From: Caproicibacterium lactatifermentans
GTDB taxonomy: Bacteria; Bacillota; Clostridia; Oscillospirales; Acutalibacteraceae
NCBI RefSeq assembly: GCF_013315815.1
Contig: NZ_CP046051.1
Span: forward strand, 62,001-126,000
Direction of reading: 5' to 3'
DNA length: 64,000 nucleotides
Part shown: piece after piece, positions 1 to 64,000 of the stretch
Numbering within the stretch: the first letter of the stretch is position 1
Layout of the letters: the number at the start of each line of letters is the position of its first letter
Made by a program: the position numbers and the translations under genes
The notes under the pieces: generated by a model
Database searches by the model: none
Seen by the model: only the letters and a program-made list of their open reading frames with translations
Told to the model about the DNA's origin: nothing

Positions 1-1585
1 CCTGAATCGTGTCAGTTTCATACCAAACACCGCCGCTGGCTTTCTTTTCACCGGGGCCGGCAAGCGTGCCGGTGTTTTCTGGAATTTCCACGCCGGTTTT
101 GTCGCCCAGTCCCAGCTTTTTGGCATAGACGTTCATGTTGGCGATTTTGGTGTGGTAGCCGGTTTCAAAGAAGAAGATATTGCAGGATTTTGCCAAGGCG
201 TCCATAATGGTGATGGCGCCGTGGTTGCCTTCACACACCGGGGTGTAGCCGCTGCTTTCAAAACGCAGGTAGCGGTGGTTGCAGACAAAAGTGGTATTTT
301 CGTTGATAATGCCCTCCTGCAGTGCCGCAAGCGCGACCGAGGGCTTAAAAATGGAGCCAGGGGTGTAGGCACTGCCGAAGGTGCGGTCCACCAGCGGGTT
401 GGCACTGTCGGCGAGAAGCTTTTTGGTATAGGCGGTGTCCGAGGGGTACTTAGAAAGGTCATAAGAAGGGAAGGAAGCCGCAGCAAGTACGGAAAAGTCC
501 TTTACGTTCAGCACAACCACACCGCCGGACTTGCACATGGGTTGTGCCGCATGGGCGGCTTTCACACTGGAGGCCAGTGCATCGGAAGCGGCTTTTTGCA
601 GTTTGGAGTCAATCGTCAGAAAAACGGTTTTGCCGTTTACCGGTGCTTTCAGAACCTTGTCACCGGTTACGTTGCCGCTGGAGTCAATCGTCAGACTCTT
701 TTCGCCTTCTGTACCGCGCAGCATGCTTTCCATGGCGCTTTCAATGCCGGAGGTGCCCAGCCGGTCGTTCAGGTGGTAGCCTTTATTTTTCAGTGAGGCA
801 TACTGTTTTTCAGAAATAGCACCCATGGTACCTACCACCTGTGGAATCAGCGTACTGTTGGGATTTTCACGGGTTGTGGTCACTTTTGTCACCACACCCG
901 GCAGGTTTTCGCTGTTTTCACTCACGATTTCCACCGTGTCACGGCTGACATCCTCCGCAAAGGTGTAGGGAGTGTTCAGGGAATAGTCAAAACCTTCCAG
1001 CGTCATGGCGTAACGGACGGAAATAACCTTGCGCAGGTCGGATTTGCTGTAGCCGGCGGTGGGGTTCTTCTGGTCTTTTGTGGTTTGTTTAAAATATTTT
1101 TTAATCAGATTCTGCATACAGGTCTGGGCATTTGCATAATCGTTTACATTCAAAAAATCTTTGGATTTTAAGTATTTGATTTCTTTCGGGGAGTTGCCTT
1201 TAAACGCGTAATTCCCGCTGTCGTCCATGACAATGGGCAGGGTGTCCAGCCATTTCTCCTGACGCTTTTCCAGCAGATTGATAAGCCGCAGAATGGTGGC
1301 GTTTTCAGTTGCGGTGGTCATATAGGCGTGGTCAAACTGCAGGGCATAGCCCGTTTTGTTGGTTGCCAGGCCCACACCGTGAATGTCCACAATCTCGCCG
1401 CGGTTAGTGGGCATGGTCACATTGGTTTTACTGGTTTTGTCGGATTCCTCCAGGGCTGTGGCGCCCTCTATAATCTGCCACTGGAACAGCCGGGCAACGA
1501 ATACCGCGGCCAGCAGCAGCGCAACTGCACCGCAGACCACATAACGGGCCTGAACAGTGCGCTTCTTTTTTGCATGATGAAGCAT
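1..1585 (-). CDS. mrdA: Penicillin-binding protein 2 (transpeptidase), C-terminus cut by window edge
   Basis: Peptidoglycan DD-transpeptidase of the elongasome, anchored in the membrane with its catalytic domain outside. The start is the ATG at 1585, preceded by AAAGGAGAG. It begins MLHHAKKKRTV, then has one membrane segment (about residues 14-38), a dimerisation region and the transpeptidase domain. The nucleophile motif PGSIFKP has Ser411 and Lys414, and the SxN motif appears as KSCN. About 528 codons are visible; the KTG motif and C-terminus lie beyond position 1. It is the last visible gene of the mreB-mreC-mreD run, which is the classical order. SpoVD- and FtsI-type class B PBPs are alternatives, but the mre context favours PBP2. 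Confidence 0.9.
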   Translation of the reverse strand, partial: MLHHAKKKRTVQARYVVCGAVALLLAAVFVARLFQWQIIEGATALEESDKTSKTNVTMPTNRGEIVDIHGVGLATNKTGYALQFDHAYMTTATENATILRLINLLEKRQEKWLDTLPIVMDDSGNYAFKGNSPKEIKYLKSKDFLNVNDYANAQTCMQNLIKKYFKQTTKDQKNPTAGYSKSDLRKVISVRYAMTLEGFDYSLNTPYTFAEDVSRDTVEIVSENSENLPGVVTKVTTTRENPNSTLIPQVVGTMGAISEKQYASLKNKGYHLNDRLGTSGIESAMESMLRGTEGEKSLTIDSSGNVTGDKVLKAPVNGKTVFLTIDSKLQKAASDALASSVKAAHAAQPMCKSGGVVVLNVKDFSVLAAASFPSYDLSKYPSDTAYTKKLLADSANPLVDRTFGSAYTPGSIFKPSVALAALQEGIINENTTFVCNHRYLRFESSGYTPVCEGNHGAITIMDALAKSCNIFFFETGYHTKIANMNVYAKKLGLGDKTGVEIPENTGTLAGPGEKKASGGVWYETDTIQ

Positions 1586-1659
1586 GGGGTGCTCTCCTTT
1601 CTGTAAAAAGAAACCCGGGCAGCTTGCAAAATGGCGGCAGCTGTACGGGAAGAGATTTT

Positions 1660-2160
1660 TTATATGCGCAGTGCAATTGTGCGGTTCAGCGCATAAATGG
1701 GCAGACCCAAAGCAATGGTGTACAGGAACCGCGACAGGTAGTGTTCCACCAGTGCGTAGGCTGGGTCCGCATAACCGAGCGAAACGTAGAACAACAGCCA
1801 CTGCAGTATAATGGTGATAGCCGCGGCAATACCGCAGACAAGAAAAGCGGTCAGAGCATTGATTTGCAGTAAGTCATGCGCAAGGTAGCTGACCACAAAA
1901 CAAATGACCGTTAAAATGATGGCGTGCATACCCAGTACGCCGCCGTTTGTGCCCGCGTCGATGAGCAGTCCGCAGAAAAGGCCGAAAGCGGTGGAGGCCA
2001 CCTGCGGTTCAAACAGCGCAATGGTCACGGCAGTTGGAATCAGCAGCAGCGGCCGTGCGTAGTGAATAACCGGCAACAGGTCCGGTGCCTGCTGTAAAAT
2101 GAAGAACAGCAAAATTTCCAGAAAATACGCCAGAAAGCGTATACGCTTGCCCCGCTTCAT
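1660..2160 (-). CDS. mreD: Rod shape-determining protein MreD
   Basis: Small integral membrane protein of the elongasome, 166 residues, the usual MreD size. The sequence is almost wholly hydrophobic, with about five predicted helices (the first is YFLEILLFFILQQ) and the typical pattern of small charged loops. Its ATG overlaps the mreC stop codon as ATGA, which implies translational coupling. mrdA follows 74 bases downstream. MreD sequences are poorly conserved, so the call rests on size, topology and the mreB-mreC-mreD-mrdA order. Confidence 0.88.
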   Translation of the reverse strand: MKRGKRIRFLAYFLEILLFFILQQAPDLLPVIHYARPLLLIPTAVTIALFEPQVASTAFGLFCGLLIDAGTNGGVLGMHAIILTVICFVVSYLAHDLLQINALTAFLVCGIAAAITIILQWLLFYVSLGYADPAYALVEHYLSRFLYTIALGLPIYALNRTIALRI

Positions 2161-3071
2161 TTGGAGGCCCCGCTTAAGGAGGAACTGCTGCTCTGGCTCG
2201 ACGCGGCCTTGGCAGCCTCCGCTTTTCCGGCAAAGTCAGTAATGACCATCACATCACGAATTTTGCCCGGGGTGACATATGGCTTTATTTCCGCATACAG
2301 AGAAACATCGTAGGGACTGCTCTTTACGGCGGAAACCGTGCCTACCGGCAGCCCGCGCGGGAATTTGCCGCCGAAGCCGTTTTCTACCGCAAGGCCGCTG
2401 GTTACAATCTGGTCCCCAGCCTTTACGGTCGTTCCGGTAGCCAGATACTCCATTTTTGTCAGGCCCTTATCCGCCAACTTTAAATCATTGGCAAATACAC
2501 CGGTATCCCGATTTGCGGTGTCCCGCACACCAAACTGTGCACTGGTGTCGAAAATTGTCGTCACTTTAGCTGACAGGGGACTCACTTCACTTATCCAGCC
2601 GACCACGCCGGCCGAAGTGATAACCGGACAGTCCTTGGTAATACCGGAAGTAGAGCCTTGGTCAATGGTAAAGCTGCCGGAAACAGAGTTCGGGTCACGC
2701 GCAATGATGGTAGCCGATAACAGCTGATAATCTTTGTGCTGATTTTTAATGCCCAGGAACTGCTTGTACTGTTCGTTTTGCTGCAGGGCAGTATAGTAGT
2801 TGGTCAATTTCTGATTGAGGGTATTTACCTGCTGCTGCAGGCTTTTGTTTTCCGCCAGCAGTTCTTCTTTGCTTTTGGTGATGGTTTCGGCGCCGGTGGC
2901 CGCTTTGCCGGTCGCGGTGGAAAGCACTTTTTGCATGGGCATGGCGGCGCTGTTCAGCAGGTCACCCAGTGCACCCGGGCCAGCGGTGCTGGTGTACAGT
3001 GTCAGGCTGGAAAGCAGGAACAGCACAACAATCAGGCCCCTGAATTGATTAGACTGAAAGAACCGGTTCAC
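2157..3071 (-). CDS. mreC: Rod shape-determining protein MreC
   Basis: Bitopic membrane protein that links MreB filaments outside-in to PBP2. The start is GTG at 3071 after GGAGG. A single N-terminal membrane segment (about residues 11-31) is followed by a coiled coil (about 65-100, rich in KEELLAENKSLQQQV-type heptads). The beta-rich MreC domain then follows (LSATIIARDPNS, GVVGWISEVSP, VGTVSAVKSSPY). The C-terminus is a Ser/Ala-rich tail. At 304 residues it is normal for the family. It lies 39 bases downstream of mreB and overlaps mreD. Confidence 0.93.
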   Translation of the reverse strand: MNRFFQSNQFRGLIVVLFLLSSLTLYTSTAGPGALGDLLNSAAMPMQKVLSTATGKAATGAETITKSKEELLAENKSLQQQVNTLNQKLTNYYTALQQNEQYKQFLGIKNQHKDYQLLSATIIARDPNSVSGSFTIDQGSTSGITKDCPVITSAGVVGWISEVSPLSAKVTTIFDTSAQFGVRDTANRDTGVFANDLKLADKGLTKMEYLATGTTVKAGDQIVTSGLAVENGFGGKFPRGLPVGTVSAVKSSPYDVSLYAEIKPYVTPGKIRDVMVITDFAGKAEAAKAASSQSSSSSLSGASK

Positions 3072-3110
3072 GAAAAGCCTCCTTCGTCCGGTATTTCGGC
3101 AGTACCGGTT

Positions 3111-4145
3111 TTATTCTTCTGGCTTTTCGGCAGGCTTTTCAGCCGGCCGCTCGCTGGAACGGCTGTGCGTGTGGAGCTCCAGGTATTTGCCGGCGCCGGT
3201 GACGACGCAGTCCAGCGGATTTTCCGCTACCCGCACGGGCATACCGGTTTCCTGATGCAGAAGAGGCGCAATGCCGTGCAGCAGCGCGCCGCCGCCGGTA
3301 ATGGTAATGCCATGGTCGATAATGTCGGCGCACAGCTCCGGTGGCGTTTTTTCCAGCGTTGCGTGAACGGCCTCCACGATCAGCTGCAGAGAATCGGAAA
3401 GTGCTTCCCGTATCTCTTCGGCCGTGACAGTAATATTTTTGGCGAGGCCGTCCACCAAGCTGCGGCCCTTTACCTGCAGGGCAGCATTGGTCGTTTCGTC
3501 TGTCGGATAGGCAGAACCAATCTGTTTTTTAATCTCTTCAGCGGTCTGCTGGCCAATGAGCAGGTCATATTTCTTGCGGATATACTGAATAATTGCATCG
3601 TCAAATTTATTTCCAGCTACCCTTACACTTTCATAGGCAACAATATCGCCCAGCGAGATGACGGCCACTTCGCTGGTACCACCGCCGATATCCAGTACCA
3701 TGGAACCGACTGGGTCCTCTACAGGCAGGCCGGCACCCATTGCCGCCGCTTTCGGTTCCGGTAAAAAGTCCAGCACATGCGCGCCGGCTTTGTCGATTGC
3801 GTCCGCGACAGCCTGCCGTTCCACCTCGGTAACGCCGGATGGAATGCATACAACGACATTCGCCCGGGAAAAACGGCCGGTCTTTGCGGCCATTTTAATA
3901 AAATGCTTAAGCATGGTTGCAGTAATATCAAAATCGGCAATTACACCGTCTTTCAGCGGGCTGACGGCCACGATGGAACCAGGTGTACGGCCAATCATGT
4001 CCTTTGCCTTGCTGCCAACTTCTACCACGGCGTCTGTACGCACATCTACCGCCACCACAGACGGCTCGCGCATGAGGATGCCTTTTCCTTTCATATATGC
4101 CAGCGTGTTCGCTGTGCCAAGGTCAATGCCGAGTTCTTTCGCCAT
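3111..4145 (-). CDS. mreB: Actin-like rod shape protein MreB
   Basis: Actin-fold ATPase that forms membrane-associated filaments and directs lateral wall synthesis. Phosphate-1 motif GIDLGTANT is at the N-terminus; phosphate-2 (VLDIGGGTSEVAVI) and the adenosine motif (TGGGALLHG) are present. I chose the ATG at 4145 because AAAGGGG lies 12 bases upstream; the in-frame TTG at 4154 is only 3 bases from it. The product is 344 residues. The C-terminus carries a short repeated acidic tail (PAEKPAEKPEE) not usual in MreB. It has its own promoter (4195-4223) between dut and mreB. Mbl or MreBH paralogues cannot be excluded, but mreC and mreD follow directly. Confidence 0.95.
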   Translation of the reverse strand: MAKELGIDLGTANTLAYMKGKGILMREPSVVAVDVRTDAVVEVGSKAKDMIGRTPGSIVAVSPLKDGVIADFDITATMLKHFIKMAAKTGRFSRANVVVCIPSGVTEVERQAVADAIDKAGAHVLDFLPEPKAAAMGAGLPVEDPVGSMVLDIGGGTSEVAVISLGDIVAYESVRVAGNKFDDAIIQYIRKKYDLLIGQQTAEEIKKQIGSAYPTDETTNAALQVKGRSLVDGLAKNITVTAEEIREALSDSLQLIVEAVHATLEKTPPELCADIIDHGITITGGGALLHGIAPLLHQETGMPVRVAENPLDCVVTGAGKYLELHTHSRSSERPAEKPAEKPEE

Positions 4146-4194
4146 ATCTGTCAATTACCCCTTTCGGCGCAGAATGCGCACGTGGATTCTTTTC

Positions 4195-4223
4195 ATTATA
4201 CATCTCAGAAGGGAACTTCTCAA
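4195..4223 (-). promoter_or_regulatory. Sigma-A promoter of mreBCD-mrdA
   Basis: Read on the minus strand: TTGAGA (4223-4218), a 17-base spacer, then TATAAT (4200-4195), about 50 bases before the mreB start. It gives the cell-shape genes a promoter separate from zapA-U32-dut. A copy of ATTATGTAAAC (4236-4246) sits just upstream. Confidence 0.7.
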
Positions 4224-4273
4224 CCGCCGCCAAAAATTATGTAAACAAAAGAAGCGGCTGAAACAGCGGCGGT

Positions 4274-4708
4274 TTATTTCCCTGTGGAACCAAAGCCGCT
4301 GGTTCCGCGCTGCGTCGGCGGCAGGTCCTGCACTTCCTGCAGGGCCGGTGTCAGTGCCGGAAGGACCAGAAGCTGCGCGAAACGCTCACCCGGGCGCAGC
4401 GTGTAGGGCTTGTCCCCCACGTTGCACAGGCCGACTGCCAGCTCCCCGCGGTAGTCACTGTCTATCACACCCACGCAGTTGCTGAGGGTGATGCCGTGCT
4501 TTACACCCAGTCCGCTGCGTCCGCACAAAAGGCCGACGGTGCCTTCCGGCAGTGCTGCGGCAATGCCGGTGGGTACCTGTACGAGGTCGCCTGGCGCAAT
4601 GGTCAGCGGCTTTTGCAAGCAGGCACATAAATCCAGTCCGGCGGAACCCACTGTTGCACGCACGGGAAGAATGGCCTCCGTGCGCATTTTTTTAATCAAT
4701 ATTGTCAT
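4274..4708 (-). CDS. dut: dUTP diphosphatase (dUTPase)
   Basis: Hydrolyses dUTP to dUMP and diphosphate, which keeps uracil out of DNA and supplies thymidylate synthesis. All five trimeric dUTPase motifs are visible: AGLDL, GRSGLG, GVIDSDYRGE (containing the catalytic Asp), RFAQL and the C-terminal RGTSGFGSTG that closes over the active site. At 144 residues it is the standard length. Its ATG overlaps the stop of the upstream U32 gene (ATGA at 4705-4708), so the two are co-translated. Confidence 0.96.
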   Translation of the reverse strand: MTILIKKMRTEAILPVRATVGSAGLDLCACLQKPLTIAPGDLVQVPTGIAAALPEGTVGLLCGRSGLGVKHGITLSNCVGVIDSDYRGELAVGLCNVGDKPYTLRPGERFAQLLVLPALTPALQEVQDLPPTQRGTSGFGSTGK

Positions 4709-6771
4709 AGAATACCTCTGTCGTACAGTCCGCGTGTTATGCTGCCGCCAATGGACTGGTCGGCCGCTGCCATTCGGAGAATTTTGGCACGTCCCGGCAG
4801 CGTTTCTGTCGTAAAGCGCAGAACGCCAAAGTCCATATTGGAAAGCGTGCTCAGCCGGCCCAAAAGAGACAGCGGGACACTGTTCAGCACATCACTGCAT
4901 CCACCAAAGCACTGCACCGGGAACTGCATACCCATGCGGTCTGTCAGGGACTGTGCTGTTCTGCAGTGGCGGCAGCCGCCGCCGTTTGCAATTGGACAAT
5001 TGCGTGTCAGCATCAGCGGCAGGCGGCCGTATACCAGCAGCCCGCGCGGCAGACTGCCGCCCAGAGCCGCTGCCTGCTGAAGCGTTAATTCAAAGCTTAA
5101 TTCCGTATCAGTCAGACCAAATTCAGTATACCAACGAAGGGCAGCAGAATTTGTCACATTCAGCGAAAAACCGCCGTGCGGGGTAAGGCCCAGTTCCCGC
5201 GCAAGGCCGACGCTGTTAAGGGTGCCGGTCCATACGTCCCGAAACCCTTCTTCGGCGGTTTCCTGCAGCGAGCGGCGCACGGATTCCTCTGTGCCGAACA
5301 TTCCGCGGGGCAGTTCCAGCCAAACGGAAAAGCCGCGCCGCCGCAGTTCTTTCAGGGCGGAAAGAGGCAGGCTGTAGGGAACCAAAATGCTTTCGCATAC
5401 AGCCGCTTCATCAGGCACCTGTCCGTCCGGAAAACGGGCACGCAGCGTGAACGCCGCCGCCCGGTGCGGTTCCGTGGAAAGTGGGACCGCAGTGAACGGA
5501 ATGGGCGAGTGCTGGCTGCGCTGCTCCAGCAGCTGTTCCAGCACGTCCCGCCGCAGGTGGTTCAGCACGGATACCGGCACAGAGAGGCTGTCCCCAATAC
5601 GGCACTGTACATTTGCGGCCAGAAACGGGGTGCTGCCGGTTTTTTGCAGATGTTCTGTACAGAAAGCATTTGTCAGCGGGCGTGTGCGTGCTGGCTGCGG
5701 CAGTACAGGGCTTTCTGCGGCGGCCGTATGGCCCGCTTCATCGCGTACCTGCAGCTGTACCGGCTTTCCTTCCTGTATGGTCAGAACAAAGGAAACCGGG
5801 ATATGGGAAAATTCCCGGCGGTACAGCCCGCGCAGATGAGCGCAGGCTTCCGATGTATCGGAAGAGTCCTCTTTGCTGCGTGTGCCGAACATGGTGCGGC
5901 CGCGTTTTCCGTCCGGATAACCCGTTGTAAAGCCGGAGCGGGAAAAGACATGGTGCAGGTCCCGCAGCAGCTGCGGGGGAAGCGGCTGTCCGTCCGCGGC
6001 AAGCCGACCGGCGTGTGTGGCCGCTGCTACATATTCGGGCCGCTTCATGCGGCCTTCAATTTTGAAGGAGTCAATTCCGGCATCCCGCAGTTCCTGCAGG
6101 CGCGGAATCATAGAAAGGTCCTTGAGGGACAGGTCATGGCCGGTGCCGCCCGGCGCCGCAAACGGCAGTCGGCAGGGTTGGGCGCACTGTCCGCGGTTTC
6201 CGCTTCTGCGGCCCAGCACGGCGCTGAACCAGCACTGTCCCGAAACACTCATGCACAGGGCACCATGAACGAAAGATTCCAATTCCACATTAGGACAGGC
6301 GCGGTGTATCTGCTTTATTTCCGTAAGGCTCAGTTCCCGCGACAGTACGACACGCGAAAAACCGGCGGTTTGGCAGGCCCGCACACCGGCGGGCGTGTGA
6401 ATGCTCATCTGTGTGCTGGCGTGCAGCGGAAGGTCCGGGCAGCACCGGCGCAGCAGGTACAGCAGGCCGGGGTCCTGTACCAGAACCGCATCTACCGGCA
6501 GGGAGCAGGCGTACTGCACCAGTTCCAGCGCGGCGGGCAGTTCCGCTTCATGCAGCAGAATGTTTACGGCCAAATGTACCCGCACTCCGCGTCCATGACA
6601 GTAGGCAACTGCCTGCTTCAGTTCTTCTTTGGAAAAATTGTGGGCACCGGCTCTGGCGGAAAAAGAGCTGGCACCCAAATATACGGCATCCGCACCGGCA
6701 CGCACAGCAGCAGTCAGGGCTTCCGGGCTGCCGGCAGGCGCCAAAACTTCAGGTTTCATTATTTTTTTCAT
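4705..6771 (-). CDS. U32 family protein, RlhA-type (23S rRNA hydroxylation), with DUF3656-like C-terminal region
   Basis: Large U32 protein, 688 residues from the ATG at 6771. That ATG has GAGG six bases upstream, whereas the TTG 12 bases earlier has no ribosome site. The N-terminus reads VLAPAGSPEALTAAVRAGAD, and the U32 signature ESFVHGALCMSVSGQC lies near residue 170. A second pair of cysteines (GQCAQPC) follows, and a long C-terminal half ends in a C-rich patch (NCPIANGGGCRHC). The layout matches E. coli RlhA, which makes 5-hydroxycytidine in 23S rRNA, rather than the shorter TrhP type. Protease activity, the historic annotation, is not well supported. Its start overlaps zapA and it is coupled to dut. 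Confidence 0.85.
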   Translation of the reverse strand: MKKIMKPEVLAPAGSPEALTAAVRAGADAVYLGASSFSARAGAHNFSKEELKQAVAYCHGRGVRVHLAVNILLHEAELPAALELVQYACSLPVDAVLVQDPGLLYLLRRCCPDLPLHASTQMSIHTPAGVRACQTAGFSRVVLSRELSLTEIKQIHRACPNVELESFVHGALCMSVSGQCWFSAVLGRRSGNRGQCAQPCRLPFAAPGGTGHDLSLKDLSMIPRLQELRDAGIDSFKIEGRMKRPEYVAAATHAGRLAADGQPLPPQLLRDLHHVFSRSGFTTGYPDGKRGRTMFGTRSKEDSSDTSEACAHLRGLYRREFSHIPVSFVLTIQEGKPVQLQVRDEAGHTAAAESPVLPQPARTRPLTNAFCTEHLQKTGSTPFLAANVQCRIGDSLSVPVSVLNHLRRDVLEQLLEQRSQHSPIPFTAVPLSTEPHRAAAFTLRARFPDGQVPDEAAVCESILVPYSLPLSALKELRRRGFSVWLELPRGMFGTEESVRRSLQETAEEGFRDVWTGTLNSVGLARELGLTPHGGFSLNVTNSAALRWYTEFGLTDTELSFELTLQQAAALGGSLPRGLLVYGRLPLMLTRNCPIANGGGCRHCRTAQSLTDRMGMQFPVQCFGGCSDVLNSVPLSLLGRLSTLSNMDFGVLRFTTETLPGRAKILRMAAADQSIGGSITRGLYDRGIL

Positions 6772-7249
6772 GTTTATCCTCAAAAAGGCTTAAAAAATCC
6801 GCACCGCTTTTTTCCGTCTTCGGCTGCGGGCGCGAGAACACACCGGAGGTTTCACGCTCCACAGGGGCCTGCTGGGCGGTGCGGGCAGAGGGGTCAGGCT
6901 CCTCCTGCCCCAAGCGTGCGCGCAGACAGGCGGTCTCCTGCCGCAGACGGTTGGCTTCCTGCTGGGCCTCACGGGCCTGCTGGTTTGCTTTGGCAGTATC
7001 GGCAAGACAGCGCTGCATCTGCTGGCGCAGAGCTTCTGCTGCCTCTTTTTCTTTATGATAATCGTCACAGAAAGAAAGTGCCGCAACAATGGCGGTGACT
7101 GTCCCGGAGGCGCGCACGCTTTGACGGGAAAGCTGCAGCATACAGGTTTGTACTTCTGCCGCAAGAGAACGGACATAGGCTTCATTGTTTTCTGTGCCAA
7201 CCGCACATTCTGTACCGCATATGGTCAGGCGGACACTGTGTTTACTCAT
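6749..7249 (-). CDS. zapA: Cell division protein ZapA-like, with extended coiled-coil tail
   Basis: Z-ring-associated protein. The start is the ATG at 7249 (MSKHSVRLTICGTE) preceded by GAGAGG; a longer reading frame upstream has no ribosome site. Residues 1-75 are the ZapA fold, with the pattern YVRSLAAEVQ followed by a helix ending FCDDYHKEKE. Residues 70-130 are a coiled coil rich in Gln, Ala and Arg. The C-terminal 40 residues are Pro/Glu-rich and end in a short hydrophobic patch (ADFLSLFEDK). At 166 residues it is longer than the usual 80-100, a variant seen in clostridia. It overlaps the U32 gene by 23 bases. Confidence 0.8.
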   Translation of the reverse strand: MSKHSVRLTICGTECAVGTENNEAYVRSLAAEVQTCMLQLSRQSVRASGTVTAIVAALSFCDDYHKEKEAAEALRQQMQRCLADTAKANQQAREAQQEANRLRQETACLRARLGQEEPDPSARTAQQAPVERETSGVFSRPQPKTEKSGADFLSLFEDKHEKNNET

Positions 7250-7282
7250 TTGGCAGACCTCTCTTTCTAAAATATCTATTTT

Positions 7283-7311
7283 ATTATACCCTATTTTCCG
7301 TCTGGAAGAAA
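7283..7311 (-). promoter_or_regulatory. Candidate promoter of zapA operon
   Basis: Minus strand: TTTCTT (7311-7306), 17 bases, TATAAT (7288-7283). The -10 is perfect and the -35 is weak. It lies 34 bases upstream of the zapA start and would drive zapA-U32-dut. Confidence 0.5.
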
Positions 7312-7417
7312 GCATTTTCGGCAAATTTAGAGGCAGTATCTTTTTACCCGGAACGCTGTCGCCTAAAAAACGCAGTTTTGTACAAAATACACAATAATAC
7401 GCCCATATTTCTACATA

Positions 7418-7460
7418 GCGGTTCTGTCACAAGAACGTGTAAAAAACACGGAAAAACCGC
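7418..7460. other. Nested inverted repeats (possible cruciform or operator) between zapA and glgP promoters
   Basis: Outer arms GCGGTT/AACCGC enclose TTCT/AGAA and CGTGT/ACACG pairs, giving a possible three-way junction. It lies between two divergent promoters, so it is probably not in either transcript. Function unknown; it could be a protein-binding site or chance. Confidence 0.3.
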
Positions 7461-7517
7461 ATGATTTCACCGTATTTCATGAATTTTGGCGGAAAAAGGG
7501 AAAATCATATGTAGTCA

Positions 7518-7546
7518 TTGAAAAGCTGTGTATTTTGGCATATAAT
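7518..7546 (+). promoter_or_regulatory. Sigma-A promoter of glgP
   Basis: TTGAAA (7518-7523), a 17-base spacer and TATAAT (7541-7546). Transcription would start near 7553 and leave a leader of about 70 bases before the glgP ATG. Confidence 0.8.
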
Positions 7547-7623
7547 ATAAATCAAATATTTTCATAACGGTCCAGTCAGAAAAAACAAAAAGTGTGCCCT
7601 GCCTGAAACGGAGGAATTCGCTC

Positions 7624-10068
7624 ATGGAGTATAAGCATTCGGTCCCACAGATAGAAAAACAGATTTTGGCGAAGCTGGAACACGGCTATGGTGTCGGTCT
7701 GGAGAATGCAACCAACGACCAGATTTATAAATCAGTAGCGCTAATTGCTCGTGAGATGATGGAGCAAGGGTGCAGTGAGTTTATGGCGGAAGCCGAGAAA
7801 ACAAAGACCAAACAAGTTTACTATCTATGCATGGAATTCCTGCTGGGACGCAGCCTGAAAAACACGCTTTTTAACCTCGGTGTGGAAAACGATTTTCGGG
7901 AGGCTCTGCGTCAAATGGGCGTAAAGCTGGATTCCCTATATGACTGTGAGCCAGATGCCGGTTTGGGAAACGGCGGTCTGGGTCGTTTGGCCGCGTGCTT
8001 TATGGATGCGCTGGCAACTCAGCGTTACCCTGCTATGGGCTACAGTTTGTGCTATGAGTACGGCATTTTCCGCCAAAAACTGGTGGATGGCTGGCAGACA
8101 GAGCTTCCGGACTTTTGGCTGCCCGGCGGACGCATCTGGATGCATGAGATTCCGGAAAAGGCGGTGGAGGTGCACTTCCGCGGCCATGTGGAAGAACGCT
8201 GGCACAACAACTACCATGAGTGCATTCATAAAGATTATACAACGATTATGGCAGTCCCCTGCGATATGTATATTGCCGGCATGGATGGCAAGGGCGTTTC
8301 CCGCCTGCGTCTGTGGAAAAGCAAGGGAGAAAGCTTCGACATGGGGCTGTTTAATTCCGGCAACTATATGCGCGCGATGGAGCAGAACGCCATGGCTGAA
8401 TCCATCACCAAAGTGCTGTACCCCGAGGACAATCACCCAGAGGGAAAAAGTCTGCGCCTGACGCAGCAGTATTTTCTGGTGTCCGCTTCCATTCAGGATA
8501 TTATCCGCACGCATTTGTTCCAGTATGCGACACTGGATAACCTGCCGGACACGGTGGCAATCCACCTGAATGACACACATCCGGTGCTGGCTATTCCGGA
8601 ACTGATGCGCATTATGCTGGACGAGTGCGGATATGACTGGGATCACGCATGGGACATCACTACCCGTACTGTTGCTTATACAAACCATACGGTTATGAAG
8701 GAAGCGCTGGAGTGCTGGAGTCAGGAACTATTTAAAATGCAGCTGCCGCGTATTTATCAGATTGTGGAGGAAATTAACCGCCGCTTCTGTCAGCAGATGC
8801 ATGATATAGGCGTGGACGGCTATAAAGTCGGCCGCATGGCACCGCTGAATGACGGCTATGTCAAGATGGCAAATCTAGCTGTAGTGGGCAGCCACAGCGT
8901 CAACGGCGTTTCGGCCCTGCACAGTGATATTTTGAAGAAGACCGTTTTTAATGACTTTTATACAGAAATGCCAGAAAAGTTTACCAATGTCACCAACGGC
9001 ATTGCGCACCGTCGGTGGCTAAACCAGTCCAACCCGGAACTGGCGAACCTGCTGACTCAAAAGATAGGCAGAGGTTATATTTATGACGCCTCTCAACTCA
9101 AAAAGCTGGAAGCGTTTAAGGACGACAAGGCGGTCCTGAAAGAACTGGCCGAAATTAAGCACCACAACAAGGAGCGGCTGGCTGCCTATATCAAGAAAGA
9201 AAACAATGTGACGGTGGACCCGGATTCTATCTTTGATGTACAGGTTAAGCGCATGCATGAATATAAGCGGCAGCACCTGAACGCACTGAATATTCTGGCA
9301 ACGTATCTGTGGCTGAAAGACAACCCGAACGCCGACTTTGTGCCGCATACCTACATATTTGGCGCCAAAGCGGCTCCCGGCTATTACTTTGCAAAACAGA
9401 TGATTCGCTTCATCTATAAACTGGGACAGCTCATTAACAACGACCCTGCGGTCAACCAGAAGATGAAGGTTATTTATATTGAAGATTACCGTGTGACACT
9501 GGCCGAGCTGCTGATTCCGGCCGCGGATATCAGTGAACAGATTTCCCTTGCGGGCACAGAAGCTTCCGGTACCAGCAATATGAAGTTTATGATTAACGGT
9601 GCGGTAACACTGGGCACGCTGGACGGTGCCAATGTGGAGATTCACGACTCGGTGGGTGACGACAATATGCTTCTCTTTGGCATGACGACGCCGGAAGTGG
9701 AAATCCTGCGCAAAGATGGCTATCATCCGGAACAGATTTATTATAACAATCCGGCCGTGCACTGTGCCATTGATTATATGCGCGGCGGTGTGAACGGCGT
9801 TGAGTTCGGTGATATTGTCCATTCCCTGACGACAAATGACCCATATATGGTGCTGGCCGACTTTGACAGCTATCAGAAGGCACAGGGGCGCGCTGTCAAG
9901 CTGTACCGCAATCCAGAAACATGGCAGCGGATGTGCCTTATCAATATCGCAAACGCCGGCCGCTTTGCCGCGGACCGTGCTATCCGCGAATATGCGGACA
10001 ACATCTGGCACTGCAAGCCTGTGCCGAGCAGTACGGCACCCGGTACTGATGCTTTTGCCACCAAATAA
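7624..10068 (+). CDS. glgP: Glycogen/starch/alpha-glucan phosphorylase
   Basis: PLP-dependent GT35 enzyme that releases glucose-1-phosphate from alpha-1,4-glucans. The start is the ATG at 7624 (MEYKHSVPQ) with GGAGG nine bases upstream; a longer in-frame start lacks a ribosome site. The product is 814 residues, the family size. The PLP lysine motif EASGTSNMKF contains Lys654, and the GNGGLGRLAACFMDA and HLNDTHP blocks are intact. A GH13 alpha-glycosidase follows 60 bases downstream, so the pair can degrade linear and branched glucans together. A strong promoter lies at 7518-7546. Confidence 0.97.
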   Translation: MEYKHSVPQIEKQILAKLEHGYGVGLENATNDQIYKSVALIAREMMEQGCSEFMAEAEKTKTKQVYYLCMEFLLGRSLKNTLFNLGVENDFREALRQMGVKLDSLYDCEPDAGLGNGGLGRLAACFMDALATQRYPAMGYSLCYEYGIFRQKLVDGWQTELPDFWLPGGRIWMHEIPEKAVEVHFRGHVEERWHNNYHECIHKDYTTIMAVPCDMYIAGMDGKGVSRLRLWKSKGESFDMGLFNSGNYMRAMEQNAMAESITKVLYPEDNHPEGKSLRLTQQYFLVSASIQDIIRTHLFQYATLDNLPDTVAIHLNDTHPVLAIPELMRIMLDECGYDWDHAWDITTRTVAYTNHTVMKEALECWSQELFKMQLPRIYQIVEEINRRFCQQMHDIGVDGYKVGRMAPLNDGYVKMANLAVVGSHSVNGVSALHSDILKKTVFNDFYTEMPEKFTNVTNGIAHRRWLNQSNPELANLLTQKIGRGYIYDASQLKKLEAFKDDKAVLKELAEIKHHNKERLAAYIKKENNVTVDPDSIFDVQVKRMHEYKRQHLNALNILATYLWLKDNPNADFVPHTYIFGAKAAPGYYFAKQMIRFIYKLGQLINNDPAVNQKMKVIYIEDYRVTLAELLIPAADISEQISLAGTEASGTSNMKFMINGAVTLGTLDGANVEIHDSVGDDNMLLFGMTTPEVEILRKDGYHPEQIYYNNPAVHCAIDYMRGGVNGVEFGDIVHSLTTNDPYMVLADFDSYQKAQGRAVKLYRNPETWQRMCLINIANAGRFAADRAIREYADNIWHCKPVPSSTAPGTDAFATK

Positions 10069-10128
10069 ACTACGGTAGAGATTCTGGTCAGTTCTTTTCT
10101 TAAAGGACTTAAAGGAGTAGAACGAAGT

Positions 10129-12144
10129 ATGTTCAATTCACGCAATCCGGCTTTTCGCTATCCGACAGGTGCGGTGGCGAACTGCCTACCTGTTCATTTT
10201 AAAATTGATATGCCGCGTGACCTGCACTGCAGTGCTGCCCGTCTGCTGGTACGGGAGGACAGTACCGGAGAAACCCAGAAGTTGGATATGTTCTGGTGCG
10301 GCATGAACGGCGACAACCACGAGTGGTGGGAATGCCACTTTGCCGCACAGCGGCCAGGCTTGTATTTTTACCATTTTGAGGTGACAACATGGCGCGGTGT
10401 TATGCAGATGCACCGTGCCTTTGGCGGAACGGATACCATGTCCCCGGAAGCAAAGGATGACTGGCAGCTGACCGTGTATGAACGTTCTTTTCATACACCG
10501 GAGTGGCTGGTGGGCGGCGTGATGTATCAGGTGCTTCCAGACCGTTTTTTCCGTTCTGGAAAACCGAAAACAGGCGTGCCGGCGGACCGCACCCTGCACG
10601 GCAGCTGGGAAGAAGAGCCGGAATGGAAGCCGAACAGTCGGGGGGAAGTAACCAATTCTGATTATTTTGGTGGGGACCTCGCCGGCATTATGGAGAAGCT
10701 GGACTACTTAAAAAGTTTGGGCGTCACATGCCTGTACCTGAACCCTATTTTTGAGGCGCACTCCAATCACAGGTACAACACGGCAAGCTATGAAAAAATT
10801 GACCCGCTGCTTGGCAATGAAGAGGATTTCAGATTGCTGTGCACCGAGGCAAAAAAGAGAGGTATCCATGTCTTGCTGGATGGCGTTTTTAACCATACCG
10901 GCAGCGACAGCGTCTATTTTAACCGAGAAGGCCGCTATCCGACACAGGGTGCCTACAACAGCCAGAATTCCCCCTATTCATCTTGGTACAATTTCTGCAG
11001 CTGGCCGGACGATTATGAGTGCTGGTGGAATTTTAAAACACTGCCGGACGTTATAGAGACAAATCCGGAGTATGACCAATACATCAATGGAAGCAAAGGC
11101 ATTGTGCGGCACTGGATTGCTGCGGGTGCCTCCGGTTGGCGGCTGGATGTGGCCGATGAGCTGCCGGACACCTTTTTGGACAATCTGCGTACAGCAGCAA
11201 AGATGGAAAATCCGGATGCGTTGGTCTTGGGGGAAGTCTGGGAGGACGCTAGCACCAAATCCGCCTACGGCAAACGCCGCCGTTATCTGCTTGGTGACCA
11301 GCTGGACAGCGTGATGAACTATCCATTCCGCAATGCCATTCTGGGCTATCTGCTGGGACATGACCCAGCAAAGATGCTGGAAATTATTATGAATGTACTG
11401 GAGAATTATCCGCCGCAGGTTGTTCGGCTGTTGATGAACCACATTGGTACCCATGATACAGAACGTGCGTTGACCGTGCTGGGCGGAGAACCGACCGGTG
11501 ACCACGGCCGGGCGTGGCAGGCACAACAGAAGCTGACGCCGGAACAGCGGGAACTTGGACTAAAGCGTTTGAAGATGGCAGCAGTTATGCAGTTTACGCT
11601 GCCAGGCGTGCCGTGCATCTACTACGGCGATGAAGTCGGCATGGAGGGCTACAAAGACCCGTTCAACCGCGGTACATTCCCATGGGGCCACGAAAACGAA
11701 GAGCTGCTGTCGTGGTACCGGAAACTGGGAAAGCTGCGTCGGCTGCTGTCCTGCCTAAAAGAGGGAACCTTTACGCCGCTGAAAGCAGATGACCATACAC
11801 TGGTGTATGTGAGGGAAGATTCGATTGATGCCATTTTGGTGGCACTGAATGCGGGAGAGAATCCGTATGCATTGTATTTGCCGGACGAGTGGCGCACGGC
11901 GGAACCTGTTTTCGGTGAGGCGCCGGACCGCAACAGCGGCATCCATTTGCATCCCCTGAGCGTGACGGCGCTGGTACGGCAGAAGAGACCTTCTCCCTCC
12001 GGACCGTTTCCACTGGGAAAGCCGGAAACACCGGAAGAAGCGCTGGAGTCTATTAAAGATAAAATTATGGAAAATATCGAACAAGAGCCGGAGATGAAAG
12101 ACGAATTGATGGACTTTTTGAAAAAAATACAAAAAAAGACTTGA
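10129..12144 (+). CDS. GH13 alpha-glycosidase (neopullulanase / maltodextrin glucosidase-like)
   Basis: Alpha-amylase-family hydrolase of 671 residues with no signal peptide, so cytoplasmic. Residues 1-120 form a beta-sandwich resembling the N domain of cyclomaltodextrinases. The catalytic barrel follows: DGVFNHTG, GWRLDVADE with nucleophile Asp340, GEVWE with acid/base Glu369, and NHIGTHD with Asp443. The tail (residues 640-671) is charged and helical. It lies directly after glgP and probably acts on maltodextrins that the phosphorylase cannot finish. Exact specificity (pullulan, cyclodextrin or maltotriose) cannot be read from sequence. The upstream ribosome site is AAAGGAG. Confidence 0.88.
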   Translation: MFNSRNPAFRYPTGAVANCLPVHFKIDMPRDLHCSAARLLVREDSTGETQKLDMFWCGMNGDNHEWWECHFAAQRPGLYFYHFEVTTWRGVMQMHRAFGGTDTMSPEAKDDWQLTVYERSFHTPEWLVGGVMYQVLPDRFFRSGKPKTGVPADRTLHGSWEEEPEWKPNSRGEVTNSDYFGGDLAGIMEKLDYLKSLGVTCLYLNPIFEAHSNHRYNTASYEKIDPLLGNEEDFRLLCTEAKKRGIHVLLDGVFNHTGSDSVYFNREGRYPTQGAYNSQNSPYSSWYNFCSWPDDYECWWNFKTLPDVIETNPEYDQYINGSKGIVRHWIAAGASGWRLDVADELPDTFLDNLRTAAKMENPDALVLGEVWEDASTKSAYGKRRRYLLGDQLDSVMNYPFRNAILGYLLGHDPAKMLEIIMNVLENYPPQVVRLLMNHIGTHDTERALTVLGGEPTGDHGRAWQAQQKLTPEQRELGLKRLKMAAVMQFTLPGVPCIYYGDEVGMEGYKDPFNRGTFPWGHENEELLSWYRKLGKLRRLLSCLKEGTFTPLKADDHTLVYVREDSIDAILVALNAGENPYALYLPDEWRTAEPVFGEAPDRNSGIHLHPLSVTALVRQKRPSPSGPFPLGKPETPEEALESIKDKIMENIEQEPEMKDELMDFLKKIQKKT

Positions 12145-12169
12145 CTTTTGGCTTGACATCCCCTATAAT
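12141..12169 (+). promoter_or_regulatory. Promoter of tRNA-Arg
   Basis: TTGACT (12141-12146), 17 bases, TATAAT (12164-12169). The -35 overlaps the GH13 stop codon, so the tRNA has its own strong promoter 37 bases upstream of its 5' end. Confidence 0.75.
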
Positions 12170-12205
12170 AATGAAGCTGTCTTTTATAAGAGAGGCAGCG
12201 GATAT

Positions 12206-12282
12206 GCGCTCGTAGCTCAGCTGGATAGAGTGTCTGACTACGAATCAGAAGGTCCTGGGTTCGAATCCCCGCGGGCGCACCA
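12206..12282 (+). tRNA. tRNA-Arg (anticodon ACG)
   Basis: A full cloverleaf is visible: acceptor GCGCTCG pairs with CGGGCGC, the D-arm contains AGCTC-AGCTGGATAGAG, the anticodon stem TCTGA/TCAGA encloses the loop CTACGAA (anticodon ACG), and the T-arm contains GGTTCGAATCC. The 3' CCA is encoded. The anticodon A is normally deaminated to inosine by TadA to read CGU, CGC and CGA. Confidence 0.97.
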
Positions 12283-12287
12283 AAGCG

Positions 12288-12333
12288 AAAGCCGCACAGT
12301 TAATGCTTCGTCATTGACTGTGCGGCTTTTTTT
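12288..12333 (+). terminator. Rho-independent terminator after tRNA-Arg
   Basis: A stem of about 17 base pairs (AAGCCGCACAGT... / ...ACTGTGCGGCTT with one G-U pair), a short loop, then seven T residues. Confidence 0.9.
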
Positions 12334-12365
12334 GTATTTCCTACTCTGTTATATATGTACCAAAA

Positions 12366-12418
12366 GAAACGACATGATTTAAGGATTTCCCCTTGAATCG
12401 TGTCGCTTTTTCTTTTTT
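12366..12418 (+). terminator. Second terminator-like hairpin
   Basis: Arms AACGACATGATTTAAGG and CCTTGAATCGTGTCGCTT pair with G-U wobbles and are followed by a T-rich run. It insulates the ABC operon promoter from read-through. The AT-rich stretch 12419-12493 holds no gene; it contains loose repeats such as TTAACAAAAT / AAACAAAAAT next to the ABC promoter that could bind an OmpR-type regulator (inference). Confidence 0.6.
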
Positions 12419-12493
12419 CGTGAAGCGAAGAGAGGAAGTCTCACTTTTATTAACAAAATAAACAAAAATATTTATTTTATGATAACAATACCA

Positions 12494-12522
12494 TTGACAA
12501 AGTAAAATGTTAATGATATTAT
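12494..12522 (+). promoter_or_regulatory. Promoter of the ABC importer operon
   Basis: TTGACA (12494-12499), 17 bases, TATTAT (12517-12522). The leader to the lipoprotein start is about 145 bases; I found no recognisable riboswitch in it. Confidence 0.6.
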
Positions 12523-12674
12523 AATGAAGAATTAACCAAACGCTAATCTATTATTAAGAAACGAGGCGATTCCGCAAGAAAATGAACGAAGGCGTTTTGT
12601 CTGCATTCGGTTTCATAAAAAACCTGCCAGTGGGGCGGGAAATGGACCGATAATTTGAAAGGTGGATTTGTTGT

Positions 12675-14009
12675 ATGAAAAGAGTGATTGCATCCGTTCT
12701 TGCAGCGGCCATGATTGGCGTTTCCTTCACGGCCTGCGGCAGCGCAAGCCCGAGAAATCAGGCGGCGGCCTCTTCCCAGACCAATGTGGATAAGGTCATT
12801 GCCGAAGCGGAAAAAATGACTAACCAGGAATTGTACAAGAAGGCTATTGAAGAGTCCAAAGGAAAGACCATGTATGGTATTGGCAACTCCAGCCGCGGCG
12901 CAACGGCCGGTACAAACTTCGTCAAAATGCTGAAAACGATTGATTCGTCCTATGACGGCAAGGTTGAATGGTCCCAGCCGAAAAACAACTCTATTTTTAC
13001 CCTTTTGACGTCCGATATTGCCAGTGCACAGCATACCTACTCTATGACACTGATTCAGGACGGCAACCAGATTCAGTCCAAGATGCTCAATACCGGCTAC
13101 CTTAAAAACTTTATTCCGAAAGACTGGCTGGCGGCGAACGGAGCAGATGAAAAGACAAATGGACACCCGTTTGCATTGCAGTCACAGGTAAAGGTCTTTG
13201 CCTTTAATAATGTCGGCGGAGCTAAATTCAACAACTGCTGGGATTTTGTTTACAAAGACCAGCATCCAATGTTTATGGGCGTCAACTCAGAGCCGGTTGG
13301 CAAGAACTTCCTGTATATGCTGACCGACAGTCAGTATGCCGACATGATGAAGAGTGCTTTTGATTCTTTATCGGCGGACAAGAAAGCCTATTTCCAGCCG
13401 ATTGTAAACTCTATGGCAGGTGAAGGCTCCAAGCTTGGCCTTACAGGGGATAACGTCAAATATTCGCTCGCGTGGATTAAACTTTGGTGCCAGCAGTACA
13501 ACAAGCAAACCGATGACGGCCCGACCTGCACACAGCTGGTTACGAAGTCGGCAGCTAACCAGAGTGCACTTCTGGTGAATTCCAAGTTCCGTTCCATTGA
13601 GGAATCCGCATCCTCTTCCAAAAAGAATGTTACCATTGCCGTATACCAGGACGGATACCATGGTATCGGCGGATTTTCCTATAAACATTACCTCCAGGTC
13701 CTGAAGACATCTCCGCTTCCGTGGACAGCCTGCGCCTTTATTGCCTACATGACAACCAATAAAGACGGTTATGTGGCATGGGGCAAAGATATGGGCAGCT
13801 ACTGCTCCAACCCGAGCATCATGCAGGACCACTCCAAGGATGGTTATGTGAATGGTGTGAATACCTTTGCCGTTAAGAATGATAAGCCATTTAGCTGGTG
13901 GACCTCCAATAACGGCGGCCGCCTGGTGGTTGAGGACCCAGCCTATTGTGCAAAGACATCCTCACAGATGAGCGATTGGGTTGATTCCTTTGTCAGCAGC
14001 AAGGGCTGA
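12675..14009 (+). CDS. ABC transporter substrate-binding lipoprotein
   Basis: Extracellular solute-binding protein, 444 residues. The N-terminus is a lipoprotein signal: KR, a hydrophobic stretch, then the lipobox SFTAC with Cys21. A Ser/Ala/Gln linker follows. The rest resembles the iron/putrescine/phosphonate class of binding proteins used with fused permeases, but I cannot name the ligand. The start is the ATG at 12675 with AAAGGTGG upstream. It is the first gene of an operon with the permease (14080), ATPase (15910), DUF624 protein (17592) and beta-PGM-like HAD (18398), which suggests a sugar or sugar-phosphate ligand (inference). Confidence 0.85.
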   Translation: MKRVIASVLAAAMIGVSFTACGSASPRNQAAASSQTNVDKVIAEAEKMTNQELYKKAIEESKGKTMYGIGNSSRGATAGTNFVKMLKTIDSSYDGKVEWSQPKNNSIFTLLTSDIASAQHTYSMTLIQDGNQIQSKMLNTGYLKNFIPKDWLAANGADEKTNGHPFALQSQVKVFAFNNVGGAKFNNCWDFVYKDQHPMFMGVNSEPVGKNFLYMLTDSQYADMMKSAFDSLSADKKAYFQPIVNSMAGEGSKLGLTGDNVKYSLAWIKLWCQQYNKQTDDGPTCTQLVTKSAANQSALLVNSKFRSIEESASSSKKNVTIAVYQDGYHGIGGFSYKHYLQVLKTSPLPWTACAFIAYMTTNKDGYVAWGKDMGSYCSNPSIMQDHSKDGYVNGVNTFAVKNDKPFSWWTSNNGGRLVVEDPAYCAKTSSQMSDWVDSFVSSKG

Positions 14010-14079
14010 TTTTCTGAAAAACATTATCCGAGATGATAAAGCCGCATGAGGACTTTAGTGACACGGCTTTGGGGGAAGT

Positions 14080-15906
14080 ATGGAGCAAGCAATTACAGAA
14101 AAGAAGCCGAGTAAATTTAAAATTCGCATGAATAAGGTTCTGACATACCTTTCCAAACCGCAGAACCTCGTGCTGCTGATTCTCGGCGTTGTTCTTTCTA
14201 TTACGACGATTGGACCAATTATTTCTATTGTGGCCGATACGGTGATGGTACACACCGGTTCGATTGACTCAACGAACACCGGCCTGCTTTCCGGTTTCAC
14301 GCTTTACAACTGGGCGGATTTGTTCACGGGACGCCTGAGCCAGGCAAACCTGCTGCTGCCGTTGAAAAACACACTGCTGCTGGCAGTTTTCACCTGTATC
14401 GGTGCGGTTCTTTACGGAGGCATCTTTGCCTACCTTGTAACCCGCACGAACATGAAATTCAAAAAATTATTAAGTTCCATTTTCATTTTCCCGTACATCA
14501 TGCCGCAGTGGACACTGGCGGTTGTGTGGAAAAATCTGTTCTACAGCTCGGCAGTGACGGGCGGCTCCAACGGCTTGCTGGTAGCCCTTACCGGTATACA
14601 AATGCCGCTGTGGTGGTGCAAGGGCCTGTTCCCAAGTGCTACCGTTTTGGCCATTCACTATGCGCCGTTTGCCTACATCCTGATTGGCGGCATTTTCCGC
14701 AATATGGACGCCAACCTTGAGGAAGCGGCAACCATTCTCAATACGCCAAAACGCCGGATTTTCTTCCGGGTGACACTGCCCATGGTTATGCCGGCGGTTT
14801 TGTCAACAGTCCTTTTGGTTTTCAGCAGCGCGATGGGCAGCTTCCCGGTCCCGTACTACTTGACCTATACGACACTCGCAACAAAATATGTTGAAATGAG
14901 TGTGGCAAGGGCCGGCGAGGCTTCTATATTGGCAGTCATCATGATGGTATTCGGCATTGCGATACTAAGCCTAAACATTGCGGCGACAAGCGGGCGAAAA
15001 AATTACACGACCGTCACCGGCAAATCAGGGCAAATCAGCAGGGTGAATCTCGGCCGGCACGGCAAATATGTAACGGCGATTATCTTCCTTGTCCTGACAC
15101 TCTTTACAAGCATTTACCCGATTATCTCCTTCGCAACCGAAACGTTTCTTCCGAACCCGGGCGACTACAGCTTCTTGACCAAGGGAAACTGGTCCAGCCT
15201 GACGCTTAAGTGGTGGACAACATCGACCAACACCGATTCCAGCCTGTTCGGTCAGTGTGGCATTCTGCACAACACAACCATTTGGAACGCCTACTTCGGC
15301 ATTCTGTTTGTGGCGGTCTGCTGCTCGCTGCTTGCCGGTACGATTGGCACGTTGGTTGGCTATGCCTGCAGCAAAAACCGTCACAGCAAATGGGCCAATT
15401 ACGTCAACAGCATGGCTTTCCTGCCGTACCTGCTGCCGGCACTGTCCGTTGGTGTTGCATTCTATGTTTTTGGCTCCAATATCGGCATCTATAACACTTA
15501 TCTGCTGCTGATTATTGCAGGTACCGTCAAATACATTCCGTTTGCCAGCCGCAGTGCGCTCAACTCTATGCTGCAGCTGAGCGGAGAAATCGAAGAGGCG
15601 GCTGTGATTCAAAACATTCCGTGGCACAAACGAATGTTTAAAATCATCATTCCAATCCAGAAGTCGTCTATTATCAGCGGCTATATGCTGCCGTTTATGT
15701 CCACCCTGAGAGAACTGACCCTGTTCATGCTCCTGTGCTCGCAGACGAAGATTCTGACAACTCTGCTCGATTATTTTGATGAGATGGGCCTGTACGCGTT
15801 CTCAAGCGGCATCAATCTCATTTTGATTGTTACTATCCTCATCTGCAACGCCGTGGTCAACAAACTGACCGGGGCCAGCATCGACAAGGGAATTGGAGGA
15901 AACTGA
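14080..15906 (+). CDS. ABC transporter permease, two fused membrane domains
   Basis: Integral membrane component of the importer, 608 residues with about 12 predicted helices. Each half carries an EAA-type coupling motif: the first around LEEAATILNTPKRRIFFRV, the second around IEEAAVIQNIPWHKRMFKI. The protein is therefore a tandem fusion of two BPD-transporter domains, as in FbpB and PhnU-type permeases, and needs no partner permease. The ATPase starts three bases after its stop codon, so the two are translationally linked. Confidence 0.92.
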   Translation: MEQAITEKKPSKFKIRMNKVLTYLSKPQNLVLLILGVVLSITTIGPIISIVADTVMVHTGSIDSTNTGLLSGFTLYNWADLFTGRLSQANLLLPLKNTLLLAVFTCIGAVLYGGIFAYLVTRTNMKFKKLLSSIFIFPYIMPQWTLAVVWKNLFYSSAVTGGSNGLLVALTGIQMPLWWCKGLFPSATVLAIHYAPFAYILIGGIFRNMDANLEEAATILNTPKRRIFFRVTLPMVMPAVLSTVLLVFSSAMGSFPVPYYLTYTTLATKYVEMSVARAGEASILAVIMMVFGIAILSLNIAATSGRKNYTTVTGKSGQISRVNLGRHGKYVTAIIFLVLTLFTSIYPIISFATETFLPNPGDYSFLTKGNWSSLTLKWWTTSTNTDSSLFGQCGILHNTTIWNAYFGILFVAVCCSLLAGTIGTLVGYACSKNRHSKWANYVNSMAFLPYLLPALSVGVAFYVFGSNIGIYNTYLLLIIAGTVKYIPFASRSALNSMLQLSGEIEEAAVIQNIPWHKRMFKIIIPIQKSSIISGYMLPFMSTLRELTLFMLLCSQTKILTTLLDYFDEMGLYAFSSGINLILIVTILICNAVVNKLTGASIDKGIGGN

Positions 15907-15909
15907 AGT

Positions 15910-17550
15910 ATGCCAAAGATAGTATTGGAAAATATAACCAAACGTTTTGATAAGTTTTATGCAGTTGATAACCTGAATTTGGTTATCGAGGACAACGCCT
16001 TCGTTACACTGCTGGGACCCTCCGGCTGCGGCAAAACAACGACACTCCGCATGATTGCGGGTTTGGAAACGCCGACCAGTGGCTCGATTACAATAGACGG
16101 TGTGCCGGTTTTTGACAGTGAGCGCGGCATCAATATCCCCGCCAATAAGCGCAAAGTCGGTTTCCTGTTTCAAAACTATGCCTTGTGGCCGAATATGACC
16201 GTTTACCAAAACATCGCGTTCGGCCTTTCTAATATCAAGGAGGAAATGCCCAAAATCGACTTTGAGGCCCATCAGGCGGACAGCCTGCTGCACATTCTGC
16301 CGAAGGCAAAAGAGGTAAAAAAAGTACTGGAAGAGTGCCGGGACAAAAAGGGAAAGTTCGATAAAAAAGCGGCTTCCATTCGGCTGATAGACCAGTATGA
16401 CATTTCAGAAAAGACAGCGAAGATTTTGATTGACTATCGTTTGCAGGATGCGTCCGACTGTGAAAGCGCCGCAAAGGAAAAAGCCCGCAAACTGACCGTC
16501 AAAATCGGTGAAATTCAGAACAAATATAAAAAGGAAGGGCTTGAACTGAACGAAAAGTTTGAGCTCGTCAAGGATGGAAAAGTCCAAACACAGGTACGCA
16601 AGCTGACGGAAGAAGAAATCGACCTTCAGGTGCGCCGCGTTTCCCGCATTGTTAAAATCGGTATGTTCATGGACCGCTACCCCAGTGAACTTTCCGGCGG
16701 CCAGCAGCAGCGTGTCGCGATTGCCCGTACCCTTGCCCCGAAGCCGAAGGTCCTGTTCATGGACGAACCGCTTTCCAATTTGGACGCCAAGCTCCGTATT
16801 GAGATGCGGTCCGAACTGCAGCGCTTACATATCGAGACCGGTTCCACGTTCATCTATGTCACCCATGACCAGCTGGAAGCTATGACGCTGGCGACAAAAA
16901 TCTGTCTGATTGAAAATGGTGTCCTGCAGCAGTATGACGCACCGCTGGAAGTTTACAAACGGCCGGCTAATCTCTTTATCGCCGACTTTGTCGGCAATCC
17001 CTCCATCAATTTCATTGAAGGCAAAGGTGTGCAGGAAGGGAACGGTTCCGTTGATTTGACGGTATTTGACGGCAGGAAGATAAAGTTCCTGCCGGAGGAG
17101 CCGGTGAACCTTCGGGAATGGTGCAAACAGGCGGACGCCGATGTAAAGGTACAGGCGGAAGACGCGGCCAAGCGTCACAAAACTGAAAAGAGCAACAAGG
17201 ATTCCATTTTCCAGTACCATATTTCCAAAGTCAACACACTGGAAGGATTTGAGGAGAAGGAACCGCCGCAGGATGACGACCTTGTGGTCGGTGTCCGTCC
17301 CGAATTCATTAACATCGACAGTGAAGGCCCCATGGACTGTGAAATTTACAGTGCCATGCCAACTGGTATGGAGACGATGGTTCGTATCCGCATTGGGGAG
17401 TATCTGCTGACATCCGTTATGTTCGGCGGCAAGCTTTATCAGATTGGACAGAAGATGAAGTTTACGATTGATACCGGCAATGTCCTGCTCTTTAGCCGGA
17501 AGACCGGCCGCCTGATTGCAAGGGGAAGACTGTCTTTGGCAGCGGACTGA
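15910..17550 (+). CDS. ABC transporter ATP-binding protein with large insertion after the Q-loop
   Basis: Motor ATPase of the importer, 546 residues against about 350-370 normally. Walker A GPSGCGKT (36-43) and Q-loop Gln88 are normal. A charged helical segment of about 120 residues follows (roughly 110-235, many Lys/Glu, including a DKKGKFDKKA patch). The signature LSGGQ (261-265), Walker B VLFMDEP (281-287) and H-loop His319 are intact. The C-terminal TOBE-like region also has an extra stretch of about 50 residues (roughly 395-440). The convergent gene at 21595-22719 is a close paralogue without these insertions. All catalytic motifs are intact, so it should be active. Confidence 0.9.
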   Translation: MPKIVLENITKRFDKFYAVDNLNLVIEDNAFVTLLGPSGCGKTTTLRMIAGLETPTSGSITIDGVPVFDSERGINIPANKRKVGFLFQNYALWPNMTVYQNIAFGLSNIKEEMPKIDFEAHQADSLLHILPKAKEVKKVLEECRDKKGKFDKKAASIRLIDQYDISEKTAKILIDYRLQDASDCESAAKEKARKLTVKIGEIQNKYKKEGLELNEKFELVKDGKVQTQVRKLTEEEIDLQVRRVSRIVKIGMFMDRYPSELSGGQQQRVAIARTLAPKPKVLFMDEPLSNLDAKLRIEMRSELQRLHIETGSTFIYVTHDQLEAMTLATKICLIENGVLQQYDAPLEVYKRPANLFIADFVGNPSINFIEGKGVQEGNGSVDLTVFDGRKIKFLPEEPVNLREWCKQADADVKVQAEDAAKRHKTEKSNKDSIFQYHISKVNTLEGFEEKEPPQDDDLVVGVRPEFINIDSEGPMDCEIYSAMPTGMETMVRIRIGEYLLTSVMFGGKLYQIGQKMKFTIDTGNVLLFSRKTGRLIARGRLSLAAD

Positions 17551-17591
17551 TTCAAAACAGAAAGAAATACCTTCGGGATGGGTAATTGATT

Positions 17592-18248
17592 ATGAACAAT
17601 ATGAATCAAATGACGGCGACAAATGACCCGGATAATCTATGGAAACTAGGGGATAGTCTGACGGAAATCTGCCTAATAGGTGCGCTCTGGTTTTTGTGTA
17701 CAATTCCGATTGTAACAGCAGGGGCGGCGACAACCGCCATGTATTCCGTCCTTTTCCGTAAGATGAAAAAGGATGGCAGATACCAGGGATATGTGAAACC
17801 GTTTTTTGCAGCTTTCAAAGAGAACTTTCGGAAATCCACGGGACTTTGGATAACGGAACTTGCGGTTTCCTTGGTTCTCAGTATGGATGCCTGGTACTAT
17901 TCACGGCTAGCTGTGCGTGCGGGAACTTACCGGGGGCTGGAGATTGCCATCCTCTGCCTGCTTGCTGTGGTTATTATTGTTGGCTGCTATGCGTTCCCAA
18001 TGACGGCGCTTTACCGGAATACCGTTAAGGAAACCATTCTGCAGGCAGCGCAGCACGCACTGAGAAGCTGGCCGTGGAGCCTGTTGTGCCTGGCCCTTTG
18101 TGTTGGAGTGCCATTTGTCGTGACGAAAGGCCTCTGGTATCTGGCACTTATCGCCGGCGGTGTGGTTGGCTTTGCTATTGCACATATTATGGTGCATGCC
18201 CTGAAAAAGGAAATCCCGAGAGTTCACGGACCAGAAAAAATCTGCTGA
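17592..18248 (+). CDS. DUF624 (YesL-like) membrane protein
   Basis: Polytopic membrane protein of 218 residues with about five helices. The N-terminus has the DUF624 pattern NLWKLGDSLTEI...LWFLCTIPIVTAGAATTAMY. I start at the ATG at 17592, after GGGATGGG, rather than the TTG six bases earlier. DUF624 genes commonly sit beside carbohydrate ABC importers in Firmicutes; their function is not known. Here it lies 41 bases after the ATPase and before the HAD gene, with a weak terminator in between. Confidence 0.85.
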   Translation: MNNMNQMTATNDPDNLWKLGDSLTEICLIGALWFLCTIPIVTAGAATTAMYSVLFRKMKKDGRYQGYVKPFFAAFKENFRKSTGLWITELAVSLVLSMDAWYYSRLAVRAGTYRGLEIAILCLLAVVIIVGCYAFPMTALYRNTVKETILQAAQHALRSWPWSLLCLALCVGVPFVVTKGLWYLALIAGGVVGFAIAHIMVHALKKEIPRVHGPEKIC

Positions 18249-18329
18249 AGCGGAAACAAAAGACTTTTTGCGTATTCATTTTTTACTGACCTTCCATTAT
18301 TAAAATACATCATACAGATTCAAAAGCTG

Positions 18330-18364
18330 GAGCCTGTCTTTTTCATAAGGCAGGCTCTTCCTTT
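18330..18364 (+). terminator. Weak terminator after DUF624 gene
   Basis: Nine-pair stem GAGCCTGTC / GGCAGGCTC with a 10-base loop, followed by TTCCTTT. The poor T-tract suggests partial read-through into the HAD gene. Confidence 0.5.
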
Positions 18365-18397
18365 GCAAAAAAGCACAATGACTTTGGAGGAAACAAC

Positions 18398-19033
18398 ATG
18401 AAAGCAGTCATTTTTGACCTTGACGGCGTTTTGGTACGGACAGATGATTTGCAGTATCGGGCATGGAAACACTTAACAGACCGCGAGGGAATCCCTTTTG
18501 ACCGGACGCTGAACAACCGGCTGCGCGGCATTTCCCGGAGGGCGTCCCTAAATGTAATCCTCGAAAGCGCGCACCGCACCTGTTCCGAGGAGCAGGCTGC
18601 CGAAATGATGGCCTATAAAAACGACTATTATCTTGGGCTGCTTGACCAGCTGACGCCGGCGGATCTTTTGCCGCATGTACCAGAACTGTTGCAGGCACTG
18701 CGGGCAATGGGTGTGCATACGGCGGTGGGGACCAGCAGCCGAAACGCACAGCAGACGCTTCAAAGAATTGGCCTGAGCGAATCATTTGATGCGGTGGTTG
18801 ACGGCAACGAGATTACACGAGCGAAACCTGACCCGGAAGTTTATTTAAAAGCGGCGGAAAAGCTTGGGGAAAGACCGGAAAACTGTTTGGTCGTGGAGGA
18901 CGCGGCAGCCGGAATAGAAGCGGCCAAACGGGGCGGCATGACAGCGGTCGGTGTCAGTGACGCACGGAAAGCGGCCCTTACGGATTATCGGGCAGAGGAT
19001 ATTCTGGAGATTATCGACCTCCTGCGGAAGTAA
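18398..19033 (+). CDS. pgmB: Beta-phosphoglucomutase-like HAD phosphatase/mutase
   Basis: HAD-superfamily protein of 211 residues. Motif I FDLDGVL supplies the nucleophile Asp8 and acid/base Asp10. The cap contains YRAWKHL and LRGISRRASL, which match the sugar-phosphate-binding cap of Lactococcus beta-phosphoglucomutase. Motif II is GTSSRN, and the KPDPEVYLKAAEKLG and VVEDAAAGIEAAK motifs are intact. It would interconvert beta-glucose-1-phosphate and glucose-6-phosphate from disaccharide phosphorolysis. No maltose- or trehalose-type phosphorylase producing the beta anomer is seen in the window. Phosphonatase is a less likely reading. The ribosome site is GGAGG. Confidence 0.82.
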   Translation: MKAVIFDLDGVLVRTDDLQYRAWKHLTDREGIPFDRTLNNRLRGISRRASLNVILESAHRTCSEEQAAEMMAYKNDYYLGLLDQLTPADLLPHVPELLQALRAMGVHTAVGTSSRNAQQTLQRIGLSESFDAVVDGNEITRAKPDPEVYLKAAEKLGERPENCLVVEDAAAGIEAAKRGGMTAVGVSDARKAALTDYRAEDILEIIDLLRK

Positions 19034-19149
19034 GACGGGCTTTTGTTTATTTTTATCCGAGTGGGGTGTATAATAAACTTGCATTTCACAGAAACGCTTT
19101 GTTTGGGGAAATGCTGTTTGTATTAAAAGTAAAGGAACAAGGCTGGTGT

Positions 19150-19839
19150 TTGTACTTGGCAAAAAAGATATTGATTGTGGACGATGAAGAATATATCGTT
19201 GAGCTGATTCGGATGAATCTAAAAAGAGAAGGCTATCAGCCGATCTGCGCCTATTCCGGACAGGAGGCGCTTGAAAAAGCGTGGGCGGAAAAACCGGATT
19301 TAATCCTTCTGGATGTCATGATGCCGGATATGGATGGACTGGAAACCTGCCGGAAACTGCGGGAAAATCACTTAACGCAAAAGGTGCCGATTATTATTCT
19401 TTCGGCGAAAAGTGAGGAAACCGATAAAGTGATTGGCCTGGGTGTTGGGGCAGATGACTATATGACAAAACCGTTTGGTATCCGCGAACTTCTTGCCCGT
19501 ATCAATGCCCACCTGCGGCGTACAGCTGTGTCCGAGCCGGAAGATGAAAAAATATGTGTCGGCGACCTCCAGATTGATTCGTCTGCCCATGCGGTTACTA
19601 TCAACGGAAAGCCGGTCAATCTTACTCTGACGGAGTATCAGATTCTGAAATACATGGCGGAAAATGCCGGACACGTTATTCAGCGTGAACAGCTTGTAAC
19701 AGCATTGAGCGGGACCATGAACCTTGAGATTGGCTCCATTAATGTGCATATGCTGAATCTCCGCAGGAAAGTCGGCGAACAATACTTTGTCACGATTCGG
19801 GGACTTGGCTATAAGATGGTAAACCCCAAAGACGCCTGA
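19150..19839 (+). CDS. OmpR/PhoB-family response regulator
   Basis: Transcription factor with an N-terminal receiver domain (KKILIVDDEE, phospho-acceptor Asp55 in LLDVMMPDMDG, Lys in the TKPFGIREL motif). A C-terminal winged-helix DNA-binding domain ends in TIRGLGYKM. Length is about 229 residues. The start is uncertain: I prefer TTG at 19150 (AAGG seven bases upstream) or TTG at 19156. Longer ATG starts exist at 19066 and 19111, but a TATAAT at 19069-19074 would put the transcript start after 19066. The sensor kinase follows 20 bases later. It may control the preceding ABC operon (inference). Confidence 0.88.
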   Translation: MYLAKKILIVDDEEYIVELIRMNLKREGYQPICAYSGQEALEKAWAEKPDLILLDVMMPDMDGLETCRKLRENHLTQKVPIIILSAKSEETDKVIGLGVGADDYMTKPFGIRELLARINAHLRRTAVSEPEDEKICVGDLQIDSSAHAVTINGKPVNLTLTEYQILKYMAENAGHVIQREQLVTALSGTMNLEIGSINVHMLNLRRKVGEQYFVTIRGLGYKMVNPKDA

Positions 19840-19859
19840 CCTTATTCAGGAAGATAGAA

Positions 19860-21557
19860 ATGACAAAAAAACACAGTATTTTCTTTATTGCAGCTTCAGC
19901 TTGTTTACTGGTCCTCCTAACGACCCTTTCCTTTTGGATTCGGACGCTTTACCTTGCAGACGCACAGGACAAAGCGGCCCATCTCATGCGGTTTGCAGAC
20001 AGTTATTTGACAGAAGAACGCAGCAGCGGAAAACCACTGGGACTGAACAAAGAGGCAGCGAAACTGGCAAGCCTGACAGGGAATCGGACGTGCTTCTTTT
20101 CGTCCAGCGGCGAAATGCTGGCGGATTCCATTCCAACCGGTCAGGACAAGCCGGCACTTTATTTCCCGCTCAGCCGTATCCGCGGTCCCAAGGAACTGGT
20201 GACCAGTTCTGTTTCCAATCAGGACGGCCGCTATGTTGTCAATGAATTTTATCCGATTCAGCTGACCTCCTTCACAACCGCAGTGCTTTGCATGACGGTA
20301 CCGCTGGATGCTTTGTGGAAAATCCATATCATACAATTCGTGATGATTGGTACGGGGGCGGCTTTTTTTCTGGCATCGCTGATTCTTTGGAAAAACCGGA
20401 AGGACACGCAGACAGCACGGGAAAACGAAAAACCTCGGCTGAATCCCAGCGTCCGGAATCATATCGACCAAATGAAGTACTACTACAATGAGCGAATCAA
20501 TCTGTTGAGCACCGTCTTGACGAATACGGAAAGCGGCATTTTGTTCTTTGACGCAGACGGTTTCGTTCTGTTAATGAATCCCAAAGCACAGCATCTGACC
20601 GGGGCGAAAAGCAGCCTCTTTTTCCCAAAACACCGCGCAAGTTCTGACTGGGTTTCACCGGTTTTTTCCCATGTGCAGGCAATGGCACGGGAAAGCATGC
20701 AGCAGAAAAAGCCCCAAAAAGAGGACTTGCCGACAGCCGACGGCCGTATCTTTTTTATTCGTACAACGGTTGTGTACAGCAAATATGTTCCCTACACATT
20801 TTCCGGCATTCAGGTCTTTATTACAGATGTAACAGAGAAGCGGCGCATGGAGCGCATTCGAGACGAGTTCGTTTCCAACGTTTCTCATGAACTGCGCACG
20901 CCGCTTACTTTAATCTGCGGGTTTACGGAAACGCTGCAGAACCGGCAGGACCTTGACGATGAAGACTGTCAGCATGCACTTGAAATTATCGGTATTGAAT
21001 CCAACCGCCTAAGGCACATGATTTCTCAGCTGCTCGATTTATCTCATATGGAAAGCCGGATTGATGCCGGTCATCTGTCCCCCGTGGACCCTATTGAGGC
21101 AGTGGAGCCGCTTTGCGCTTCCTTTATTGTGCTGGCGGAAAAGAAAAACATTACCTTTTCGAGTTCTTTGCCGCATTTGGGCCGGAAAATCTTTGGGGAT
21201 AAAACATCGCTGGCACAGATTGTTACCAATCTGTGCGAAAACGCTATTAAATACACCCAGGACGGTGGAAAAGTGACTTTGTCTGCGCAGGCAAACGACA
21301 GAGACTTTATCTTTCAAGTAAAGGACAACGGCATTGGTATGGATCAGTCCGAAATACCGCATGTTTTTGAGCGCTTTTACCGTGTGGAGAAATCCCGCAA
21401 TACGAAACGGGGCGGCTCCGGACTGGGGCTGGCTATTACCAAAGAACTTGTAGATGAGCTTGGCGGCAGGATATCGGTGTATTCCAAGCTCAATGAGGGA
21501 AGTACCTTCACGGTTCGTTTCCCTGTCACAGAAGAAAAGGCACAGCCCGAGGAATGA
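19860..21557 (+). CDS. Sensor histidine kinase, PhoR-like
   Basis: Membrane sensor kinase of 565 residues. Two membrane segments (about 8-27 and 158-178) flank an extracytoplasmic sensor of about 130 residues. A PAS-like domain follows (NTESGILFFDADGFVLLMNPKA), then the H-box SHELRTPL with His343, the N-box NLCENAIKYT, and the G-boxes DNGIGM and GGSGLGLAI. The order is that of PhoR/WalK kinases. It pairs with the response regulator 20 bases upstream. The input signal is unknown. Its stop codon lies inside a bidirectional terminator shared with the convergent ATPase. Confidence 0.9.
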   Translation: MTKKHSIFFIAASACLLVLLTTLSFWIRTLYLADAQDKAAHLMRFADSYLTEERSSGKPLGLNKEAAKLASLTGNRTCFFSSSGEMLADSIPTGQDKPALYFPLSRIRGPKELVTSSVSNQDGRYVVNEFYPIQLTSFTTAVLCMTVPLDALWKIHIIQFVMIGTGAAFFLASLILWKNRKDTQTARENEKPRLNPSVRNHIDQMKYYYNERINLLSTVLTNTESGILFFDADGFVLLMNPKAQHLTGAKSSLFFPKHRASSDWVSPVFSHVQAMARESMQQKKPQKEDLPTADGRIFFIRTTVVYSKYVPYTFSGIQVFITDVTEKRRMERIRDEFVSNVSHELRTPLTLICGFTETLQNRQDLDDEDCQHALEIIGIESNRLRHMISQLLDLSHMESRIDAGHLSPVDPIEAVEPLCASFIVLAEKKNITFSSSLPHLGRKIFGDKTSLAQIVTNLCENAIKYTQDGGKVTLSAQANDRDFIFQVKDNGIGMDQSEIPHVFERFYRVEKSRNTKRGGSGLGLAITKELVDELGGRISVYSKLNEGSTFTVRFPVTEEKAQPEE

Positions 21558-21588
21558 AAATTTCCTCTTAGGCTGTGCCTTTCCTTTT
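21535..21588. terminator. Bidirectional terminator overlapping the kinase stop codon
   Basis: Long interrupted stem: GGCACAGCC (21539-21547) pairs with GGCTGTGCC (21571-21579), and GAGGAA pairs with TTTCCTC inside. A-rich and T-rich runs flank it, so it can serve both convergent genes. Confidence 0.75.
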
Positions 21589-21594
21589 ATCAAG

Positions 21595-22719
21595 TTAAAC
21601 AACTTCAATGCGGCCAAGCGCAATCCGGTCTCCAGTTTCGGCGTCAAATAGGGGGAAAACGTCCTCGTTCTTAAAATCAACGGTGCAGGTCTGCCCGATG
21701 TGATAGTCCATTCGGCCGAATTGTACGCAGTTCAGCTTTACCTTGCCAATGGTTACGCAGATAATGGTTTCCATGCCGGATGGCAGTGTGGAATAGATTT
21801 TTCCTGCAAGCGGTCCGTGCGCCAGCAGGCAAATGTCTTCCGGACGAATGCCGATAACCAGCTTTTGTCCATTCATGATGGCGGCCCCGCCGCTGACGGG
21901 TGTAAAGAGAAGCTGCATTTCGTCCCGTGACAGTGCAATTTCGTCCAGATTAACATTGTCACCGGTAAAAGAAATCAGGTTGTTGGACGGGCTTCCGACA
22001 AAGTTGGCAGCAAACAAATTAGCAGGTTCGCTGTAAATTTCAGAGGGTGTGCCATACTGTTGAAGAATACCGTCTTTCAGCAGCGCAATTCGAGAGGACA
22101 AAGTCATGGCTTCCAGCTGGTCATGCGTCACATAAACAATAGTGGTCTTGGCTTTGGCATGCAGGTTTTTAAGGTCCATCCGCATTTCCATGCGCAGCTT
22201 GGCGTCCAGATTGGAGAGTGGCTCGTCCATGAGCAGAATTTTCGGGTCGGCCGCGAGTGTTCGTGCAATGGCAACACGCTGCTGCTGACCACCGGAAAGT
22301 TCGGCGGGATACCGATTTTCATAGCCTTCCAGCTGCATCATTTTCAAAAGTTCGGTCACTCGTTCCCGAATGCGGCTGGGTTTCCACTTCCTGTTTTCCA
22401 GGCCAAAGGAGATGTTTTTGTATACGGTCATCTGTGGCCATAGGGCGTAGTTCTGAAAAATAAAACCGATGCCGCGTTTTTCCGGAGGAATATTGATTCC
22501 CTCCTCTGAGGAAAAGACGGTTTTTCCGTCTATCAGAATGGTACCGCTTGTTGGTTGCTCCAAACCGGCTATCATTCGCAATGTGGTTGTCTTTCCGCAG
22601 CCAGACGGACCAAGAAGCGTGACAAACGAATTTTTCTCAATTGCAAGGTCAAGATGACTGACCGCTGTATTGGTACGGCTGTATTTTTTGACAAGGTCCC
22701 GCAGGATAATGTTCGGCAT
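21595..22719 (-). CDS. ABC transporter ATP-binding protein (orphan paralogue)
   Basis: Importer ATPase of 374 residues. Walker A GPSGCGKT, signature LSGGQQQ, Walker B ILLMDEP and the C-terminal TOBE-type region (GIRPEDI) are present. The start is the ATG at 22719 (MPNIILRDL) with GGAGGAGGG upstream. It closely resembles the ATPase at 15910-17550, with nearly identical FQNYALWP-MTVY and NIP-KR blocks, but lacks its insertions. No permease or binding protein adjoins it. It may power the same fused permease or another transporter in the cell (inference). Confidence 0.88.
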   Translation of the reverse strand: MPNIILRDLVKKYSRTNTAVSHLDLAIEKNSFVTLLGPSGCGKTTTLRMIAGLEQPTSGTILIDGKTVFSSEEGINIPPEKRGIGFIFQNYALWPQMTVYKNISFGLENRKWKPSRIRERVTELLKMMQLEGYENRYPAELSGGQQQRVAIARTLAADPKILLMDEPLSNLDAKLRMEMRMDLKNLHAKAKTTIVYVTHDQLEAMTLSSRIALLKDGILQQYGTPSEIYSEPANLFAANFVGSPSNNLISFTGDNVNLDEIALSRDEMQLLFTPVSGGAAIMNGQKLVIGIRPEDICLLAHGPLAGKIYSTLPSGMETIICVTIGKVKLNCVQFGRMDYHIGQTCTVDFKNEDVFPLFDAETGDRIALGRIEVV

Positions 22720-23102
22720 GTCATTCCCTCCTCCAAACTGCAATCCTCTGCCTTTATTTTAACTCGAATCCGGCTGCTTTTCCAGACTGTTTCGGAAAAG
22801 AAGGCGATTTGTGACCAGCATTTCCCTTTCTGGTATCATATAATGGAATATGTTTTTCTTACCGCGCAAAATATCATTATTTATTATACAAAAACGTATA
22901 AACAATAAAAATGAACTTGTTTGGTGAATAATAGAATTGTGCATAGTCGAAATGTGGCAGAGAGCCCGCTATTGGAGAAAATGTACAGGGCACGGTAACT
23001 GCACGGAGCGCAAAAGTACCTGCGAAATTTGTGGCAGGTGCTTCAGACAAACAGAGACAAAACCTTTAGAGAAAAGCGAGATGGTCAAATACCACCATGC
23101 GC
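22720..23102. other. Intergenic region without a supported gene
   Basis: AT-rich stretch between the ATPase start and the terminator of the GGGtGRT gene. On the minus strand a TATAAT (22888-22883) with a poor -35 could be the ATPase promoter. Open frames here have no ribosome site or are shadows of the GGGtGRT gene. Nothing else seen. Confidence 0.4.
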
Positions 23103-23155
23103 AAAAAAACAGACATCCGACTTTCCTTTTCAGGGAAGCTGGCTGTCTGTTTTTA
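23103..23155. terminator. Terminator of the NifU-like/GGGtGRT operon
   Basis: Arms AAAACAGACA and TGTCTGTTTT enclose an inner stem (CTTTCC / GGGAAG). A-run and T-run on the two sides make it work in both directions. It lies 15 bases after the GGGtGRT stop codon. Confidence 0.8.
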
Positions 23156-23170
23156 ATTACGTCAGAAAGC

Positions 23171-24184
23171 TTAATTTTTCTTGCAGGCTTCGTAAACAGC
23201 AACTGCGCAGGCGACGGTTGCGCCGACCATCGGGTTGTTGCCCATACCGATAAGGCCCATCATTTCAACGTGGGCCGGAACGGAGGAGGAACCGGCAAAC
23301 TGTGCATCACTGTGCATACGGCCCATGGAGTCGGTCAGGCCGTAAGAAGCAGGGCCTGCGCCCATGTTGTCCGGGTGCAGGGTACGGCCTGTGCCGCCGC
23401 CGGAAGCAACGGAAAAGTACGGGCGCTTGTTCTCAATGCACCACTTTTTGTAGGTGCCTGCCACCAGGTGCTGGAAGCGGACCGGGTTGGTGGAGTTGCC
23501 GGTAATGGAAACGTCGACGCCCTCTTCCCGCATAATAGCGACACCTTCCTGAACATCGTTTGCGCCGTAGCACTTAATTTGTGCGCGCTCACCTTCCGAG
23601 AAAGGAATGGTCTTGACGATATTCAGCTTCTCACTGTAGAAGTCATAATCTGTCTGTACATAAGTAAAGCCGTTAATACGGGAAATGATATAGGCGGCAT
23701 CTTTGCCGAGGCCGTTCAGAATGACACGCAGTGGCTCTTTGCGGGCACGGTTGGCAGTGCGGGCGATACCGATTGCGCCTTCAGCGGCAGCGAAGCTTTC
23801 GTGGCCGGCGAGGAACGCGAAACACTTGGTTTCATCGTGCAGCAGGCGGGCGCCGAGGTTGCCGTGGCCCAAACCGACTTTACGGTGTTCGGCAACGGAA
23901 CCGGGAACGCAGAATGCCTGCAGACCGACACCGATTTTTTCGCTTGCTTCCGAAGCGGAAGAAACACCGGTTTTCAGTGCCAGTGCGGTGCCCAGTGTAT
24001 AGGCCCATACGGCGTTATCAAAAGCGATAGGCTGTACGCCCTTTACGATTTTTTCAACGTCAACGCCCTTGGAAAGGCACAGGTCACGTGCTTCCTCCAG
24101 GCTGCCGAGGTCGTATTTTTTCAAGAATGCCTCAATTTTCGGCATTCTTCTTTCTTTCCCTTCAAACATGACATCATTTGCCAT
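23171..24184 (-). CDS. GGGtGRT family protein (function unknown)
   Basis: Conserved protein of 337 residues that I recognise as the clostridial GGGtGRT family, named after a motif seen here at residues 262-268 (GGGTGRT). Other conserved-looking blocks are the Gly/His-rich HRKVGLGHGNLG (100-111), FLAGHESFAAAEGAIGI (124-140) and SITGNSTNPVRFQHLVAG (226-243). No signal peptide or membrane segment is seen. It starts with ATG after AAAGGAGG, 26 bases downstream of the NifU-like scaffold gene. That pairing suggests it receives or uses a metal cluster, but no reaction is established. Confidence 0.8.
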   Translation of the reverse strand: MANDVMFEGKERRMPKIEAFLKKYDLGSLEEARDLCLSKGVDVEKIVKGVQPIAFDNAVWAYTLGTALALKTGVSSASEASEKIGVGLQAFCVPGSVAEHRKVGLGHGNLGARLLHDETKCFAFLAGHESFAAAEGAIGIARTANRARKEPLRVILNGLGKDAAYIISRINGFTYVQTDYDFYSEKLNIVKTIPFSEGERAQIKCYGANDVQEGVAIMREEGVDVSITGNSTNPVRFQHLVAGTYKKWCIENKRPYFSVASGGGTGRTLHPDNMGAGPASYGLTDSMGRMHSDAQFAGSSSVPAHVEMMGLIGMGNNPMVGATVACAVAVYEACKKN

Positions 24185-24210
24185 TGTGTTGAATCCTCCT
24201 TTTCTGTTCC

Positions 24211-24903
24211 TTATTCTTCGCGGGGGTCAATGTACTTGGCGGCACCGTCGAAGCGGCCGTACTGACCAACGTTCTTTTTAAAGGCTTCATCCGGGGATAC
24301 ACCGTGGCGGATGTCATCCATCATCTTGCCGAGCTTTATAAACTGGTATCCAATGACTTCGTCATTGTCGTCCAGAGCCATTTTCAGCACATAGCCCTCT
24401 GTCATTTCCATATAACGGACGCCTTTGGCTTCGGTGCTGTACATGGTACCGACCATGCTGCGCAGGCCCTTGCCCAGGTCCTCCATGCCGGCACCGATAG
24501 GCAGGCCGCCCTCGGAGAAAGCAGTCTGGCTGCGGCCATAGACAATCTGCTTAAACAGTTCACGCATGGCAACGTTGATAGCGTCGCACACGAGGTCGGT
24601 GTTCAGGCACTCCAAAATGGTCTTTCCGGGCAGGATTTCTGCTGCCATAGCAGCGGAGTGTGTCATGCCGGAGCAGCCGATGGTTTCGACCAGTGCTTCC
24701 TTTACCACGCCGTCCTTTATGTTCAGCGTCAGCTTACAGGCACCCTGCTGCGGGGCACACCAGCCAACACCGTGTGTCAGGCCGGAAATATCTTTAATAT
24801 CATATGCCTTTACCCATTTGCCCTCTTCAGGGATGGGAGCCGGGCCGTGTTTGGGGCCTTTCGTGACTGTGCACATTTTTTCCACTTCAGCGGAATAGTT
24901 CAT
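24211..24903 (-). CDS. NifU/IscU-like iron-sulfur cluster scaffold protein
   Basis: Protein of 230 residues from the ATG at 24903 (MNYSAEVEKM), with AGGAG upstream. Cysteines lie at 11, 49, 56, 77, 99 and 106. The segment around Cys77 (TIGCSGMTHSAAMAAEI) matches the IscU/NifU cluster-binding region, and the Cys99/Cys106 pair fits the remaining ligands. It is longer than IscU (about 130), with an extra C-terminal half (EMTEGYVLKMALDDNDEV). No cysteine desulfurase is nearby. It is co-transcribed with the GGGtGRT protein. Confidence 0.82.
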   Translation of the reverse strand: MNYSAEVEKMCTVTKGPKHGPAPIPEEGKWVKAYDIKDISGLTHGVGWCAPQQGACKLTLNIKDGVVKEALVETIGCSGMTHSAAMAAEILPGKTILECLNTDLVCDAINVAMRELFKQIVYGRSQTAFSEGGLPIGAGMEDLGKGLRSMVGTMYSTEAKGVRYMEMTEGYVLKMALDDNDEVIGYQFIKLGKMMDDIRHGVSPDEAFKKNVGQYGRFDGAAKYIDPREE

Positions 24904-24992
24904 AGCGGTACTCCTTTCGATTTCAAGTCCTTGGTTTGCAGAACAACAAAGCACCCGCACAGGGTGCGGATACAAAAACCAATGATGCCTAT

Positions 24993-25021
24993 ATTATAGG
25001 CCATTTTCTGCGGACACGCAA
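24993..25021 (-). promoter_or_regulatory. Promoter of NifU-like/GGGtGRT operon
   Basis: Minus strand: TTGCGT (25021-25016), 17 bases, TATAAT (24998-24993). The -10 lies inside a palindrome (GGCCTATAATATAGGC-like), a possible operator. Confidence 0.6.
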
Positions 25022-25301
25022 CAGAACTCATGAAAAAAGGAAACGGGCAAAACGGCCAAAAAACGCAGGAATATCGGCGCAAGGAGAGAATTGGTTGGAC
25101 CGTTCCTGCCAAAAAAGAGCCTCCTTCCACTGTTTCACCGGAAGGACAGCTTTTTTGCACAGTTATCTGCACATTTCTTTGCAGAAACTTCGCATAAGTG
25201 GCAAATTCACCGAAAGAATGGATAGCATGATGAACAGATTTTTATATATATTTTATTTGAAATTGTCATTTTGTCATAACATAAGTCTGACAGCCTTAAA
25301 G
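25022..25301. other. Intergenic region between divergent operons
   Basis: No supported gene. A weak hairpin (CCTTCC / GGAAGG with flanking A and T runs) lies near 25107-25156. The rest is AT-rich sequence upstream of the PTS promoter. Confidence 0.4.
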
Positions 25302-25339
25302 CATTCCCTCTTGCGGGTGTACCCGGGGAATGTTATATT
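25302..25339 (+). promoter_or_regulatory. PTS operon promoter with overlapping inverted repeat
   Basis: TTGCGG (25311-25316), 17 bases, TATATT (25334-25339). The promoter is overlapped by CATTCCC (25302-25308) and GGGAATG (25326-25332), with a GGGT-GT-ACCC core between. A site at this position could bind an activator such as MtlR or a repressor (inference). No clear cre site was found. Confidence 0.5.
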
Positions 25340-25393
25340 GGAAGCAGGAGTTGTTGCTATTCACAAAAAAGAAAGAGAATAGGAGGAGTTTTC

Positions 25394-26863
25394 ATGGTAG
25401 ATGCAAAAAACATTGAAAACGCTCCCCAAAAGAAAAAGGGAGCAAGGGCAGGGGTTCAGAAGTTTGGTGAATTCCTTGCCGGAATGGTGATGCCGAACAT
25501 CGGCGCGTTTATCGCATGGGGCCTTATAACGGCCCTGTTCATTCCAACTGGGTGGATTCCCAACGCAACGCTCAACAAGCTGCAGGCGCCAATGATTACA
25601 TATTTGCTGCCGCTGCTGATTGGGTACACGGGCGGCCATATCGTGTATGGCAAGCGTGGCGCTGTGGTGGGTGCCATTGCGACCATGGGTGTCATTGTTG
25701 GTTCTTCGGTGACCATGTTCCTTGGCGCTATGATTATTGGTCCGTTCAGTGCGTTTGTTGTAAAACAGTTCGACCGGCTGACAGAAGGAAAAGTTAAGGC
25801 AGGATTTGAAATGCTGGTTAATACCTTTTCTGCCGGCATTATCGGCGGCGCGATTGCAATTCTCGGGTTCCTTGCGATTGGACCGGTGGTTAGTGCGCTG
25901 ACGATTGCCCTCGGCAACGGCGCTATGTGGATTACCAAGGCCAAAATTTTGCCGCTCATTGCAACAGTGGTGGAACCTGGCAAAATTTTATTTCTCAATA
26001 ATGCCATTAATCACGGAATCTTTGACCCGGTTGGCATTTCACAGGTGAAACAGTTTGGCAAGTCTATCTTCTTCCTGCTGGAGTCTGACCCTGGTCCTGG
26101 ACTGGGTGTACTGCTTGCTTATTGGATTTTCGGTAAAGGTAAGGTCAAAAGTTCTGCCCCTGGTGCCGTTATCATTGAGTTCCTCGGCGGCATCCATGAG
26201 ATTTATTTCCCCTATGTACTTATGAACCCGCTGCTTCTGCTCTCCGTTATTTTCGGGGGCATGTCGGCTGACTTTGTGTTTGTCATTACCGGAGCAGGTC
26301 TGGTCGCTTCTCCGTCCCCCGGAAGCATCATTGCAGAAATTGCAATGTGCCCGAAAGGAGGCATTCTGCCGGTGCTGGCAGGAATCCTGACAGGTACGGT
26401 TGTTTCGCTGCTGATTTCCATACCGATTGTTAAGCGCGCTAGTGCCAAAGACGCGGATAATGCAGCTTTTGATGATGCGCGGAAGAAAATGAATGTAATG
26501 AAGGCAGAAGGAAAAGATACGGAAACAATGGATACACAGGCAGCGGTGGAGCCGGCTGCTGTTGGCGAAATTCCCAGCGTCATTGTTTTTGCCTGCGATG
26601 CTGGAATGGGCTCTTCTGCTATGGGAGAAACCATTCTCCGCAAAAAGCTGCAGGGGGCTGGAATTGACATTACGGTACACCATGCGCCTGTCAGTGAAAT
26701 CCCACAGGATGCACAGGTGGTGTTTACACAGGTGAGCTTAGCGGACCGCGCGCGTCAGGTCGTCCCGCATGCCGAGATACGAACTGTGGACAACTTCTTG
26801 GATAGTGCGCCATATGACGCCTATATTGCTTCCCTAAAGAAAGCAATCGCACAGCAGAAATAA
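25394..26863 (+). CDS. mtlA: PTS mannitol-type transporter subunit IICB
   Basis: Membrane permease and phosphotransferase, 489 residues. Residues 15-345 are the EIIC domain with eight or more helices, including the GGIHEIYFPYVLM motif typical of mannitol EIIC. Residues 385-489 are the EIIB domain with phospho-Cys401 in ACDAGMGSSAMG. The EIIA domain is absent and encoded separately as mtlF (29021). ATG start after AGGAGGAG. First gene of a seven-gene operon. Mannitol is the most likely substrate; another hexitol is possible given the unusual downstream dehydrogenase. Confidence 0.93.
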   Translation: MVDAKNIENAPQKKKGARAGVQKFGEFLAGMVMPNIGAFIAWGLITALFIPTGWIPNATLNKLQAPMITYLLPLLIGYTGGHIVYGKRGAVVGAIATMGVIVGSSVTMFLGAMIIGPFSAFVVKQFDRLTEGKVKAGFEMLVNTFSAGIIGGAIAILGFLAIGPVVSALTIALGNGAMWITKAKILPLIATVVEPGKILFLNNAINHGIFDPVGISQVKQFGKSIFFLLESDPGPGLGVLLAYWIFGKGKVKSSAPGAVIIEFLGGIHEIYFPYVLMNPLLLLSVIFGGMSADFVFVITGAGLVASPSPGSIIAEIAMCPKGGILPVLAGILTGTVVSLLISIPIVKRASAKDADNAAFDDARKKMNVMKAEGKDTETMDTQAAVEPAAVGEIPSVIVFACDAGMGSSAMGETILRKKLQGAGIDITVHHAPVSEIPQDAQVVFTQVSLADRARQVVPHAEIRTVDNFLDSAPYDAYIASLKKAIAQQK

Positions 26864-26961
26864 GCAAGGGAAAGATGAGGGGGACGGCATACAGAAAGGA
26901 ATGCTGCCTCCTTTCCTCTGCTTATAGAAAAATAGCAGTCAACCGGAAAAGAGGTGGAAAA

Positions 26962-29016
26962 ATGAAAGAGCTCTCAGCCCGGCAGAAGCTGATGCTTCGG
27001 CTGCTAATGGAACCAAATGGTATGGAGATTGGTGCACTGGCCCGGAGAATGGAAATCAGCGAGCGTACTGTATTCCGCGAAATGTCAGCTATCAATGATG
27101 TTTTGGAGGAAAAGATGGTTCGCATTGCAGTAAGCAGGTCTGTTTTAAAAGTGGAGGCTGGACCGAAGCAGAGGAAAGAATTAGCGCAGATGCTGCAGGA
27201 TATTCCACGGCGTATGCTTTTAACACCGCGGCAGAGAATGCTGTTTATCTCGGCACAGCTGCTTCTGACAGATGAGGCGTATAAATCAGCTTTTTTCAGT
27301 TATCAGCTGCATATTACGGCGGGTACGGTCAGCCTGTATATGAATCGCATTGCCCAGTGGATGAAACAGAAAGGATTAACGCTTAACCGAGAATGCCGGT
27401 GCGGATTGAAAGTGGAAGGTACGGAATGGAACAAGCGCAACACACTGGTGACACTTATTTATGAGTATAAGCCGGTCAATAAGATTTTAGCCCATATTTA
27501 CGGTGTTGACAGTGACCCAGTTCAGCAATTTTTCTTTCATGCTTTGTTTGGCACAGCTGTTATACAAATATCGCGGGATATTCTAAATCTGGTTTCACAG
27601 GAGCAGACGGACGATATTTTATACCTAACTTCCTTACTGCATACGATGATTTCCGTGAAAAGTATGGCGGACGGCCGGCCTATTTCTTTGCCGCGGAAAC
27701 TGACACAAAGATTCCTGTCGAACGGCGGTGAATCTTTTGATTGGCAAGTACGAGCAATCCTACAGCAAAGGGAAATCCCAGCCTCAGCGGATGAGATTGT
27801 TTATATTGCGCTTCATCTGCCAGGGAAATGTCTTTCTAATAATGAAGAGGAGATTCTGCAGGGCTATGACGTAAAAGCGGATAATCTTGCGAAAGAAGTT
27901 CTGTATGAAGTAGGAAAAAATTTAGGCGTGGATACAGAAATTAGTGGTCGGCTGCGAAGAGGTTTGTCACATGACATTACACTGGCTGTTTATCGCGCGA
28001 ACATGGGAATACAAGTAAAAAATGAACTGCTGCCGCAGGTGATGCAGCACTATGGGCGCCTTTATCAGGCAGTCAGCAGAGCGTGCAAATTGGTATTTTT
28101 AAAATATAATTTGTGCTTTCCAGCTGATGAAGTCGGTTTTCTGACGATGGAAATCGGCAACGCACTGGAAACGCGGGCTTATTTGGAAAAGAATCTCTCC
28201 ATTTTGATTATTTGTCCAAACGGTTTGTTTGCTTCCCACATTCTTTATGACAAGGTAAAAGGAATCGTCCGTGCCAGTGACAAAATCGAAGTGGCATCGT
28301 TGAAAGAATGGTCAGAAAGCACACAACACTATGACTTGGTCTTATCAACCGTTGAAATAGAGCCACGCGAGGGACAAAACATTTTGGTTGTTTCACAGTT
28401 CCTAAATAATCAGGATATTACGCGTATTCATACATGTGTAGACCGCATTCGCAGCCAAACGGATTATTCACTTCAGAAAAGGCCTGCCGCTGACAATCAA
28501 CCGATAGAAACAGCGGAAGAAAAGAAACTGATTTTCGAGATGGTCGACTCCCTGCAGCTGGAGAAAATACCCAAAGAACCATTTGAGCAGATGGTCGACC
28601 GTATTGCTGCCGAGCTTTTTCGGCAGCACAGAATTGCAGACCCAAAAGAAATCACCCATTTGATTTTGCAGAGAGAAAAGACCGGCAGTATTGTTGTACC
28701 ACAGACAAAGGTGTCCCTGCTGCATGTCCGTTCAGACTTAGTTCACTCCCCATTTGTTGGTGTATACCGCATTGCGGAGGGAGAAATATGTATGCGGGGT
28801 GTCGGATTCGTATGGGAACCGGTAAATACGTTTTTGGTTATGTTGGCACGGTCCAGCGAAACAGCATCTGTACTTGAAAAAATGGGGCGCATGAGTGTGG
28901 CGCTGATTGAAGATAAAACCTTTCCCAAAATGCTGCGCACGGGCACATTGGGGGAACTGAAGACAAAACTGTGCTGTATTTTGACGCAGCCAGCGGACAC
29001 TGAAAGGAGCGAATAA
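26962..29016 (+). CDS. mtlR: Mannitol operon transcriptional activator MtlR-like (PRD regulator)
   Basis: Multidomain regulator of 684 residues. The start is the ATG at 26962 (MKELSARQKL) after GAGGTGG; the upstream frame extension lacks a ribosome site. Order: winged helix and Mga-like helix-turn-helix (about 1-170, ARRMEISERTVFREM), two PRDs with conserved His (around LLHTMI and YIALHLP, then GLSHDI and EVGFLTMEI), an EIIB-Gat-like domain with Cys in LIICPNGLFAS, and an EIIA-like C-terminal domain with His in DLVHSPFVGVY. Phosphorylation by HPr and EII components should set activity. The mtlA-mtlR-mtlF order is that of Bacillus-type mtlARFD operons. Confidence 0.9.
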   Translation: MKELSARQKLMLRLLMEPNGMEIGALARRMEISERTVFREMSAINDVLEEKMVRIAVSRSVLKVEAGPKQRKELAQMLQDIPRRMLLTPRQRMLFISAQLLLTDEAYKSAFFSYQLHITAGTVSLYMNRIAQWMKQKGLTLNRECRCGLKVEGTEWNKRNTLVTLIYEYKPVNKILAHIYGVDSDPVQQFFFHALFGTAVIQISRDILNLVSQEQTDDILYLTSLLHTMISVKSMADGRPISLPRKLTQRFLSNGGESFDWQVRAILQQREIPASADEIVYIALHLPGKCLSNNEEEILQGYDVKADNLAKEVLYEVGKNLGVDTEISGRLRRGLSHDITLAVYRANMGIQVKNELLPQVMQHYGRLYQAVSRACKLVFLKYNLCFPADEVGFLTMEIGNALETRAYLEKNLSILIICPNGLFASHILYDKVKGIVRASDKIEVASLKEWSESTQHYDLVLSTVEIEPREGQNILVVSQFLNNQDITRIHTCVDRIRSQTDYSLQKRPAADNQPIETAEEKKLIFEMVDSLQLEKIPKEPFEQMVDRIAAELFRQHRIADPKEITHLILQREKTGSIVVPQTKVSLLHVRSDLVHSPFVGVYRIAEGEICMRGVGFVWEPVNTFLVMLARSSETASVLEKMGRMSVALIEDKTFPKMLRTGTLGELKTKLCCILTQPADTERSE

Positions 29017-29020
29017 GGTT

Positions 29021-29461
29021 ATGGCAGCAGAGGTTTTGCAGCTGAGGAATATTGTAATCGGACAAAAAACGGAAAGCAAACAGCGGGCAATCGAGCGCGT
29101 TGGACAAATGCTGGTAGACAGCGGCTATGTTACTCCCAGATATATTGGGGGCATGAAGAAACGGGAAGAGGAGTTTACAACCTATATTGGCGGAGGAATT
29201 GCGATTCCGCATGGTGTCAATGAATATAAGAAAGAGATTCTTTCCACAGGCCTTGCTGTGGTACAGTACCCGCAAGGCGTGATATTCGGCAAGGATAAAA
29301 TTGCTTATCTGGTCATTGGTATCGCCGGAAAAGGTGATGAACACTTGGACTTGTTGACAAAAATCGCACTGACTGTGCAGGACACCAAAAATATTGAGTG
29401 CCTGCGCTGTGCGAAAACACCGCAGGAAATTCTGGATATTATCAACGAGGGCAGTAAGTAA
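29021..29461 (+). CDS. mtlF: PTS mannitol-type EIIA component
   Basis: Cytoplasmic phosphocarrier of 146 residues that passes phosphate from HPr to the EIIB cysteine of MtlA. The active His is His64 in GGGIAIPHGVNEYK, and the C-terminal EIIA pattern ends NIECLRCAKTPQEIL. It starts four bases after the mtlR stop, with AAAGGAG inside the end of mtlR, and ptsH follows 28 bases later. Confidence 0.93.
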   Translation: MAAEVLQLRNIVIGQKTESKQRAIERVGQMLVDSGYVTPRYIGGMKKREEEFTTYIGGGIAIPHGVNEYKKEILSTGLAVVQYPQGVIFGKDKIAYLVIGIAGKGDEHLDLLTKIALTVQDTKNIECLRCAKTPQEILDIINEGSK

Positions 29462-29489
29462 ACAGAAAAGAAAGGAAGGCACTGCGATT

Positions 29490-29756
29490 ATGATACAAAA
29501 GACATTTACACTGCACAGCCAGTACGGGTTTCATCTGCGTCCGGCACAAGTAATGGTGGAGACGATGACACCGTTTGCTTCAGATATCCATATTCAGACA
29601 GGAAATGATTCCGAAGCGGATGCTAAAAGTCTGCTGGGCCTGATGAGTTTGGGATTGGCAGACAGACAGAGCGTGCAAGTGGAAATCAGCGGAAGCGATG
29701 AAGCGGAGGCCATGTCTGCAATGGAGCAGCTGTTCCAGACAAATTTCGGCGAATAA
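29490..29756 (+). CDS. ptsH: Phosphocarrier protein HPr
   Basis: HPr of 88 residues (start ATG at 29490 after AAGGAAGG). The catalytic site GFHLRPA has His15, with Leu where Ala or Thr is usual. The regulatory serine is Ser47 in AKSLLGLMSLG, so regulation by HPr kinase is possible. It is encoded inside the mannitol-type operon with enzyme I directly downstream, which makes the operon a complete phosphorelay. Confidence 0.94.
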   Translation: MIQKTFTLHSQYGFHLRPAQVMVETMTPFASDIHIQTGNDSEADAKSLLGLMSLGLADRQSVQVEISGSDEAEAMSAMEQLFQTNFGE

Positions 29757-29779
29757 ACCATCGGCGAGGTGTGAGAAGA

Positions 29780-31516
29780 ATGAAAGAAAAAATCTATCAC
29801 GGAATCGGTGTTTCTGAGGGAATCCGTGTTGGAAAGGCGCTGGTGTATGGCAGCAGGGTCCTGCCCCATGCGGACCGGACCATTACAGCGGAAGAAGTAC
29901 CGGCGGAACTGGAACGCCTGCAAAACGCTGTTGAACAGGCGAAAAAAGAAGTGGACCGGCTTATTGTCTGCGCTTCATCTCAGCTGAAAGGAACTGAAGC
30001 GGAGGTCATTCGGGGACAAAAAACCTTTTTGTCGGACCCGGCTTTCTGCCCGGCGATGAAAAAACTGGTGAAAGAGAAACAATACGCACCAGAAAAAGCC
30101 GTCCGAGCCGTCACGGAACAGTATGCTTCTTTATTTGCAAATATGGACAACGCGTATATGCGGGAACGTGCCGCAGATGTACGGGACGCTGGCCGGCGTC
30201 TGCTGCGGTACCTTACGGGCAGTGAAACAGTGCATTTAAAACATCTGACCGAGCCGGTTATCCTGGTCGCAGACGACCTCTCGCCGTCCGACACCATTCA
30301 GTTTGACCGCAGCTGTATCCTTGCATTTGCCACACAGAAAGGGGGAAAAACCTCCCACACCTCTATTTTTGCGAAGTCGCTGGGCATTCCAGCCATAGTT
30401 GGAATCCCAAATTTACTGGAGCAGATAAAAACCGGAGATACGGTGATTCTAGATGGACAGCAAGGAACTTTTACGTTGTCACCGACCCCACAAACTACTG
30501 AGGTCTATTCCGCAAGAATAAAAAGAGAGGAGGAGAGAAAAGAGCGGTATATGCAGGCATCCAGACAGAATGCACACACCTTGGACGGAAAGCGCATAGT
30601 TGCCGCAGCCAATATCGGTTCGGCCGCGGATGCGCAGAATTCACTTGCAATGGGTGCAGAAGGCGCAGGCTTGTTCCGTACAGAACAGATGTATTTGTCC
30701 CGCAGTTCTGCCCCGACAGAGGAAGAACAGTTTGCCGTTTATAAGAAGGTAGCAAAAATTTATGGCCACCGGCGCGTGATTGTGCGTACACTGGATATCG
30801 GTGGCGATAAAGAAGTAGATTATTTGGGAATTGCCAAGGAAAGCAATCCGTTTCTTGGTTGCCGCGCCATTCGCTACTGTTTAAGGAACGAGCATGTTTT
30901 TCTTACACAGTTGCGGGCCATTTTAAGGGCTTCTGTTTATGGCAGCATTGCGGTTATGTTCCCTATGATTTCCGGCCTGCAGGAACTACGGCGGGCAAAG
31001 GATATGCTGCAAAAAGCAAAAGAACAGCTGAAGGCATTGCACCTGCCATTTGATGAGTCCATTCCAGTTGGAATTATGGTAGAAGTTCCTGCCGCGGCTA
31101 TTATGTCGGATATTCTTGCAAAAGAAGTTGACTTTTTCAGTATCGGTACAAACGATTTGGTGCAGTATACATTGGCAGTGGACCGTGGAAACGAGACCAT
31201 ATCCTATTTATATGATTATTTTGACCCGGCAGTTATTCGTCTGATACAGCATACTTCACAGGCTGCGCACACAGCCGGCATTCCACTGGGTATGTGTGGT
31301 GCCATGGCGGGAGACCCGCTGGCAGTACCGTTACTAGTGGGGCTGGGACTGAATGAATTGAGTATGCCGGCCGGGTCGCTTCCACAGGTAAAGTATTTGA
31401 TGGGCCGGCTGTCAGCAGGCAGCTGCCGCCGCTTGACTGAGCAGGTGATGTCCTGCCGCACCGCACAGCAGGTACGACTGGTCCTGCAGGACTATCAGAA
31501 TAAAAACAAAGAATGA
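29780..31516 (+). CDS. ptsI: Phosphoenolpyruvate-protein phosphotransferase (PTS enzyme I)
   Basis: First enzyme of the PTS, autophosphorylated by PEP and donor to HPr. 578 residues from the ATG at 29780 (MKEKIYHGIG); a GTG nine bases upstream is less likely. The phospho-His motif is GGKTSHTSIFAKSLGIPA. The C-terminal PEP-binding barrel has GLFRTEQMYL, MFPMISGLQEL, GIMVEVPAAA and the Cys motif GMCGAMAGDP. Full length and intact. Adjacent to ptsH. Confidence 0.96.
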   Translation: MKEKIYHGIGVSEGIRVGKALVYGSRVLPHADRTITAEEVPAELERLQNAVEQAKKEVDRLIVCASSQLKGTEAEVIRGQKTFLSDPAFCPAMKKLVKEKQYAPEKAVRAVTEQYASLFANMDNAYMRERAADVRDAGRRLLRYLTGSETVHLKHLTEPVILVADDLSPSDTIQFDRSCILAFATQKGGKTSHTSIFAKSLGIPAIVGIPNLLEQIKTGDTVILDGQQGTFTLSPTPQTTEVYSARIKREEERKERYMQASRQNAHTLDGKRIVAAANIGSAADAQNSLAMGAEGAGLFRTEQMYLSRSSAPTEEEQFAVYKKVAKIYGHRRVIVRTLDIGGDKEVDYLGIAKESNPFLGCRAIRYCLRNEHVFLTQLRAILRASVYGSIAVMFPMISGLQELRRAKDMLQKAKEQLKALHLPFDESIPVGIMVEVPAAAIMSDILAKEVDFFSIGTNDLVQYTLAVDRGNETISYLYDYFDPAVIRLIQHTSQAAHTAGIPLGMCGAMAGDPLAVPLLVGLGLNELSMPAGSLPQVKYLMGRLSAGSCRRLTEQVMSCRTAQQVRLVLQDYQNKNKE

Positions 31517-31595
31517 TTCTGTTGGTCTTTTATAAAAGAAGAAAAAATAATGAAAAACAGACATCTGGTGTCTTTTAAATGGAGGCTGCTTGCAC

Positions 31596-32531
31596 ATGCT
31601 GTATACTGTAACCGTTAATCCGGCTTTGGACAAGACCGTGGAAATTCCGAATTTCTCCGTGGGGGAAGTAAACCGCATTCAGACCATGCGTGCTGATGTC
31701 GGCGGCAAGGGAATTAATGTTTCCAAATGTATTGCTGTGTTGGGCGGTGATACCACCGCATTGGCATTGCTGGGTGGCAGCGTGGGGAAAGGGATGCTTG
31801 CTTTCCTGCAGCAGCAGCCCCATATAGAGCCGCTGTCAATAGAAACTGCCGGACAAACGCGCACAAACCTGAAAATTATCGACTCGGTGCGCGGTGTGAA
31901 TACCGATATTAACGAACCGGGACCAGCGGTTTCCGGCAGAGAATTTGCGGATTTGCAGAATCTGCTGCTGGAACGTCTGCAGCCGGGGGATATAGTTGTT
32001 TTGGCCGGCAGCCTGCCGACAGAGGCGCCCGTTTCCCTTTATCGGGACTGGGCGGTGCGCTGCAAACAGGAAGGCGCGCAGGTTTTTCTGGATGCAGACG
32101 GTGAACCACTGAAACTGGGAGTGGAAGCAAAACCAGACCTTATCAAGCCAAACAAAGAAGAACTGGAGGCACTGGTGGGGACACATCTGCTGGGTGAAAA
32201 GGATATTCTGCGTGCGGCACGAATGCTGATGAAACATGGTGTCGGCCGTGTTGTGGTTTCACTGGGCAGCGACGGTGCACTGTTCTGTTCATCGGAAAGC
32301 ACGCTGCGGGCTTCTGCCCTGCAGGTGCCGGTAAAGAGCACAGTTGGCGCCGGCGATTCTATGGTTGCGGCACTGGCCTATGGTTCCATGCAGAGAATGA
32401 GCTGGGAAGAACAGGCGAAGCTGTCGGTAGCCTTCAGTGCGGCCAGCGTTATGTGTGACGGCACGCAGGCTCCGGAACTGAAAACAGTCAAGAAATTATA
32501 TAAAAAAGTTGTCATTACGGAGGTAGCATAA
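31596..32531 (+). CDS. fruK: 1-phosphofructokinase (PfkB family)
   Basis: Sugar-phosphate kinase of 311 residues. It has the family N-terminus (VTVNPALDKT), GGKGINVSK and the C-terminal motif TVGAGDS with the catalytic Asp. The start is the ATG at 31596 with GGAGG 10 bases upstream. The sequence fits the FruK/LacC group, which phosphorylates fructose-1-phosphate or tagatose-6-phosphate. No fructose-specific EII lies beside it. Placed between ptsI and the SorE-like dehydrogenase, it probably acts on the dehydrogenase product. Confidence 0.88.
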   Translation: MLYTVTVNPALDKTVEIPNFSVGEVNRIQTMRADVGGKGINVSKCIAVLGGDTTALALLGGSVGKGMLAFLQQQPHIEPLSIETAGQTRTNLKIIDSVRGVNTDINEPGPAVSGREFADLQNLLLERLQPGDIVVLAGSLPTEAPVSLYRDWAVRCKQEGAQVFLDADGEPLKLGVEAKPDLIKPNKEELEALVGTHLLGEKDILRAARMLMKHGVGRVVVSLGSDGALFCSSESTLRASALQVPVKSTVGAGDSMVAALAYGSMQRMSWEEQAKLSVAFSAASVMCDGTQAPELKTVKKLYKKVVITEVA

Positions 32532-32535
32532 TACA

Positions 32536-33795
32536 ATGAAAACAAGAGCAGTGCGTTTGTACGGCGCAAATGATCTTCGTACAGAAGAATTTGACCTTCC
32601 AGATATTAAAGACGATGAAATCCTTGTGAAAGTTGTTTCTGACAGCATTTGCATGTCTACTTATAAATGCGCGATTCTGGGAAAGGCACATAAGCGTGTG
32701 CCGCAGAATGTGGATACACACCCGACAATTATGGGACATGAATTTGCCGGTGATATTGTCAAGGTCGGCAAAAAACATCAGAATGAATTCCAGCCGGGTA
32801 TGAAATTCGCACAGCAGCCGGCTTTAAACTATAAAGGCACCATGTGGAGCCCGGGATATTCTTATGAATTTTTTGGCGGCGACTGCACATATTGCATCAT
32901 TCCGCCGGAGGTGATGGAGCTGGGCTGCCTGATTCCGTATACCGGCCGTGCTTATTATGAAGCTTCTTTGGCGGAGCCGATGTCGTGCTGCATTGGCGCT
33001 ATGCACGCTTGCTTCCATACAGAAATGGGCAGCTATATACACAGTATGGGAACAAAGGAGAATGGCACCATGGCACTGCTGGCGGCGGCTGGACCAATGG
33101 GTATGGGCGCTGTTGATTATGCACTGCACAGTGGCCGCAACCCCCGTTTGTTGGTGGTTGCTGATATCAGCAAAGAACGTCTGGAGCGCGCATCAAGAAT
33201 GTTTTCTGCGGAGGATGCTGCGAAAATCGGAACGGAAATTCATTTTGTAAATATTGCCGGAGAAGATAATCCAGCGGCTCTGCTGCGGAAGTATGCACCG
33301 GATGGATATGACGATGTGTTTGCCTTTGCGCCGGTCACTTCTGTGTGTGAGCTGGCCTCTGCAGTGCTGGGCCGCGATGGCTGCCTTAATTTCTTTGCAG
33401 GTCCGACAGATAAAAAGTTTTCGGCAAAACTCAACTACTATGATGTCCACTATAATTCGGCCCATGTTATTGGTACAACCGGCGGAAATATGAGCGATTT
33501 AAAGGAATCCCTGCGCCTGTCCTCTGCTGGGCAGACCAATCCTGCCGTGATGGTTACTCATGTTGGAGGTTTGAATGTTGCAGCGGAAACAACATTGAAC
33601 CTGCCGAAAATCCCGGGTGGAAAAAAGCTGATTTATACGCATTTGAATATGCCGTTGACTGCTATTTCAGATTTCCCGAAGATTGGAGAAAAAGACCCAC
33701 GCTTTGCCGCACTGGCAGAGATTACCGAGGCACATAATGGTCTTTGGTGCCCAGAAGCGGAAGAATATCTGCTGAAAAATTGCAAACAGGACTGA
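32536..33795 (+). CDS. Zinc-binding MDR dehydrogenase, sorbose-1-phosphate reductase (SorE)-like
   Basis: Medium-chain dehydrogenase of 419 residues. Probable catalytic zinc ligands are Cys in SICMST, the His/Glu of GHEFAGD, and the Glu of AEPMSCC. The usual four-cysteine structural zinc loop is reduced to GGDCTYC. The Rossmann region contains LAAAGPMGMGAVDYA. Length and motifs resemble L-sorbose-1-phosphate reductase (SorE) more than GatD. GGAGG overlaps the end of fruK, four bases upstream. It occupies the place of mtlD in the operon. I infer that it oxidises the PTS product, hexitol phosphate, to a ketose phosphate; the exact carbon is unknown. Confidence 0.75.
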   Translation: MKTRAVRLYGANDLRTEEFDLPDIKDDEILVKVVSDSICMSTYKCAILGKAHKRVPQNVDTHPTIMGHEFAGDIVKVGKKHQNEFQPGMKFAQQPALNYKGTMWSPGYSYEFFGGDCTYCIIPPEVMELGCLIPYTGRAYYEASLAEPMSCCIGAMHACFHTEMGSYIHSMGTKENGTMALLAAAGPMGMGAVDYALHSGRNPRLLVVADISKERLERASRMFSAEDAAKIGTEIHFVNIAGEDNPAALLRKYAPDGYDDVFAFAPVTSVCELASAVLGRDGCLNFFAGPTDKKFSAKLNYYDVHYNSAHVIGTTGGNMSDLKESLRLSSAGQTNPAVMVTHVGGLNVAAETTLNLPKIPGGKKLIYTHLNMPLTAISDFPKIGEKDPRFAALAEITEAHNGLWCPEAEEYLLKNCKQD

Positions 33796-34010
33796 TTCTG
33801 AAAAGGGAAAATCTGCAGCAGAGCGAACAATACCATATTTTAATGCCGAATCCGGAGAAAGACTCTTATTTATCCCAGGATTCCCATAAACTATATTTAT
33901 CGGAAACACATGCATTGATATTGAGAGTGGACTAACTGCCGGACAGAAAATACATTTTCAAAATTATCAAGTTTTCGCCAGTCAGTTCACTGCCGTTAGA
34001 AATTCCGAAA
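33796..34010. other. Intergenic region after the PTS operon
   Basis: No frame with a ribosome site and no hairpin of note. AT-rich spacer before the terminator at 34011. Confidence 0.4.
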
Positions 34011-34050
34011 GGCACGCGCCTGCTTTCCCTGCAGGAGCGCGCTTTTTTCT
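34011..34050 (+). terminator. Terminator of the PTS operon
   Basis: Arms GCACGCGCCTGC and GCAGGAGCGCGC pair with two mismatches and are followed by TTTTTTCTGTTTT. Confidence 0.65.
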
Positions 34051-34092
34051 GTTTTCGTTTCCTTGAAATACCTTTCCTTTTGAACCGCTCTA

Positions 34093-34101
34093 TGCTATAA
34101 T
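34093..34101 (+). promoter_or_regulatory. Extended -10 promoter of secA
   Basis: TGCTATAAT: perfect TATAAT (34096-34101) with an upstream TG. No good -35. The secA start lies about 75 bases downstream. Confidence 0.5.
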
Positions 34102-34176
34102 CTAAAAGAATGTAGAGATTTTGAATGTAAATATTTAGGAAATTATAGTTCTTAATAACCGCTATGAGGTGAAGAT

Positions 34177-36981
34177 ATGCCAAATAATATTCTGTCCAGA
34201 TTCTTTGGAAATTACAGCAAGCGTGAACTGAAGCGGATTCAGCCGATGTGTGATGCTGTCATCTCCAAGGAAGACAAGTATAAGGCGTTGTCAGACACAG
34301 AGCTGCAGGCACAGACTCCCGCCCTAAAAGAACGTTTGGCAGACGGCGAAAGCGTAGAGGACATTCTGCCGGACGCTTTCGCCGTCTGCCGGGAGGCAAG
34401 TGCCCGTGTGCTGGGAATGCGTCACTTCCCGGTGCAGGTGCTCGGCGGCATTGTTCTGCATCAGGGCCGTATCGCGGAGATGAAGACCGGCGAAGGCAAA
34501 ACACTGGTCGCCACGCTGCCGGCTTACCTCAACGGTCTTACAGGCAAGGGCGTGCATATCGTTACGGTCAACGATTATCTGGCCCGCCGCGACAGTGAGT
34601 GGATGGGAAAAGTTTACCGTTTCCTGGGCCTTTCCGTTGGTCTGATTACCCACGAAATGGACAGCGCTGCCCGCAAGGAAGCATATAACGCGGATATTAC
34701 TTACGGCACCAACAACGAATTCGGTTTTGACTATCTGCGTGACAACATGGTCATCTATAAAGAGGATAAGGTACAGCGCGGTCATCATTTTGCCATTGTC
34801 GATGAGGTGGACTCCATTCTGGTTGATGAGGCGCGTACTCCGCTGATTATTTCCGGCCCTGGTGAAAAGTCCACGGAAATGTACACAGTTGCCGACCGTT
34901 TTGTCCAGACGCTGAAAATGGTTAAAGTTGCGGAACTGAATGATAAAGAAGACAATGACGCGCTGTACACGGACGCGGATTACATTGTAGATGAAAAAGC
35001 GAAAACTGCGACGTTAACGCCCTCCGGTGTAAAAAAGACAGAATCCTACTTCCATGTGGACAACCTTACGGACGCGGAAAATATCGGCCTGCAGCACTAT
35101 GTGAACCAGGCGATTAAGGCCCGCGGCGTTATGACGCGTGATGTAGATTACGTGGTCAAAGATGGGGAAGTCATTATCGTCGATGAATTTACCGGCCGCT
35201 TGATGTATGGCCGCCGCTATAATGAGGGACTGCATCAGGCAATCGAGGCAAAAGAAGGCGTGCAGGTCGCCCGTGAGAGCAAGACGCTGGCAACCATTAC
35301 CTTCCAGAACTATTTCCGTCTATACAGCAAGCTTTCCGGTATGACCGGTACGGCCATGACCGAAGAGGACGAATTCCGCGAAATCTATAAGTTGGACGTT
35401 GTCGAAATTCCGACCAACAAGCCGATGATTCGCAAAGACCTGCATGATGTAGTCTATAAAACAGAAAAGGCGAAGTTCAACGCGGTTATTGATGATGTTG
35501 AGGAACACCACAAAACCGGCCAGCCGGTTCTGGTGGGCACCATTTCTATTGATAAGAGTGAGCAGCTGTCCAAGCTGCTGAAACAGCGCGGTATTAAGCA
35601 TGTTGTCCTGAACGCAAAGTACCACGAAAAAGAAGCAGAAATCGTTGCACAGGCCGGCAAAAAAGGCGCCGTCACCATTGCCACCAACATGGCAGGCCGT
35701 GGTACCGATATTATGCTGGGCGGCAACAGCGAATATATGGCAAAGAGCGAAATGCGCCGTATGGGCTTCAGCTCTGAGATGGTTGCGCAGTCGACGGCTT
35801 ATGGGGAAACGGATAACAAAGATATCCTCAATGCCCGTAAAACGTACAGCACATTGGAAGACAAGTATAAAAAGGAAATTAAACCGGAAGCGGACGAAGT
35901 GCGCAAGGCGGGCGGCCTTTACATTATCGGCACCGAACGCCACGAATCCCGCCGTATTGACAACCAGCTGCGCGGTCGTTCCGGCCGTCAGGGCGACCCC
36001 GGTATGTCCCGGTTCTATATTTCTCTGGAAGACGACTTGATGCGTCTGTTCGGCGGCGAACGTGTATCCGCTATGATGGAAACACTGAAGGTCGACGAAG
36101 ATACACCGATTGAAAACAAGATGCTGACCAAGACCATTGAAAATGCACAGCGCAGGATTGAGGGCCGCAACTTTGCTATTCGTAAAGACGTGCTGAAGTA
36201 TGACGATGTCAACTCCCGCCAGCGCGAAGTTATTTATAAACAGCGTGACCAGGTACTGGATGGCGCCGACGTGCATGAGCAGATCATGGGTATGGTCAAG
36301 CAGGCAATCGAAAATCAGGTGAAGGTTTTCCTGCCGATGGATGAAACCAATATTGATAACCCGCGGCACGACTGGAATATGGATGGCCTGCGTGACCGCT
36401 ATATGGGATGGCTGCTGAAACAGGGCGACCTTTCCTACACGGAAGACGAGCTGAAAACGCTGAAGCCGGAAGATGTGACCGGAACTCTGTACGAAAAGGC
36501 AGAAGAAATCTGCAGCGTGCGTGAGGAGAAATTCGGCAAGGACGTTTGCCGCGAACTGGAACGTGTGGTTCTGCTGAAAAACGTTGATACAGAGTGGATG
36601 GACCATATCGACTCTATGGAAGAACTGCAGCGCGGCATTCGTCTGCGTGCATACGGCCAGAAAGACCCGGTCGTAGAGTATCGCATGGAAAGCTATGATA
36701 TGTTTGATGCGATGATTGATGCCATTCGGGAAAATACTGCCCGTATGCTGCTGACCGTTCGCCTGCAGACAGCGGAAGAACCGCAGCGGGAACAGGTCAT
36801 GGACCCGACTGCTGCCTCCGGCGCAGAGGGAACAACGGACGACCATACGGCACCGGAAAAGCACAAAGGCCATAAAATCGGCCGCAACGAGCTGTGCCCG
36901 TGCGGCAGCGGCCTGAAGTGGAAGAAGTGCACCTGTGCAAAGTATCATCCGCAAGACGGCAGCCAGCCGTATGTAGAGTAA
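34177..36981 (+). CDS. secA: Preprotein translocase ATPase SecA
   Basis: Motor of the Sec export pathway, 934 residues. Walker A is in [14 protein letters not shown], the DEAD box is [15 protein letters not shown], and motif VI is in [13 protein letters not shown]. The C-terminus carries the SEC-C zinc motif [12 protein letters not shown], which binds SecB or ribosomes in other species. The C-terminal helical region (about 780-870) is also normal. A terminator follows at 36992, so it is monocistronic. Confidence 0.98.
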
Positions 36982-36991
36982 AAGAATAAAG

Positions 36992-37026
36992 AAAATCCGC
37001 AGACACGCTGCCTGTGGATTTTTTTA
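36992..37026 (+). terminator. Terminator of secA
   Basis: Stem AAAATCCGCAG / CTGTGGATTTT with one G-U pair, then seven T residues. Confidence 0.85.
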
Positions 37027-37253
37027 TTAGGGTAAAAAAAGGAAGGACTGCACCAGTCAGGGCAAAGAAAAACATTGCGGAACTGTATCACGTGCTGCAG
37101 TCCAGCTGTGGACGAGGACACGCGAATCTGGGCCTGAGTATGGCATTCCACATTTCTATGCGGATAACCATTTGATACGAGAATTGTCCCAACCATTTTC
37201 GATTCTTTCCCTAAAACACGTCGGCGAAAGCCAGCACTATCATTTGCTGGTAC
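37027..37253. other. Intergenic region between secA and fba
   Basis: No supported gene; a short palindrome CCAGCA...TGCTGG lies at 37231-37250. Confidence 0.4.
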
Positions 37254-37302
37254 AAAAAGCTGCCCGCCGAAAGGAATCCCTTTCAGTGGGCAGCTTTGTT
37301 TA
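37254..37302 (-). terminator. Terminator of fba
   Basis: Stem AAGCTGCCC / GGGCAGCTT with an inner CGAAAGG / CCTTTC arm; on the minus strand it ends in a T-run. It lies 31 bases after the fba stop. Confidence 0.8.
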
Positions 37303-37332
37303 TACGAAATAAAGCGATTTAGAGAGCGGACA

Positions 37333-38271
37333 TTAGGCCTTGCCGTTGCAGCCCATAACATCCGTAATCTTGTGAGAAACCATGTCCTTGACTGCTTCAC
37401 GTGCAGGTCCAAGGTACTGGCGCGGGTCGAAGTAATCCGGATGGTCATGGAAGCACTTGCGGATGGTAGCAGTCATAGCCAGACGAATGTCGGAGTCGAC
37501 GTTAATCTTGCAGACAGCCATCTTTGCGGCTTTGCGCAGCTCGCTTTCAGGAATGCCGATTGCATTTGGCATATTGCCGCCGTAAGTGTTAACAACCTTT
37601 ACAAATTCCTGCGGGACACTGGAAGCACCGTGCAGGACAATTGGGAAGCCGGGCAGACGCTTGGAAACTTCCTCCAGAATGTCAAGACGCAGCTTCGGGT
37701 TCTGGCCAGGTTTAAACTTGTAGGCCCCGTGGCTGGTGCCAATGGCAATAGCGAGGCTGTCCACGCCGGTACGCTTTACAAAATCCTGCACCTGGTCGGG
37801 GTCTGTGTACATGGCCTTGTCCGCTTCAACGGAAACGTCATCTTCCACACCGCCCAGGGTGCCCAGTTCCGCTTCTACGGTAACATTGTACTTATGTGCG
37901 TACTCCACGACTTTTGCAGATTCAGCAACATTTTCTTCATAAGGCTTGGAAGAGCCGTCAAACATAACGGAAGTGAAGCCGTCATCAATGCAGGCTTTGC
38001 ACATTTCGTAGGACGGACCGTGGTCCAGATGCAGCACAATCGGGATTTCCGGATGCTCTGCCACAGCAGCCTCTACCAGCTTAACCAGATAGGTGGGGTT
38101 GGCGTAGGCGCGGGCGCCCTTGGAAACCTGCAGAATGACGGGCGCGTTCAGCTCGCCGGCTGCTTCGGTGATGCCCTGGATAATCTCCATATTGTTTACG
38201 TTGAAAGCACCGATTGCGTAACCGCCGTCGTATGCTTTTTTAAACATTCCCCTGGTGTTTACTAATGCCAT
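37333..38271 (-). CDS. fba: Fructose-bisphosphate aldolase, class II
   Basis: Zinc-dependent aldolase that splits fructose-1,6-bisphosphate into the two triose phosphates. 312 residues from the ATG at 38271 (MALVNTRGMF), AGGAG upstream; a longer frame upstream is not real. Motifs: zinc ligands in LHLDHGPSYE, AELGTLGG, and LHGASSVP. Class IIA, fba type rather than KbaY/GatY by overall sequence, though these are close. It would receive the FBP made by the FruK of the PTS operon as well as normal glycolytic FBP. Confidence 0.94.
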   Translation of the reverse strand: MALVNTRGMFKKAYDGGYAIGAFNVNNMEIIQGITEAAGELNAPVILQVSKGARAYANPTYLVKLVEAAVAEHPEIPIVLHLDHGPSYEMCKACIDDGFTSVMFDGSSKPYEENVAESAKVVEYAHKYNVTVEAELGTLGGVEDDVSVEADKAMYTDPDQVQDFVKRTGVDSLAIAIGTSHGAYKFKPGQNPKLRLDILEEVSKRLPGFPIVLHGASSVPQEFVKVVNTYGGNMPNAIGIPESELRKAAKMAVCKINVDSDIRLAMTATIRKCFHDHPDYFDPRQYLGPAREAVKDMVSHKITDVMGCNGKA

Positions 38272-38372
38272 GGGTCTCACACTCCTGTTAACTTTTATTT
38301 TGGCAAATCTTATTATACAACAAACCAAATAAAAAAGAAACATTAAGAAGGACAAACTTCCAGCTAGACGGC

Positions 38373-39176
38373 TTACTTGTGCGAAACAGTTCGGCCCGCC
38401 TGCTGCCGAACCCAACAAAAGATATACTGCTGGGCAAGACCGGCCGCCGGTCCGAAAGATGATGGCGCCACACCGGGAAACCATTGTGCCATGGCTCGCT
38501 TAATCCAAACATCTTTTGGAAAAGCTTCCATACGGTGCAGGCCGTACAGCAGTGTGCAGTCGGCCACTTTTGGCCCGACACCAATAATTGTCATCAACTG
38601 ACGCCGTGCTTCTTCCAGCGGTGCGGTGCGCAGCGCTTCCAGATTCACCGTACCGCTGGCAACTTTTTCGGCGGCGTCCAACAGATACCGTGCCCGGAAG
38701 CCGCATCGCAGCGGCGCAAGGTCTTGCTCCGTTTGGCCCGCGAGTGTTTCGGCGGAAGGAAACGGGTGCAGGCTTTTCTGCTGACGCAGGCCGGACATAA
38801 TTGGGGGCAGGGATTCTTCCTGGCCGCCGCACAGCCGGTTGATAATTCCCTGAATGCGGGGGATATTATTGTTTTGTGAGAGAATGAAGGAACATAGTGC
38901 TTCCCACGGGTCCTGCCGCAGAATATGGATACCCATACCAAGCTGAGCAGCTTCCCGCAGGGTGGGATACAGGACGGCAAGCTGCCGCTGCAGTGTGTCA
39001 TAGTCGGTGCCCAAGTCAAAATAGCTGCACCAAAAAGGGTCTGCTTTTAACAGCGGCAGGTCTTTTTGGGAGACGGTCAGGAAGCGTCCGCCCGCTGTGC
39101 CCGAAAACACACCCGGTGCGGTTTCCTGCCAGCGGAAGCACTGCCCGCACAGCAGTGTTTTGCGAAGATTCAACAT
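38373..39176 (-). CDS. 8-oxoguanine DNA glycosylase/AP lyase, OGG1 type
   Basis: Base-excision repair enzyme of 267 residues from the ATG at 39176 (MLNLRKTLLCGQCFRW), with AAAGGAG upstream. It carries the helix-hairpin-helix IIGVGPKVADC, whose Lys corresponds to OGG1 Lys249, and the following catalytic Asp in FPKDVWIKR. The CGQCFRW and FILSQNNNIPRI blocks match the OGG1 family used by clostridia in place of MutM. Cytoplasmic, acting on chromosomal DNA. Transcribed separately from fba. Confidence 0.9.
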   Translation of the reverse strand: MLNLRKTLLCGQCFRWQETAPGVFSGTAGGRFLTVSQKDLPLLKADPFWCSYFDLGTDYDTLQRQLAVLYPTLREAAQLGMGIHILRQDPWEALCSFILSQNNNIPRIQGIINRLCGGQEESLPPIMSGLRQQKSLHPFPSAETLAGQTEQDLAPLRCGFRARYLLDAAEKVASGTVNLEALRTAPLEEARRQLMTIIGVGPKVADCTLLYGLHRMEAFPKDVWIKRAMAQWFPGVAPSSFGPAAGLAQQYIFCWVRQQAGRTVSHK

Positions 39177-39396
39177 TTTTTCTCCTTTGCATGAAATAGT
39201 AAAAGGAATCAACTAAATGTATAAAGAGCATAATTATGTAAATTTAAGGCGGACTTTCACCAATTTGCAGAAAGCCGATTCTTCCTGCACAGTATATCAC
39301 GAAAATACGGAAAGTTGAAGAATTCATGTAATTTCGTTTACATAATATAGTTTTTACCAGAGGTGAATAACCTTTCCACCGGCTTTTTGTACTGAC
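39177..39396. other. AT-rich intergenic region with repeated ATTATGTAAA motif
   Basis: Copies of ATTATGTAAA occur at 39233-39242 (plus) and 39336-39346 (as GTTTACATAAT), and a third at 39451-39460 just outside. No gene is supported. It leads into the DnaA-box-like cluster. Confidence 0.5.
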
Positions 39397-39471
39397 TTAT
39401 CCACAGTTTCAACTGAGTTTTCCACATTCTCCACCAAGTTTTCAACTTAAATTATGTAAACCTGTGGAAAT
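39397..39471. promoter_or_regulatory. Cluster of DnaA-box-like sites
   Basis: TTATCCACA at 39397-39405 is a perfect DnaA box. TTTTCCACA (39418-39426) and the weaker TTTTCAACT (39439-39447) follow at exact 21-base steps. ATTTCCACA lies on the minus strand at 39463-39471, and a weaker CTTTCCACC at 39372-39380. Regular spacing of two helical turns suggests cooperative binding. No dnaA or dnaN is in the window, so this need not be the origin. It could be a DnaA-titration or regulatory locus. Confidence 0.5.
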
Positions 39472-39673
39472 ACAGTTTGTATAACGGGGGGCTTCAGCGG
39501 GAAAAAAGCAGAAAGTGGGTTCCAATTTTTGGTGCCCAACGCTTTTTCGACAGAGTATCCTTTTGCGCCGAAAATAGGGACGCCGCGGATTCTGCGGAAT
39601 GGCTGCCGAGTATGGCGAAACCATGAACTTTCCAACATTTTTTTGGAAAGCGCGTGCAGGAGTAGTACCCTTG

Positions 39674-39682
39674 TGGTATAAT
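39674..39682 (+). promoter_or_regulatory. Extended -10 promoter of rlmB-like gene
   Basis: TGGTATAAT (TATAAT at 39677-39682), 36 bases before the ATG. Confidence 0.5.
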
Positions 39683-39717
39683 CAAATATTATGGGAAATG
39701 TATATGGAGGAACCAGA

Positions 39718-40503
39718 ATGAAACCGAATCGCTTGGAGCAGGACGGCCGCGTGCGCGGCGATGATGTGATAGCAGGCCGCAACGCTGTTGCGGAGGCATT
39801 GAAAAGCGGACGCCCGCTGGAGGCGCTGTACCTTGCCCGCGGTGTGCACGGCGGAAGCCTTGGCACCTTGACGGCAAAAGCCCGGGAAGCTGGCATACCG
39901 GTAAAGGAAGCCGATGCCCGCAAGTTGGACGCTATGTGCGGTGGGGCTGCCCATCAGGGTGTCGTTGCGGTTGCATCGGTTAAGCCCTATGCAACGCTGG
40001 ACGACGTGTTTGCTCTGGCAGAATCCCGCGGAGAGCCGCCGTTCCTTATTGTGGCAGACGGTCTGGAAGACCCGCATAATCTGGGCGCAGTGCTGCGGGT
40101 GGCAGAGTGCGCGGGCGCGCATGGTGTGATTATCCCCAAGCGGCGCAGCGTTGGGCTGACCTATGCGGTCGGTAAGGCCAGCGCCGGTGCAGTGGAATAT
40201 GTGCCGGTCGTGCGGGTAAATAGCCTGCCAACTGTGCTGGAGGAGCTGAAAAAGCGCGGGGTGTGGCTGTATGCCGCCGATATGGACGGCGAGCCGTGGT
40301 GCACCGTGGATTACGCCGGACCGTGTGCCATGGTCATCGGCAGTGAGGGCTTTGGTGTCAGCCGCCTGGTAAAAGAAAAGTGTGACTTTGTCATTTCCCT
40401 GCCCATGAAAGGAAAAATCAATTCCCTGAATGCTTCTGTCGCTTGTGGAATCGTATGTTATGAAGTTCTGCGGCAGCGCGCGGGGATCCACTCTAAACGC
40501 TAA
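39718..40503 (+). CDS. rlmB: 23S rRNA 2'-O-methyltransferase, RlmB/TrmH (SpoU) family
   Basis: SPOUT methyltransferase of 261 residues from the ATG at 39718, with GGAGG upstream. The N-terminal SpoU substrate-binding domain reads GRNAVAEALKSGRPLEALYLA. The knotted catalytic domain has VADGLEDPHNLGAVLRVAE, MVIGSEGFGVSRLV and LPMKGKINSLNASVA. It most likely methylates a ribose in 23S rRNA (G2251 in E. coli). The large coiled-coil fusion protein begins 20 bases downstream and may be co-transcribed. Confidence 0.9.
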   Translation: MKPNRLEQDGRVRGDDVIAGRNAVAEALKSGRPLEALYLARGVHGGSLGTLTAKAREAGIPVKEADARKLDAMCGGAAHQGVVAVASVKPYATLDDVFALAESRGEPPFLIVADGLEDPHNLGAVLRVAECAGAHGVIIPKRRSVGLTYAVGKASAGAVEYVPVVRVNSLPTVLEELKKRGVWLYAADMDGEPWCTVDYAGPCAMVIGSEGFGVSRLVKEKCDFVISLPMKGKINSLNASVACGIVCYEVLRQRAGIHSKR

Positions 40504-40522
40504 GTAGAAAGTGGGGAGTAAG

Positions 40523-43500
40523 ATGGAGAACCAGGACAAAAATCATATAGCAGATACACCGGAGAATTCCCTTCAAAAACCGGAAGAACCAATGGCAGAT
40601 GCCATGGCTTTTTCTTCTACTGCCAAAAAAGAACGCCGCGAAGAGGCGGAGCAAAAGCTGGAAGAGCAAAGACGCCGGGAAGAGGAAGAAAAGCGGCGTC
40701 AGGAAGAAGAGAAGTGCCGCAAAGCACTGCAGGAAAAGCAAGAACGGGAAGCCCGCGAGAAAAAAGCGCAGGAAGAGCGGAAACAGCGCGAAGAGCAGGA
40801 AAAACATCGGCAGGAACTGCAGGAAAAACAGGATCATGAAGCCCGTGAAAAAGCAGAGCGGGAGGAGAAGGAGCGCCAAGAGGCACTGCAGAAAAAGCAG
40901 CAGCAGGAAGAAGAAGAGCGTGCCCGGGAGCGGGAACAGGCAGAAGAAGAACGCGAACAGAAAAAAGGACAGGAAGAGCGTGTCCGTCAGGAAGCCAAAG
41001 AATCGGCTGCTACAGAAAAGCAAAAGAAGCACGAAGAGAAAAAGAACCGCCGAAAAAAGAAAAAAGAAGAGATGAGCCTTAGGAAGCAGGACAAACTTCG
41101 CCGCCGGAACAAAAAAGAAACGGCGGAGGAGGAAGACCCTTATTATGGCCTGAAACTCAAGTCCCGCGAGGAATACCAGAAAGAGTATGAGGAAACCCTC
41201 TCCTTTAAACCCATTCGTCCGGAAGAGGATAGCGAAAAGACAGGCACCTTTACTTACCTGTTTGATAAGGACGATACCGGTATTGACCCGGCCATGAGGG
41301 AAAAACTGAAGAACCTGCATGAAAAGCGCCGCCGCCGTGTCAATGAAGTGGTCAAAGAAACCGGCACCAATGACGTGGCCAAAGAAGATATTTATTCCAT
41401 TACAACGGCCATCAGCTTAGATGATATCCGCAAAGAGGCGGCAAAAAAAGGCGTGGACATCAGCCAGCAGCCAATTCCGCTGGAAGAGCCGCAGAAACCG
41501 CGGGAACGTCCCCGGAAAGAAGAAGACAAGCCGTCCATACAGGACCCGCAGGAACGGCCACTGCCTATGCAGGCGGTACAGAATCCGCAGATAGATGCAC
41601 ATTTGCCGGAAGGTGAAAAGACAACGTACCGGCCCACTGGTACGCCGGTACATATTGTACCGCTGAATGACCTGACAACGCCTGTTTTTAATGAGTCCCG
41701 CGCTTATCCGCGTGTCAGCCGCAGCGCACCCAAAGAGGAGAAGATGCCCCGCAAAGAGGAACGGGCTTCCCGCCCAGTGATTGCGGCGCCGGCAGCGGAG
41801 AAACAGGAAGAAACAGCGATACCGGTTAGCAGGCCGGTTGTTCCGGCGAAGGTGCCGGACCGCTTTGCAGACGCGGCTGTCCCGATAGACAAAACAGATG
41901 TGAAGGAAAAGCCGCTGAAGAAAAAGGCGTCTGGCCGTCCGATTGTACAGCTGACAGAAAAAAGCGCACCGGCCGATCAGCCGCAGGAGCCGGTTAAAGA
42001 AGCGGAGCTGCCCAAAAAGAAGTCATCCAGCCGTACACCTGTACAGCCGGACAAAAAGATACAGGAACCGCAGCACCGAACACCACCCGTGGAAAAGCCC
42101 GCAGCGAGAAAACCGCAGCCGCTGCATATTGCGGGAAGGCCGGAAGAACTGGACGACTACAATGCGCCGGAAGACGCAGCAGCTATTTTCCACCAGCTTG
42201 GCGGGGATCTGCGGGAGCTGGCGCTTCGGCTTTCCATTACCGGAATCTGCAGTGTGCTGGAACTGATTTTCGGTGTGATGGGTGAATTTGGTATTCTGGG
42301 TACTTCGGCACTTGGAACAACCGTTTACCTATTAAGTAGCCTTGTGTTCCTTGCAGTGGCGGTCGCTTTTTGCGGTGTCACCGTGTTTGGCGGACTGAAA
42401 GCACTGGTCCGACTGCGGGCCAACGCGGACAGCGGTGTGGCAGTTGCCAGTATCGTCGGTTTGATACAGGGCGTGTATTCTTTATTTGCGCAAAACGCCT
42501 TTGGCAAGGGTCAGCTGTACCTGTATACAGTGGTTGTCTGTGCAGCGCTGTTCCTCAATACGCTTGGGAAACTGCTGATGGTACGCCGCGTAAATAAGAA
42601 TTTCCATTATATCACGTCACCGGGTAAAAAATATGCGGTGGAAAAGTTTGATGACCACAACACGGCCCTGCAGATGGCAGAAGGTGTTACCATAGATACA
42701 CCGGAAATTGCCTGCCAGCGGGAAACCGGATTCCTGAAAAACTTCCTCCGCCTGTCTTACAGCGATGATCCCAGTGACCGCAGCAGCCAGTTCCTTGCGC
42801 CGGTTTTGTTCTGTGCCAGCCTGATACTGTTCCTGCTGATGCTGCTGTTCATTCAGCCGGGGGACGTGGGCAGCGCGCTGACCGCTTTTGCGGCGGCAAC
42901 CTGTGCAAGCATTCCGCTGATGAATATGCTTTCAGTTAACCTTCCGCTGTCGCGTGTCAGCCATGTGGCGACACAGTGCGGCGGCATGATTATCGGCTTC
43001 CCGGCTGTGCAGTATTTTTCGGGTGCCAATGCAGTGCTGGTAGACGCAAAGGACTTATTCCCGCGCGGAAGCATTGTTTTGAACGGCATTAAAACGTTCC
43101 GCGGCCAGCAGATGGATTCTGCTATTATCGATGCGGCGGCCCTGCTGCAGGCAGCGGGCGGCCCGCTGAGCAGTCTGTTCAGTCAAATTACCCGCAGCCA
43201 GATGGCGGGTGCGCCCAAAGTGGAAAATATCCAGTATGAGGACGGCCTTGGCATTTCCGGCTGGGTTGGCGGGCGCCGTGTGCTGATTGGCAGCCGGAAG
43301 CTGCTGTCCCACCACAATGTGACGCCGTCCAGTGAAGAACTGGAAAAGAAATACATGAAGGGCGGCCGTCAGGTTGTTTACCTTTCAGTCAGCGGTGAGC
43401 TGTCTGCTATGTTTATCATCACTTATAAAGCGGACCGTCACCGTTCACAGGAACTGCAGCGCATGGAAGATAATGGCATTTCCCTGATTGTGCGCAGCAA

Positions 43501-43876
43501 TGACCCCAATGTGACGGCACCGTTTCTGGCGGCTCTGTTTGGGCTGGATACGCATACGGTACGTGTCCTGCCGGACCGGTTGGGACAGGTATATGAGTCC
43601 ATGGAAAAGCAGCCGAAGAAGGAAGCAAATGCGCTGATTGCGACCAGAGGGCGCACCACAACGATGATGCGTCTGGTAACAGCCTGTGTGCGGCAGCGGT
43701 CGAACATCTCGCTTGCCGTGGTTTTGCAGAACGTCAGTGCAGTGCTGGGCTTTGTTCTGGTAGCCTTCCTGTGCTGGCAGAAAGGTATGCAGCAGGTCAG
43801 TACCTTGGGCATATTTATTTATGAAGCGTTCTGGTGTTTGGCTATTTGGCTGGTACCAAAATTGCGGAAACCGTAA
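40523..43876 (+). CDS. Charged coiled-coil protein fused to a degenerate P-type ATPase
   Basis: Unusual protein of 1117 residues. Residues about 30-200 are an almost unbroken Lys/Glu/Arg/Gln coiled coil; 200-550 is a low-complexity, Pro/Lys/Glu-rich linker. From about 560 it is membrane-bound and follows the layout of P1-type ATPases: helices at 560-690 and a pair at 760-805 (TCASIP where CPC would be). The phosphorylation loop reads VDAKDLF in place of DKTGT (Asp841), an N-domain-like block reads GLGISGWVGGRRVLIGSRKLL, and a P-domain-like block ends VRSNDPN where TGDN is expected. The catalytic loop is not DKTGT, so no phosphoenzyme is expected. The start is ATG at 40523 after GGGGAG; a GTG 12 bases earlier is possible. 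Function unknown. Confidence 0.8.
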   Translation: MENQDKNHIADTPENSLQKPEEPMADAMAFSSTAKKERREEAEQKLEEQRRREEEEKRRQEEEKCRKALQEKQEREAREKKAQEERKQREEQEKHRQELQEKQDHEAREKAEREEKERQEALQKKQQQEEEERAREREQAEEEREQKKGQEERVRQEAKESAATEKQKKHEEKKNRRKKKKEEMSLRKQDKLRRRNKKETAEEEDPYYGLKLKSREEYQKEYEETLSFKPIRPEEDSEKTGTFTYLFDKDDTGIDPAMREKLKNLHEKRRRRVNEVVKETGTNDVAKEDIYSITTAISLDDIRKEAAKKGVDISQQPIPLEEPQKPRERPRKEEDKPSIQDPQERPLPMQAVQNPQIDAHLPEGEKTTYRPTGTPVHIVPLNDLTTPVFNESRAYPRVSRSAPKEEKMPRKEERASRPVIAAPAAEKQEETAIPVSRPVVPAKVPDRFADAAVPIDKTDVKEKPLKKKASGRPIVQLTEKSAPADQPQEPVKEAELPKKKSSSRTPVQPDKKIQEPQHRTPPVEKPAARKPQPLHIAGRPEELDDYNAPEDAAAIFHQLGGDLRELALRLSITGICSVLELIFGVMGEFGILGTSALGTTVYLLSSLVFLAVAVAFCGVTVFGGLKALVRLRANADSGVAVASIVGLIQGVYSLFAQNAFGKGQLYLYTVVVCAALFLNTLGKLLMVRRVNKNFHYITSPGKKYAVEKFDDHNTALQMAEGVTIDTPEIACQRETGFLKNFLRLSYSDDPSDRSSQFLAPVLFCASLILFLLMLLFIQPGDVGSALTAFAAATCASIPLMNMLSVNLPLSRVSHVATQCGGMIIGFPAVQYFSGANAVLVDAKDLFPRGSIVLNGIKTFRGQQMDSAIIDAAALLQAAGGPLSSLFSQITRSQMAGAPKVENIQYEDGLGISGWVGGRRVLIGSRKLLSHHNVTPSSEELEKKYMKGGRQVVYLSVSGELSAMFIITYKADRHRSQELQRMEDNGISLIVRSNDPNVTAPFLAALFGLDTHTVRVLPDRLGQVYESMEKQPKKEANALIATRGRTTTMMRLVTACVRQRSNISLAVVLQNVSAVLGFVLVAFLCWQKGMQQVSTLGIFIYEAFWCLAIWLVPKLRKP

Positions 43877-43891
43877 CCAATCGAATATAGG

Positions 43892-43928
43892 AAAGCTGAT
43901 GGCCCCGTGTGGGTCACCGGCTTTTTTT
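43892..43928 (+). terminator. Terminator after the coiled-coil/ATPase gene
   Basis: Imperfect stem AAGCTGATGGCCC / GGGTCACCGGCTT with a five-base loop and seven T residues. Confidence 0.7.
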
Positions 43929-44046
43929 ATGGTTAGCAGCGGCCTGCTTTTGCCCACGAAAGACGCTGCACACGGAATGCATTTTGATATTTTGCACAAA
44001 AAGGATTATATACATATGTATTAGTTATCAAATGTTGCTGAATCTC

Positions 44047-44075
44047 TTGCCTTGTGTGGTAATATGATATATAAT
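44047..44075 (+). promoter_or_regulatory. Promoter of the EF-G paralogue
   Basis: TTGCCT (44047-44052), 17 bases, TATAAT (44070-44075), about 60 bases before the ATG. Confidence 0.65.
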
Positions 44076-44135
44076 TATGGCAATATGATAATAGATATTT
44101 ATTAAAAACAACTACCCGTGAAGGGAGAAAGAGCA

Positions 44136-46202
44136 ATGAAATCGTATTCTGCAAAAAACATTTTAAATATTGCGCTGGCAGGCCATTCCGGCGCCGGCAA
44201 GACCAGTATTGCGGAAGCTATGCTGAAGCTTTCCGGCGCGACTGACCGCCTCGGCAAAGTGGACAGCGGCAATACCGTATGTGATTACGACCCGGAGGAG
44301 GCTCGCCGCGGGGTAAGCATTTCCGCCGCAGTGGCACCGCTGGAGTGGAAGGGATATAAAATAAATCTGCTGGACGCTCCCGGGCTGTTCGACTTTGCCG
44401 GTGCAGCTGCCGAAGCGGTGCGTGCGGCGGACAGTGTGCTCATTGCCGTCAGTGGACGTGACGGCGTGTGTGTCGGCACAAAAAAGGCCGTTGCCGCGGC
44501 AGACAGCCGCGGGCTGGCCAAAGCTTTCTTTGTCAATGGACTGTGCGATGAGAGCGCTCGCTTTTACCATGTGTTTGAGGATTTGAAAGCGAGCTTCGGT
44601 CCGGCGGTTTGCCCGGTTGTCGTGCCGTACATACAGGACGGGCAGGCAAATATTTATATTAATTTACTGGAATACAAGGCCTATGATTACTCCAACGGCG
44701 CACCGGTCGAGGTGAAAATGCCGGATATGGGGGACCACCGTTTGCAGGGACTACGCACGGCCATCTGTGAGGCTGTTGCTGAAACAAGTGACGAGATGTT
44801 CGAAAAGTATTTTTCTGGACAAGAATTTACACCGGAGGAAGTCATTGTCGGCGTGTCCCACGGCGTAAAGGCCGGCACCATTATGCCGGTATTTTGCGGC
44901 GATGCACTGTTGATGCGCGGCATGGAACAGTTCCTGGATGGGATTGTCTGGCTGCTGCCCAGCGCGGCGGAAAAAGCCGCTGAAATCGGCACGGATGTCA
45001 ACGACGACCCGGTGGAATTGCAGGTAAATGAAGAAGCGGCAACGGCGGCAATTTGTTTTAAGACGATTGCGGACCCCTTTGTCGGCAAGGTCAGTTTCCT
45101 CAAGTGCGTTTCCGGAAAAGTGGAACAGGACGGCATCCTTATCAATATGCGTACAGGTGGAAGTGAGCATATCGGCAAGGTGGTGCTGATGCGCGGCAAA
45201 AAGCAGGAAGATATGCGTGTGATTCCCGCCGGCGATATCGGTGCAGTGCTGAAGCTGTCCGGAACTGCTACAGGGGATACCCTGTGTGCGCCTGCCCGCA
45301 AGGTGACGCTGGACGGCGTGGACTATCCCAACGCGCCGCTGCGCATGGCTATTCTGCCAAAGCAGAAGGGCGAGGAAGATAAAATTGCGCAGGCTATTTT
45401 CCGCCTGATGGAAGAGGACCCGACCATTGGGTATGAAAATAATGTGGAAACACATGAAATGGTTATTTCCGGTCTGGGTGAACAGCATCTAGACGTTGTG
45501 CTTTCCAAACTGCAGAATCGCTACGGCGTAGAGGCGGTTCTAAAAACACCGCGTGTGCCCTACCGCGAAACAATCCGCAAGACTGTAAAGGTACAGGGAC
45601 GCCACAAAAAGCAGACCGGCGGCCACGGGCAGTTCGGTGATGTATGGATTGCGTTTAGCCCCTGCGACAGCAAAGATATGGTCTTTGACGAGCACGTTGT
45701 CGGCGGCAGCGTGCCGAAGGGGTATTTCCCCGCCGTAGAAAAAGGGCTGCGGGAGTGCATTTCCAGCGGGCCGCTGGCCGGATACCCGGTGGTGGGACTG
45801 CACGCGACCCTGTATGACGGCTCCTACCATCCGGTGGACAGTTCTGAAATGGCCTTTAAGACAGCGGCCAGCTTAGCCTATAAAGCCGGTATGCCGCAGG
45901 CGGACCCGGTTCTGCTGGAGCCAATCGGTACGCTGAAAGCAACCGTTCCGGATGGCAATATGGGCGATGTAATGGGTGCTGTCAACAAGCGCCGCGGCCG
46001 TGTGCAGGGCATGGAACCGGCACAGACCGGCTACCAAACGATTGAAGCAGAAGTGCCGGTATCAGAAATGGCGGACTTTTCTACCTTCCTGCGTCAGGTG
46101 ACTCAGGGCCAGGGCACTTATACTTTTGCTTTCGCAAGGTATGAACAGTGCCCGCCGCAGATTGCGGAAAAAGTGATTGCGGCCGCCAGACAAGACGGCT
46201 GA
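44136..46202 (+). CDS. Elongation factor G paralogue (EF-G2-like translation-factor GTPase)
   Basis: 688 residues with EF-G domain order: G domain, domain II, then III-V (GLGEQHLDVVLSKL, KQTGGHGQFGDVWI, ending in the domain IV-V pattern PDGNMGDVMGAVNKRRG). The P-loop AGHSGAGKTS is intact. G3 is DAPGLFDF where true EF-G has DTPGHVDF, so the catalytic His is Leu. G4 is VNGLCDE instead of VNKMD. It is therefore probably not the housekeeping translocase. ATG at 44136 after AAGGGAG; a start 18 bases upstream is less likely. Own promoter and terminator. Confidence 0.87.
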   Translation: MKSYSAKNILNIALAGHSGAGKTSIAEAMLKLSGATDRLGKVDSGNTVCDYDPEEARRGVSISAAVAPLEWKGYKINLLDAPGLFDFAGAAAEAVRAADSVLIAVSGRDGVCVGTKKAVAAADSRGLAKAFFVNGLCDESARFYHVFEDLKASFGPAVCPVVVPYIQDGQANIYINLLEYKAYDYSNGAPVEVKMPDMGDHRLQGLRTAICEAVAETSDEMFEKYFSGQEFTPEEVIVGVSHGVKAGTIMPVFCGDALLMRGMEQFLDGIVWLLPSAAEKAAEIGTDVNDDPVELQVNEEAATAAICFKTIADPFVGKVSFLKCVSGKVEQDGILINMRTGGSEHIGKVVLMRGKKQEDMRVIPAGDIGAVLKLSGTATGDTLCAPARKVTLDGVDYPNAPLRMAILPKQKGEEDKIAQAIFRLMEEDPTIGYENNVETHEMVISGLGEQHLDVVLSKLQNRYGVEAVLKTPRVPYRETIRKTVKVQGRHKKQTGGHGQFGDVWIAFSPCDSKDMVFDEHVVGGSVPKGYFPAVEKGLRECISSGPLAGYPVVGLHATLYDGSYHPVDSSEMAFKTAASLAYKAGMPQADPVLLEPIGTLKATVPDGNMGDVMGAVNKRRGRVQGMEPAQTGYQTIEAEVPVSEMADFSTFLRQVTQGQGTYTFAFARYEQCPPQIAEKVIAAARQDG

Positions 46203-46218
46203 TACAAACGGATACAAA

Positions 46219-46258
46219 CAAAAAGGCAGGCCCTGTTTAGCAGGCCCTGCCTTTTTGT
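46219..46258. terminator. Bidirectional terminator after EF-G paralogue
   Basis: Near-perfect stem AAAAAGGCAGG-CCCTG / CAGG-CCCTGCCTTTTT with A-run and T-run flanks. Confidence 0.88.
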
Positions 46259-46391
46259 TTGTGTAATCATGATTCATGAAAGTATTTTATAACAGCTGTA
46301 AAATGTATTTTTGCAGACTGTTTTCGCTTCCATTTGATACATTACTAAAATAGTATATAAATTCTCAGTGCTTTTATTTGGGATTTTTTAC

Positions 46392-46420
46392 TTGACAGAC
46401 GCTCCACTTTTACATACAAT
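46392..46420 (+). promoter_or_regulatory. Promoter of metNIQ operon
   Basis: TTGACA (46392-46397), 17 bases, TACAAT (46415-46420). No S-box or T-box leader was recognised in the roughly 60-base leader. Confidence 0.75.
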
Positions 46421-46424
46421 ATAG

Positions 46425-46444
46425 ACAATTCATATAATAATTGT
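46425..46444. promoter_or_regulatory. Inverted repeat at the metN transcription start
   Basis: Perfect repeat ACAATT-8-AATTGT directly after the -10, at or just past the predicted start of transcription. It is placed like a repressor operator (inference). Confidence 0.45.
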
Positions 46445-46484
46445 ATAGATTAGCGAAACGAAGAAGGGAAGAAGGCCAGATAGC

Positions 46485-47507
46485 ATGATTCAGTTTGTAA
46501 ATGTCAGCAAGGAATTTTCAAGCAGCACCGAAAATGTTAATGCACTGCGCGGAGTGAACCTTACCATCGAAAAGGGCGACATTTTCGGTGTTATCGGTTT
46601 CAGCGGCGCGGGAAAATCCACCTTGCTGCGTATGGTAAACGCACTGGAAACACCAACTGCCGGTCAGGTATTGGTGCAGGGAAAAGACTTGGAAAAGATT
46701 CCCCCTGCCGAACTGCGCAAGGAACGCAAGAAGATTGCCATGGTGTTTCAGCAGTTCAATTTGCTGGATTCCCGCACGGTCTTTGACAACGTCGCCATGC
46801 CGCTGAAATTAAACCATATATCCAAAGTACAAATCGCCGACCGGGTGGAGAAGCTGCTCACATTCGTTGAACTTTCTGATAAGTGGGATGCCTACCCCGC
46901 AAAGCTTTCCGGAGGGCAGAAACAGCGTGTCGGCATTGCCCGCGCACTGGCGACACAGCCGTCCATCCTGTTATGTGACGAACCCACCAGCGCGCTCGAC
47001 CCCAAAACGACCGATTCCATTTTACAACTGCTGCAAAAGGTCAACCGGGAGCTGGGCGTTACTATCCTGATTATTACGCATCAAATCAACGTTATTCAAA
47101 AAATTTGCAACCGTGTTGCTGTTATGGAAAGCGGCCGTGTTGTTGAGCAGGGGACGGTTTTGGATGTTTTTAGCCACCCGAAAGAATCCATTACCAAAGA
47201 TTTCGTTTCCACGGTCATTGATGACCACATACCGGAAAGTATTAAAAAATCCATTGCCACCGAGACACGGAACAGCACCATTATGCGACTGCACTTTCTT
47301 GGCAGCAATTCCCGTGAAGCACTGATTTCCGCCATCAATAAAAAATTTGATGTGGAAACCAACATTCTGTTTGCTTCTGTACATGAACTGCAAGGAACCG
47401 TGCTTGGCACACTGGTGCTTCAGCTGGTTGGCCCGCGGGAAGAAATTGCGGCAGCGGAAACGTATATCCAAAAATCGGATGTTGACTTTGAGGAGGTAGC
47501 CGTATGA
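46485..47507 (+). CDS. metN: Methionine ABC transporter ATP-binding protein MetN
   Basis: 340-residue ATPase energising methionine (or methionine sulfoxide) import. Walker A GFSGAGKST, signature LSGGQKQR, Walker B ILLCDEPTSALD, and the H-loop in IITHQ. The C-terminal 90 residues form the NIL domain that binds methionine and inhibits transport, which separates MetN from other ATPases. Followed by metI with a four-base ATGA overlap. Confidence 0.93.
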   Translation: MIQFVNVSKEFSSSTENVNALRGVNLTIEKGDIFGVIGFSGAGKSTLLRMVNALETPTAGQVLVQGKDLEKIPPAELRKERKKIAMVFQQFNLLDSRTVFDNVAMPLKLNHISKVQIADRVEKLLTFVELSDKWDAYPAKLSGGQKQRVGIARALATQPSILLCDEPTSALDPKTTDSILQLLQKVNRELGVTILIITHQINVIQKICNRVAVMESGRVVEQGTVLDVFSHPKESITKDFVSTVIDDHIPESIKKSIATETRNSTIMRLHFLGSNSREALISAINKKFDVETNILFASVHELQGTVLGTLVLQLVGPREEIAAAETYIQKSDVDFEEVAV

Positions 47508-48163
47508 TTGACCTTGACATACCAAATGAAAAAATCCTGCTGGCGGCACAGCAGACTATTTATATGGTCGGCATTGCTTTAATTATCGGCACCATTCTTG
47601 GCGCCGCCATGGCAGTTATCCTTGTGCTGACTCGAAAAGGCGGCATCCGCCCAAACAAAATCGTGTACGGCATTCTGAATGCTGTCATTAACGTGGTGCG
47701 CAGTATTCCGTTTATTATCTTAATGGTTTTTATTATGCCGCTGACGAAGGCTATTGTTGGCACACGTATCGGTACAACAGCCGCCATTGTTCCATTGGTC
47801 GTGTTCATTGCTCCGTACCTTGCGCGTTTGCTGGAAAGTTCCTTACTGGAAGTAAACCGTGGCATTGTAGAAGCGGCGCAGTCTATGGGTGCCACCACAT
47901 TTCAAATCATCTGGCATTTCCTGTTGCCGGAATCCAGCGGTTCGCTTATCCTTGCATTGACTAACGGCGCCATTGGCCTTTTGGGTGCCACCGCAATGGC
48001 GGGTGCTATCGGTGCAGGCGGTGTTGGTGACTTGGCGCTAACCTACGGCTATGAGCGTATGAATTTCCCGCTGATGCTGTTCACTATCATTGTGCTCATT
48101 GTTTTTGTGCAGCTGATTCAAGTGCTGGGAAACTTTCTTTCCCGCAGGCTGCGGCATAAATAA
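47504..48163 (+). CDS. metI: Methionine ABC transporter permease MetI
   Basis: Membrane permease of 219 residues with five predicted helices. The coupling motif is VEAAQSMGATTFQIIWHFLLPES. The ending PLMLFTIIVLIVFVQLIQVLGNFLSRRL is typical for the family. The start overlaps the metN stop. A hairpin separates it from metQ. Confidence 0.93.
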   Translation: MIDLDIPNEKILLAAQQTIYMVGIALIIGTILGAAMAVILVLTRKGGIRPNKIVYGILNAVINVVRSIPFIILMVFIMPLTKAIVGTRIGTTAAIVPLVVFIAPYLARLLESSLLEVNRGIVEAAQSMGATTFQIIWHFLLPESSGSLILALTNGAIGLLGATAMAGAIGAGGVGDLALTYGYERMNFPLMLFTIIVLIVFVQLIQVLGNFLSRRLRHK

Positions 48164-48191
48164 ACAGCAAAACAGGAAGCAACAAGACAGA

Positions 48192-48223
48192 GAGAACCTG
48201 CAAGGAAGGTTCTCAAGACTTTT
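48192..48223 (+). terminator. Attenuating hairpin between metI and metQ
   Basis: Eight-pair stem GAGAACCT / AGGTTCTC followed by AAGACTTTTT; the weak T-tract suggests partial termination or 3'-end protection. Confidence 0.5.
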
Positions 48224-48298
48224 TACAACGCAAAGTCATGATATAAAAATGCACATTTTCAAAACACAGAAGAAATTTGAGAGGAGAGGTATTTCATT

Positions 48299-49165
48299 AT
48301 GAAAAAGGATTTTATCATCCGTAAAATTACCGCACTCGGACTTGCTGCATTGTTTGCGTCCGTTTCCCTTACCGGCTGCGGTGAAACTGCCTTCTCGTCG
48401 TCCGGAAGCACTGCTTCTACCGCGCAGGCAAAAAAGGAATTAAAATTCAGTAAATCGCAGGGGCCGTACAGCGAACTTTTCCAAAAAGGAGTTCAGCCCA
48501 TTCTGGAGAAAAAAGGATACAAAATTAACGCCGTCGATATGTCTGACCTTTCGCAGGCCGATTCTGCTCTAAATGACGGCGAGGTTGACTTTAATGTAGA
48601 ACAGCATGTAACCTATATGAACAATTTTAACAAAACGCAAAACGGACATCTTGCGGCGGTCACACCGATTCCAACGGTTCCGGCCGGTATCTATTCCGGT
48701 TCCAAAACTGCGCTGAAACAGCTTACCGATGGATCCAAGATTGCTGTTCCAAATGACGCTGCCAACACCGCACGCGCCTATGTGCTGCTGCAGAAAGCTG
48801 GATGGATTAAACTGAAAGCCGGTATAGAACCTACCAAGGCCACACAGGAGGATATTGCAGAAAACCCGTACCACATCCAGTTTGTAGAAATGAAATCCCT
48901 AAATATTCCATCTGTGCGCTCCGATTTTGATTTCATTGTTATTACCGGCTCTATCGTATACAATGCAAAAATTGACCCCTCCACCGCACTGCTTGAGGAG
49001 GACATTCTGCCCGACCTGATGCTGCATCTGGTTGTAAAAGATTCCGATGAAAACAGCCAGTGGGCAAAGGATATTGCCGCCGCTTACCAGTCTGATGAAT
49101 TTAAGACCTACCTCGACAAAAACAACAACGGTCTGTGGACGGTACCTGATTACAGCAAGAAATAA
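48299..49165 (+). CDS. metQ: Methionine ABC transporter substrate-binding lipoprotein MetQ (NlpA family)
   Basis: 288 residues. Lipoprotein signal with lipobox SLTGC (Cys27). The NlpA fold is recognisable: QADSALNDGEVDFNVEQHVTYM, AVPNDAANTARAYVLLQKAGWI and YHIQFVEM. Ligand is methionine in the characterised members, but NlpA proteins may bind related compounds. Lies 135 bases after metI with its own ribosome site (GAGAGGAG). Confidence 0.9.
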   Translation: MKKDFIIRKITALGLAALFASVSLTGCGETAFSSSGSTASTAQAKKELKFSKSQGPYSELFQKGVQPILEKKGYKINAVDMSDLSQADSALNDGEVDFNVEQHVTYMNNFNKTQNGHLAAVTPIPTVPAGIYSGSKTALKQLTDGSKIAVPNDAANTARAYVLLQKAGWIKLKAGIEPTKATQEDIAENPYHIQFVEMKSLNIPSVRSDFDFIVITGSIVYNAKIDPSTALLEEDILPDLMLHLVVKDSDENSQWAKDIAAAYQSDEFKTYLDKNNNGLWTVPDYSKK

Positions 49166-49200
49166 AGCACGCTTCTAACACACTTTTCCATATTATTCTC

Positions 49201-49254
49201 AAAACGAAGCGACAACCGCAATACTCGAAAACTGCGGCTGCCGCTTCGTTTTGT
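49201..49254 (+). terminator. Terminator of metQ
   Basis: Stem AAAACGAAGCG...CCGCA / TGCGG...CGCTTCGTTTT, with an internal bulge, then TTGTT. Confidence 0.8.
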
Positions 49255-49343
49255 TGTCTTTATGGGAGCTTGTACTACTTTGGCGGTTTCGTTCGCCGCC
49301 ATGTTTGGAACGTTGGAGCAAAATCCACCATAAGCAAAAATTT

Positions 49344-50459
49344 TTAAATTTTCGCTGTCATGAGTTTCTGTGTAACTTTCGCCGCTTTCTGCAAATCTTT
49401 CGTGGTTGTGTATTCATCGCAGGAATGGCAGCGATACATGGCACTGGAAATGACCAGCCCCGAAATGCCGTGCCGCGCAAACTGGTTTGCGTCACTGCCG
49501 CCAAAGGTACGAAATAGATTTAGCTCCACGCCGGATGCGCGGCAGGCAGCGGCATAGCGCTGCACAACCGGATGACTCTTGGAAATTTCATAGGCATAGC
49601 AGCCAAAGCGGCTGCTGACACGGCAGGACGCGCCGAATGATTTTGCAGCATTCTGAAACACGGTAATCACATTTTGCAGAACCCGCTCGGCAGTTTGGTG
49701 GGAGTAGGAGCGCAGTTCTCCGCTGACTACGCATTTATCCGGTACAATGTTGGTTGCTGTTCCGCCTTGAATGGTGCCGATATTCAGCGTTGTTTCTTCA
49801 TCCGATTTTCCCATTTTCAACTTGCTGACTGCCAAGGCCGCCGCCGCAACCGCATGAATACCCTCCTGCGGGGCAAATCCGGCATGCGCGGCCTTGCCGG
49901 TCAGCTCAAACGTAAAGGAGCAGATGGTGGGTGCGGCATAAGCTGCGCCACCCACCGCGCCGCTGAGGTCAAGCACATAGGCTTCCTTTGCGTGGACCTT
50001 GCTGTAATCGAATACTTCACTGCCGCAGTCATAGGGTTCTTCCGCAATCGTGAATAGAATCTCCAGTGGGCGATGGGGAAGAGAGTCCTCTTTGATGGAT
50101 TCCAGTGCCTCCAGAATGATGGAAAGCCCGCTGACATCATCCGCACCAAGCACGGTAGTGCCATCGCTGGTGATGGTGCCATCCGGGTGAACCGTTGCTT
50201 TTTTCCCAAGTGCTGGTGCCACAGTATCCATATGCGCAGCAAACAAAAGCGGCTCACCCTCCTGCGTGCCGGGCAGGGTTGCCAGCAGGTTGCCGGCGGT
50301 GCCATTTGTCTTTTTGGCGGCATCATCCTCCACAACGGTCAGCCCCAATTCTTGTAGGCGTTTTGTCAGGAAGTCCGTCATGGCGCGTTCCCCAAAAGAC
50401 GGGCTGTCAATTTTCGTCAAGCTGCAAAAGGCTTCTGTAATTCTTTTTTGGCATATCAT
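49344..50459 (-). CDS. M20 family metallopeptidase (tripeptidase T-like)
   Basis: Di-zinc aminopeptidase family, 371 residues from the ATG at 50459 (MICQKRITEA), AGGAG upstream. Ligand motifs: AAHMDTVAP, VLGADDVSG and TIAEEPYDCGS; the distal His is likely in AMYRCHSCDEYTT. A dimerisation lid domain lies at about 170-290. No signal peptide, so it acts in the cytoplasm on small peptides. Convergent with metQ. M20 members vary in substrate, so PepT is only the closest resemblance. Confidence 0.87.
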   Translation of the reverse strand: MICQKRITEAFCSLTKIDSPSFGERAMTDFLTKRLQELGLTVVEDDAAKKTNGTAGNLLATLPGTQEGEPLLFAAHMDTVAPALGKKATVHPDGTITSDGTTVLGADDVSGLSIILEALESIKEDSLPHRPLEILFTIAEEPYDCGSEVFDYSKVHAKEAYVLDLSGAVGGAAYAAPTICSFTFELTGKAAHAGFAPQEGIHAVAAAALAVSKLKMGKSDEETTLNIGTIQGGTATNIVPDKCVVSGELRSYSHQTAERVLQNVITVFQNAAKSFGASCRVSSRFGCYAYEISKSHPVVQRYAAACRASGVELNLFRTFGGSDANQFARHGISGLVISSAMYRCHSCDEYTTTKDLQKAAKVTQKLMTAKI

Positions 50460-50651
50460 TGTGTACCACTCCTGACAATCTAAATTATAAGCAAAATGGT
50501 AATATATAAATTTATATATGATTGTATATACTTGCAGGAAATTTGTCAAGTAAGTGCAGAAAACTTTTTATGCCATACGGTAAAGCTGACAAAACTGTAC
50601 ACGCGAACATGGCATTTGATATTTCACGGTGATTTCGTGACAGCATAGAAA

Positions 50652-50701
50652 ACACCCCCAAAGTAGTTACAGCATACCATACTGTTTCACTTTGGGGGTG
50701 C
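50652..50701 (-). terminator. Terminator of the sigG-ylmC cluster
   Basis: Twelve-pair stem CACCCCCAAAGT / ACTTTGGGGGTG with an inner TACAG/CTGTT pairing; on the minus strand it is followed by TTTTC. Confidence 0.7.
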
Positions 50702-50732
50702 AGTTCAAAACGGGCTTTTGTATGTGCATCAT

Positions 50733-51047
50733 TTAAAGAGAGGAGTCATGCGGAGAGGGCGGCCCTTCTTCTTTTACGGCCAAACCCTTTTTTTTGCTGT
50801 CACGCAGCGGAGATGAGGTATCCACCAGAATGATGTCCTGCCCAATCAGCCGAATGTCCGACCACGGCACAATTTTGTCGTCTTCCCGGCCGAACAAACC
50901 GAAAAAGCGCAGCCTGCCGTAAATGACCAGCGCCAGCACCGAGGCCGTGTCGGTGTCAATTTCCACATCCCCAACATTTCCCAGACGGGTTCCGTCACGT
51001 ACATTGATTACTTCCTTGCGGTGCAGGTCATATACTCTGCTGTGCAA
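50733..51047 (-). CDS. ylmC: YlmC/YmxH family sporulation protein (PRC-barrel)
   Basis: Small PRC-barrel protein of 104 residues. Pattern VYDLHRKEVINVRDGTRLGNVGDVEID, LRFFGLFGRED and WSDIRLIGQDIILVD is the YlmC/YmxH signature. The start is TTG at 51047, preceded by AGAGGTG; no ATG fits. It lies downstream of sigG with two genes between, which matches the sigE-sigG-ylm neighbourhood of Bacillus. Precise role in sporulation is not known. Confidence 0.85.
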   Translation of the reverse strand: MHSRVYDLHRKEVINVRDGTRLGNVGDVEIDTDTASVLALVIYGRLRFFGLFGREDDKIVPWSDIRLIGQDIILVDTSSPLRDSKKKGLAVKEEGPPSPHDSSL

Positions 51048-51104
51048 CGCAAATCACCTCTTATCAATGCCTATGCAAAAGGGATATGGAAAATGCCGGG
51101 AAGG

Positions 51105-51938
51105 TCATTCCCTTGTCCGGCTTACTGTTACACAGTGGCGGCCAAGCTGATTGTAGCGTTCTTCGGTCAGCTGCCGTGTCAGGCGGGTGGGACCGGCGGT
51201 GTTTTCCGGGTCCTCCAGCCAGCAGCAGGTTTGGTCATAGCCGACCAGAACCATGCAGTCGGTGTTCCTTGGCCAGCAGCAGGTGCCACCCTCCGGTGTA
51301 TTCCATTTGAGCGGGACAGAGGGCTTGTCCATATTGACCGTTGCCCACAAAAGCACCGGTTCACCATTCGCAACATATTTTTGCAGAAGACTGTCCAGTG
51401 AGGCACCGGTTGCGTCCTTTGCCCGCAGCTGCGGCGGCAGCAGCTGGGATAGCGACGCGGCGACAGGATCGGCAAAACAGCCGGCACTGCCTTTTTTGCG
51501 CGGGTTACCGGCAAAGGCCGTATTGGGGTTTGGACCGAGCAGACCACCGCTTTTTGCCTGTTGCAGCGGTGCCTTTTGCAGAGAAGACACGACGCTGTCC
51601 AAACTAGCCGGAATGCCCCAGTAGTGCAGCAGCATCAGCTCACTGACAGATTCACTGCCGCACGGCAGCAGGTTCGTGGCGCTGCAGTAGGGAAGCTGCA
51701 GCTGCAGTGAAACAGGCGGCGTTCCGGGGCGGCTTCCCTTTTCACTGCCGGTTCGGGGCATTGCGCTGGCATGGAAAAATCCCAGTGTGCCGAAACCGAC
51801 GGTACTTACCAGAAGAAGGCTTAAGCATTTGCGGCGCAGACGCGCGGCACATTCCTTCGGGGAATTGCGGCGGCCATAGTGCAGCATTTGTTTTTGCTGT
51901 ATCCATTTTTTTCTCAGCAGAATCCAGACGTTTCGCAT
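51105..51938 (-). CDS. C39-like cysteine peptidase family protein with substituted active site
   Basis: About 277 residues. A basic N-terminus and one membrane segment (LLLVSTVGFGTLGFF) would anchor it or act as a signal. The C39-like fold is suggested by LPCGSESVSELMLLHYWGI and DCMVLVGYDQTCCWLEDPE. In the family these usually read TGCESVS and EHC...GYD, so the nucleophile Cys is Ser here, with a Cys two residues earlier, and the catalytic His is Asp. Start uncertain: ATG at 51938 (12 bases from AGGAG) or 51947. Between sigG and ylmC, so a sporulation role is possible. Confidence 0.65.
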   Translation of the reverse strand: MRNVWILLRKKWIQQKQMLHYGRRNSPKECAARLRRKCLSLLLVSTVGFGTLGFFHASAMPRTGSEKGSRPGTPPVSLQLQLPYCSATNLLPCGSESVSELMLLHYWGIPASLDSVVSSLQKAPLQQAKSGGLLGPNPNTAFAGNPRKKGSAGCFADPVAASLSQLLPPQLRAKDATGASLDSLLQKYVANGEPVLLWATVNMDKPSVPLKWNTPEGGTCCWPRNTDCMVLVGYDQTCCWLEDPENTAGPTRLTRQLTEERYNQLGRHCVTVSRTRE

Positions 51939-52029
51939 TTTGTCCATCAACTCCTGCCTGCTATTCTACAGGATTTTTTGGATAAAAAGCATCGCTTTTT
52001 GTCAGAGCAGCAAAAGGGCCGGTCCTTTT

Positions 52030-52332
52030 TCAAAATTGGCCCCATATGCGGTTTATCTGGAGGAGGGATAGAGCGTACCGGCGTTTTTCCCGGAAGAGGA
52101 AGGGCTGCTGTCCATAGAAGATTTCTGCGGCTATCCACTCTGCTGGGTGCTGCCGGACTACCCATTCTGCGGGGCAGTTCTCTGTTGTACTGCTGGCAGC
52201 GGATTTTCGAATTGCCTGTGTGATGCAGCTCTGCCCGATGTTCCAGAGATCCAAGAAAAAGGACAGTGCAAGGATGCCCAAAAGAACCCAGAACGCGGGC
52301 CCGGCCCGCCATATTTTTGCTTTTTCCTGCAA
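52030..52332 (-). CDS. Possible small membrane protein
   Basis: Reading frame of 100 residues between sigG and the C39-like gene, on the same strand. It has one good membrane segment (AFWVLLGILALSFFLDLW) and a charged tail. The start would be TTG (52332) with a poor ribosome site, and overlapping frames of similar length exist. Not recognised as any family. It is listed because the 515 bases between neighbours would otherwise be empty. Confidence 0.3.
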   Translation of the reverse strand: MQEKAKIWRAGPAFWVLLGILALSFFLDLWNIGQSCITQAIRKSAASSTTENCPAEWVVRQHPAEWIAAEIFYGQQPFLFREKRRYALSLLQINRIWGQF

Positions 52333-52466
52333 TCATCATTTCTTCATGCGGGTTCCCAAAAAACGGAGATTCACGATTCAATCATGAGCACAGCGGGCAG
52401 GAAAGACCATTTGCTGGTTTTTATCGTAAAGAAACTGCCTGACCATTAACGGGACATCAGGAGAAT

Positions 52467-53237
52467 TTACAGGTCCCTTTTCACCTTTTGTAGGGCGGCT
52501 TTTTCCAGCCGAGAAACCTGTGCCTGGCTGATGCCGATTTCCTTTGCAACTTCCATTTGTGTTTTTCCGTGAAAGAAACGCATGGACAGAATGTTTTTTT
52601 CTCGGTCCGAAAGATCATGAATAGCCTGTTTCAGGATAATTTCATCAATCCAATTATTGTCATCGTTGTTATCGCCCACCTGGTCCATGACATAAATGGT
52701 ATCCCCGCCATCCGAAAAAACCGGTTCATATAAGGAAATAGGGTCCACAACGGATTCCAGTGCCAGCACAATATCCTCCCGCTTTATATCCAAAATGGCG
52801 GCCAGCTCGTCCGTGGTTGGTTCCCGGTCGTGCTTGGTGAGGAACGCTTCTTTCGCCTTCATGGCTTTGTAGGCAGTGTCGCGCAGGGAGCGCGAAACAC
52901 GGATGGAGTTGTTGTCCCGCAGATATCGCCGGATTTCACCGATAATCATAGGAACCCCGTAGGTTGAAAAGCGGACACCCTGGCTGGTATCGAAGTGGTC
53001 AATAGCTTTCATCAGGCCAATACAGCCGACCTGAAACAGGTCGTCCAGGTTTTCACCTCGGTTGGTGAAACGCTGGATAACGCTTAGCACCAGACGAAGG
53101 TTGCCGCGAATCAGCTTATCACGGGCGCTTTTGTCACCAGCGTGCATTTTTTTAAGCAAATCCATTTTTTCGGCCTCTGTCAGTACCTTGAGGTCCGCGG
53201 TGTTGACACCGCAGATTTCCACTTTATTGTTCTGCAT
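52467..53237 (-). CDS. sigG: Late forespore sigma factor SigG
   Basis: RNA polymerase sigma factor of 256 residues for late forespore genes. Region 2 is FTNRGENLDDLFQVGCIGLMKA with FDTSQGVRFSTYGVPMIIGEIRRYLRD; region 3 is DREPTTDELAAIL; region 4 is LSDREKNILSMRFFHGKTQMEVAKEIGISQAQVSRLE. The N-terminal sequence VEICGVNTADLKVL is specific for SigG rather than SigF. ATG start after GGAAGGGAG. No sigE or spoIIGA is upstream here; cca is divergent. Confidence 0.97.
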   Translation of the reverse strand: MQNNKVEICGVNTADLKVLTEAEKMDLLKKMHAGDKSARDKLIRGNLRLVLSVIQRFTNRGENLDDLFQVGCIGLMKAIDHFDTSQGVRFSTYGVPMIIGEIRRYLRDNNSIRVSRSLRDTAYKAMKAKEAFLTKHDREPTTDELAAILDIKREDIVLALESVVDPISLYEPVFSDGGDTIYVMDQVGDNNDDNNWIDEIILKQAIHDLSDREKNILSMRFFHGKTQMEVAKEIGISQAQVSRLEKAALQKVKRDL

Positions 53238-53300
53238 CTTACCGCTCCCTTCCAGTTGCAGTATTGCCTGTACGGGGCGGCAGTATGCGGGAAAGGCCGA

Positions 53301-53329
53301 TTGACCCCAAAAAGTGGATATGATATACT
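53301..53329 (+). promoter_or_regulatory. Promoter of cca
   Basis: TTGACC (53301-53306), 17 bases, TATACT (53324-53329). Confidence 0.65.
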
Positions 53330-53413
53330 ATAAAAGTTTGAAAGAATACGGAGAAAACCGCGGAAAAGACGCAGCAGGAGGCGGAATCTGCGGAAAATTT
53401 TAAAGGGGTAAAC

Positions 53414-54742
53414 GTGAAATTTATCATACCGGACTATGTACAGAAAACTTTAATATCCCTGCGAACTGCCGGCTGGCAGGCGTGTCTGGTAGGCGGCTGT
53501 GTGCGGGATACACTGCTGCACCGGACACCGAATGACTGGGACATCGCGTCGGCCAGCACACCGGGACAGACGGAGTGTGCCCTGGCTGCATTTCCTTGTC
53601 TGGAAACAGGCGTACAGCATGGCACGGTTACGGTCTTGTCGGACGGACACCCCGTGGAGGTGACCACTTTCCGTACGGACGGGACCTACAGTGACAACCG
53701 CCGCCCGGACAGCGTTTCTTTTACCCGGAGCCTGCCGGAGGATTTGCGCCGAAGGGATTTTACCATCAACGCCATGGCATGGGACAATGGAACGCTGGTG
53801 GATTTATTCGGCGGATTTTCGGACCTAAAGGCGGGCGTTGTCCGATGCGTCGGCAGCCCGGACGTTCGTTTTCAGGAGGACGGCCTGCGCATTCTGCGGG
53901 CACTGCGCTTTGCCAGTGTGCTGGATTTTTCCATTGCGCCGGAAACAACGGCGGCTGTGCACCGGCAGCGGGGCCTGCTAAAAAAGATTGCTGCGGAACG
54001 CATTGGCGCGGAACTGGGCAAGCTGTTGTGCGGGCCGGGTGCCGCGCGTGTGCTGCGGGATTTTTCTGATGTGTTGTTTACCATTCTTCCGGAACTTGCC
54101 CCACAAAAAGGATGCCCACAGCGTAGCCCTTATCACAGCTATGACGTTTGGGAACATACACTGCACGCCGTACAGGCCGCGCCGCCGGAGGTGCCAATAA
54201 GGTTGACAATGCTGCTGCATGATATAGGAAAACCGGCCTGCCATACAACCGATGAAACCGGAACAGACCATTTTTATCGTCATGAATCTGTTGGTTCAGA
54301 GATGGTTGGTCCGGTCCTAAAGCGTCTGCGTTGTTCAGCAAAGCTGAGCCGCCAGGTACAGGAGGGAATACGCCGCCATATGCTGTTCATGGAACCGGAC
54401 GAGCATATTCTAAAACGGCGGCTGCGACAGTTTGGTCCGAACTTCTGCCTGTTTCTATTACAGGTGCAGCGGGCGGATACAGCGGCACAGTCTGCGGCGG
54501 TGCAGGACCGCCTACGGGTGCTGGACCAAACGGAAGCACTGCTGCGAAAGCTGCTGCAGCAGCAGGCCTGTTTTTCACGTGCGCAGCTGGCGGTAAAGGG
54601 AAATGACCTGACAGCGCTGGGGCTGCACGGCGCGGAAGTTGGGGAAGCGCTGTCATTCCTGCTGGAAGCGGTCATTTCCGGGCGGTGCCCCAATGAAAAA
54701 CAAGCGCTGCTGACCATTTGGCAGGAAAAATCGCAAATGTAG
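53414..54742 (+). CDS. cca: CCA tRNA nucleotidyltransferase (with HD domain)
   Basis: Adds or repairs the 3' CCA of tRNAs. GTG start at 53414 after AAAGGGG. 442 residues. Head domain motifs: LVGGCVRD, catalytic Asp pair in NDWDIAS, RRDFTINAMA, and FQEDGLRILRALRF. A C-terminal HD motif (MLLHDIGKP) is present. Since the one tRNA in the window encodes its CCA, repair may be the main task for that tRNA. Divergent from sigG. Confidence 0.93.
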   Translation: MKFIIPDYVQKTLISLRTAGWQACLVGGCVRDTLLHRTPNDWDIASASTPGQTECALAAFPCLETGVQHGTVTVLSDGHPVEVTTFRTDGTYSDNRRPDSVSFTRSLPEDLRRRDFTINAMAWDNGTLVDLFGGFSDLKAGVVRCVGSPDVRFQEDGLRILRALRFASVLDFSIAPETTAAVHRQRGLLKKIAAERIGAELGKLLCGPGAARVLRDFSDVLFTILPELAPQKGCPQRSPYHSYDVWEHTLHAVQAAPPEVPIRLTMLLHDIGKPACHTTDETGTDHFYRHESVGSEMVGPVLKRLRCSAKLSRQVQEGIRRHMLFMEPDEHILKRRLRQFGPNFCLFLLQVQRADTAAQSAAVQDRLRVLDQTEALLRKLLQQQACFSRAQLAVKGNDLTALGLHGAEVGEALSFLLEAVISGRCPNEKQALLTIWQEKSQM

Positions 54743-54764
54743 AGGGTATTAAAAATGTCACTGA

Positions 54765-54793
54765 TTGCTGTGAAAAATGGAATATGTTATAAT
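54765..54793 (+). promoter_or_regulatory. Promoter of the GT2-membrane protein pair
   Basis: TTGCTG (54765-54770), 17 bases, TATAAT (54788-54793), 65 bases before the ATG. Confidence 0.65.
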
Positions 54794-54858
54794 AAAAGGA
54801 ATTTGTTTTGAGGCAGACGGATAAAAAGACTTTGCACCAACAGGCGGGAGGAAAAAGA

Positions 54859-55797
54859 ATGGAACGTGTAGCGGTTTTAATTCCTTGCTACAATGAAGCA
54901 AAAACGATAGAAAAGGTGGTCCGGGACTATCACGAAAGCCTGCCGGATGCCGATATTTATGTATATGACAATAATTCCACAGACCATACGGCGGAGCTTG
55001 CGGAAAAGGCGGGCGCCATTGTGCGGCATGAATATCGGCAGGGCAAGGGCAACGTGATGCGTACCATGTTCCAAGAAGTAGAAGCCGACTGCTACCTGAT
55101 TACGGACGGCGATGATACCTATCCTCCCGAAAAGGCACCAGAAATGGTGCGGATGATTCTGGACGGCAAAGCGGATATGGTCAACGGTGACCGGCTGTCC
55201 TCTACCTACTTTGAGGAAAACAAGCGTCCGTTCCATAATGCGGGCAACGTAATGGTGCGCAGCCTTATCAACCGAATCTTCCATACCGATGTGCACGATA
55301 TTATGACCGGAATGCGCGCTTTCAGCCGTGTTTTTATCAAAAACTTCCCGATCCTTTCCCAGGGATTTGAAATCGAAACGGAAATGACGATTTACGCGGT
55401 CGAGCGCAACTTCATCATTCGGGAGATACCGATTGCTTATCGGGACCGGCCAAACGGCAGTGTGTCGAAGCTGGATACCTACTCGGACGGTTTTCGTGTG
55501 CTGCGTACCATTTTTCGCCTTTTTCGCGATTATAAGCCGCTTTTATTCTTTGGAATTTTTTCTCTGCTTTTTTTGATTGTTTCCCTATGCTGTTTTATTC
55601 CCGTTGTGCATGAATATTTTATGACCGGCTTAGTACCGCGTTTCCCAACACTGATTGTCGGTTCTACATTTGGTATTTGCGCGTTGCTGTCCCTTTTCTC
55701 CGGCATTATTTTGGAGGTTTCGGTGAAACAGCGCAGCCGCATTATTGAAATGCTGACGAATTTATCTATGGAGATGAACAAGCATGGAGAAAAGTAA
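54859..55797 (+). CDS. GT2 family glycosyltransferase (polyprenyl-phosphate sugar transferase-like)
   Basis: 312 residues. The GT-A domain begins VAVLIPCYNEAKTIEKVV; the nucleotide-binding DXD-like site is TDGDDTYP. The C-terminal third has two membrane helices (LLFFGIFSLLFLIVSLCCFI and LSLFSGIILEVSV). This resembles DPM1/GtrB-type enzymes that load sugars onto polyprenyl phosphate. Start ATG at 54859 after GGGAGG. The membrane protein downstream overlaps it by 14 bases and could be its partner. Confidence 0.87.
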   Translation: MERVAVLIPCYNEAKTIEKVVRDYHESLPDADIYVYDNNSTDHTAELAEKAGAIVRHEYRQGKGNVMRTMFQEVEADCYLITDGDDTYPPEKAPEMVRMILDGKADMVNGDRLSSTYFEENKRPFHNAGNVMVRSLINRIFHTDVHDIMTGMRAFSRVFIKNFPILSQGFEIETEMTIYAVERNFIIREIPIAYRDRPNGSVSKLDTYSDGFRVLRTIFRLFRDYKPLLFFGIFSLLFLIVSLCCFIPVVHEYFMTGLVPRFPTLIVGSTFGICALLSLFSGIILEVSVKQRSRIIEMLTNLSMEMNKHGEK

Positions 55798-57577
55798 CTC
55801 CCCTGTTTCTGTGCCGTGTGGAATAGCGGCCGCGGTGTGCAGTGTATTTTTAGCAGCAGTGACACTGTGCTTTTTTCGGGCACCGCTGTTCCTGCTGCTT
55901 CCCGCGGCCGCGGGACTGTTCCTATTGCTGCGGCAGATAAGTCAGGTACATAACCGGCGGCTGTTTGTCTGCAATGCGATCTTTTCTTTGCTGCTGGCGA
56001 TTTCCTTTATCGCCGGAAATAAAGCAAACCTGCAGAGTGGTCAGACAATGTCTTCGTTCCTGCACAATGACCTGCTTCCTTTGGCGGCGCTGGGAGCGGT
56101 GTTTTTCATCTGCTTCTCCTGTATGTCGGATTTTATAGGCCGTCATCCGGTGCATTTGTGCCGCAAAAGGCGGCGGCTTTCTCCGGGAAAAATGTGGCTG
56201 GCATCCACTCTCGTTTTGTTTTTCAGCTGGATTCCCTGTTTGTTTGTCTTTTATCCCGGAAACATTTCGGGTGATTCTGTGGCTTGTATTGCTTGCGCGC
56301 TGGGAAAGGTGCCGCTTTCCAACCAACAGCCGCTTCTGTATATTTTGCTGATACGGCCGGTCCTGCAGTTTGCGTTTGCCATTGGCAGGGACATCAATTT
56401 TGGTGCAGCACTGTTCCTGACACTGCAGACCGCGGTAATGGCCGTGGTTATTGGCTACTTCTTTTGCTGGCTTACCCAAAAAGGTGCGGCGCCGTGGATT
56501 CAAATTCTGTGTATGGCTTATTTTGTGCTGAACCCGGTTTTTTCGATTTATGCGGTGACCATGTGGAAGGACATTTTGTTCAGTGCATTTACGCTGCTTT
56601 ATCTGCTGCAGCTGTATAATATTTTGCAAAGCGGCGGGGAAAAGCTGCAAAGTCTGGGCTATCTGGTGGGCTTTGTACTGCTGAATATACCGCTATGTTT
56701 TTTACGCAACAACGGATATTATTTGGTCTTTGTTACACTGGTGATTCTGGCAGTTTTGTACCGGAAGTACTGGAAACGGGTGCTGCCGGCATTTCTTGCA
56801 GTGCTGATTTTGGTGCCGGTGATACAGGGGCCGGGCTATAAGGCAGCCAATGTCGCGGCAAGTCCATTTGCAGAATCGGTCGGTATTCCATTGCAGCAAA
56901 TCGGCTATACGGTGGCGAACGACGGTGCTGTCACAGTGGAGCAGAAAGCGTTCCTTAACCAGATTCTGCCGCTGGACACCATGAAAAAATCGTACAGGCC
57001 TTATATTGTAAATCCCATTAAATTCAATTCCGCTTTTAACAACAACTTTTTGGAAAGTCATAAGGGAGAATTTATCAAGGTTTGGGCACAGATGCTGCGT
57101 CCGAATTGGAAGAAGTACGTTAAGGCCTACCTAATGGAAACGGTGGGATATTGGCACATCGGAACAGCCAACTGGATTGCATTGTACGGCGCGGTGGACC
57201 CGGAGATGTGCCGCATGGTAGGCATTGTACAGCCGGACGCCGGCAGCTTTGCGTGGAGCCGTGGCGCCGTGAAGAACAGCCTTGACTGTCTGCAGAAACA
57301 AATTCCGGTTTTATCGCTGATTTTGAGCATCGGGTTCCTTTTTTGGGCGGTCTTGTATGCGGCATTCCAAATGATTATACAGAAACGGCGAAAGAAACTT
57401 TTGCTGTTGGTGCCACTTTTGCTGCTGTGGCTGACGCTGATGGTGGCGACACCGACTTTCTGTGAATTCCGGTATATGTTCGCCTTTTCGATCGCTTTTC
57501 CGCTGGTAGTGCTGCTTTCCTTTCCAGTGGAACAGCGGGAGAAAATGAACAGTCCTCGGCACCTAAAAACAGAATGA
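55784..57577 (+). CDS. Polytopic membrane protein, DUF6020-like
   Basis: 597 residues with about 12 membrane helices. A large loop after about residue 345 holds a conserved-looking segment (VAASPFAESVGIPLQQIGYTV). The region PGNISGDSVACIACALGK followed by SNQQPLLYILL resembles the DUF6020 pattern and the first loop of GT-C glycosyltransferases, where an acidic residue is catalytic. It could transfer a lipid-linked sugar supplied by the GT2 enzyme upstream (inference). Starts inside the end of that gene and ends before a very strong terminator. Confidence 0.6.
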   Translation: MEKSNSPVSVPCGIAAAVCSVFLAAVTLCFFRAPLFLLLPAAAGLFLLLRQISQVHNRRLFVCNAIFSLLLAISFIAGNKANLQSGQTMSSFLHNDLLPLAALGAVFFICFSCMSDFIGRHPVHLCRKRRRLSPGKMWLASTLVLFFSWIPCLFVFYPGNISGDSVACIACALGKVPLSNQQPLLYILLIRPVLQFAFAIGRDINFGAALFLTLQTAVMAVVIGYFFCWLTQKGAAPWIQILCMAYFVLNPVFSIYAVTMWKDILFSAFTLLYLLQLYNILQSGGEKLQSLGYLVGFVLLNIPLCFLRNNGYYLVFVTLVILAVLYRKYWKRVLPAFLAVLILVPVIQGPGYKAANVAASPFAESVGIPLQQIGYTVANDGAVTVEQKAFLNQILPLDTMKKSYRPYIVNPIKFNSAFNNNFLESHKGEFIKVWAQMLRPNWKKYVKAYLMETVGYWHIGTANWIALYGAVDPEMCRMVGIVQPDAGSFAWSRGAVKNSLDCLQKQIPVLSLILSIGFLFWAVLYAAFQMIIQKRRKKLLLLVPLLLLWLTLMVATPTFCEFRYMFAFSIAFPLVVLLSFPVEQREKMNSPRHLKTE

Positions 57578-57582
57578 ACAGA

Positions 57583-57635
57583 AAAAAGCAGGTGATGCAG
57601 TGCCCTAAATTGGGCACTGCATCACCTGCTTTTTA
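57583..57635. terminator. Very strong bidirectional terminator
   Basis: Perfect stem of about 23 pairs (AAAAAGCAGGTGATGCAGTG... mirrored) around the loop TAAATT, with A and T runs. It serves the DUF6020-like gene and the convergent MATE gene. Confidence 0.95.
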
Positions 57636-57654
57636 TTATGCTGTATGTAATGAT

Positions 57655-58998
57655 TTAGTCCGCCGTATCCTGACCTTTCGGCAAATGACGCATGAGATAG
57701 ATATAAGCAATACACAGCGGAATGCAGCTGCCAATCCATGCCAATGGGTTAGAAGAGGAAGCTCCGGCGAAGCCGAGTGGTCCAACCAGCGCAAGCGCAG
57801 CTACGGTGCGCATGACCAGTTCCATAATGCCCGCAAACGTAGGGACAAAGCTTTTGCCCAGCCCCTGCAGGGTGTAACGGATAATAAACAGAATCGCCAG
57901 AATAAAATAGCATACACCGTTGATAATCAGATAGATTTCCGCAAGGTTGACGACATTTTCAGCACTGCCGACAAACAGCCGAACCAGCGGTTTTCCAAAA
58001 AAGATGTTGACAAAGGCCATGACAATACTGAAGGAAATGGAAATCAGCAAACATTGTTTAACGCCTTTGCGAATGCGGTCAAATTTACCGGCACCGTAAT
58101 TTTGGGCGGCATAGGTAGCCATCGTCATGCCAAAGGACATCATGGGTTGAATGGCAAGCTGGTCCACCCGGCAGGCAGCGGTGTATCCGGCGACCGCTGT
58201 GGCACCCAAGCCGTTGAGTGCCGTTTGCAGAATCAGGGTACCCAGCGCAATAATGCTGCTTTGAAAGCCCATAGGGAAGGCGATGCGCATATGTGTCCCG
58301 AGTTCCCAGGCAGTGATATGCCAGTCTTCTCGGCGCAGGTGCAGAATGGGAAACTTTTTTGCAATGAACATCAGGCAGCAAACACAGGAAATTAGCTGAG
58401 AGGCTACAGTGGCAATGCCGGCACCTGCCACACCCCAGTGAAAAACTTTGATGAAAGTGAGGTCCAGTACGATATTGATAAGGCACGCGATGACTAGAAA
58501 TAAAAGTGGCGTGCGGCTATCCCCCAGCGCGCGCAGAATGTTGGATAATAGGTTAAACAGCATAGCAGCCACAATACCGCCCATAATGACAATGATGTAG
58601 CTGTAAGCATACGGATAAATTTTTGCGGGTGTGTTCATCCAGCGAAGCATTTGCCCCGCCAAAAGCATGCCGGCCAGAGTCAGCACAACAGTTGTGCCGG
58701 CGGCGATGAGCAGCCCAGCAGCAAAGCTGCGCCGGACACCGTCCGTATCCCCGGCACCAAAGCGCTGGGCGGTCAAAATGGACAGGCCGGCAGCGATGCC
58801 CTCGGCAAAGCCGAGAATGAGGAACGAGATGCCGCCGGTGCAGCCGACACCTGCCAGCGCGTCCACACCCAGTGTTTGTCCAACAATCAGGGTATCTGCC
58901 ATGTTGTAAAACTGCTGAAAAAGGTTGCCGATGAGTAGCGGAATGGTGAAAAAGAAAATAAGTTTTGCGGGATTGCCGCGGGTAAGGTCTTTGGTCAC
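57655..58998 (-). CDS. MATE family efflux transporter
   Basis: Multidrug/toxin exporter family, 447 residues with 12 helices. I start at the GTG at 58998 (TKDLTRGNPAKLIFFFTIP), since AGAGGAGA precedes it; the longer reading frame has no ribosome site. Typical MATE blocks: GNLFQQFYNMADTLIVGQ and the second-half repeat MSFGMTMATYAAQNYGAGK. The substrate cannot be inferred. Likely driven by Na+ or H+ gradient. Confidence 0.92.
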   Translation of the reverse strand: MTKDLTRGNPAKLIFFFTIPLLIGNLFQQFYNMADTLIVGQTLGVDALAGVGCTGGISFLILGFAEGIAAGLSILTAQRFGAGDTDGVRRSFAAGLLIAAGTTVVLTLAGMLLAGQMLRWMNTPAKIYPYAYSYIIVIMGGIVAAMLFNLLSNILRALGDSRTPLLFLVIACLINIVLDLTFIKVFHWGVAGAGIATVASQLISCVCCLMFIAKKFPILHLRREDWHITAWELGTHMRIAFPMGFQSSIIALGTLILQTALNGLGATAVAGYTAACRVDQLAIQPMMSFGMTMATYAAQNYGAGKFDRIRKGVKQCLLISISFSIVMAFVNIFFGKPLVRLFVGSAENVVNLAEIYLIINGVCYFILAILFIIRYTLQGLGKSFVPTFAGIMELVMRTVAALALVGPLGFAGASSSNPLAWIGSCIPLCIAYIYLMRHLPKGQDTAD

Positions 58999-59137
58999 AA
59001 TATGTCTCCTCTGATATGTAAAGTTACTGAAAATGAATGGGACCGGCAAACTGAAAACGTTTGCTGGGAAGCAGTTCTATAGTATTCCATAAAGGGGTAG
59101 GCCTGTCAAGCCCTATTTTCGATAAAAATAAAGAAAG

Positions 59138-59168
59138 TGTATATTTGCGGTACCTGCGGCAGACACTA
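59138..59168 (+). promoter_or_regulatory. Candidate sigma-G-like promoter of spoVAE
   Basis: TGTATA (59138-59143) and GACACTA (59162-59168), spaced 18 bases. Compared with the sigma-G pattern (-10 CATACTA), two -10 positions differ. Confidence 0.3.
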
Positions 59169-59199
59169 ATTGGAAAGATTCCGAAATGAGGTGACAGCA

Positions 59200-59556
59200 A
59201 TGGATATTCTGCGGGCATTTTTGGTAGGTGGTGCCATCTGTGTGGTGGGGCAGTTGCTGATGGACCTGACGAAACTGACACCGGCCCGTATCCTGGTGAG
59301 CTTTGTTACGGCTGGCGTTATTTTGGGTGCGGTCGGGCTGTATGGTCCGCTGGTGCAGTGGGCCGGCGCTGGTGCTACAGTTCCGCTGACGGGGTTTGGC
59401 TATCTGCTGGCAAAGGGAACCAAGCTGGCAGTGGAACAGCACGGCGCCGTGGGCATTTTTACCGGTGGGCTGGGCGCGGCTGCCGGAGGCGTAGCGGCCG
59501 CGGTGGCGTTTGGCTATCTGGCGGCGCTGCTGGCAAAACCGGGCGACAAGAGCTGA
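59200..59556 (+). CDS. spoVAE: Stage V sporulation protein AE
   Basis: Small membrane protein of 118 residues that belongs to the channel moving dipicolinic acid into the forespore. Starts at ATG 59200 (MDILRAFLVGGAICVVGQ) with GAGGTG upstream. Four hydrophobic segments; the DLTKLTPARILVSFVTAGVILGA block is diagnostic. spoVAC and spoVAD, normally adjacent, are not here. Either a second copy sits elsewhere or the operon is split. Confidence 0.85.
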   Translation: MDILRAFLVGGAICVVGQLLMDLTKLTPARILVSFVTAGVILGAVGLYGPLVQWAGAGATVPLTGFGYLLAKGTKLAVEQHGAVGIFTGGLGAAAGGVAAAVAFGYLAALLAKPGDKS

Positions 59557-59572
59557 AAATGGATACAAAAAA

Positions 59573-59609
59573 TGGGCGGACCCCGAAAAAGGACCCGCCC
59601 AACCTTTTT
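59573..59609 (+). terminator. Terminator of spoVAE
   Basis: GC-rich stem TGGGCGG / CCGCCCA with inner pairs and a CTTTTTG tail. Confidence 0.7.
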
Positions 59610-59618
59610 GCATGGTGT

Positions 59619-59771
59619 TTACTGAATAGAGCAGTCCAGGTAGTGCTCCAGTTCCTCTTCATCCTTCTGCTTCTTTTCGAAGTAAAGGGTGGCCGCAACG
59701 ATTGCCGCGGCAATTGCCGCTAAAGCAGAAACAATGGACAAAAACACCGTAAAACTGCTTTTCTTTTCCAA
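59619..59771 (-). CDS. Small single-pass membrane protein, 50 residues
   Basis: TTG start at 59771, with GGAGG eight bases upstream. The product is MEKKSSFTVFLSIVSALAA followed by IAAAIVAATLYFEKK and an acidic tail (KQKDEEELEHYLDCSIQ). One helix spans about residues 8-32. The acidic tail ending in DCSIQ looks like a conserved small protein, but I cannot name a family. It lies between spoVAE and rpsT. Confidence 0.6.
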   Translation of the reverse strand: MEKKSSFTVFLSIVSALAAIAAAIVAATLYFEKKQKDEEELEHYLDCSIQ

Positions 59772-59871
59772 TGCGAGCACCTCCGCCCTAAAGATTTCGA
59801 TATACAATACCAATGTAAATATCATACCCGAAACAGCTGAAAAAGTCAAGCTGAGGAAATAGGCAGGCATG

Positions 59872-59897
59872 AAAAAAGCAGGGCACATTAGCCCTGC
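59872..59897 (-). terminator. Terminator of rpsT
   Basis: Stem GCAGGGC / GCCCTGC with a six-base loop; on the minus strand it is followed by six T residues. Confidence 0.85.
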
Positions 59898-59932
59898 TCT
59901 GCATTTTTCGGAAAAAGAAAAATGGATATTTT

Positions 59933-60193
59933 TCAGCCGACAGCGTTCAGCTGACGGGCCAGGCTGCTTTTCTTTCTGGCAGCGGTATTTTTCTTTATAA
60001 TGCCCTTCGCAGCAGCATGGTCGATTGCCTTTACGGCAACGCGTACGGCCTCAGCCTTATTTTCGGCATTGGCGCTGATTGCGGCGTTTGCTTTTTTAAT
60101 ATCGGTCTTCAGGCCGGAGTTAATCACTTTGTTGTGTGCGGCTTTGGTAGCAATGACCTTCACGCGCTTTTTTGCGGATTTAATGTTTGGCAT
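59933..60193 (-). CDS. rpsT: 30S ribosomal protein S20
   Basis: 86 residues, Lys/Ala-rich, starting MPNIKSAKKRVKVI and ending SSLARQLNAVG as in S20. The ATG at 60193 is chosen over an in-frame GTG six bases earlier; GGAGG lies upstream. Binds 16S rRNA in small-subunit assembly. rpsT next to gpr, spoIIP and lepA is a conserved Firmicute neighbourhood. Confidence 0.96.
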   Translation of the reverse strand: MPNIKSAKKRVKVIATKAAHNKVINSGLKTDIKKANAAISANAENKAEAVRVAVKAIDHAAAKGIIKKNTAARKKSSLARQLNAVG

Positions 60194-60208
60194 GGTCACA
60201 CCTCCTTT

Positions 60209-60237
60209 TCAATAGTCGTCACGTATTTATCATACTA
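60209..60237 (+). promoter_or_regulatory. Candidate sigma-G/F promoter of gpr
   Basis: TCAATA (60209-60214), 16 bases, CATACTA (60231-60237), the latter a perfect sigma-G -10. It lies about 135 bases before the gpr start. gpr is forespore-expressed in Bacillus. Confidence 0.4.
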
Positions 60238-60371
60238 TCATTTTTGCGAAGAAAATGCAAGCGCTTTTGAAAATTAAATAAACAGCAGGCGTTGGGGTGG
60301 TTTTTCCGGAACTTTTTCGGGGATACTGCAAATAGGGACACCTGTAAATAACAACAAAGGAGAGAACGCCC

Positions 60372-61169
60372 ATGGGGTATCGTACAGACCTTGCGCTGGA
60401 GCGAGCGGAAGCAAAGACAAAAAAAGAGAGCATGAACGGTCTGCAGGTCAGCCGAATGGAGGAGAACGGCGTCCACTATATCACAGTCGAGGCGCCGCAG
60501 ATTACCGGAACAGTAGAGGGGGATGGAAAGCTGCGCCACTTCCTTTCGCAAGAGATTGCGGCCCTGCTGCCGAAAAAGGGAGAAGTGCTGGTAGCGGGGC
60601 TGGGAAACCCGCAGGTTACGCCGGATGCATTGGGGCCGCTGTGTGCTGACCGTGTTTTGGCAACCCGGCATGTGCGCGGCCATATCGGTGTACAGACCGA
60701 ACTTGCCGGTCTGCGCAGTGTCTGCGTTGTCAAGCCGGGTGTGCTGGGCACAACAGGAATTGAAACGGCTGAACTGCTGCGTACGCTGATACGCGGCCTG
60801 TGCCCCGCGGCGGTTATCGCAATAGATGCGCTGGCGGCGGGCCGGCTTCATCGTTTGGGCAAGACAGTGCAGCTGAGTGACGGCGGCATCTCACCCGGTT
60901 CCGGCGTAGGAAATGACCGGCCTTCCCTGTGTGAGACGACGCTGGGCATACCGGTTATTGGGCTGGGGGTACCGACCGTGGTGGACGCCTCTACACTGTG
61001 CAGCGACCTGTGCGCTCAGACCGTGCCGTGCGCGGAGCAGATGATGGTGACGCCGCGCGGTATTGACAGTTTGGTTGCGCGGGCAGCGCATTTGTTGGCG
61101 CTGTCGGTAAACTGCGCCCTAAACCCCAGTTTGGAGCCGGAAGTTTACGAGCAGCTGACCGGTGCCTGA
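60372..61169 (+). CDS. gpr: Germination protease GPR
   Basis: Aspartic-type protease that degrades small acid-soluble spore proteins at germination. 265 residues against about 370 in Bacillus, with the C-terminal region shortest. The N-terminus YRTDLALERAE is the site of autoprocessing. Core blocks: VAGLGNPQVTPDALGP, VKPGVLGTTGIETAELL, VIAIDALAAGRLHRLGKTVQLSDGGISPGSGVGN and VIGLGVPTVVDA. Convergent with spoIIP only seven bases away. Confidence 0.92.
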   Translation: MGYRTDLALERAEAKTKKESMNGLQVSRMEENGVHYITVEAPQITGTVEGDGKLRHFLSQEIAALLPKKGEVLVAGLGNPQVTPDALGPLCADRVLATRHVRGHIGVQTELAGLRSVCVVKPGVLGTTGIETAELLRTLIRGLCPAAVIAIDALAAGRLHRLGKTVQLSDGGISPGSGVGNDRPSLCETTLGIPVIGLGVPTVVDASTLCSDLCAQTVPCAEQMMVTPRGIDSLVARAAHLLALSVNCALNPSLEPEVYEQLTGA

Positions 61170-61176
61170 AAAGGCC

Positions 61177-62268
61177 TTATGAAATAAGCGCTTTCAGCTG
61201 CTTTGCCAGCACCTGCCCGAACAGCGCGCCGGAATAAGTTGCTTCATCCAGTGTGTTCACTTCTGTGCCGAATTCACAGAGCAGGGAGCCGGGCGTCATT
61301 TGTTCGTTGTAGCGTGTAGGGCCGAAGTTCAGCGGACGCATGAGGTGCGGGTACTGCTCTGCGGCACCTTTCTGCAGGCGCACGGCTAAGCGCAGGTTTT
61401 GCTCCCAGTTTGGGAAATTGAGAGAACCGGTATCATCACAGCCGGAAATAATCATAATCTGACAAGCACGTTTGCCGTTTACAAGGACCGTTGGTTTATA
61501 GCGAGTGCCGGTTGTGCTGCTGGTCATGGTGTCACGGTGGACGTCAATGGTCACTTGAATGGACGGGTATTTGGCGAGGTTTTGGCTGATGGTGTGGGCA
61601 CTGCGGGTATAGCTGCCGTTAAATGCGGGGTCGTCGTGAATGGTAGTATCATGAACAGCGCCAATGCCCGCCGCCCGCAGGCTTTTTGCCAGCGCTTCCC
61701 CGACCGTGACCACACTTTTGGAGGGGTCGCGGCTGCGGGTGACACCGGCGTAGGCTTCTGTTGTATGGGTGTGATAAATGAGCACCATAGGGGTGCCGTT
61801 GGCCTTTATTTTTAGGGGCGGGCGTTCCCGCAGAACAGCTGCCGCGTCCAGCTTATGATTCTGATTGGAATTTTTATAATGAAAACCACACTGGCTTTCG
61901 CCGGTATCGGAAAGGTCAGTTTCATAAATACCGCCGCCAATGAATTTGCTTGGCAGTTTTTGTGTTTGCACACGGCCGGACGGAATGGAAACAGTCGGTG
62001 CGGAGGAAGCGGATTTTTTGGAAGAGGAAGCAGGCTTTTTGGAGGAGGAAGCGGGCGAGGAAAAAGAGGAAACGGCTTTTTCGGGCACTGATGCGGCCGG
62101 TGCCTTGGAAGAAAGGCGCCGTTCCTGTACGGCGCCGACCGGCAAAATGAATTCGGCGGCCGCGAGAGCACCTTTCTGTGCGGAAAGAATGGGCAGCCGC
62201 GTAACGGCACAGGCACAGGCCGCTGTCATCAGCGCAACAGCGCATACGGCCTTGCATTTTTCGTTCAT
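61177..62268 (-). CDS. spoIIP: Stage II sporulation protein P (SpoIIP), amidase/endopeptidase
   Basis: Peptidoglycan hydrolase that thins septal wall during engulfment with SpoIID and SpoIIM. 363 residues with an N-terminal membrane or signal segment. A Ser/Ala/Lys-rich linker follows (about 55-95). The catalytic domain starts near 160: IYHTHTTEAYAG holds zinc ligands and TIDVHRDT the next His. The last portion, TPGSLLCEFGTEVNTLDEA, fits the amidase_3-like SpoIIP fold. GAGGG lies upstream. Neighbour of gpr, as in Bacillus. Confidence 0.93.
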   Translation of the reverse strand: MNEKCKAVCAVALMTAACACAVTRLPILSAQKGALAAAEFILPVGAVQERRLSSKAPAASVPEKAVSSFSSPASSSKKPASSSKKSASSAPTVSIPSGRVQTQKLPSKFIGGGIYETDLSDTGESQCGFHYKNSNQNHKLDAAAVLRERPPLKIKANGTPMVLIYHTHTTEAYAGVTRSRDPSKSVVTVGEALAKSLRAAGIGAVHDTTIHDDPAFNGSYTRSAHTISQNLAKYPSIQVTIDVHRDTMTSSTTGTRYKPTVLVNGKRACQIMIISGCDDTGSLNFPNWEQNLRLAVRLQKGAAEQYPHLMRPLNFGPTRYNEQMTPGSLLCEFGTEVNTLDEATYSGALFGQVLAKQLKALIS

Positions 62269-62395
62269 CAGTGAAATCCCTCGATTCTTTATGAATATTC
62301 CCGTACAGGTAATATAGTATAAAGAATCTTATGGGAAAAAGATGGCGGATATGAACATGGGGCAGGCAAAAAACTTTGACAGGGGGCATAAACGA

Positions 62396-62641
62396 GTGAA
62401 ACAGGAGAAAAAGCGGATATTTTGGTCGGCTTGTCTGGGCACACTGGCGGCCTTGCTGTTGCTGACGGGATTTGGTACAGCAGATGTAGTCTGCCGCCAT
62501 ACAGCCTTTGCGGACGGCAAAACCTTGTATCAAGCCGCACTGCGGCCGGCGCTGCTTCGACAGGGAACAGTTTGTAAATTTACGGATTTATGTTATAATC
62601 AGTTCATAAAAATGATTTGCCCGGAAGCGCTGGAGGATTGA
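62396..62641 (+). CDS. Hypothetical small exported or membrane protein
   Basis: 81 residues from GTG 62396 (GGGGG upstream). Basic start KQEKKRIFWSACLG, one hydrophobic segment (TLAALLLLTGFGTADVV), then a short polar tail (CRHTAFADGKTLYQAALRP). No family recognised. Longer start 54 bases upstream exists without a ribosome site. The next gene begins four bases after its stop, suggesting a real pair. Confidence 0.45.
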   Translation: MKQEKKRIFWSACLGTLAALLLLTGFGTADVVCRHTAFADGKTLYQAALRPALLRQGTVCKFTDLCYNQFIKMICPEALED

Positions 62642-62644
62642 ACT

Positions 62645-63364
62645 GTGACTTGTCGCAAAAAGAAACGAAATCACCTTCTTTATCTGGCTGCGGTACTGTT
62701 GTGTACAGCGGCCCTGTTTTATGCTGTCGGTATGCCAGTGCAGGCGGTCTCCGGCGCGGGCGGAAAAAGCAGTTCGACCGCGGCAGTTTCAAAAGGAACG
62801 GTGTCAGCGGTGTCGTCAAAGCCGACGGTATCTTCCCAGGAATCGACTCCTAAGGCGGCCTCTTCCAAACGGACGGTGGTTTCTTCCCGACAGAAAACGC
62901 ATTCACGGACATACACACAGCGGACCTCGTCCCGAACAGTGACCTCTTCCCGGAGAGCTTCTTCCCAAACACGAACATCACGGAGGAGCACCGCTTCCAC
63001 TGCGTTGTCCAAAAGTTCAGCTTCTGCTTCCAAAACATTATCAGCCTCCTCTAAAAAAGCAGATGCTGCTGCCGGTATTGCACTGCCAAGTGTGGGGGCT
63101 GTATCAGAGGAAAACCCATTTGCCAATCCAGTCAGTGATGCAAGCCGCAATACCGCGGTTAACGGTGTGGGCATTGCGCTGTGGGTCGCTGTCGTGACGG
63201 CCAGTGTGCTGATTATTCTGTTGCTGCGCCGCAACCGCAGACGGAAAAAAGGACAGACCATTGAGTTCCTGCAGCACCGGCCGGGACGGGGCGGTAAAAA
63301 GAAACATCTGCTGGCTGATAAGTATTATCAGAATGACTTCAGCCATTTACATTTGGATTCGTAA
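62645..63364 (+). CDS. Ser/Thr/Arg-rich membrane protein
   Basis: 239 residues from GTG at 62645, with GGAGG eight bases upstream. An N-terminal signal or anchor (LLYLAAVLLCTAALFYAVGM) precedes a low-complexity stretch (about 38-145) made of Ser, Thr, Arg, Lys and Ala in SSR/TSR runs. A second membrane segment (VGIALWVAVVTASVLIILLL) then leads to a basic cytoplasmic tail. No family recognised. The layout resembles extracellular stalk proteins anchored at the C-terminus. Situated between spoIIP and lepA. Confidence 0.6.
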   Translation: MTCRKKKRNHLLYLAAVLLCTAALFYAVGMPVQAVSGAGGKSSSTAAVSKGTVSAVSSKPTVSSQESTPKAASSKRTVVSSRQKTHSRTYTQRTSSRTVTSSRRASSQTRTSRRSTASTALSKSSASASKTLSASSKKADAAAGIALPSVGAVSEENPFANPVSDASRNTAVNGVGIALWVAVVTASVLIILLLRRNRRRKKGQTIEFLQHRPGRGGKKKHLLADKYYQNDFSHLHLDS

Positions 63365-63369
63365 ATAAG

Positions 63370-63412
63370 GAACTGCCGCAGTGCAAAATACAGCACTGCG
63401 GCAGTTTTTATT
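63370..63412. terminator. Bidirectional terminator
   Basis: 14-pair stem AACTGCCGCAGTGC / GCACTGCGGCAGTT with flanking A and T runs, between the Ser-rich gene and lepA. Confidence 0.9.
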
Positions 63413-64000
63413 CGTCCAGTTTAAGCACAGAAAGGAATGCGTCCTGCGGCAGCTCCACGGAGCCGACTTTGCGCATTCGCCTTTTGCCTTCCTTTTGCTT
63501 TTCCAGCAGCTTCTTTTTACGGGAAATATCGCCGCCGTAGCACTTGGCAAGCACATCCTTGCGCAGGGCTTTCACTGTTTCCCGCGCGATGATGCGTCCA
63601 CCGATGCACGCCTGAATGGGAATTTCAAAAAGCTGACGCGGAATTTTATCCCGCAGCTTTTCTACCATTTTGCGGGCACGGGCATAGGCCTTGTCCTCAT
63701 GGATAATAAAGCTCAGAGCATCCACCGGTTCACCGTTGATAAGAATATCCAATTTTACGAGGCGGCTTTTTTCATAGCCGGCCAGTTCATAGTCGAAGCT
63801 GGCATAGCCGCGGGTATGACTTTTTAGTGCGTCAAAGAAGTCATACACAATTTCGTTCAGTGGCAGCCGGTAGTGAATATCTACACGGTCGGTGTCGATA
63901 TACTGCATGTTCTGGAATACACCGCGTCGGTCCTGGCACAGTTCCATAATATTGCCAACGTACTCACTGGGCGCATAGATGTGCGCGTCGGCGATAGGTT
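63408..64000 (-). CDS. lepA: Elongation factor 4 (LepA), N-terminus beyond window
   Basis: C-terminal about 197 residues of the ribosome back-translocase. The visible part starts [15 protein letters not shown], then [27 protein letters not shown], and ends with the LepA-specific C-terminal domain ([29 protein letters not shown]). The gene continues past position 64000. It closes the rpsT-gpr-spoIIP-lepA neighbourhood. Confidence 0.96.

Follow-up and report, generated by a model that had tools for sequence, protein, structure and literature searches.

Pseudoenzymes are well known among kinases and phosphatases. Among P-type ATPases, the closest analogue of the protein described here is human TMEM94/ERMA (PMC13322241, PMC12134183, PMC10654040, PMC7858053). 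TMEM94/ERMA has the P-type architecture with altered DKTGT and GDGVND motifs and lacks TGES, according to two reports (PMC13322241, PMC12134183). The same reports indicate that it differs in being eukaryotic, in having ten helices, in being structurally nearest to SPCA, and in having its motifs substituted rather than deleted. Another P-type module tied to a different function is the P4-ATPase domain of Plasmodium guanylyl cyclase alpha. However, the source (PMC7858053) describes a eukaryotic, cyclase-fused domain with a conserved catalytic Asp and, by its title, an essential activity. Among the open-access literature matches listed, which came from terms that may in part have been narrow and cover few subscription journals, there was no bacterial pseudo-P-type ATPase, and the literature matches listed included no debated pseudo-P-type ATPase other than human TMEM94.

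We analyzed a stretch of 64,000 nucleotides (the window) from the genome of Caproicibacterium lactatifermentans, a single contig of 1.99 Mb. One protein encoded there resembles CopA (PDB 3rfu and 4bbj; NCBIfam NF007952 and TIGR01525) in having MA, MB, M1 to M6, and the P and N domains in order, and further in an NMD-like motif, the N-domain glycines, and a break in helix M4. In contrast to CopA, it has neither TGE nor GDGxND, DKTGT is replaced by DAKDL, CPC by IPL, and SEHP by AGGP, and a metal-binding domain was not found. The family to which it belongs is without a Pfam model, occurs in almost all genomes sampled from its order, has its catalytic engine cleanly deleted, and is fixed beside an rRNA methyltransferase gene. 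Nature thus provides an experiment that can tell which regions of the pump fold have roles other than transport.

Fold and catalytic motifs

The features of the locus are collected in Table 1. The C-terminal ∼570 residues have the P1B order MA-MB-M1-M2-A-M3-M4-P-N-P-M5-M6, with the A domain present only as a remnant. The match to PDB 3rfu is far beyond chance, at 9e-12 for the sequence by itself and 6.5e-34 when the family profile is used, and the structure predicted for the window protein is a P1B ATPase fold and not an unrelated one. The N domain of the model superposes on the CopA N domain 2voy_J with an rmsd of 2.2 over 115 residues, and M4 is broken in the model into helices 242-255 and 261-278 (model numbering). 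A preliminary description had read the P1-type plan in order from the sequence of the C-terminal part; the 3rfu match, the merged alignment, and the predicted structure all bear this out. No Pfam family, and so no metal-binding domain, matched the window protein at E ≤ 10, and Pfam gave only four stray families on 38 relatives. The NCBIfam P1B score is 63.4 bits, far below the cut-off of 1316, and the heavy-metal ATPase model TIGR01525 gives 49.5 bits, below its cut-off of 346.25. On 40 members, NCBIfam returned P1B models plus two stray matches, including SepX/GlpR at 0.0035 in one member.

TABLE 1 Features of the locus, in positions of the window
Feature	Position	Strand	Basis
rlmB, 23S rRNA Gm2251 methyltransferase	39691..40503	+	TIGR00186, 224.2 bits, cut-off 160.15
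Intergenic 19 bases, Shine-Dalgarno-like GGGGAG ahead of ATG 40523	40504..40522	+	Sequence
Pseudo-P1B-ATPase gene	40523..43876	+	Open frame, 1117 aa
N-terminal peptide region (residues 20-32, PEEPMADAMAFSS)	40580..40618	+	Own-branch form at presumed ILAE-type peptide place
E/K/R-rich charged stretch (residues 36-200)	40628..41122	+	Composition, periodicity
Cytosolic segment (residues 200-285), YYGLxLK..EEY...FxYLFD	41120..41377	+	Kept in close relatives
Proline-rich low-complexity linker (residues 300-540)	41420..42142	+	Composition
Helices MA, MB, M1, M2 (residues 549-698)	42167..42616	+	Alignment, model
N634-A-D636 within MA-M2 part, at CopA's NMD position		+	Alignment
A-domain remnant (residues 700-749) lacking the TGE segment	42620..42769	+	Alignment, model
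Helices M3, M4	42770..42976	+	Alignment, model
M4 break around I797-P798-L799, CPC place in CopA	42911-42919	+	Merged alignment, model
Motif I, D841-A-K-D-L-F-P847 replacing DKTGTLT	43043..43063	+	Alignment
N domain (residues 849-969)	43067..43429	+	Alignment, superposition on 2voy_J
Invariant G910	43250-43252	+	N domain, 99/99 diverse members
Invariant G923	43289-43291	+	N domain, 99/99 diverse members
S992-N-D994-P-N at TGD position	43496..43510	+	Alignment
Helices M5, M6; GDGxND segment ahead of M5 in pumps deleted here	43655..43864	+	Alignment, model
Terminator-like hairpin and T-run just 3' of the stop codon	43900..43916	+	Pattern match only; pattern seen at 14 sites in 5-kb region, 7.3 expected

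We scored the motifs in a merged alignment of the family profile with the CopA columns (79 family rows), in a close set of 121 proteins (among them the window protein and the database entry for it), and in a diverse set of 99 members. The TGE and GDGIND columns of CopA are gaps in all 79 rows; merging two profiles can itself produce part of such gaps, but searches for the strings give the same picture, with GDGxND in 0 of the 99 diverse members and 0 of the 121 close proteins. Neither DKTGT nor TGE[SP] occurs in any diverse member. Among the close proteins, DKTGT is found in two, both times within the N-terminal linker and outside the catalytic place, and TGE[SP] in eight, always outside the A-domain place, so neither set holds a homologue with DKTGT intact in position. 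DKxG occurs anywhere in the protein in 11/99 diverse members. A candidate reading, that DGxND had turned into TRGRPT, was rejected because the CopA alignment shows the segment deleted and TRGR located after the gap.

Parts of the remaining motifs are retained. The Asp of motif I (D841) is kept in 121/121 close proteins and 68/99 diverse members; KTGT is lost, and a self-conserved [DE]-[LIV]-[FY]-P stands for GTLT. At the TGD position, the Asp (D994) is kept in 121/121 close and 97/99 diverse proteins and T or S in 83/99, and the Gly is lost. The preliminary description was thus correct that the key residues are changed (DKTGT to D841-A-K-D-L and TGD to S992-N-D994), but both aspartates are kept in the window protein, and the deletions of the whole TGE and GDGxND segments had escaped its list of losses. 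The motif-III Lys is Leu in 44/79 rows. SEHP is AGGP in the window protein, with G880 at the His position, and its Glu and His are each Gly in 61/79 rows. In the GxG of the N domain, the second Gly (G910) is present in 99/99 diverse members and the first in 50/99; G910 and G923 are the sole columns that never vary in the alignments of 79 and of 40 rows. M4 of the window protein has no CPC, SPC, TPC, or CPH, and a CPC-like string occurs anywhere in the protein in only 2/99 diverse members. The CPC column is mostly V/A/T/I-P-F/V/L in the 79 rows and is hydrophobic (I-P-L) in the window protein. CAS, which had been assigned to this position, is residues 794 to 796, and the merged alignment instead places I797-P798-L799 there. 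C794 is found in 64/99 and P798 in 74/99 diverse members, and P798 in all 121 close proteins. With TGE, GDGxND, and DKTGT lost, it is most unlikely that phosphoryl groups are transferred in the usual way, and we consider it very likely that the protein is catalytically dead.

Distribution, descent, and the rlmB neighborhood

Genomes were searched with the family profile at E ≤ 1e-45, with up to four candidates scored per genome. Of the 290 genomes sampled from the order, 268 had a match (213 of the 221 of good quality), one in each. Judging from the organism names, the order is Oscillospirales in GTDB terms; it is common in guts, and the relatives' names include Caproicibacterium, Caproiciproducens, and Anaeromassilibacillus. 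In a sample of the class (391 genomes), matches above 200 bits were confined to the order, where 17 of 18 genomes had one; the best match elsewhere, 128.8 bits, covered columns 215-491, the part common to ordinary pumps. In a sample of the phylum, 6/398 genomes matched, all 6 from the order. Among seven of the eight good-quality genomes with no match, four have no rlmB orthologue (two of them with a weak relative only), two have rlmB followed by a cut or below-threshold family member, and one has rlmB ∼0.4 kb from a contig end. The four good-quality genomes without both a family match and an rlmB orthologue (G104, G063, G090, and G133) either lost the two genes together or have a single assembly gap that takes in both.

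In a tree of 30 rows, a branch with support of 100/100 separates 22 family members from 8 DKTGT-bearing P-type ATPases of the window's own genome; branches are long, and the inner order of the tree is unsure. The ratio dN/dS is 0.03 to 0.12 in the seven closest pairs, indicating purifying selection. With TGE and GDGxND deleted in 79 aligned members, order-wide conservation, and purifying selection, the earlier designation of the protein as a pseudo-ATPase is upheld. In databases, its relatives are called mostly hypothetical protein, but also membrane protein of unknown function, cation transport ATPase, HAD family hydrolase, and Copper-transporting P-type ATPase; names of the cation or copper ATPase kind mislead surveys of metal resistance. 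One family member (L025, G022:C38) has a single in-frame TGA, although its frame matches well elsewhere; this may be a sequencing error, decay, or recoding.

The gene upstream in the window, preliminarily described as an rRNA methyltransferase gene, does encode RlmB (TIGR00186, 224.2 bits), and we infer that rlmB is the first gene of a two-gene unit with the pseudo-P1B-ATPase gene. Upstream and on the same strand, rlmB is found in 73/73 loci with enough flank (29/102 were too short), and it lies within ∼120 bases in 20/20 further divergent members from 15 families, although the loci of the two collections may overlap in species. The distance is 665 to 993 bases in 3 of the 73 loci (L065, L070, and L095); L065 and L070 have a frame broken into two parts. 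Neighbors other than rlmB vary from locus to locus. Within 4 kb of the family gene, rlmB was found in 52/52 loci, an OGG-like glycosylase in 27/52, an aldolase in 11/52, and EF-G in 21/63. In the window itself, a gene resembling OGG-type 8-oxoguanine DNA glycosylases (145.8 bits versus a cut-off of 397.85) is at 38373-39212 on the minus strand. Across 95 pairs, RlmB protein distances correlate with those of the family at 0.91, against a maximum of 0.22 in permutations, but this correlation alone shows no interaction because joint vertical descent would produce the same.

The N-terminal half

The N-terminal half had been described as a Lys/Glu coiled coil. Residues 36-200 are 68% charged, but a crude periodicity test found no heptad signal there (power of 0.3 at 102.9 degrees, 6.5 at 100, and 17.9 at 80), which speaks more for a charged single helix or for disorder than for a coiled coil. 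Among relatives, the stretch differs in length ahead of the next conserved segment. The profile of that segment, residues 200-285, was found in 54/127 loci, some of which are cut N-terminally.

Many members have a short peptide near the N terminus, for example, YSVDDILAEYG or FSIDEILAEA. A relaxed pattern of seven positions, [LIVFYM][DESNQT][DESQVNK][IVL][LIM]x[EDQ] with x from ten residues, occurs in 103/120 close proteins, 118/120 of a distant set, and 73/102 loci (shuffled means of 0.3, 0.6, and 1.7, respectively), and elsewhere in the tails in 11/147 windows; a strict pattern occurs in 53/121, 117/120, and 41/114, respectively, and none of these counts are independent because the sets hold near-copies. 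The window's own branch has a diverged peptide, EEPMADAMAFS, at the place of the leading peptide, and by position residues 20-32 appear equivalent to the ILAE-type peptide of the relatives. A conserved peptide that ends a variable tail looks, from sequence, like a docking motif, and the ILAE peptide may be a hub motif shared with other proteins. As a general docking motif it was rejected because there are few genomic matches outside the family: a strict coding pattern for [DE][DE]I[LF]AE[FY], which would miss variants ending in A or Q, gave four matches in 3/10 genomes. These were a family member and three other frames: one of 21 residues, one that ends with the motif, and one of 246 residues with hydrophobic stretches. 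We take the last of these to be DUF1700-like.

Four fetched members (L120 to L123) have open frames of 548 to 564 aa without the N-terminal tail, which implies that the module of membrane part and headpiece can occur by itself. These tail-less members, the divergence in the window's own branch, and the low strict-pattern counts argue that the tail and its leading peptide are not essential to the common function.

Candidate roles

The protein is probably a former copper-pump-like protein that is now something other than a pump. We think it fairly likely that in this order-wide family of pseudo-P1B-ATPases a pump-like shape change or docking takes the place of transport, and a non-transport scaffold or sensor is likewise a favored role. 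A simple dead scaffold is disfavored because a pure scaffold would need neither the motif-I Asp nor the TGD Asp, both of which are kept in 121/121 close proteins.

That retention also fits an atypical active pump, one in which D841 is still phosphorylated and, with a different metal arrangement, some substrate is transported, as has been claimed for human ERMA/TMEM94. ERMA has GSSANL for GDGVND and is without TGES, yet D427N is reported to lose Mg2+ uptake (PMC13322241); the claim is itself disputed (PMC12134183). In the window family, however, the motif-I Asp is kept in only 68/99 diverse members, GDGxND and TGE are deleted and not substituted, and the CPC site of the window protein is hydrophobic, and we regard active transport as very improbable. 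A passive channel, scramblase, or lipid-binding protein would use the eight-helix bundle without ATP. This suits the M4 helix break, which is seen in the model and kept with P798 in 121/121 close proteins, and the lipid found in the bundle of TMEM94 (PMC12134183). But intramembrane positions vary in distant members (C794 in 64/99 and P798 in 74/99), and we consider such a role unlikely.

Somewhat less probable still is a regulator that controls one of the cell's genuine P-type ATPases, either by pairing with it or by mimicking its dimer interface. The fold is the same as that of the pumps, and the window's own genome offers three P1B pumps over the cut-off plus five further DKTGT-bearing P-type ATPases; however, the fixed neighbor is rlmB and not a pump (neighbors were compared only with the window's genes). 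The loss of catalytic motifs could also mark a decayed pump, an outgoing pseudogene, or an annotation artifact. We give this hardly any credence, and a decayed copy is refuted by the order-wide presence with one match per genome, the 100/100 branch, dN/dS values of 0.03 to 0.12, and the fixed place by rlmB.

Returning to the non-transport scaffold or sensor, the fold, deletions, conservation, and rlmB adjacency are observed, and the following origin and mode of action are proposed. An ancestral copper-pump-like protein would have lost its engine (TGE, the Mg-binding GDGxND segment, and the metal-binding CPC) and have been retained beside rlmB, as one of the order's core membrane proteins. The eight-helix bundle would serve as a membrane anchor. 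The N domain, where both invariant residues of the module lie, might bind and sense a nucleotide or other small ligand. Nucleotide binding is weakened by the loss of the SEHP Glu and His and by the first GxG Gly being present in only 50/99 diverse members; we consider a nucleotide-responsive protein possible, but slightly less than an even prospect. Recruitment of a cytoplasmic partner might fall to the N-terminal tail and the leading peptide that recurs in it, and coexpression with rlmB could make the amount of the pseudo-pump track ribosome production. A functional link to rlmB that goes beyond regulation is doubtful. More speculative again is the full proposal of a core non-catalytic receptor, a nucleotide-responsive pseudo-pump whose ILAE-type peptide would couple ribosome status, through the rlmB operon, to an order-specific membrane or envelope process.

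EF-G was considered as a fixed downstream partner and rejected, as it follows the family gene within 1.2 kb in only 17/64 loci. In the window, a gene for an EF-G-like translation factor (NF009381, 832 bits) lies downstream at 44118-46202, and beside it is a promoter-like TTGCCT-17-TATAAT at 44047-44075. Further on, in the region 46485-49165, is a gene for a MetN-like ABC ATPase (384.8 bits versus a cut-off of 499.7), followed by what we take to be a permease gene and a lipoprotein-like gene; the three are probably a methionine uptake system.
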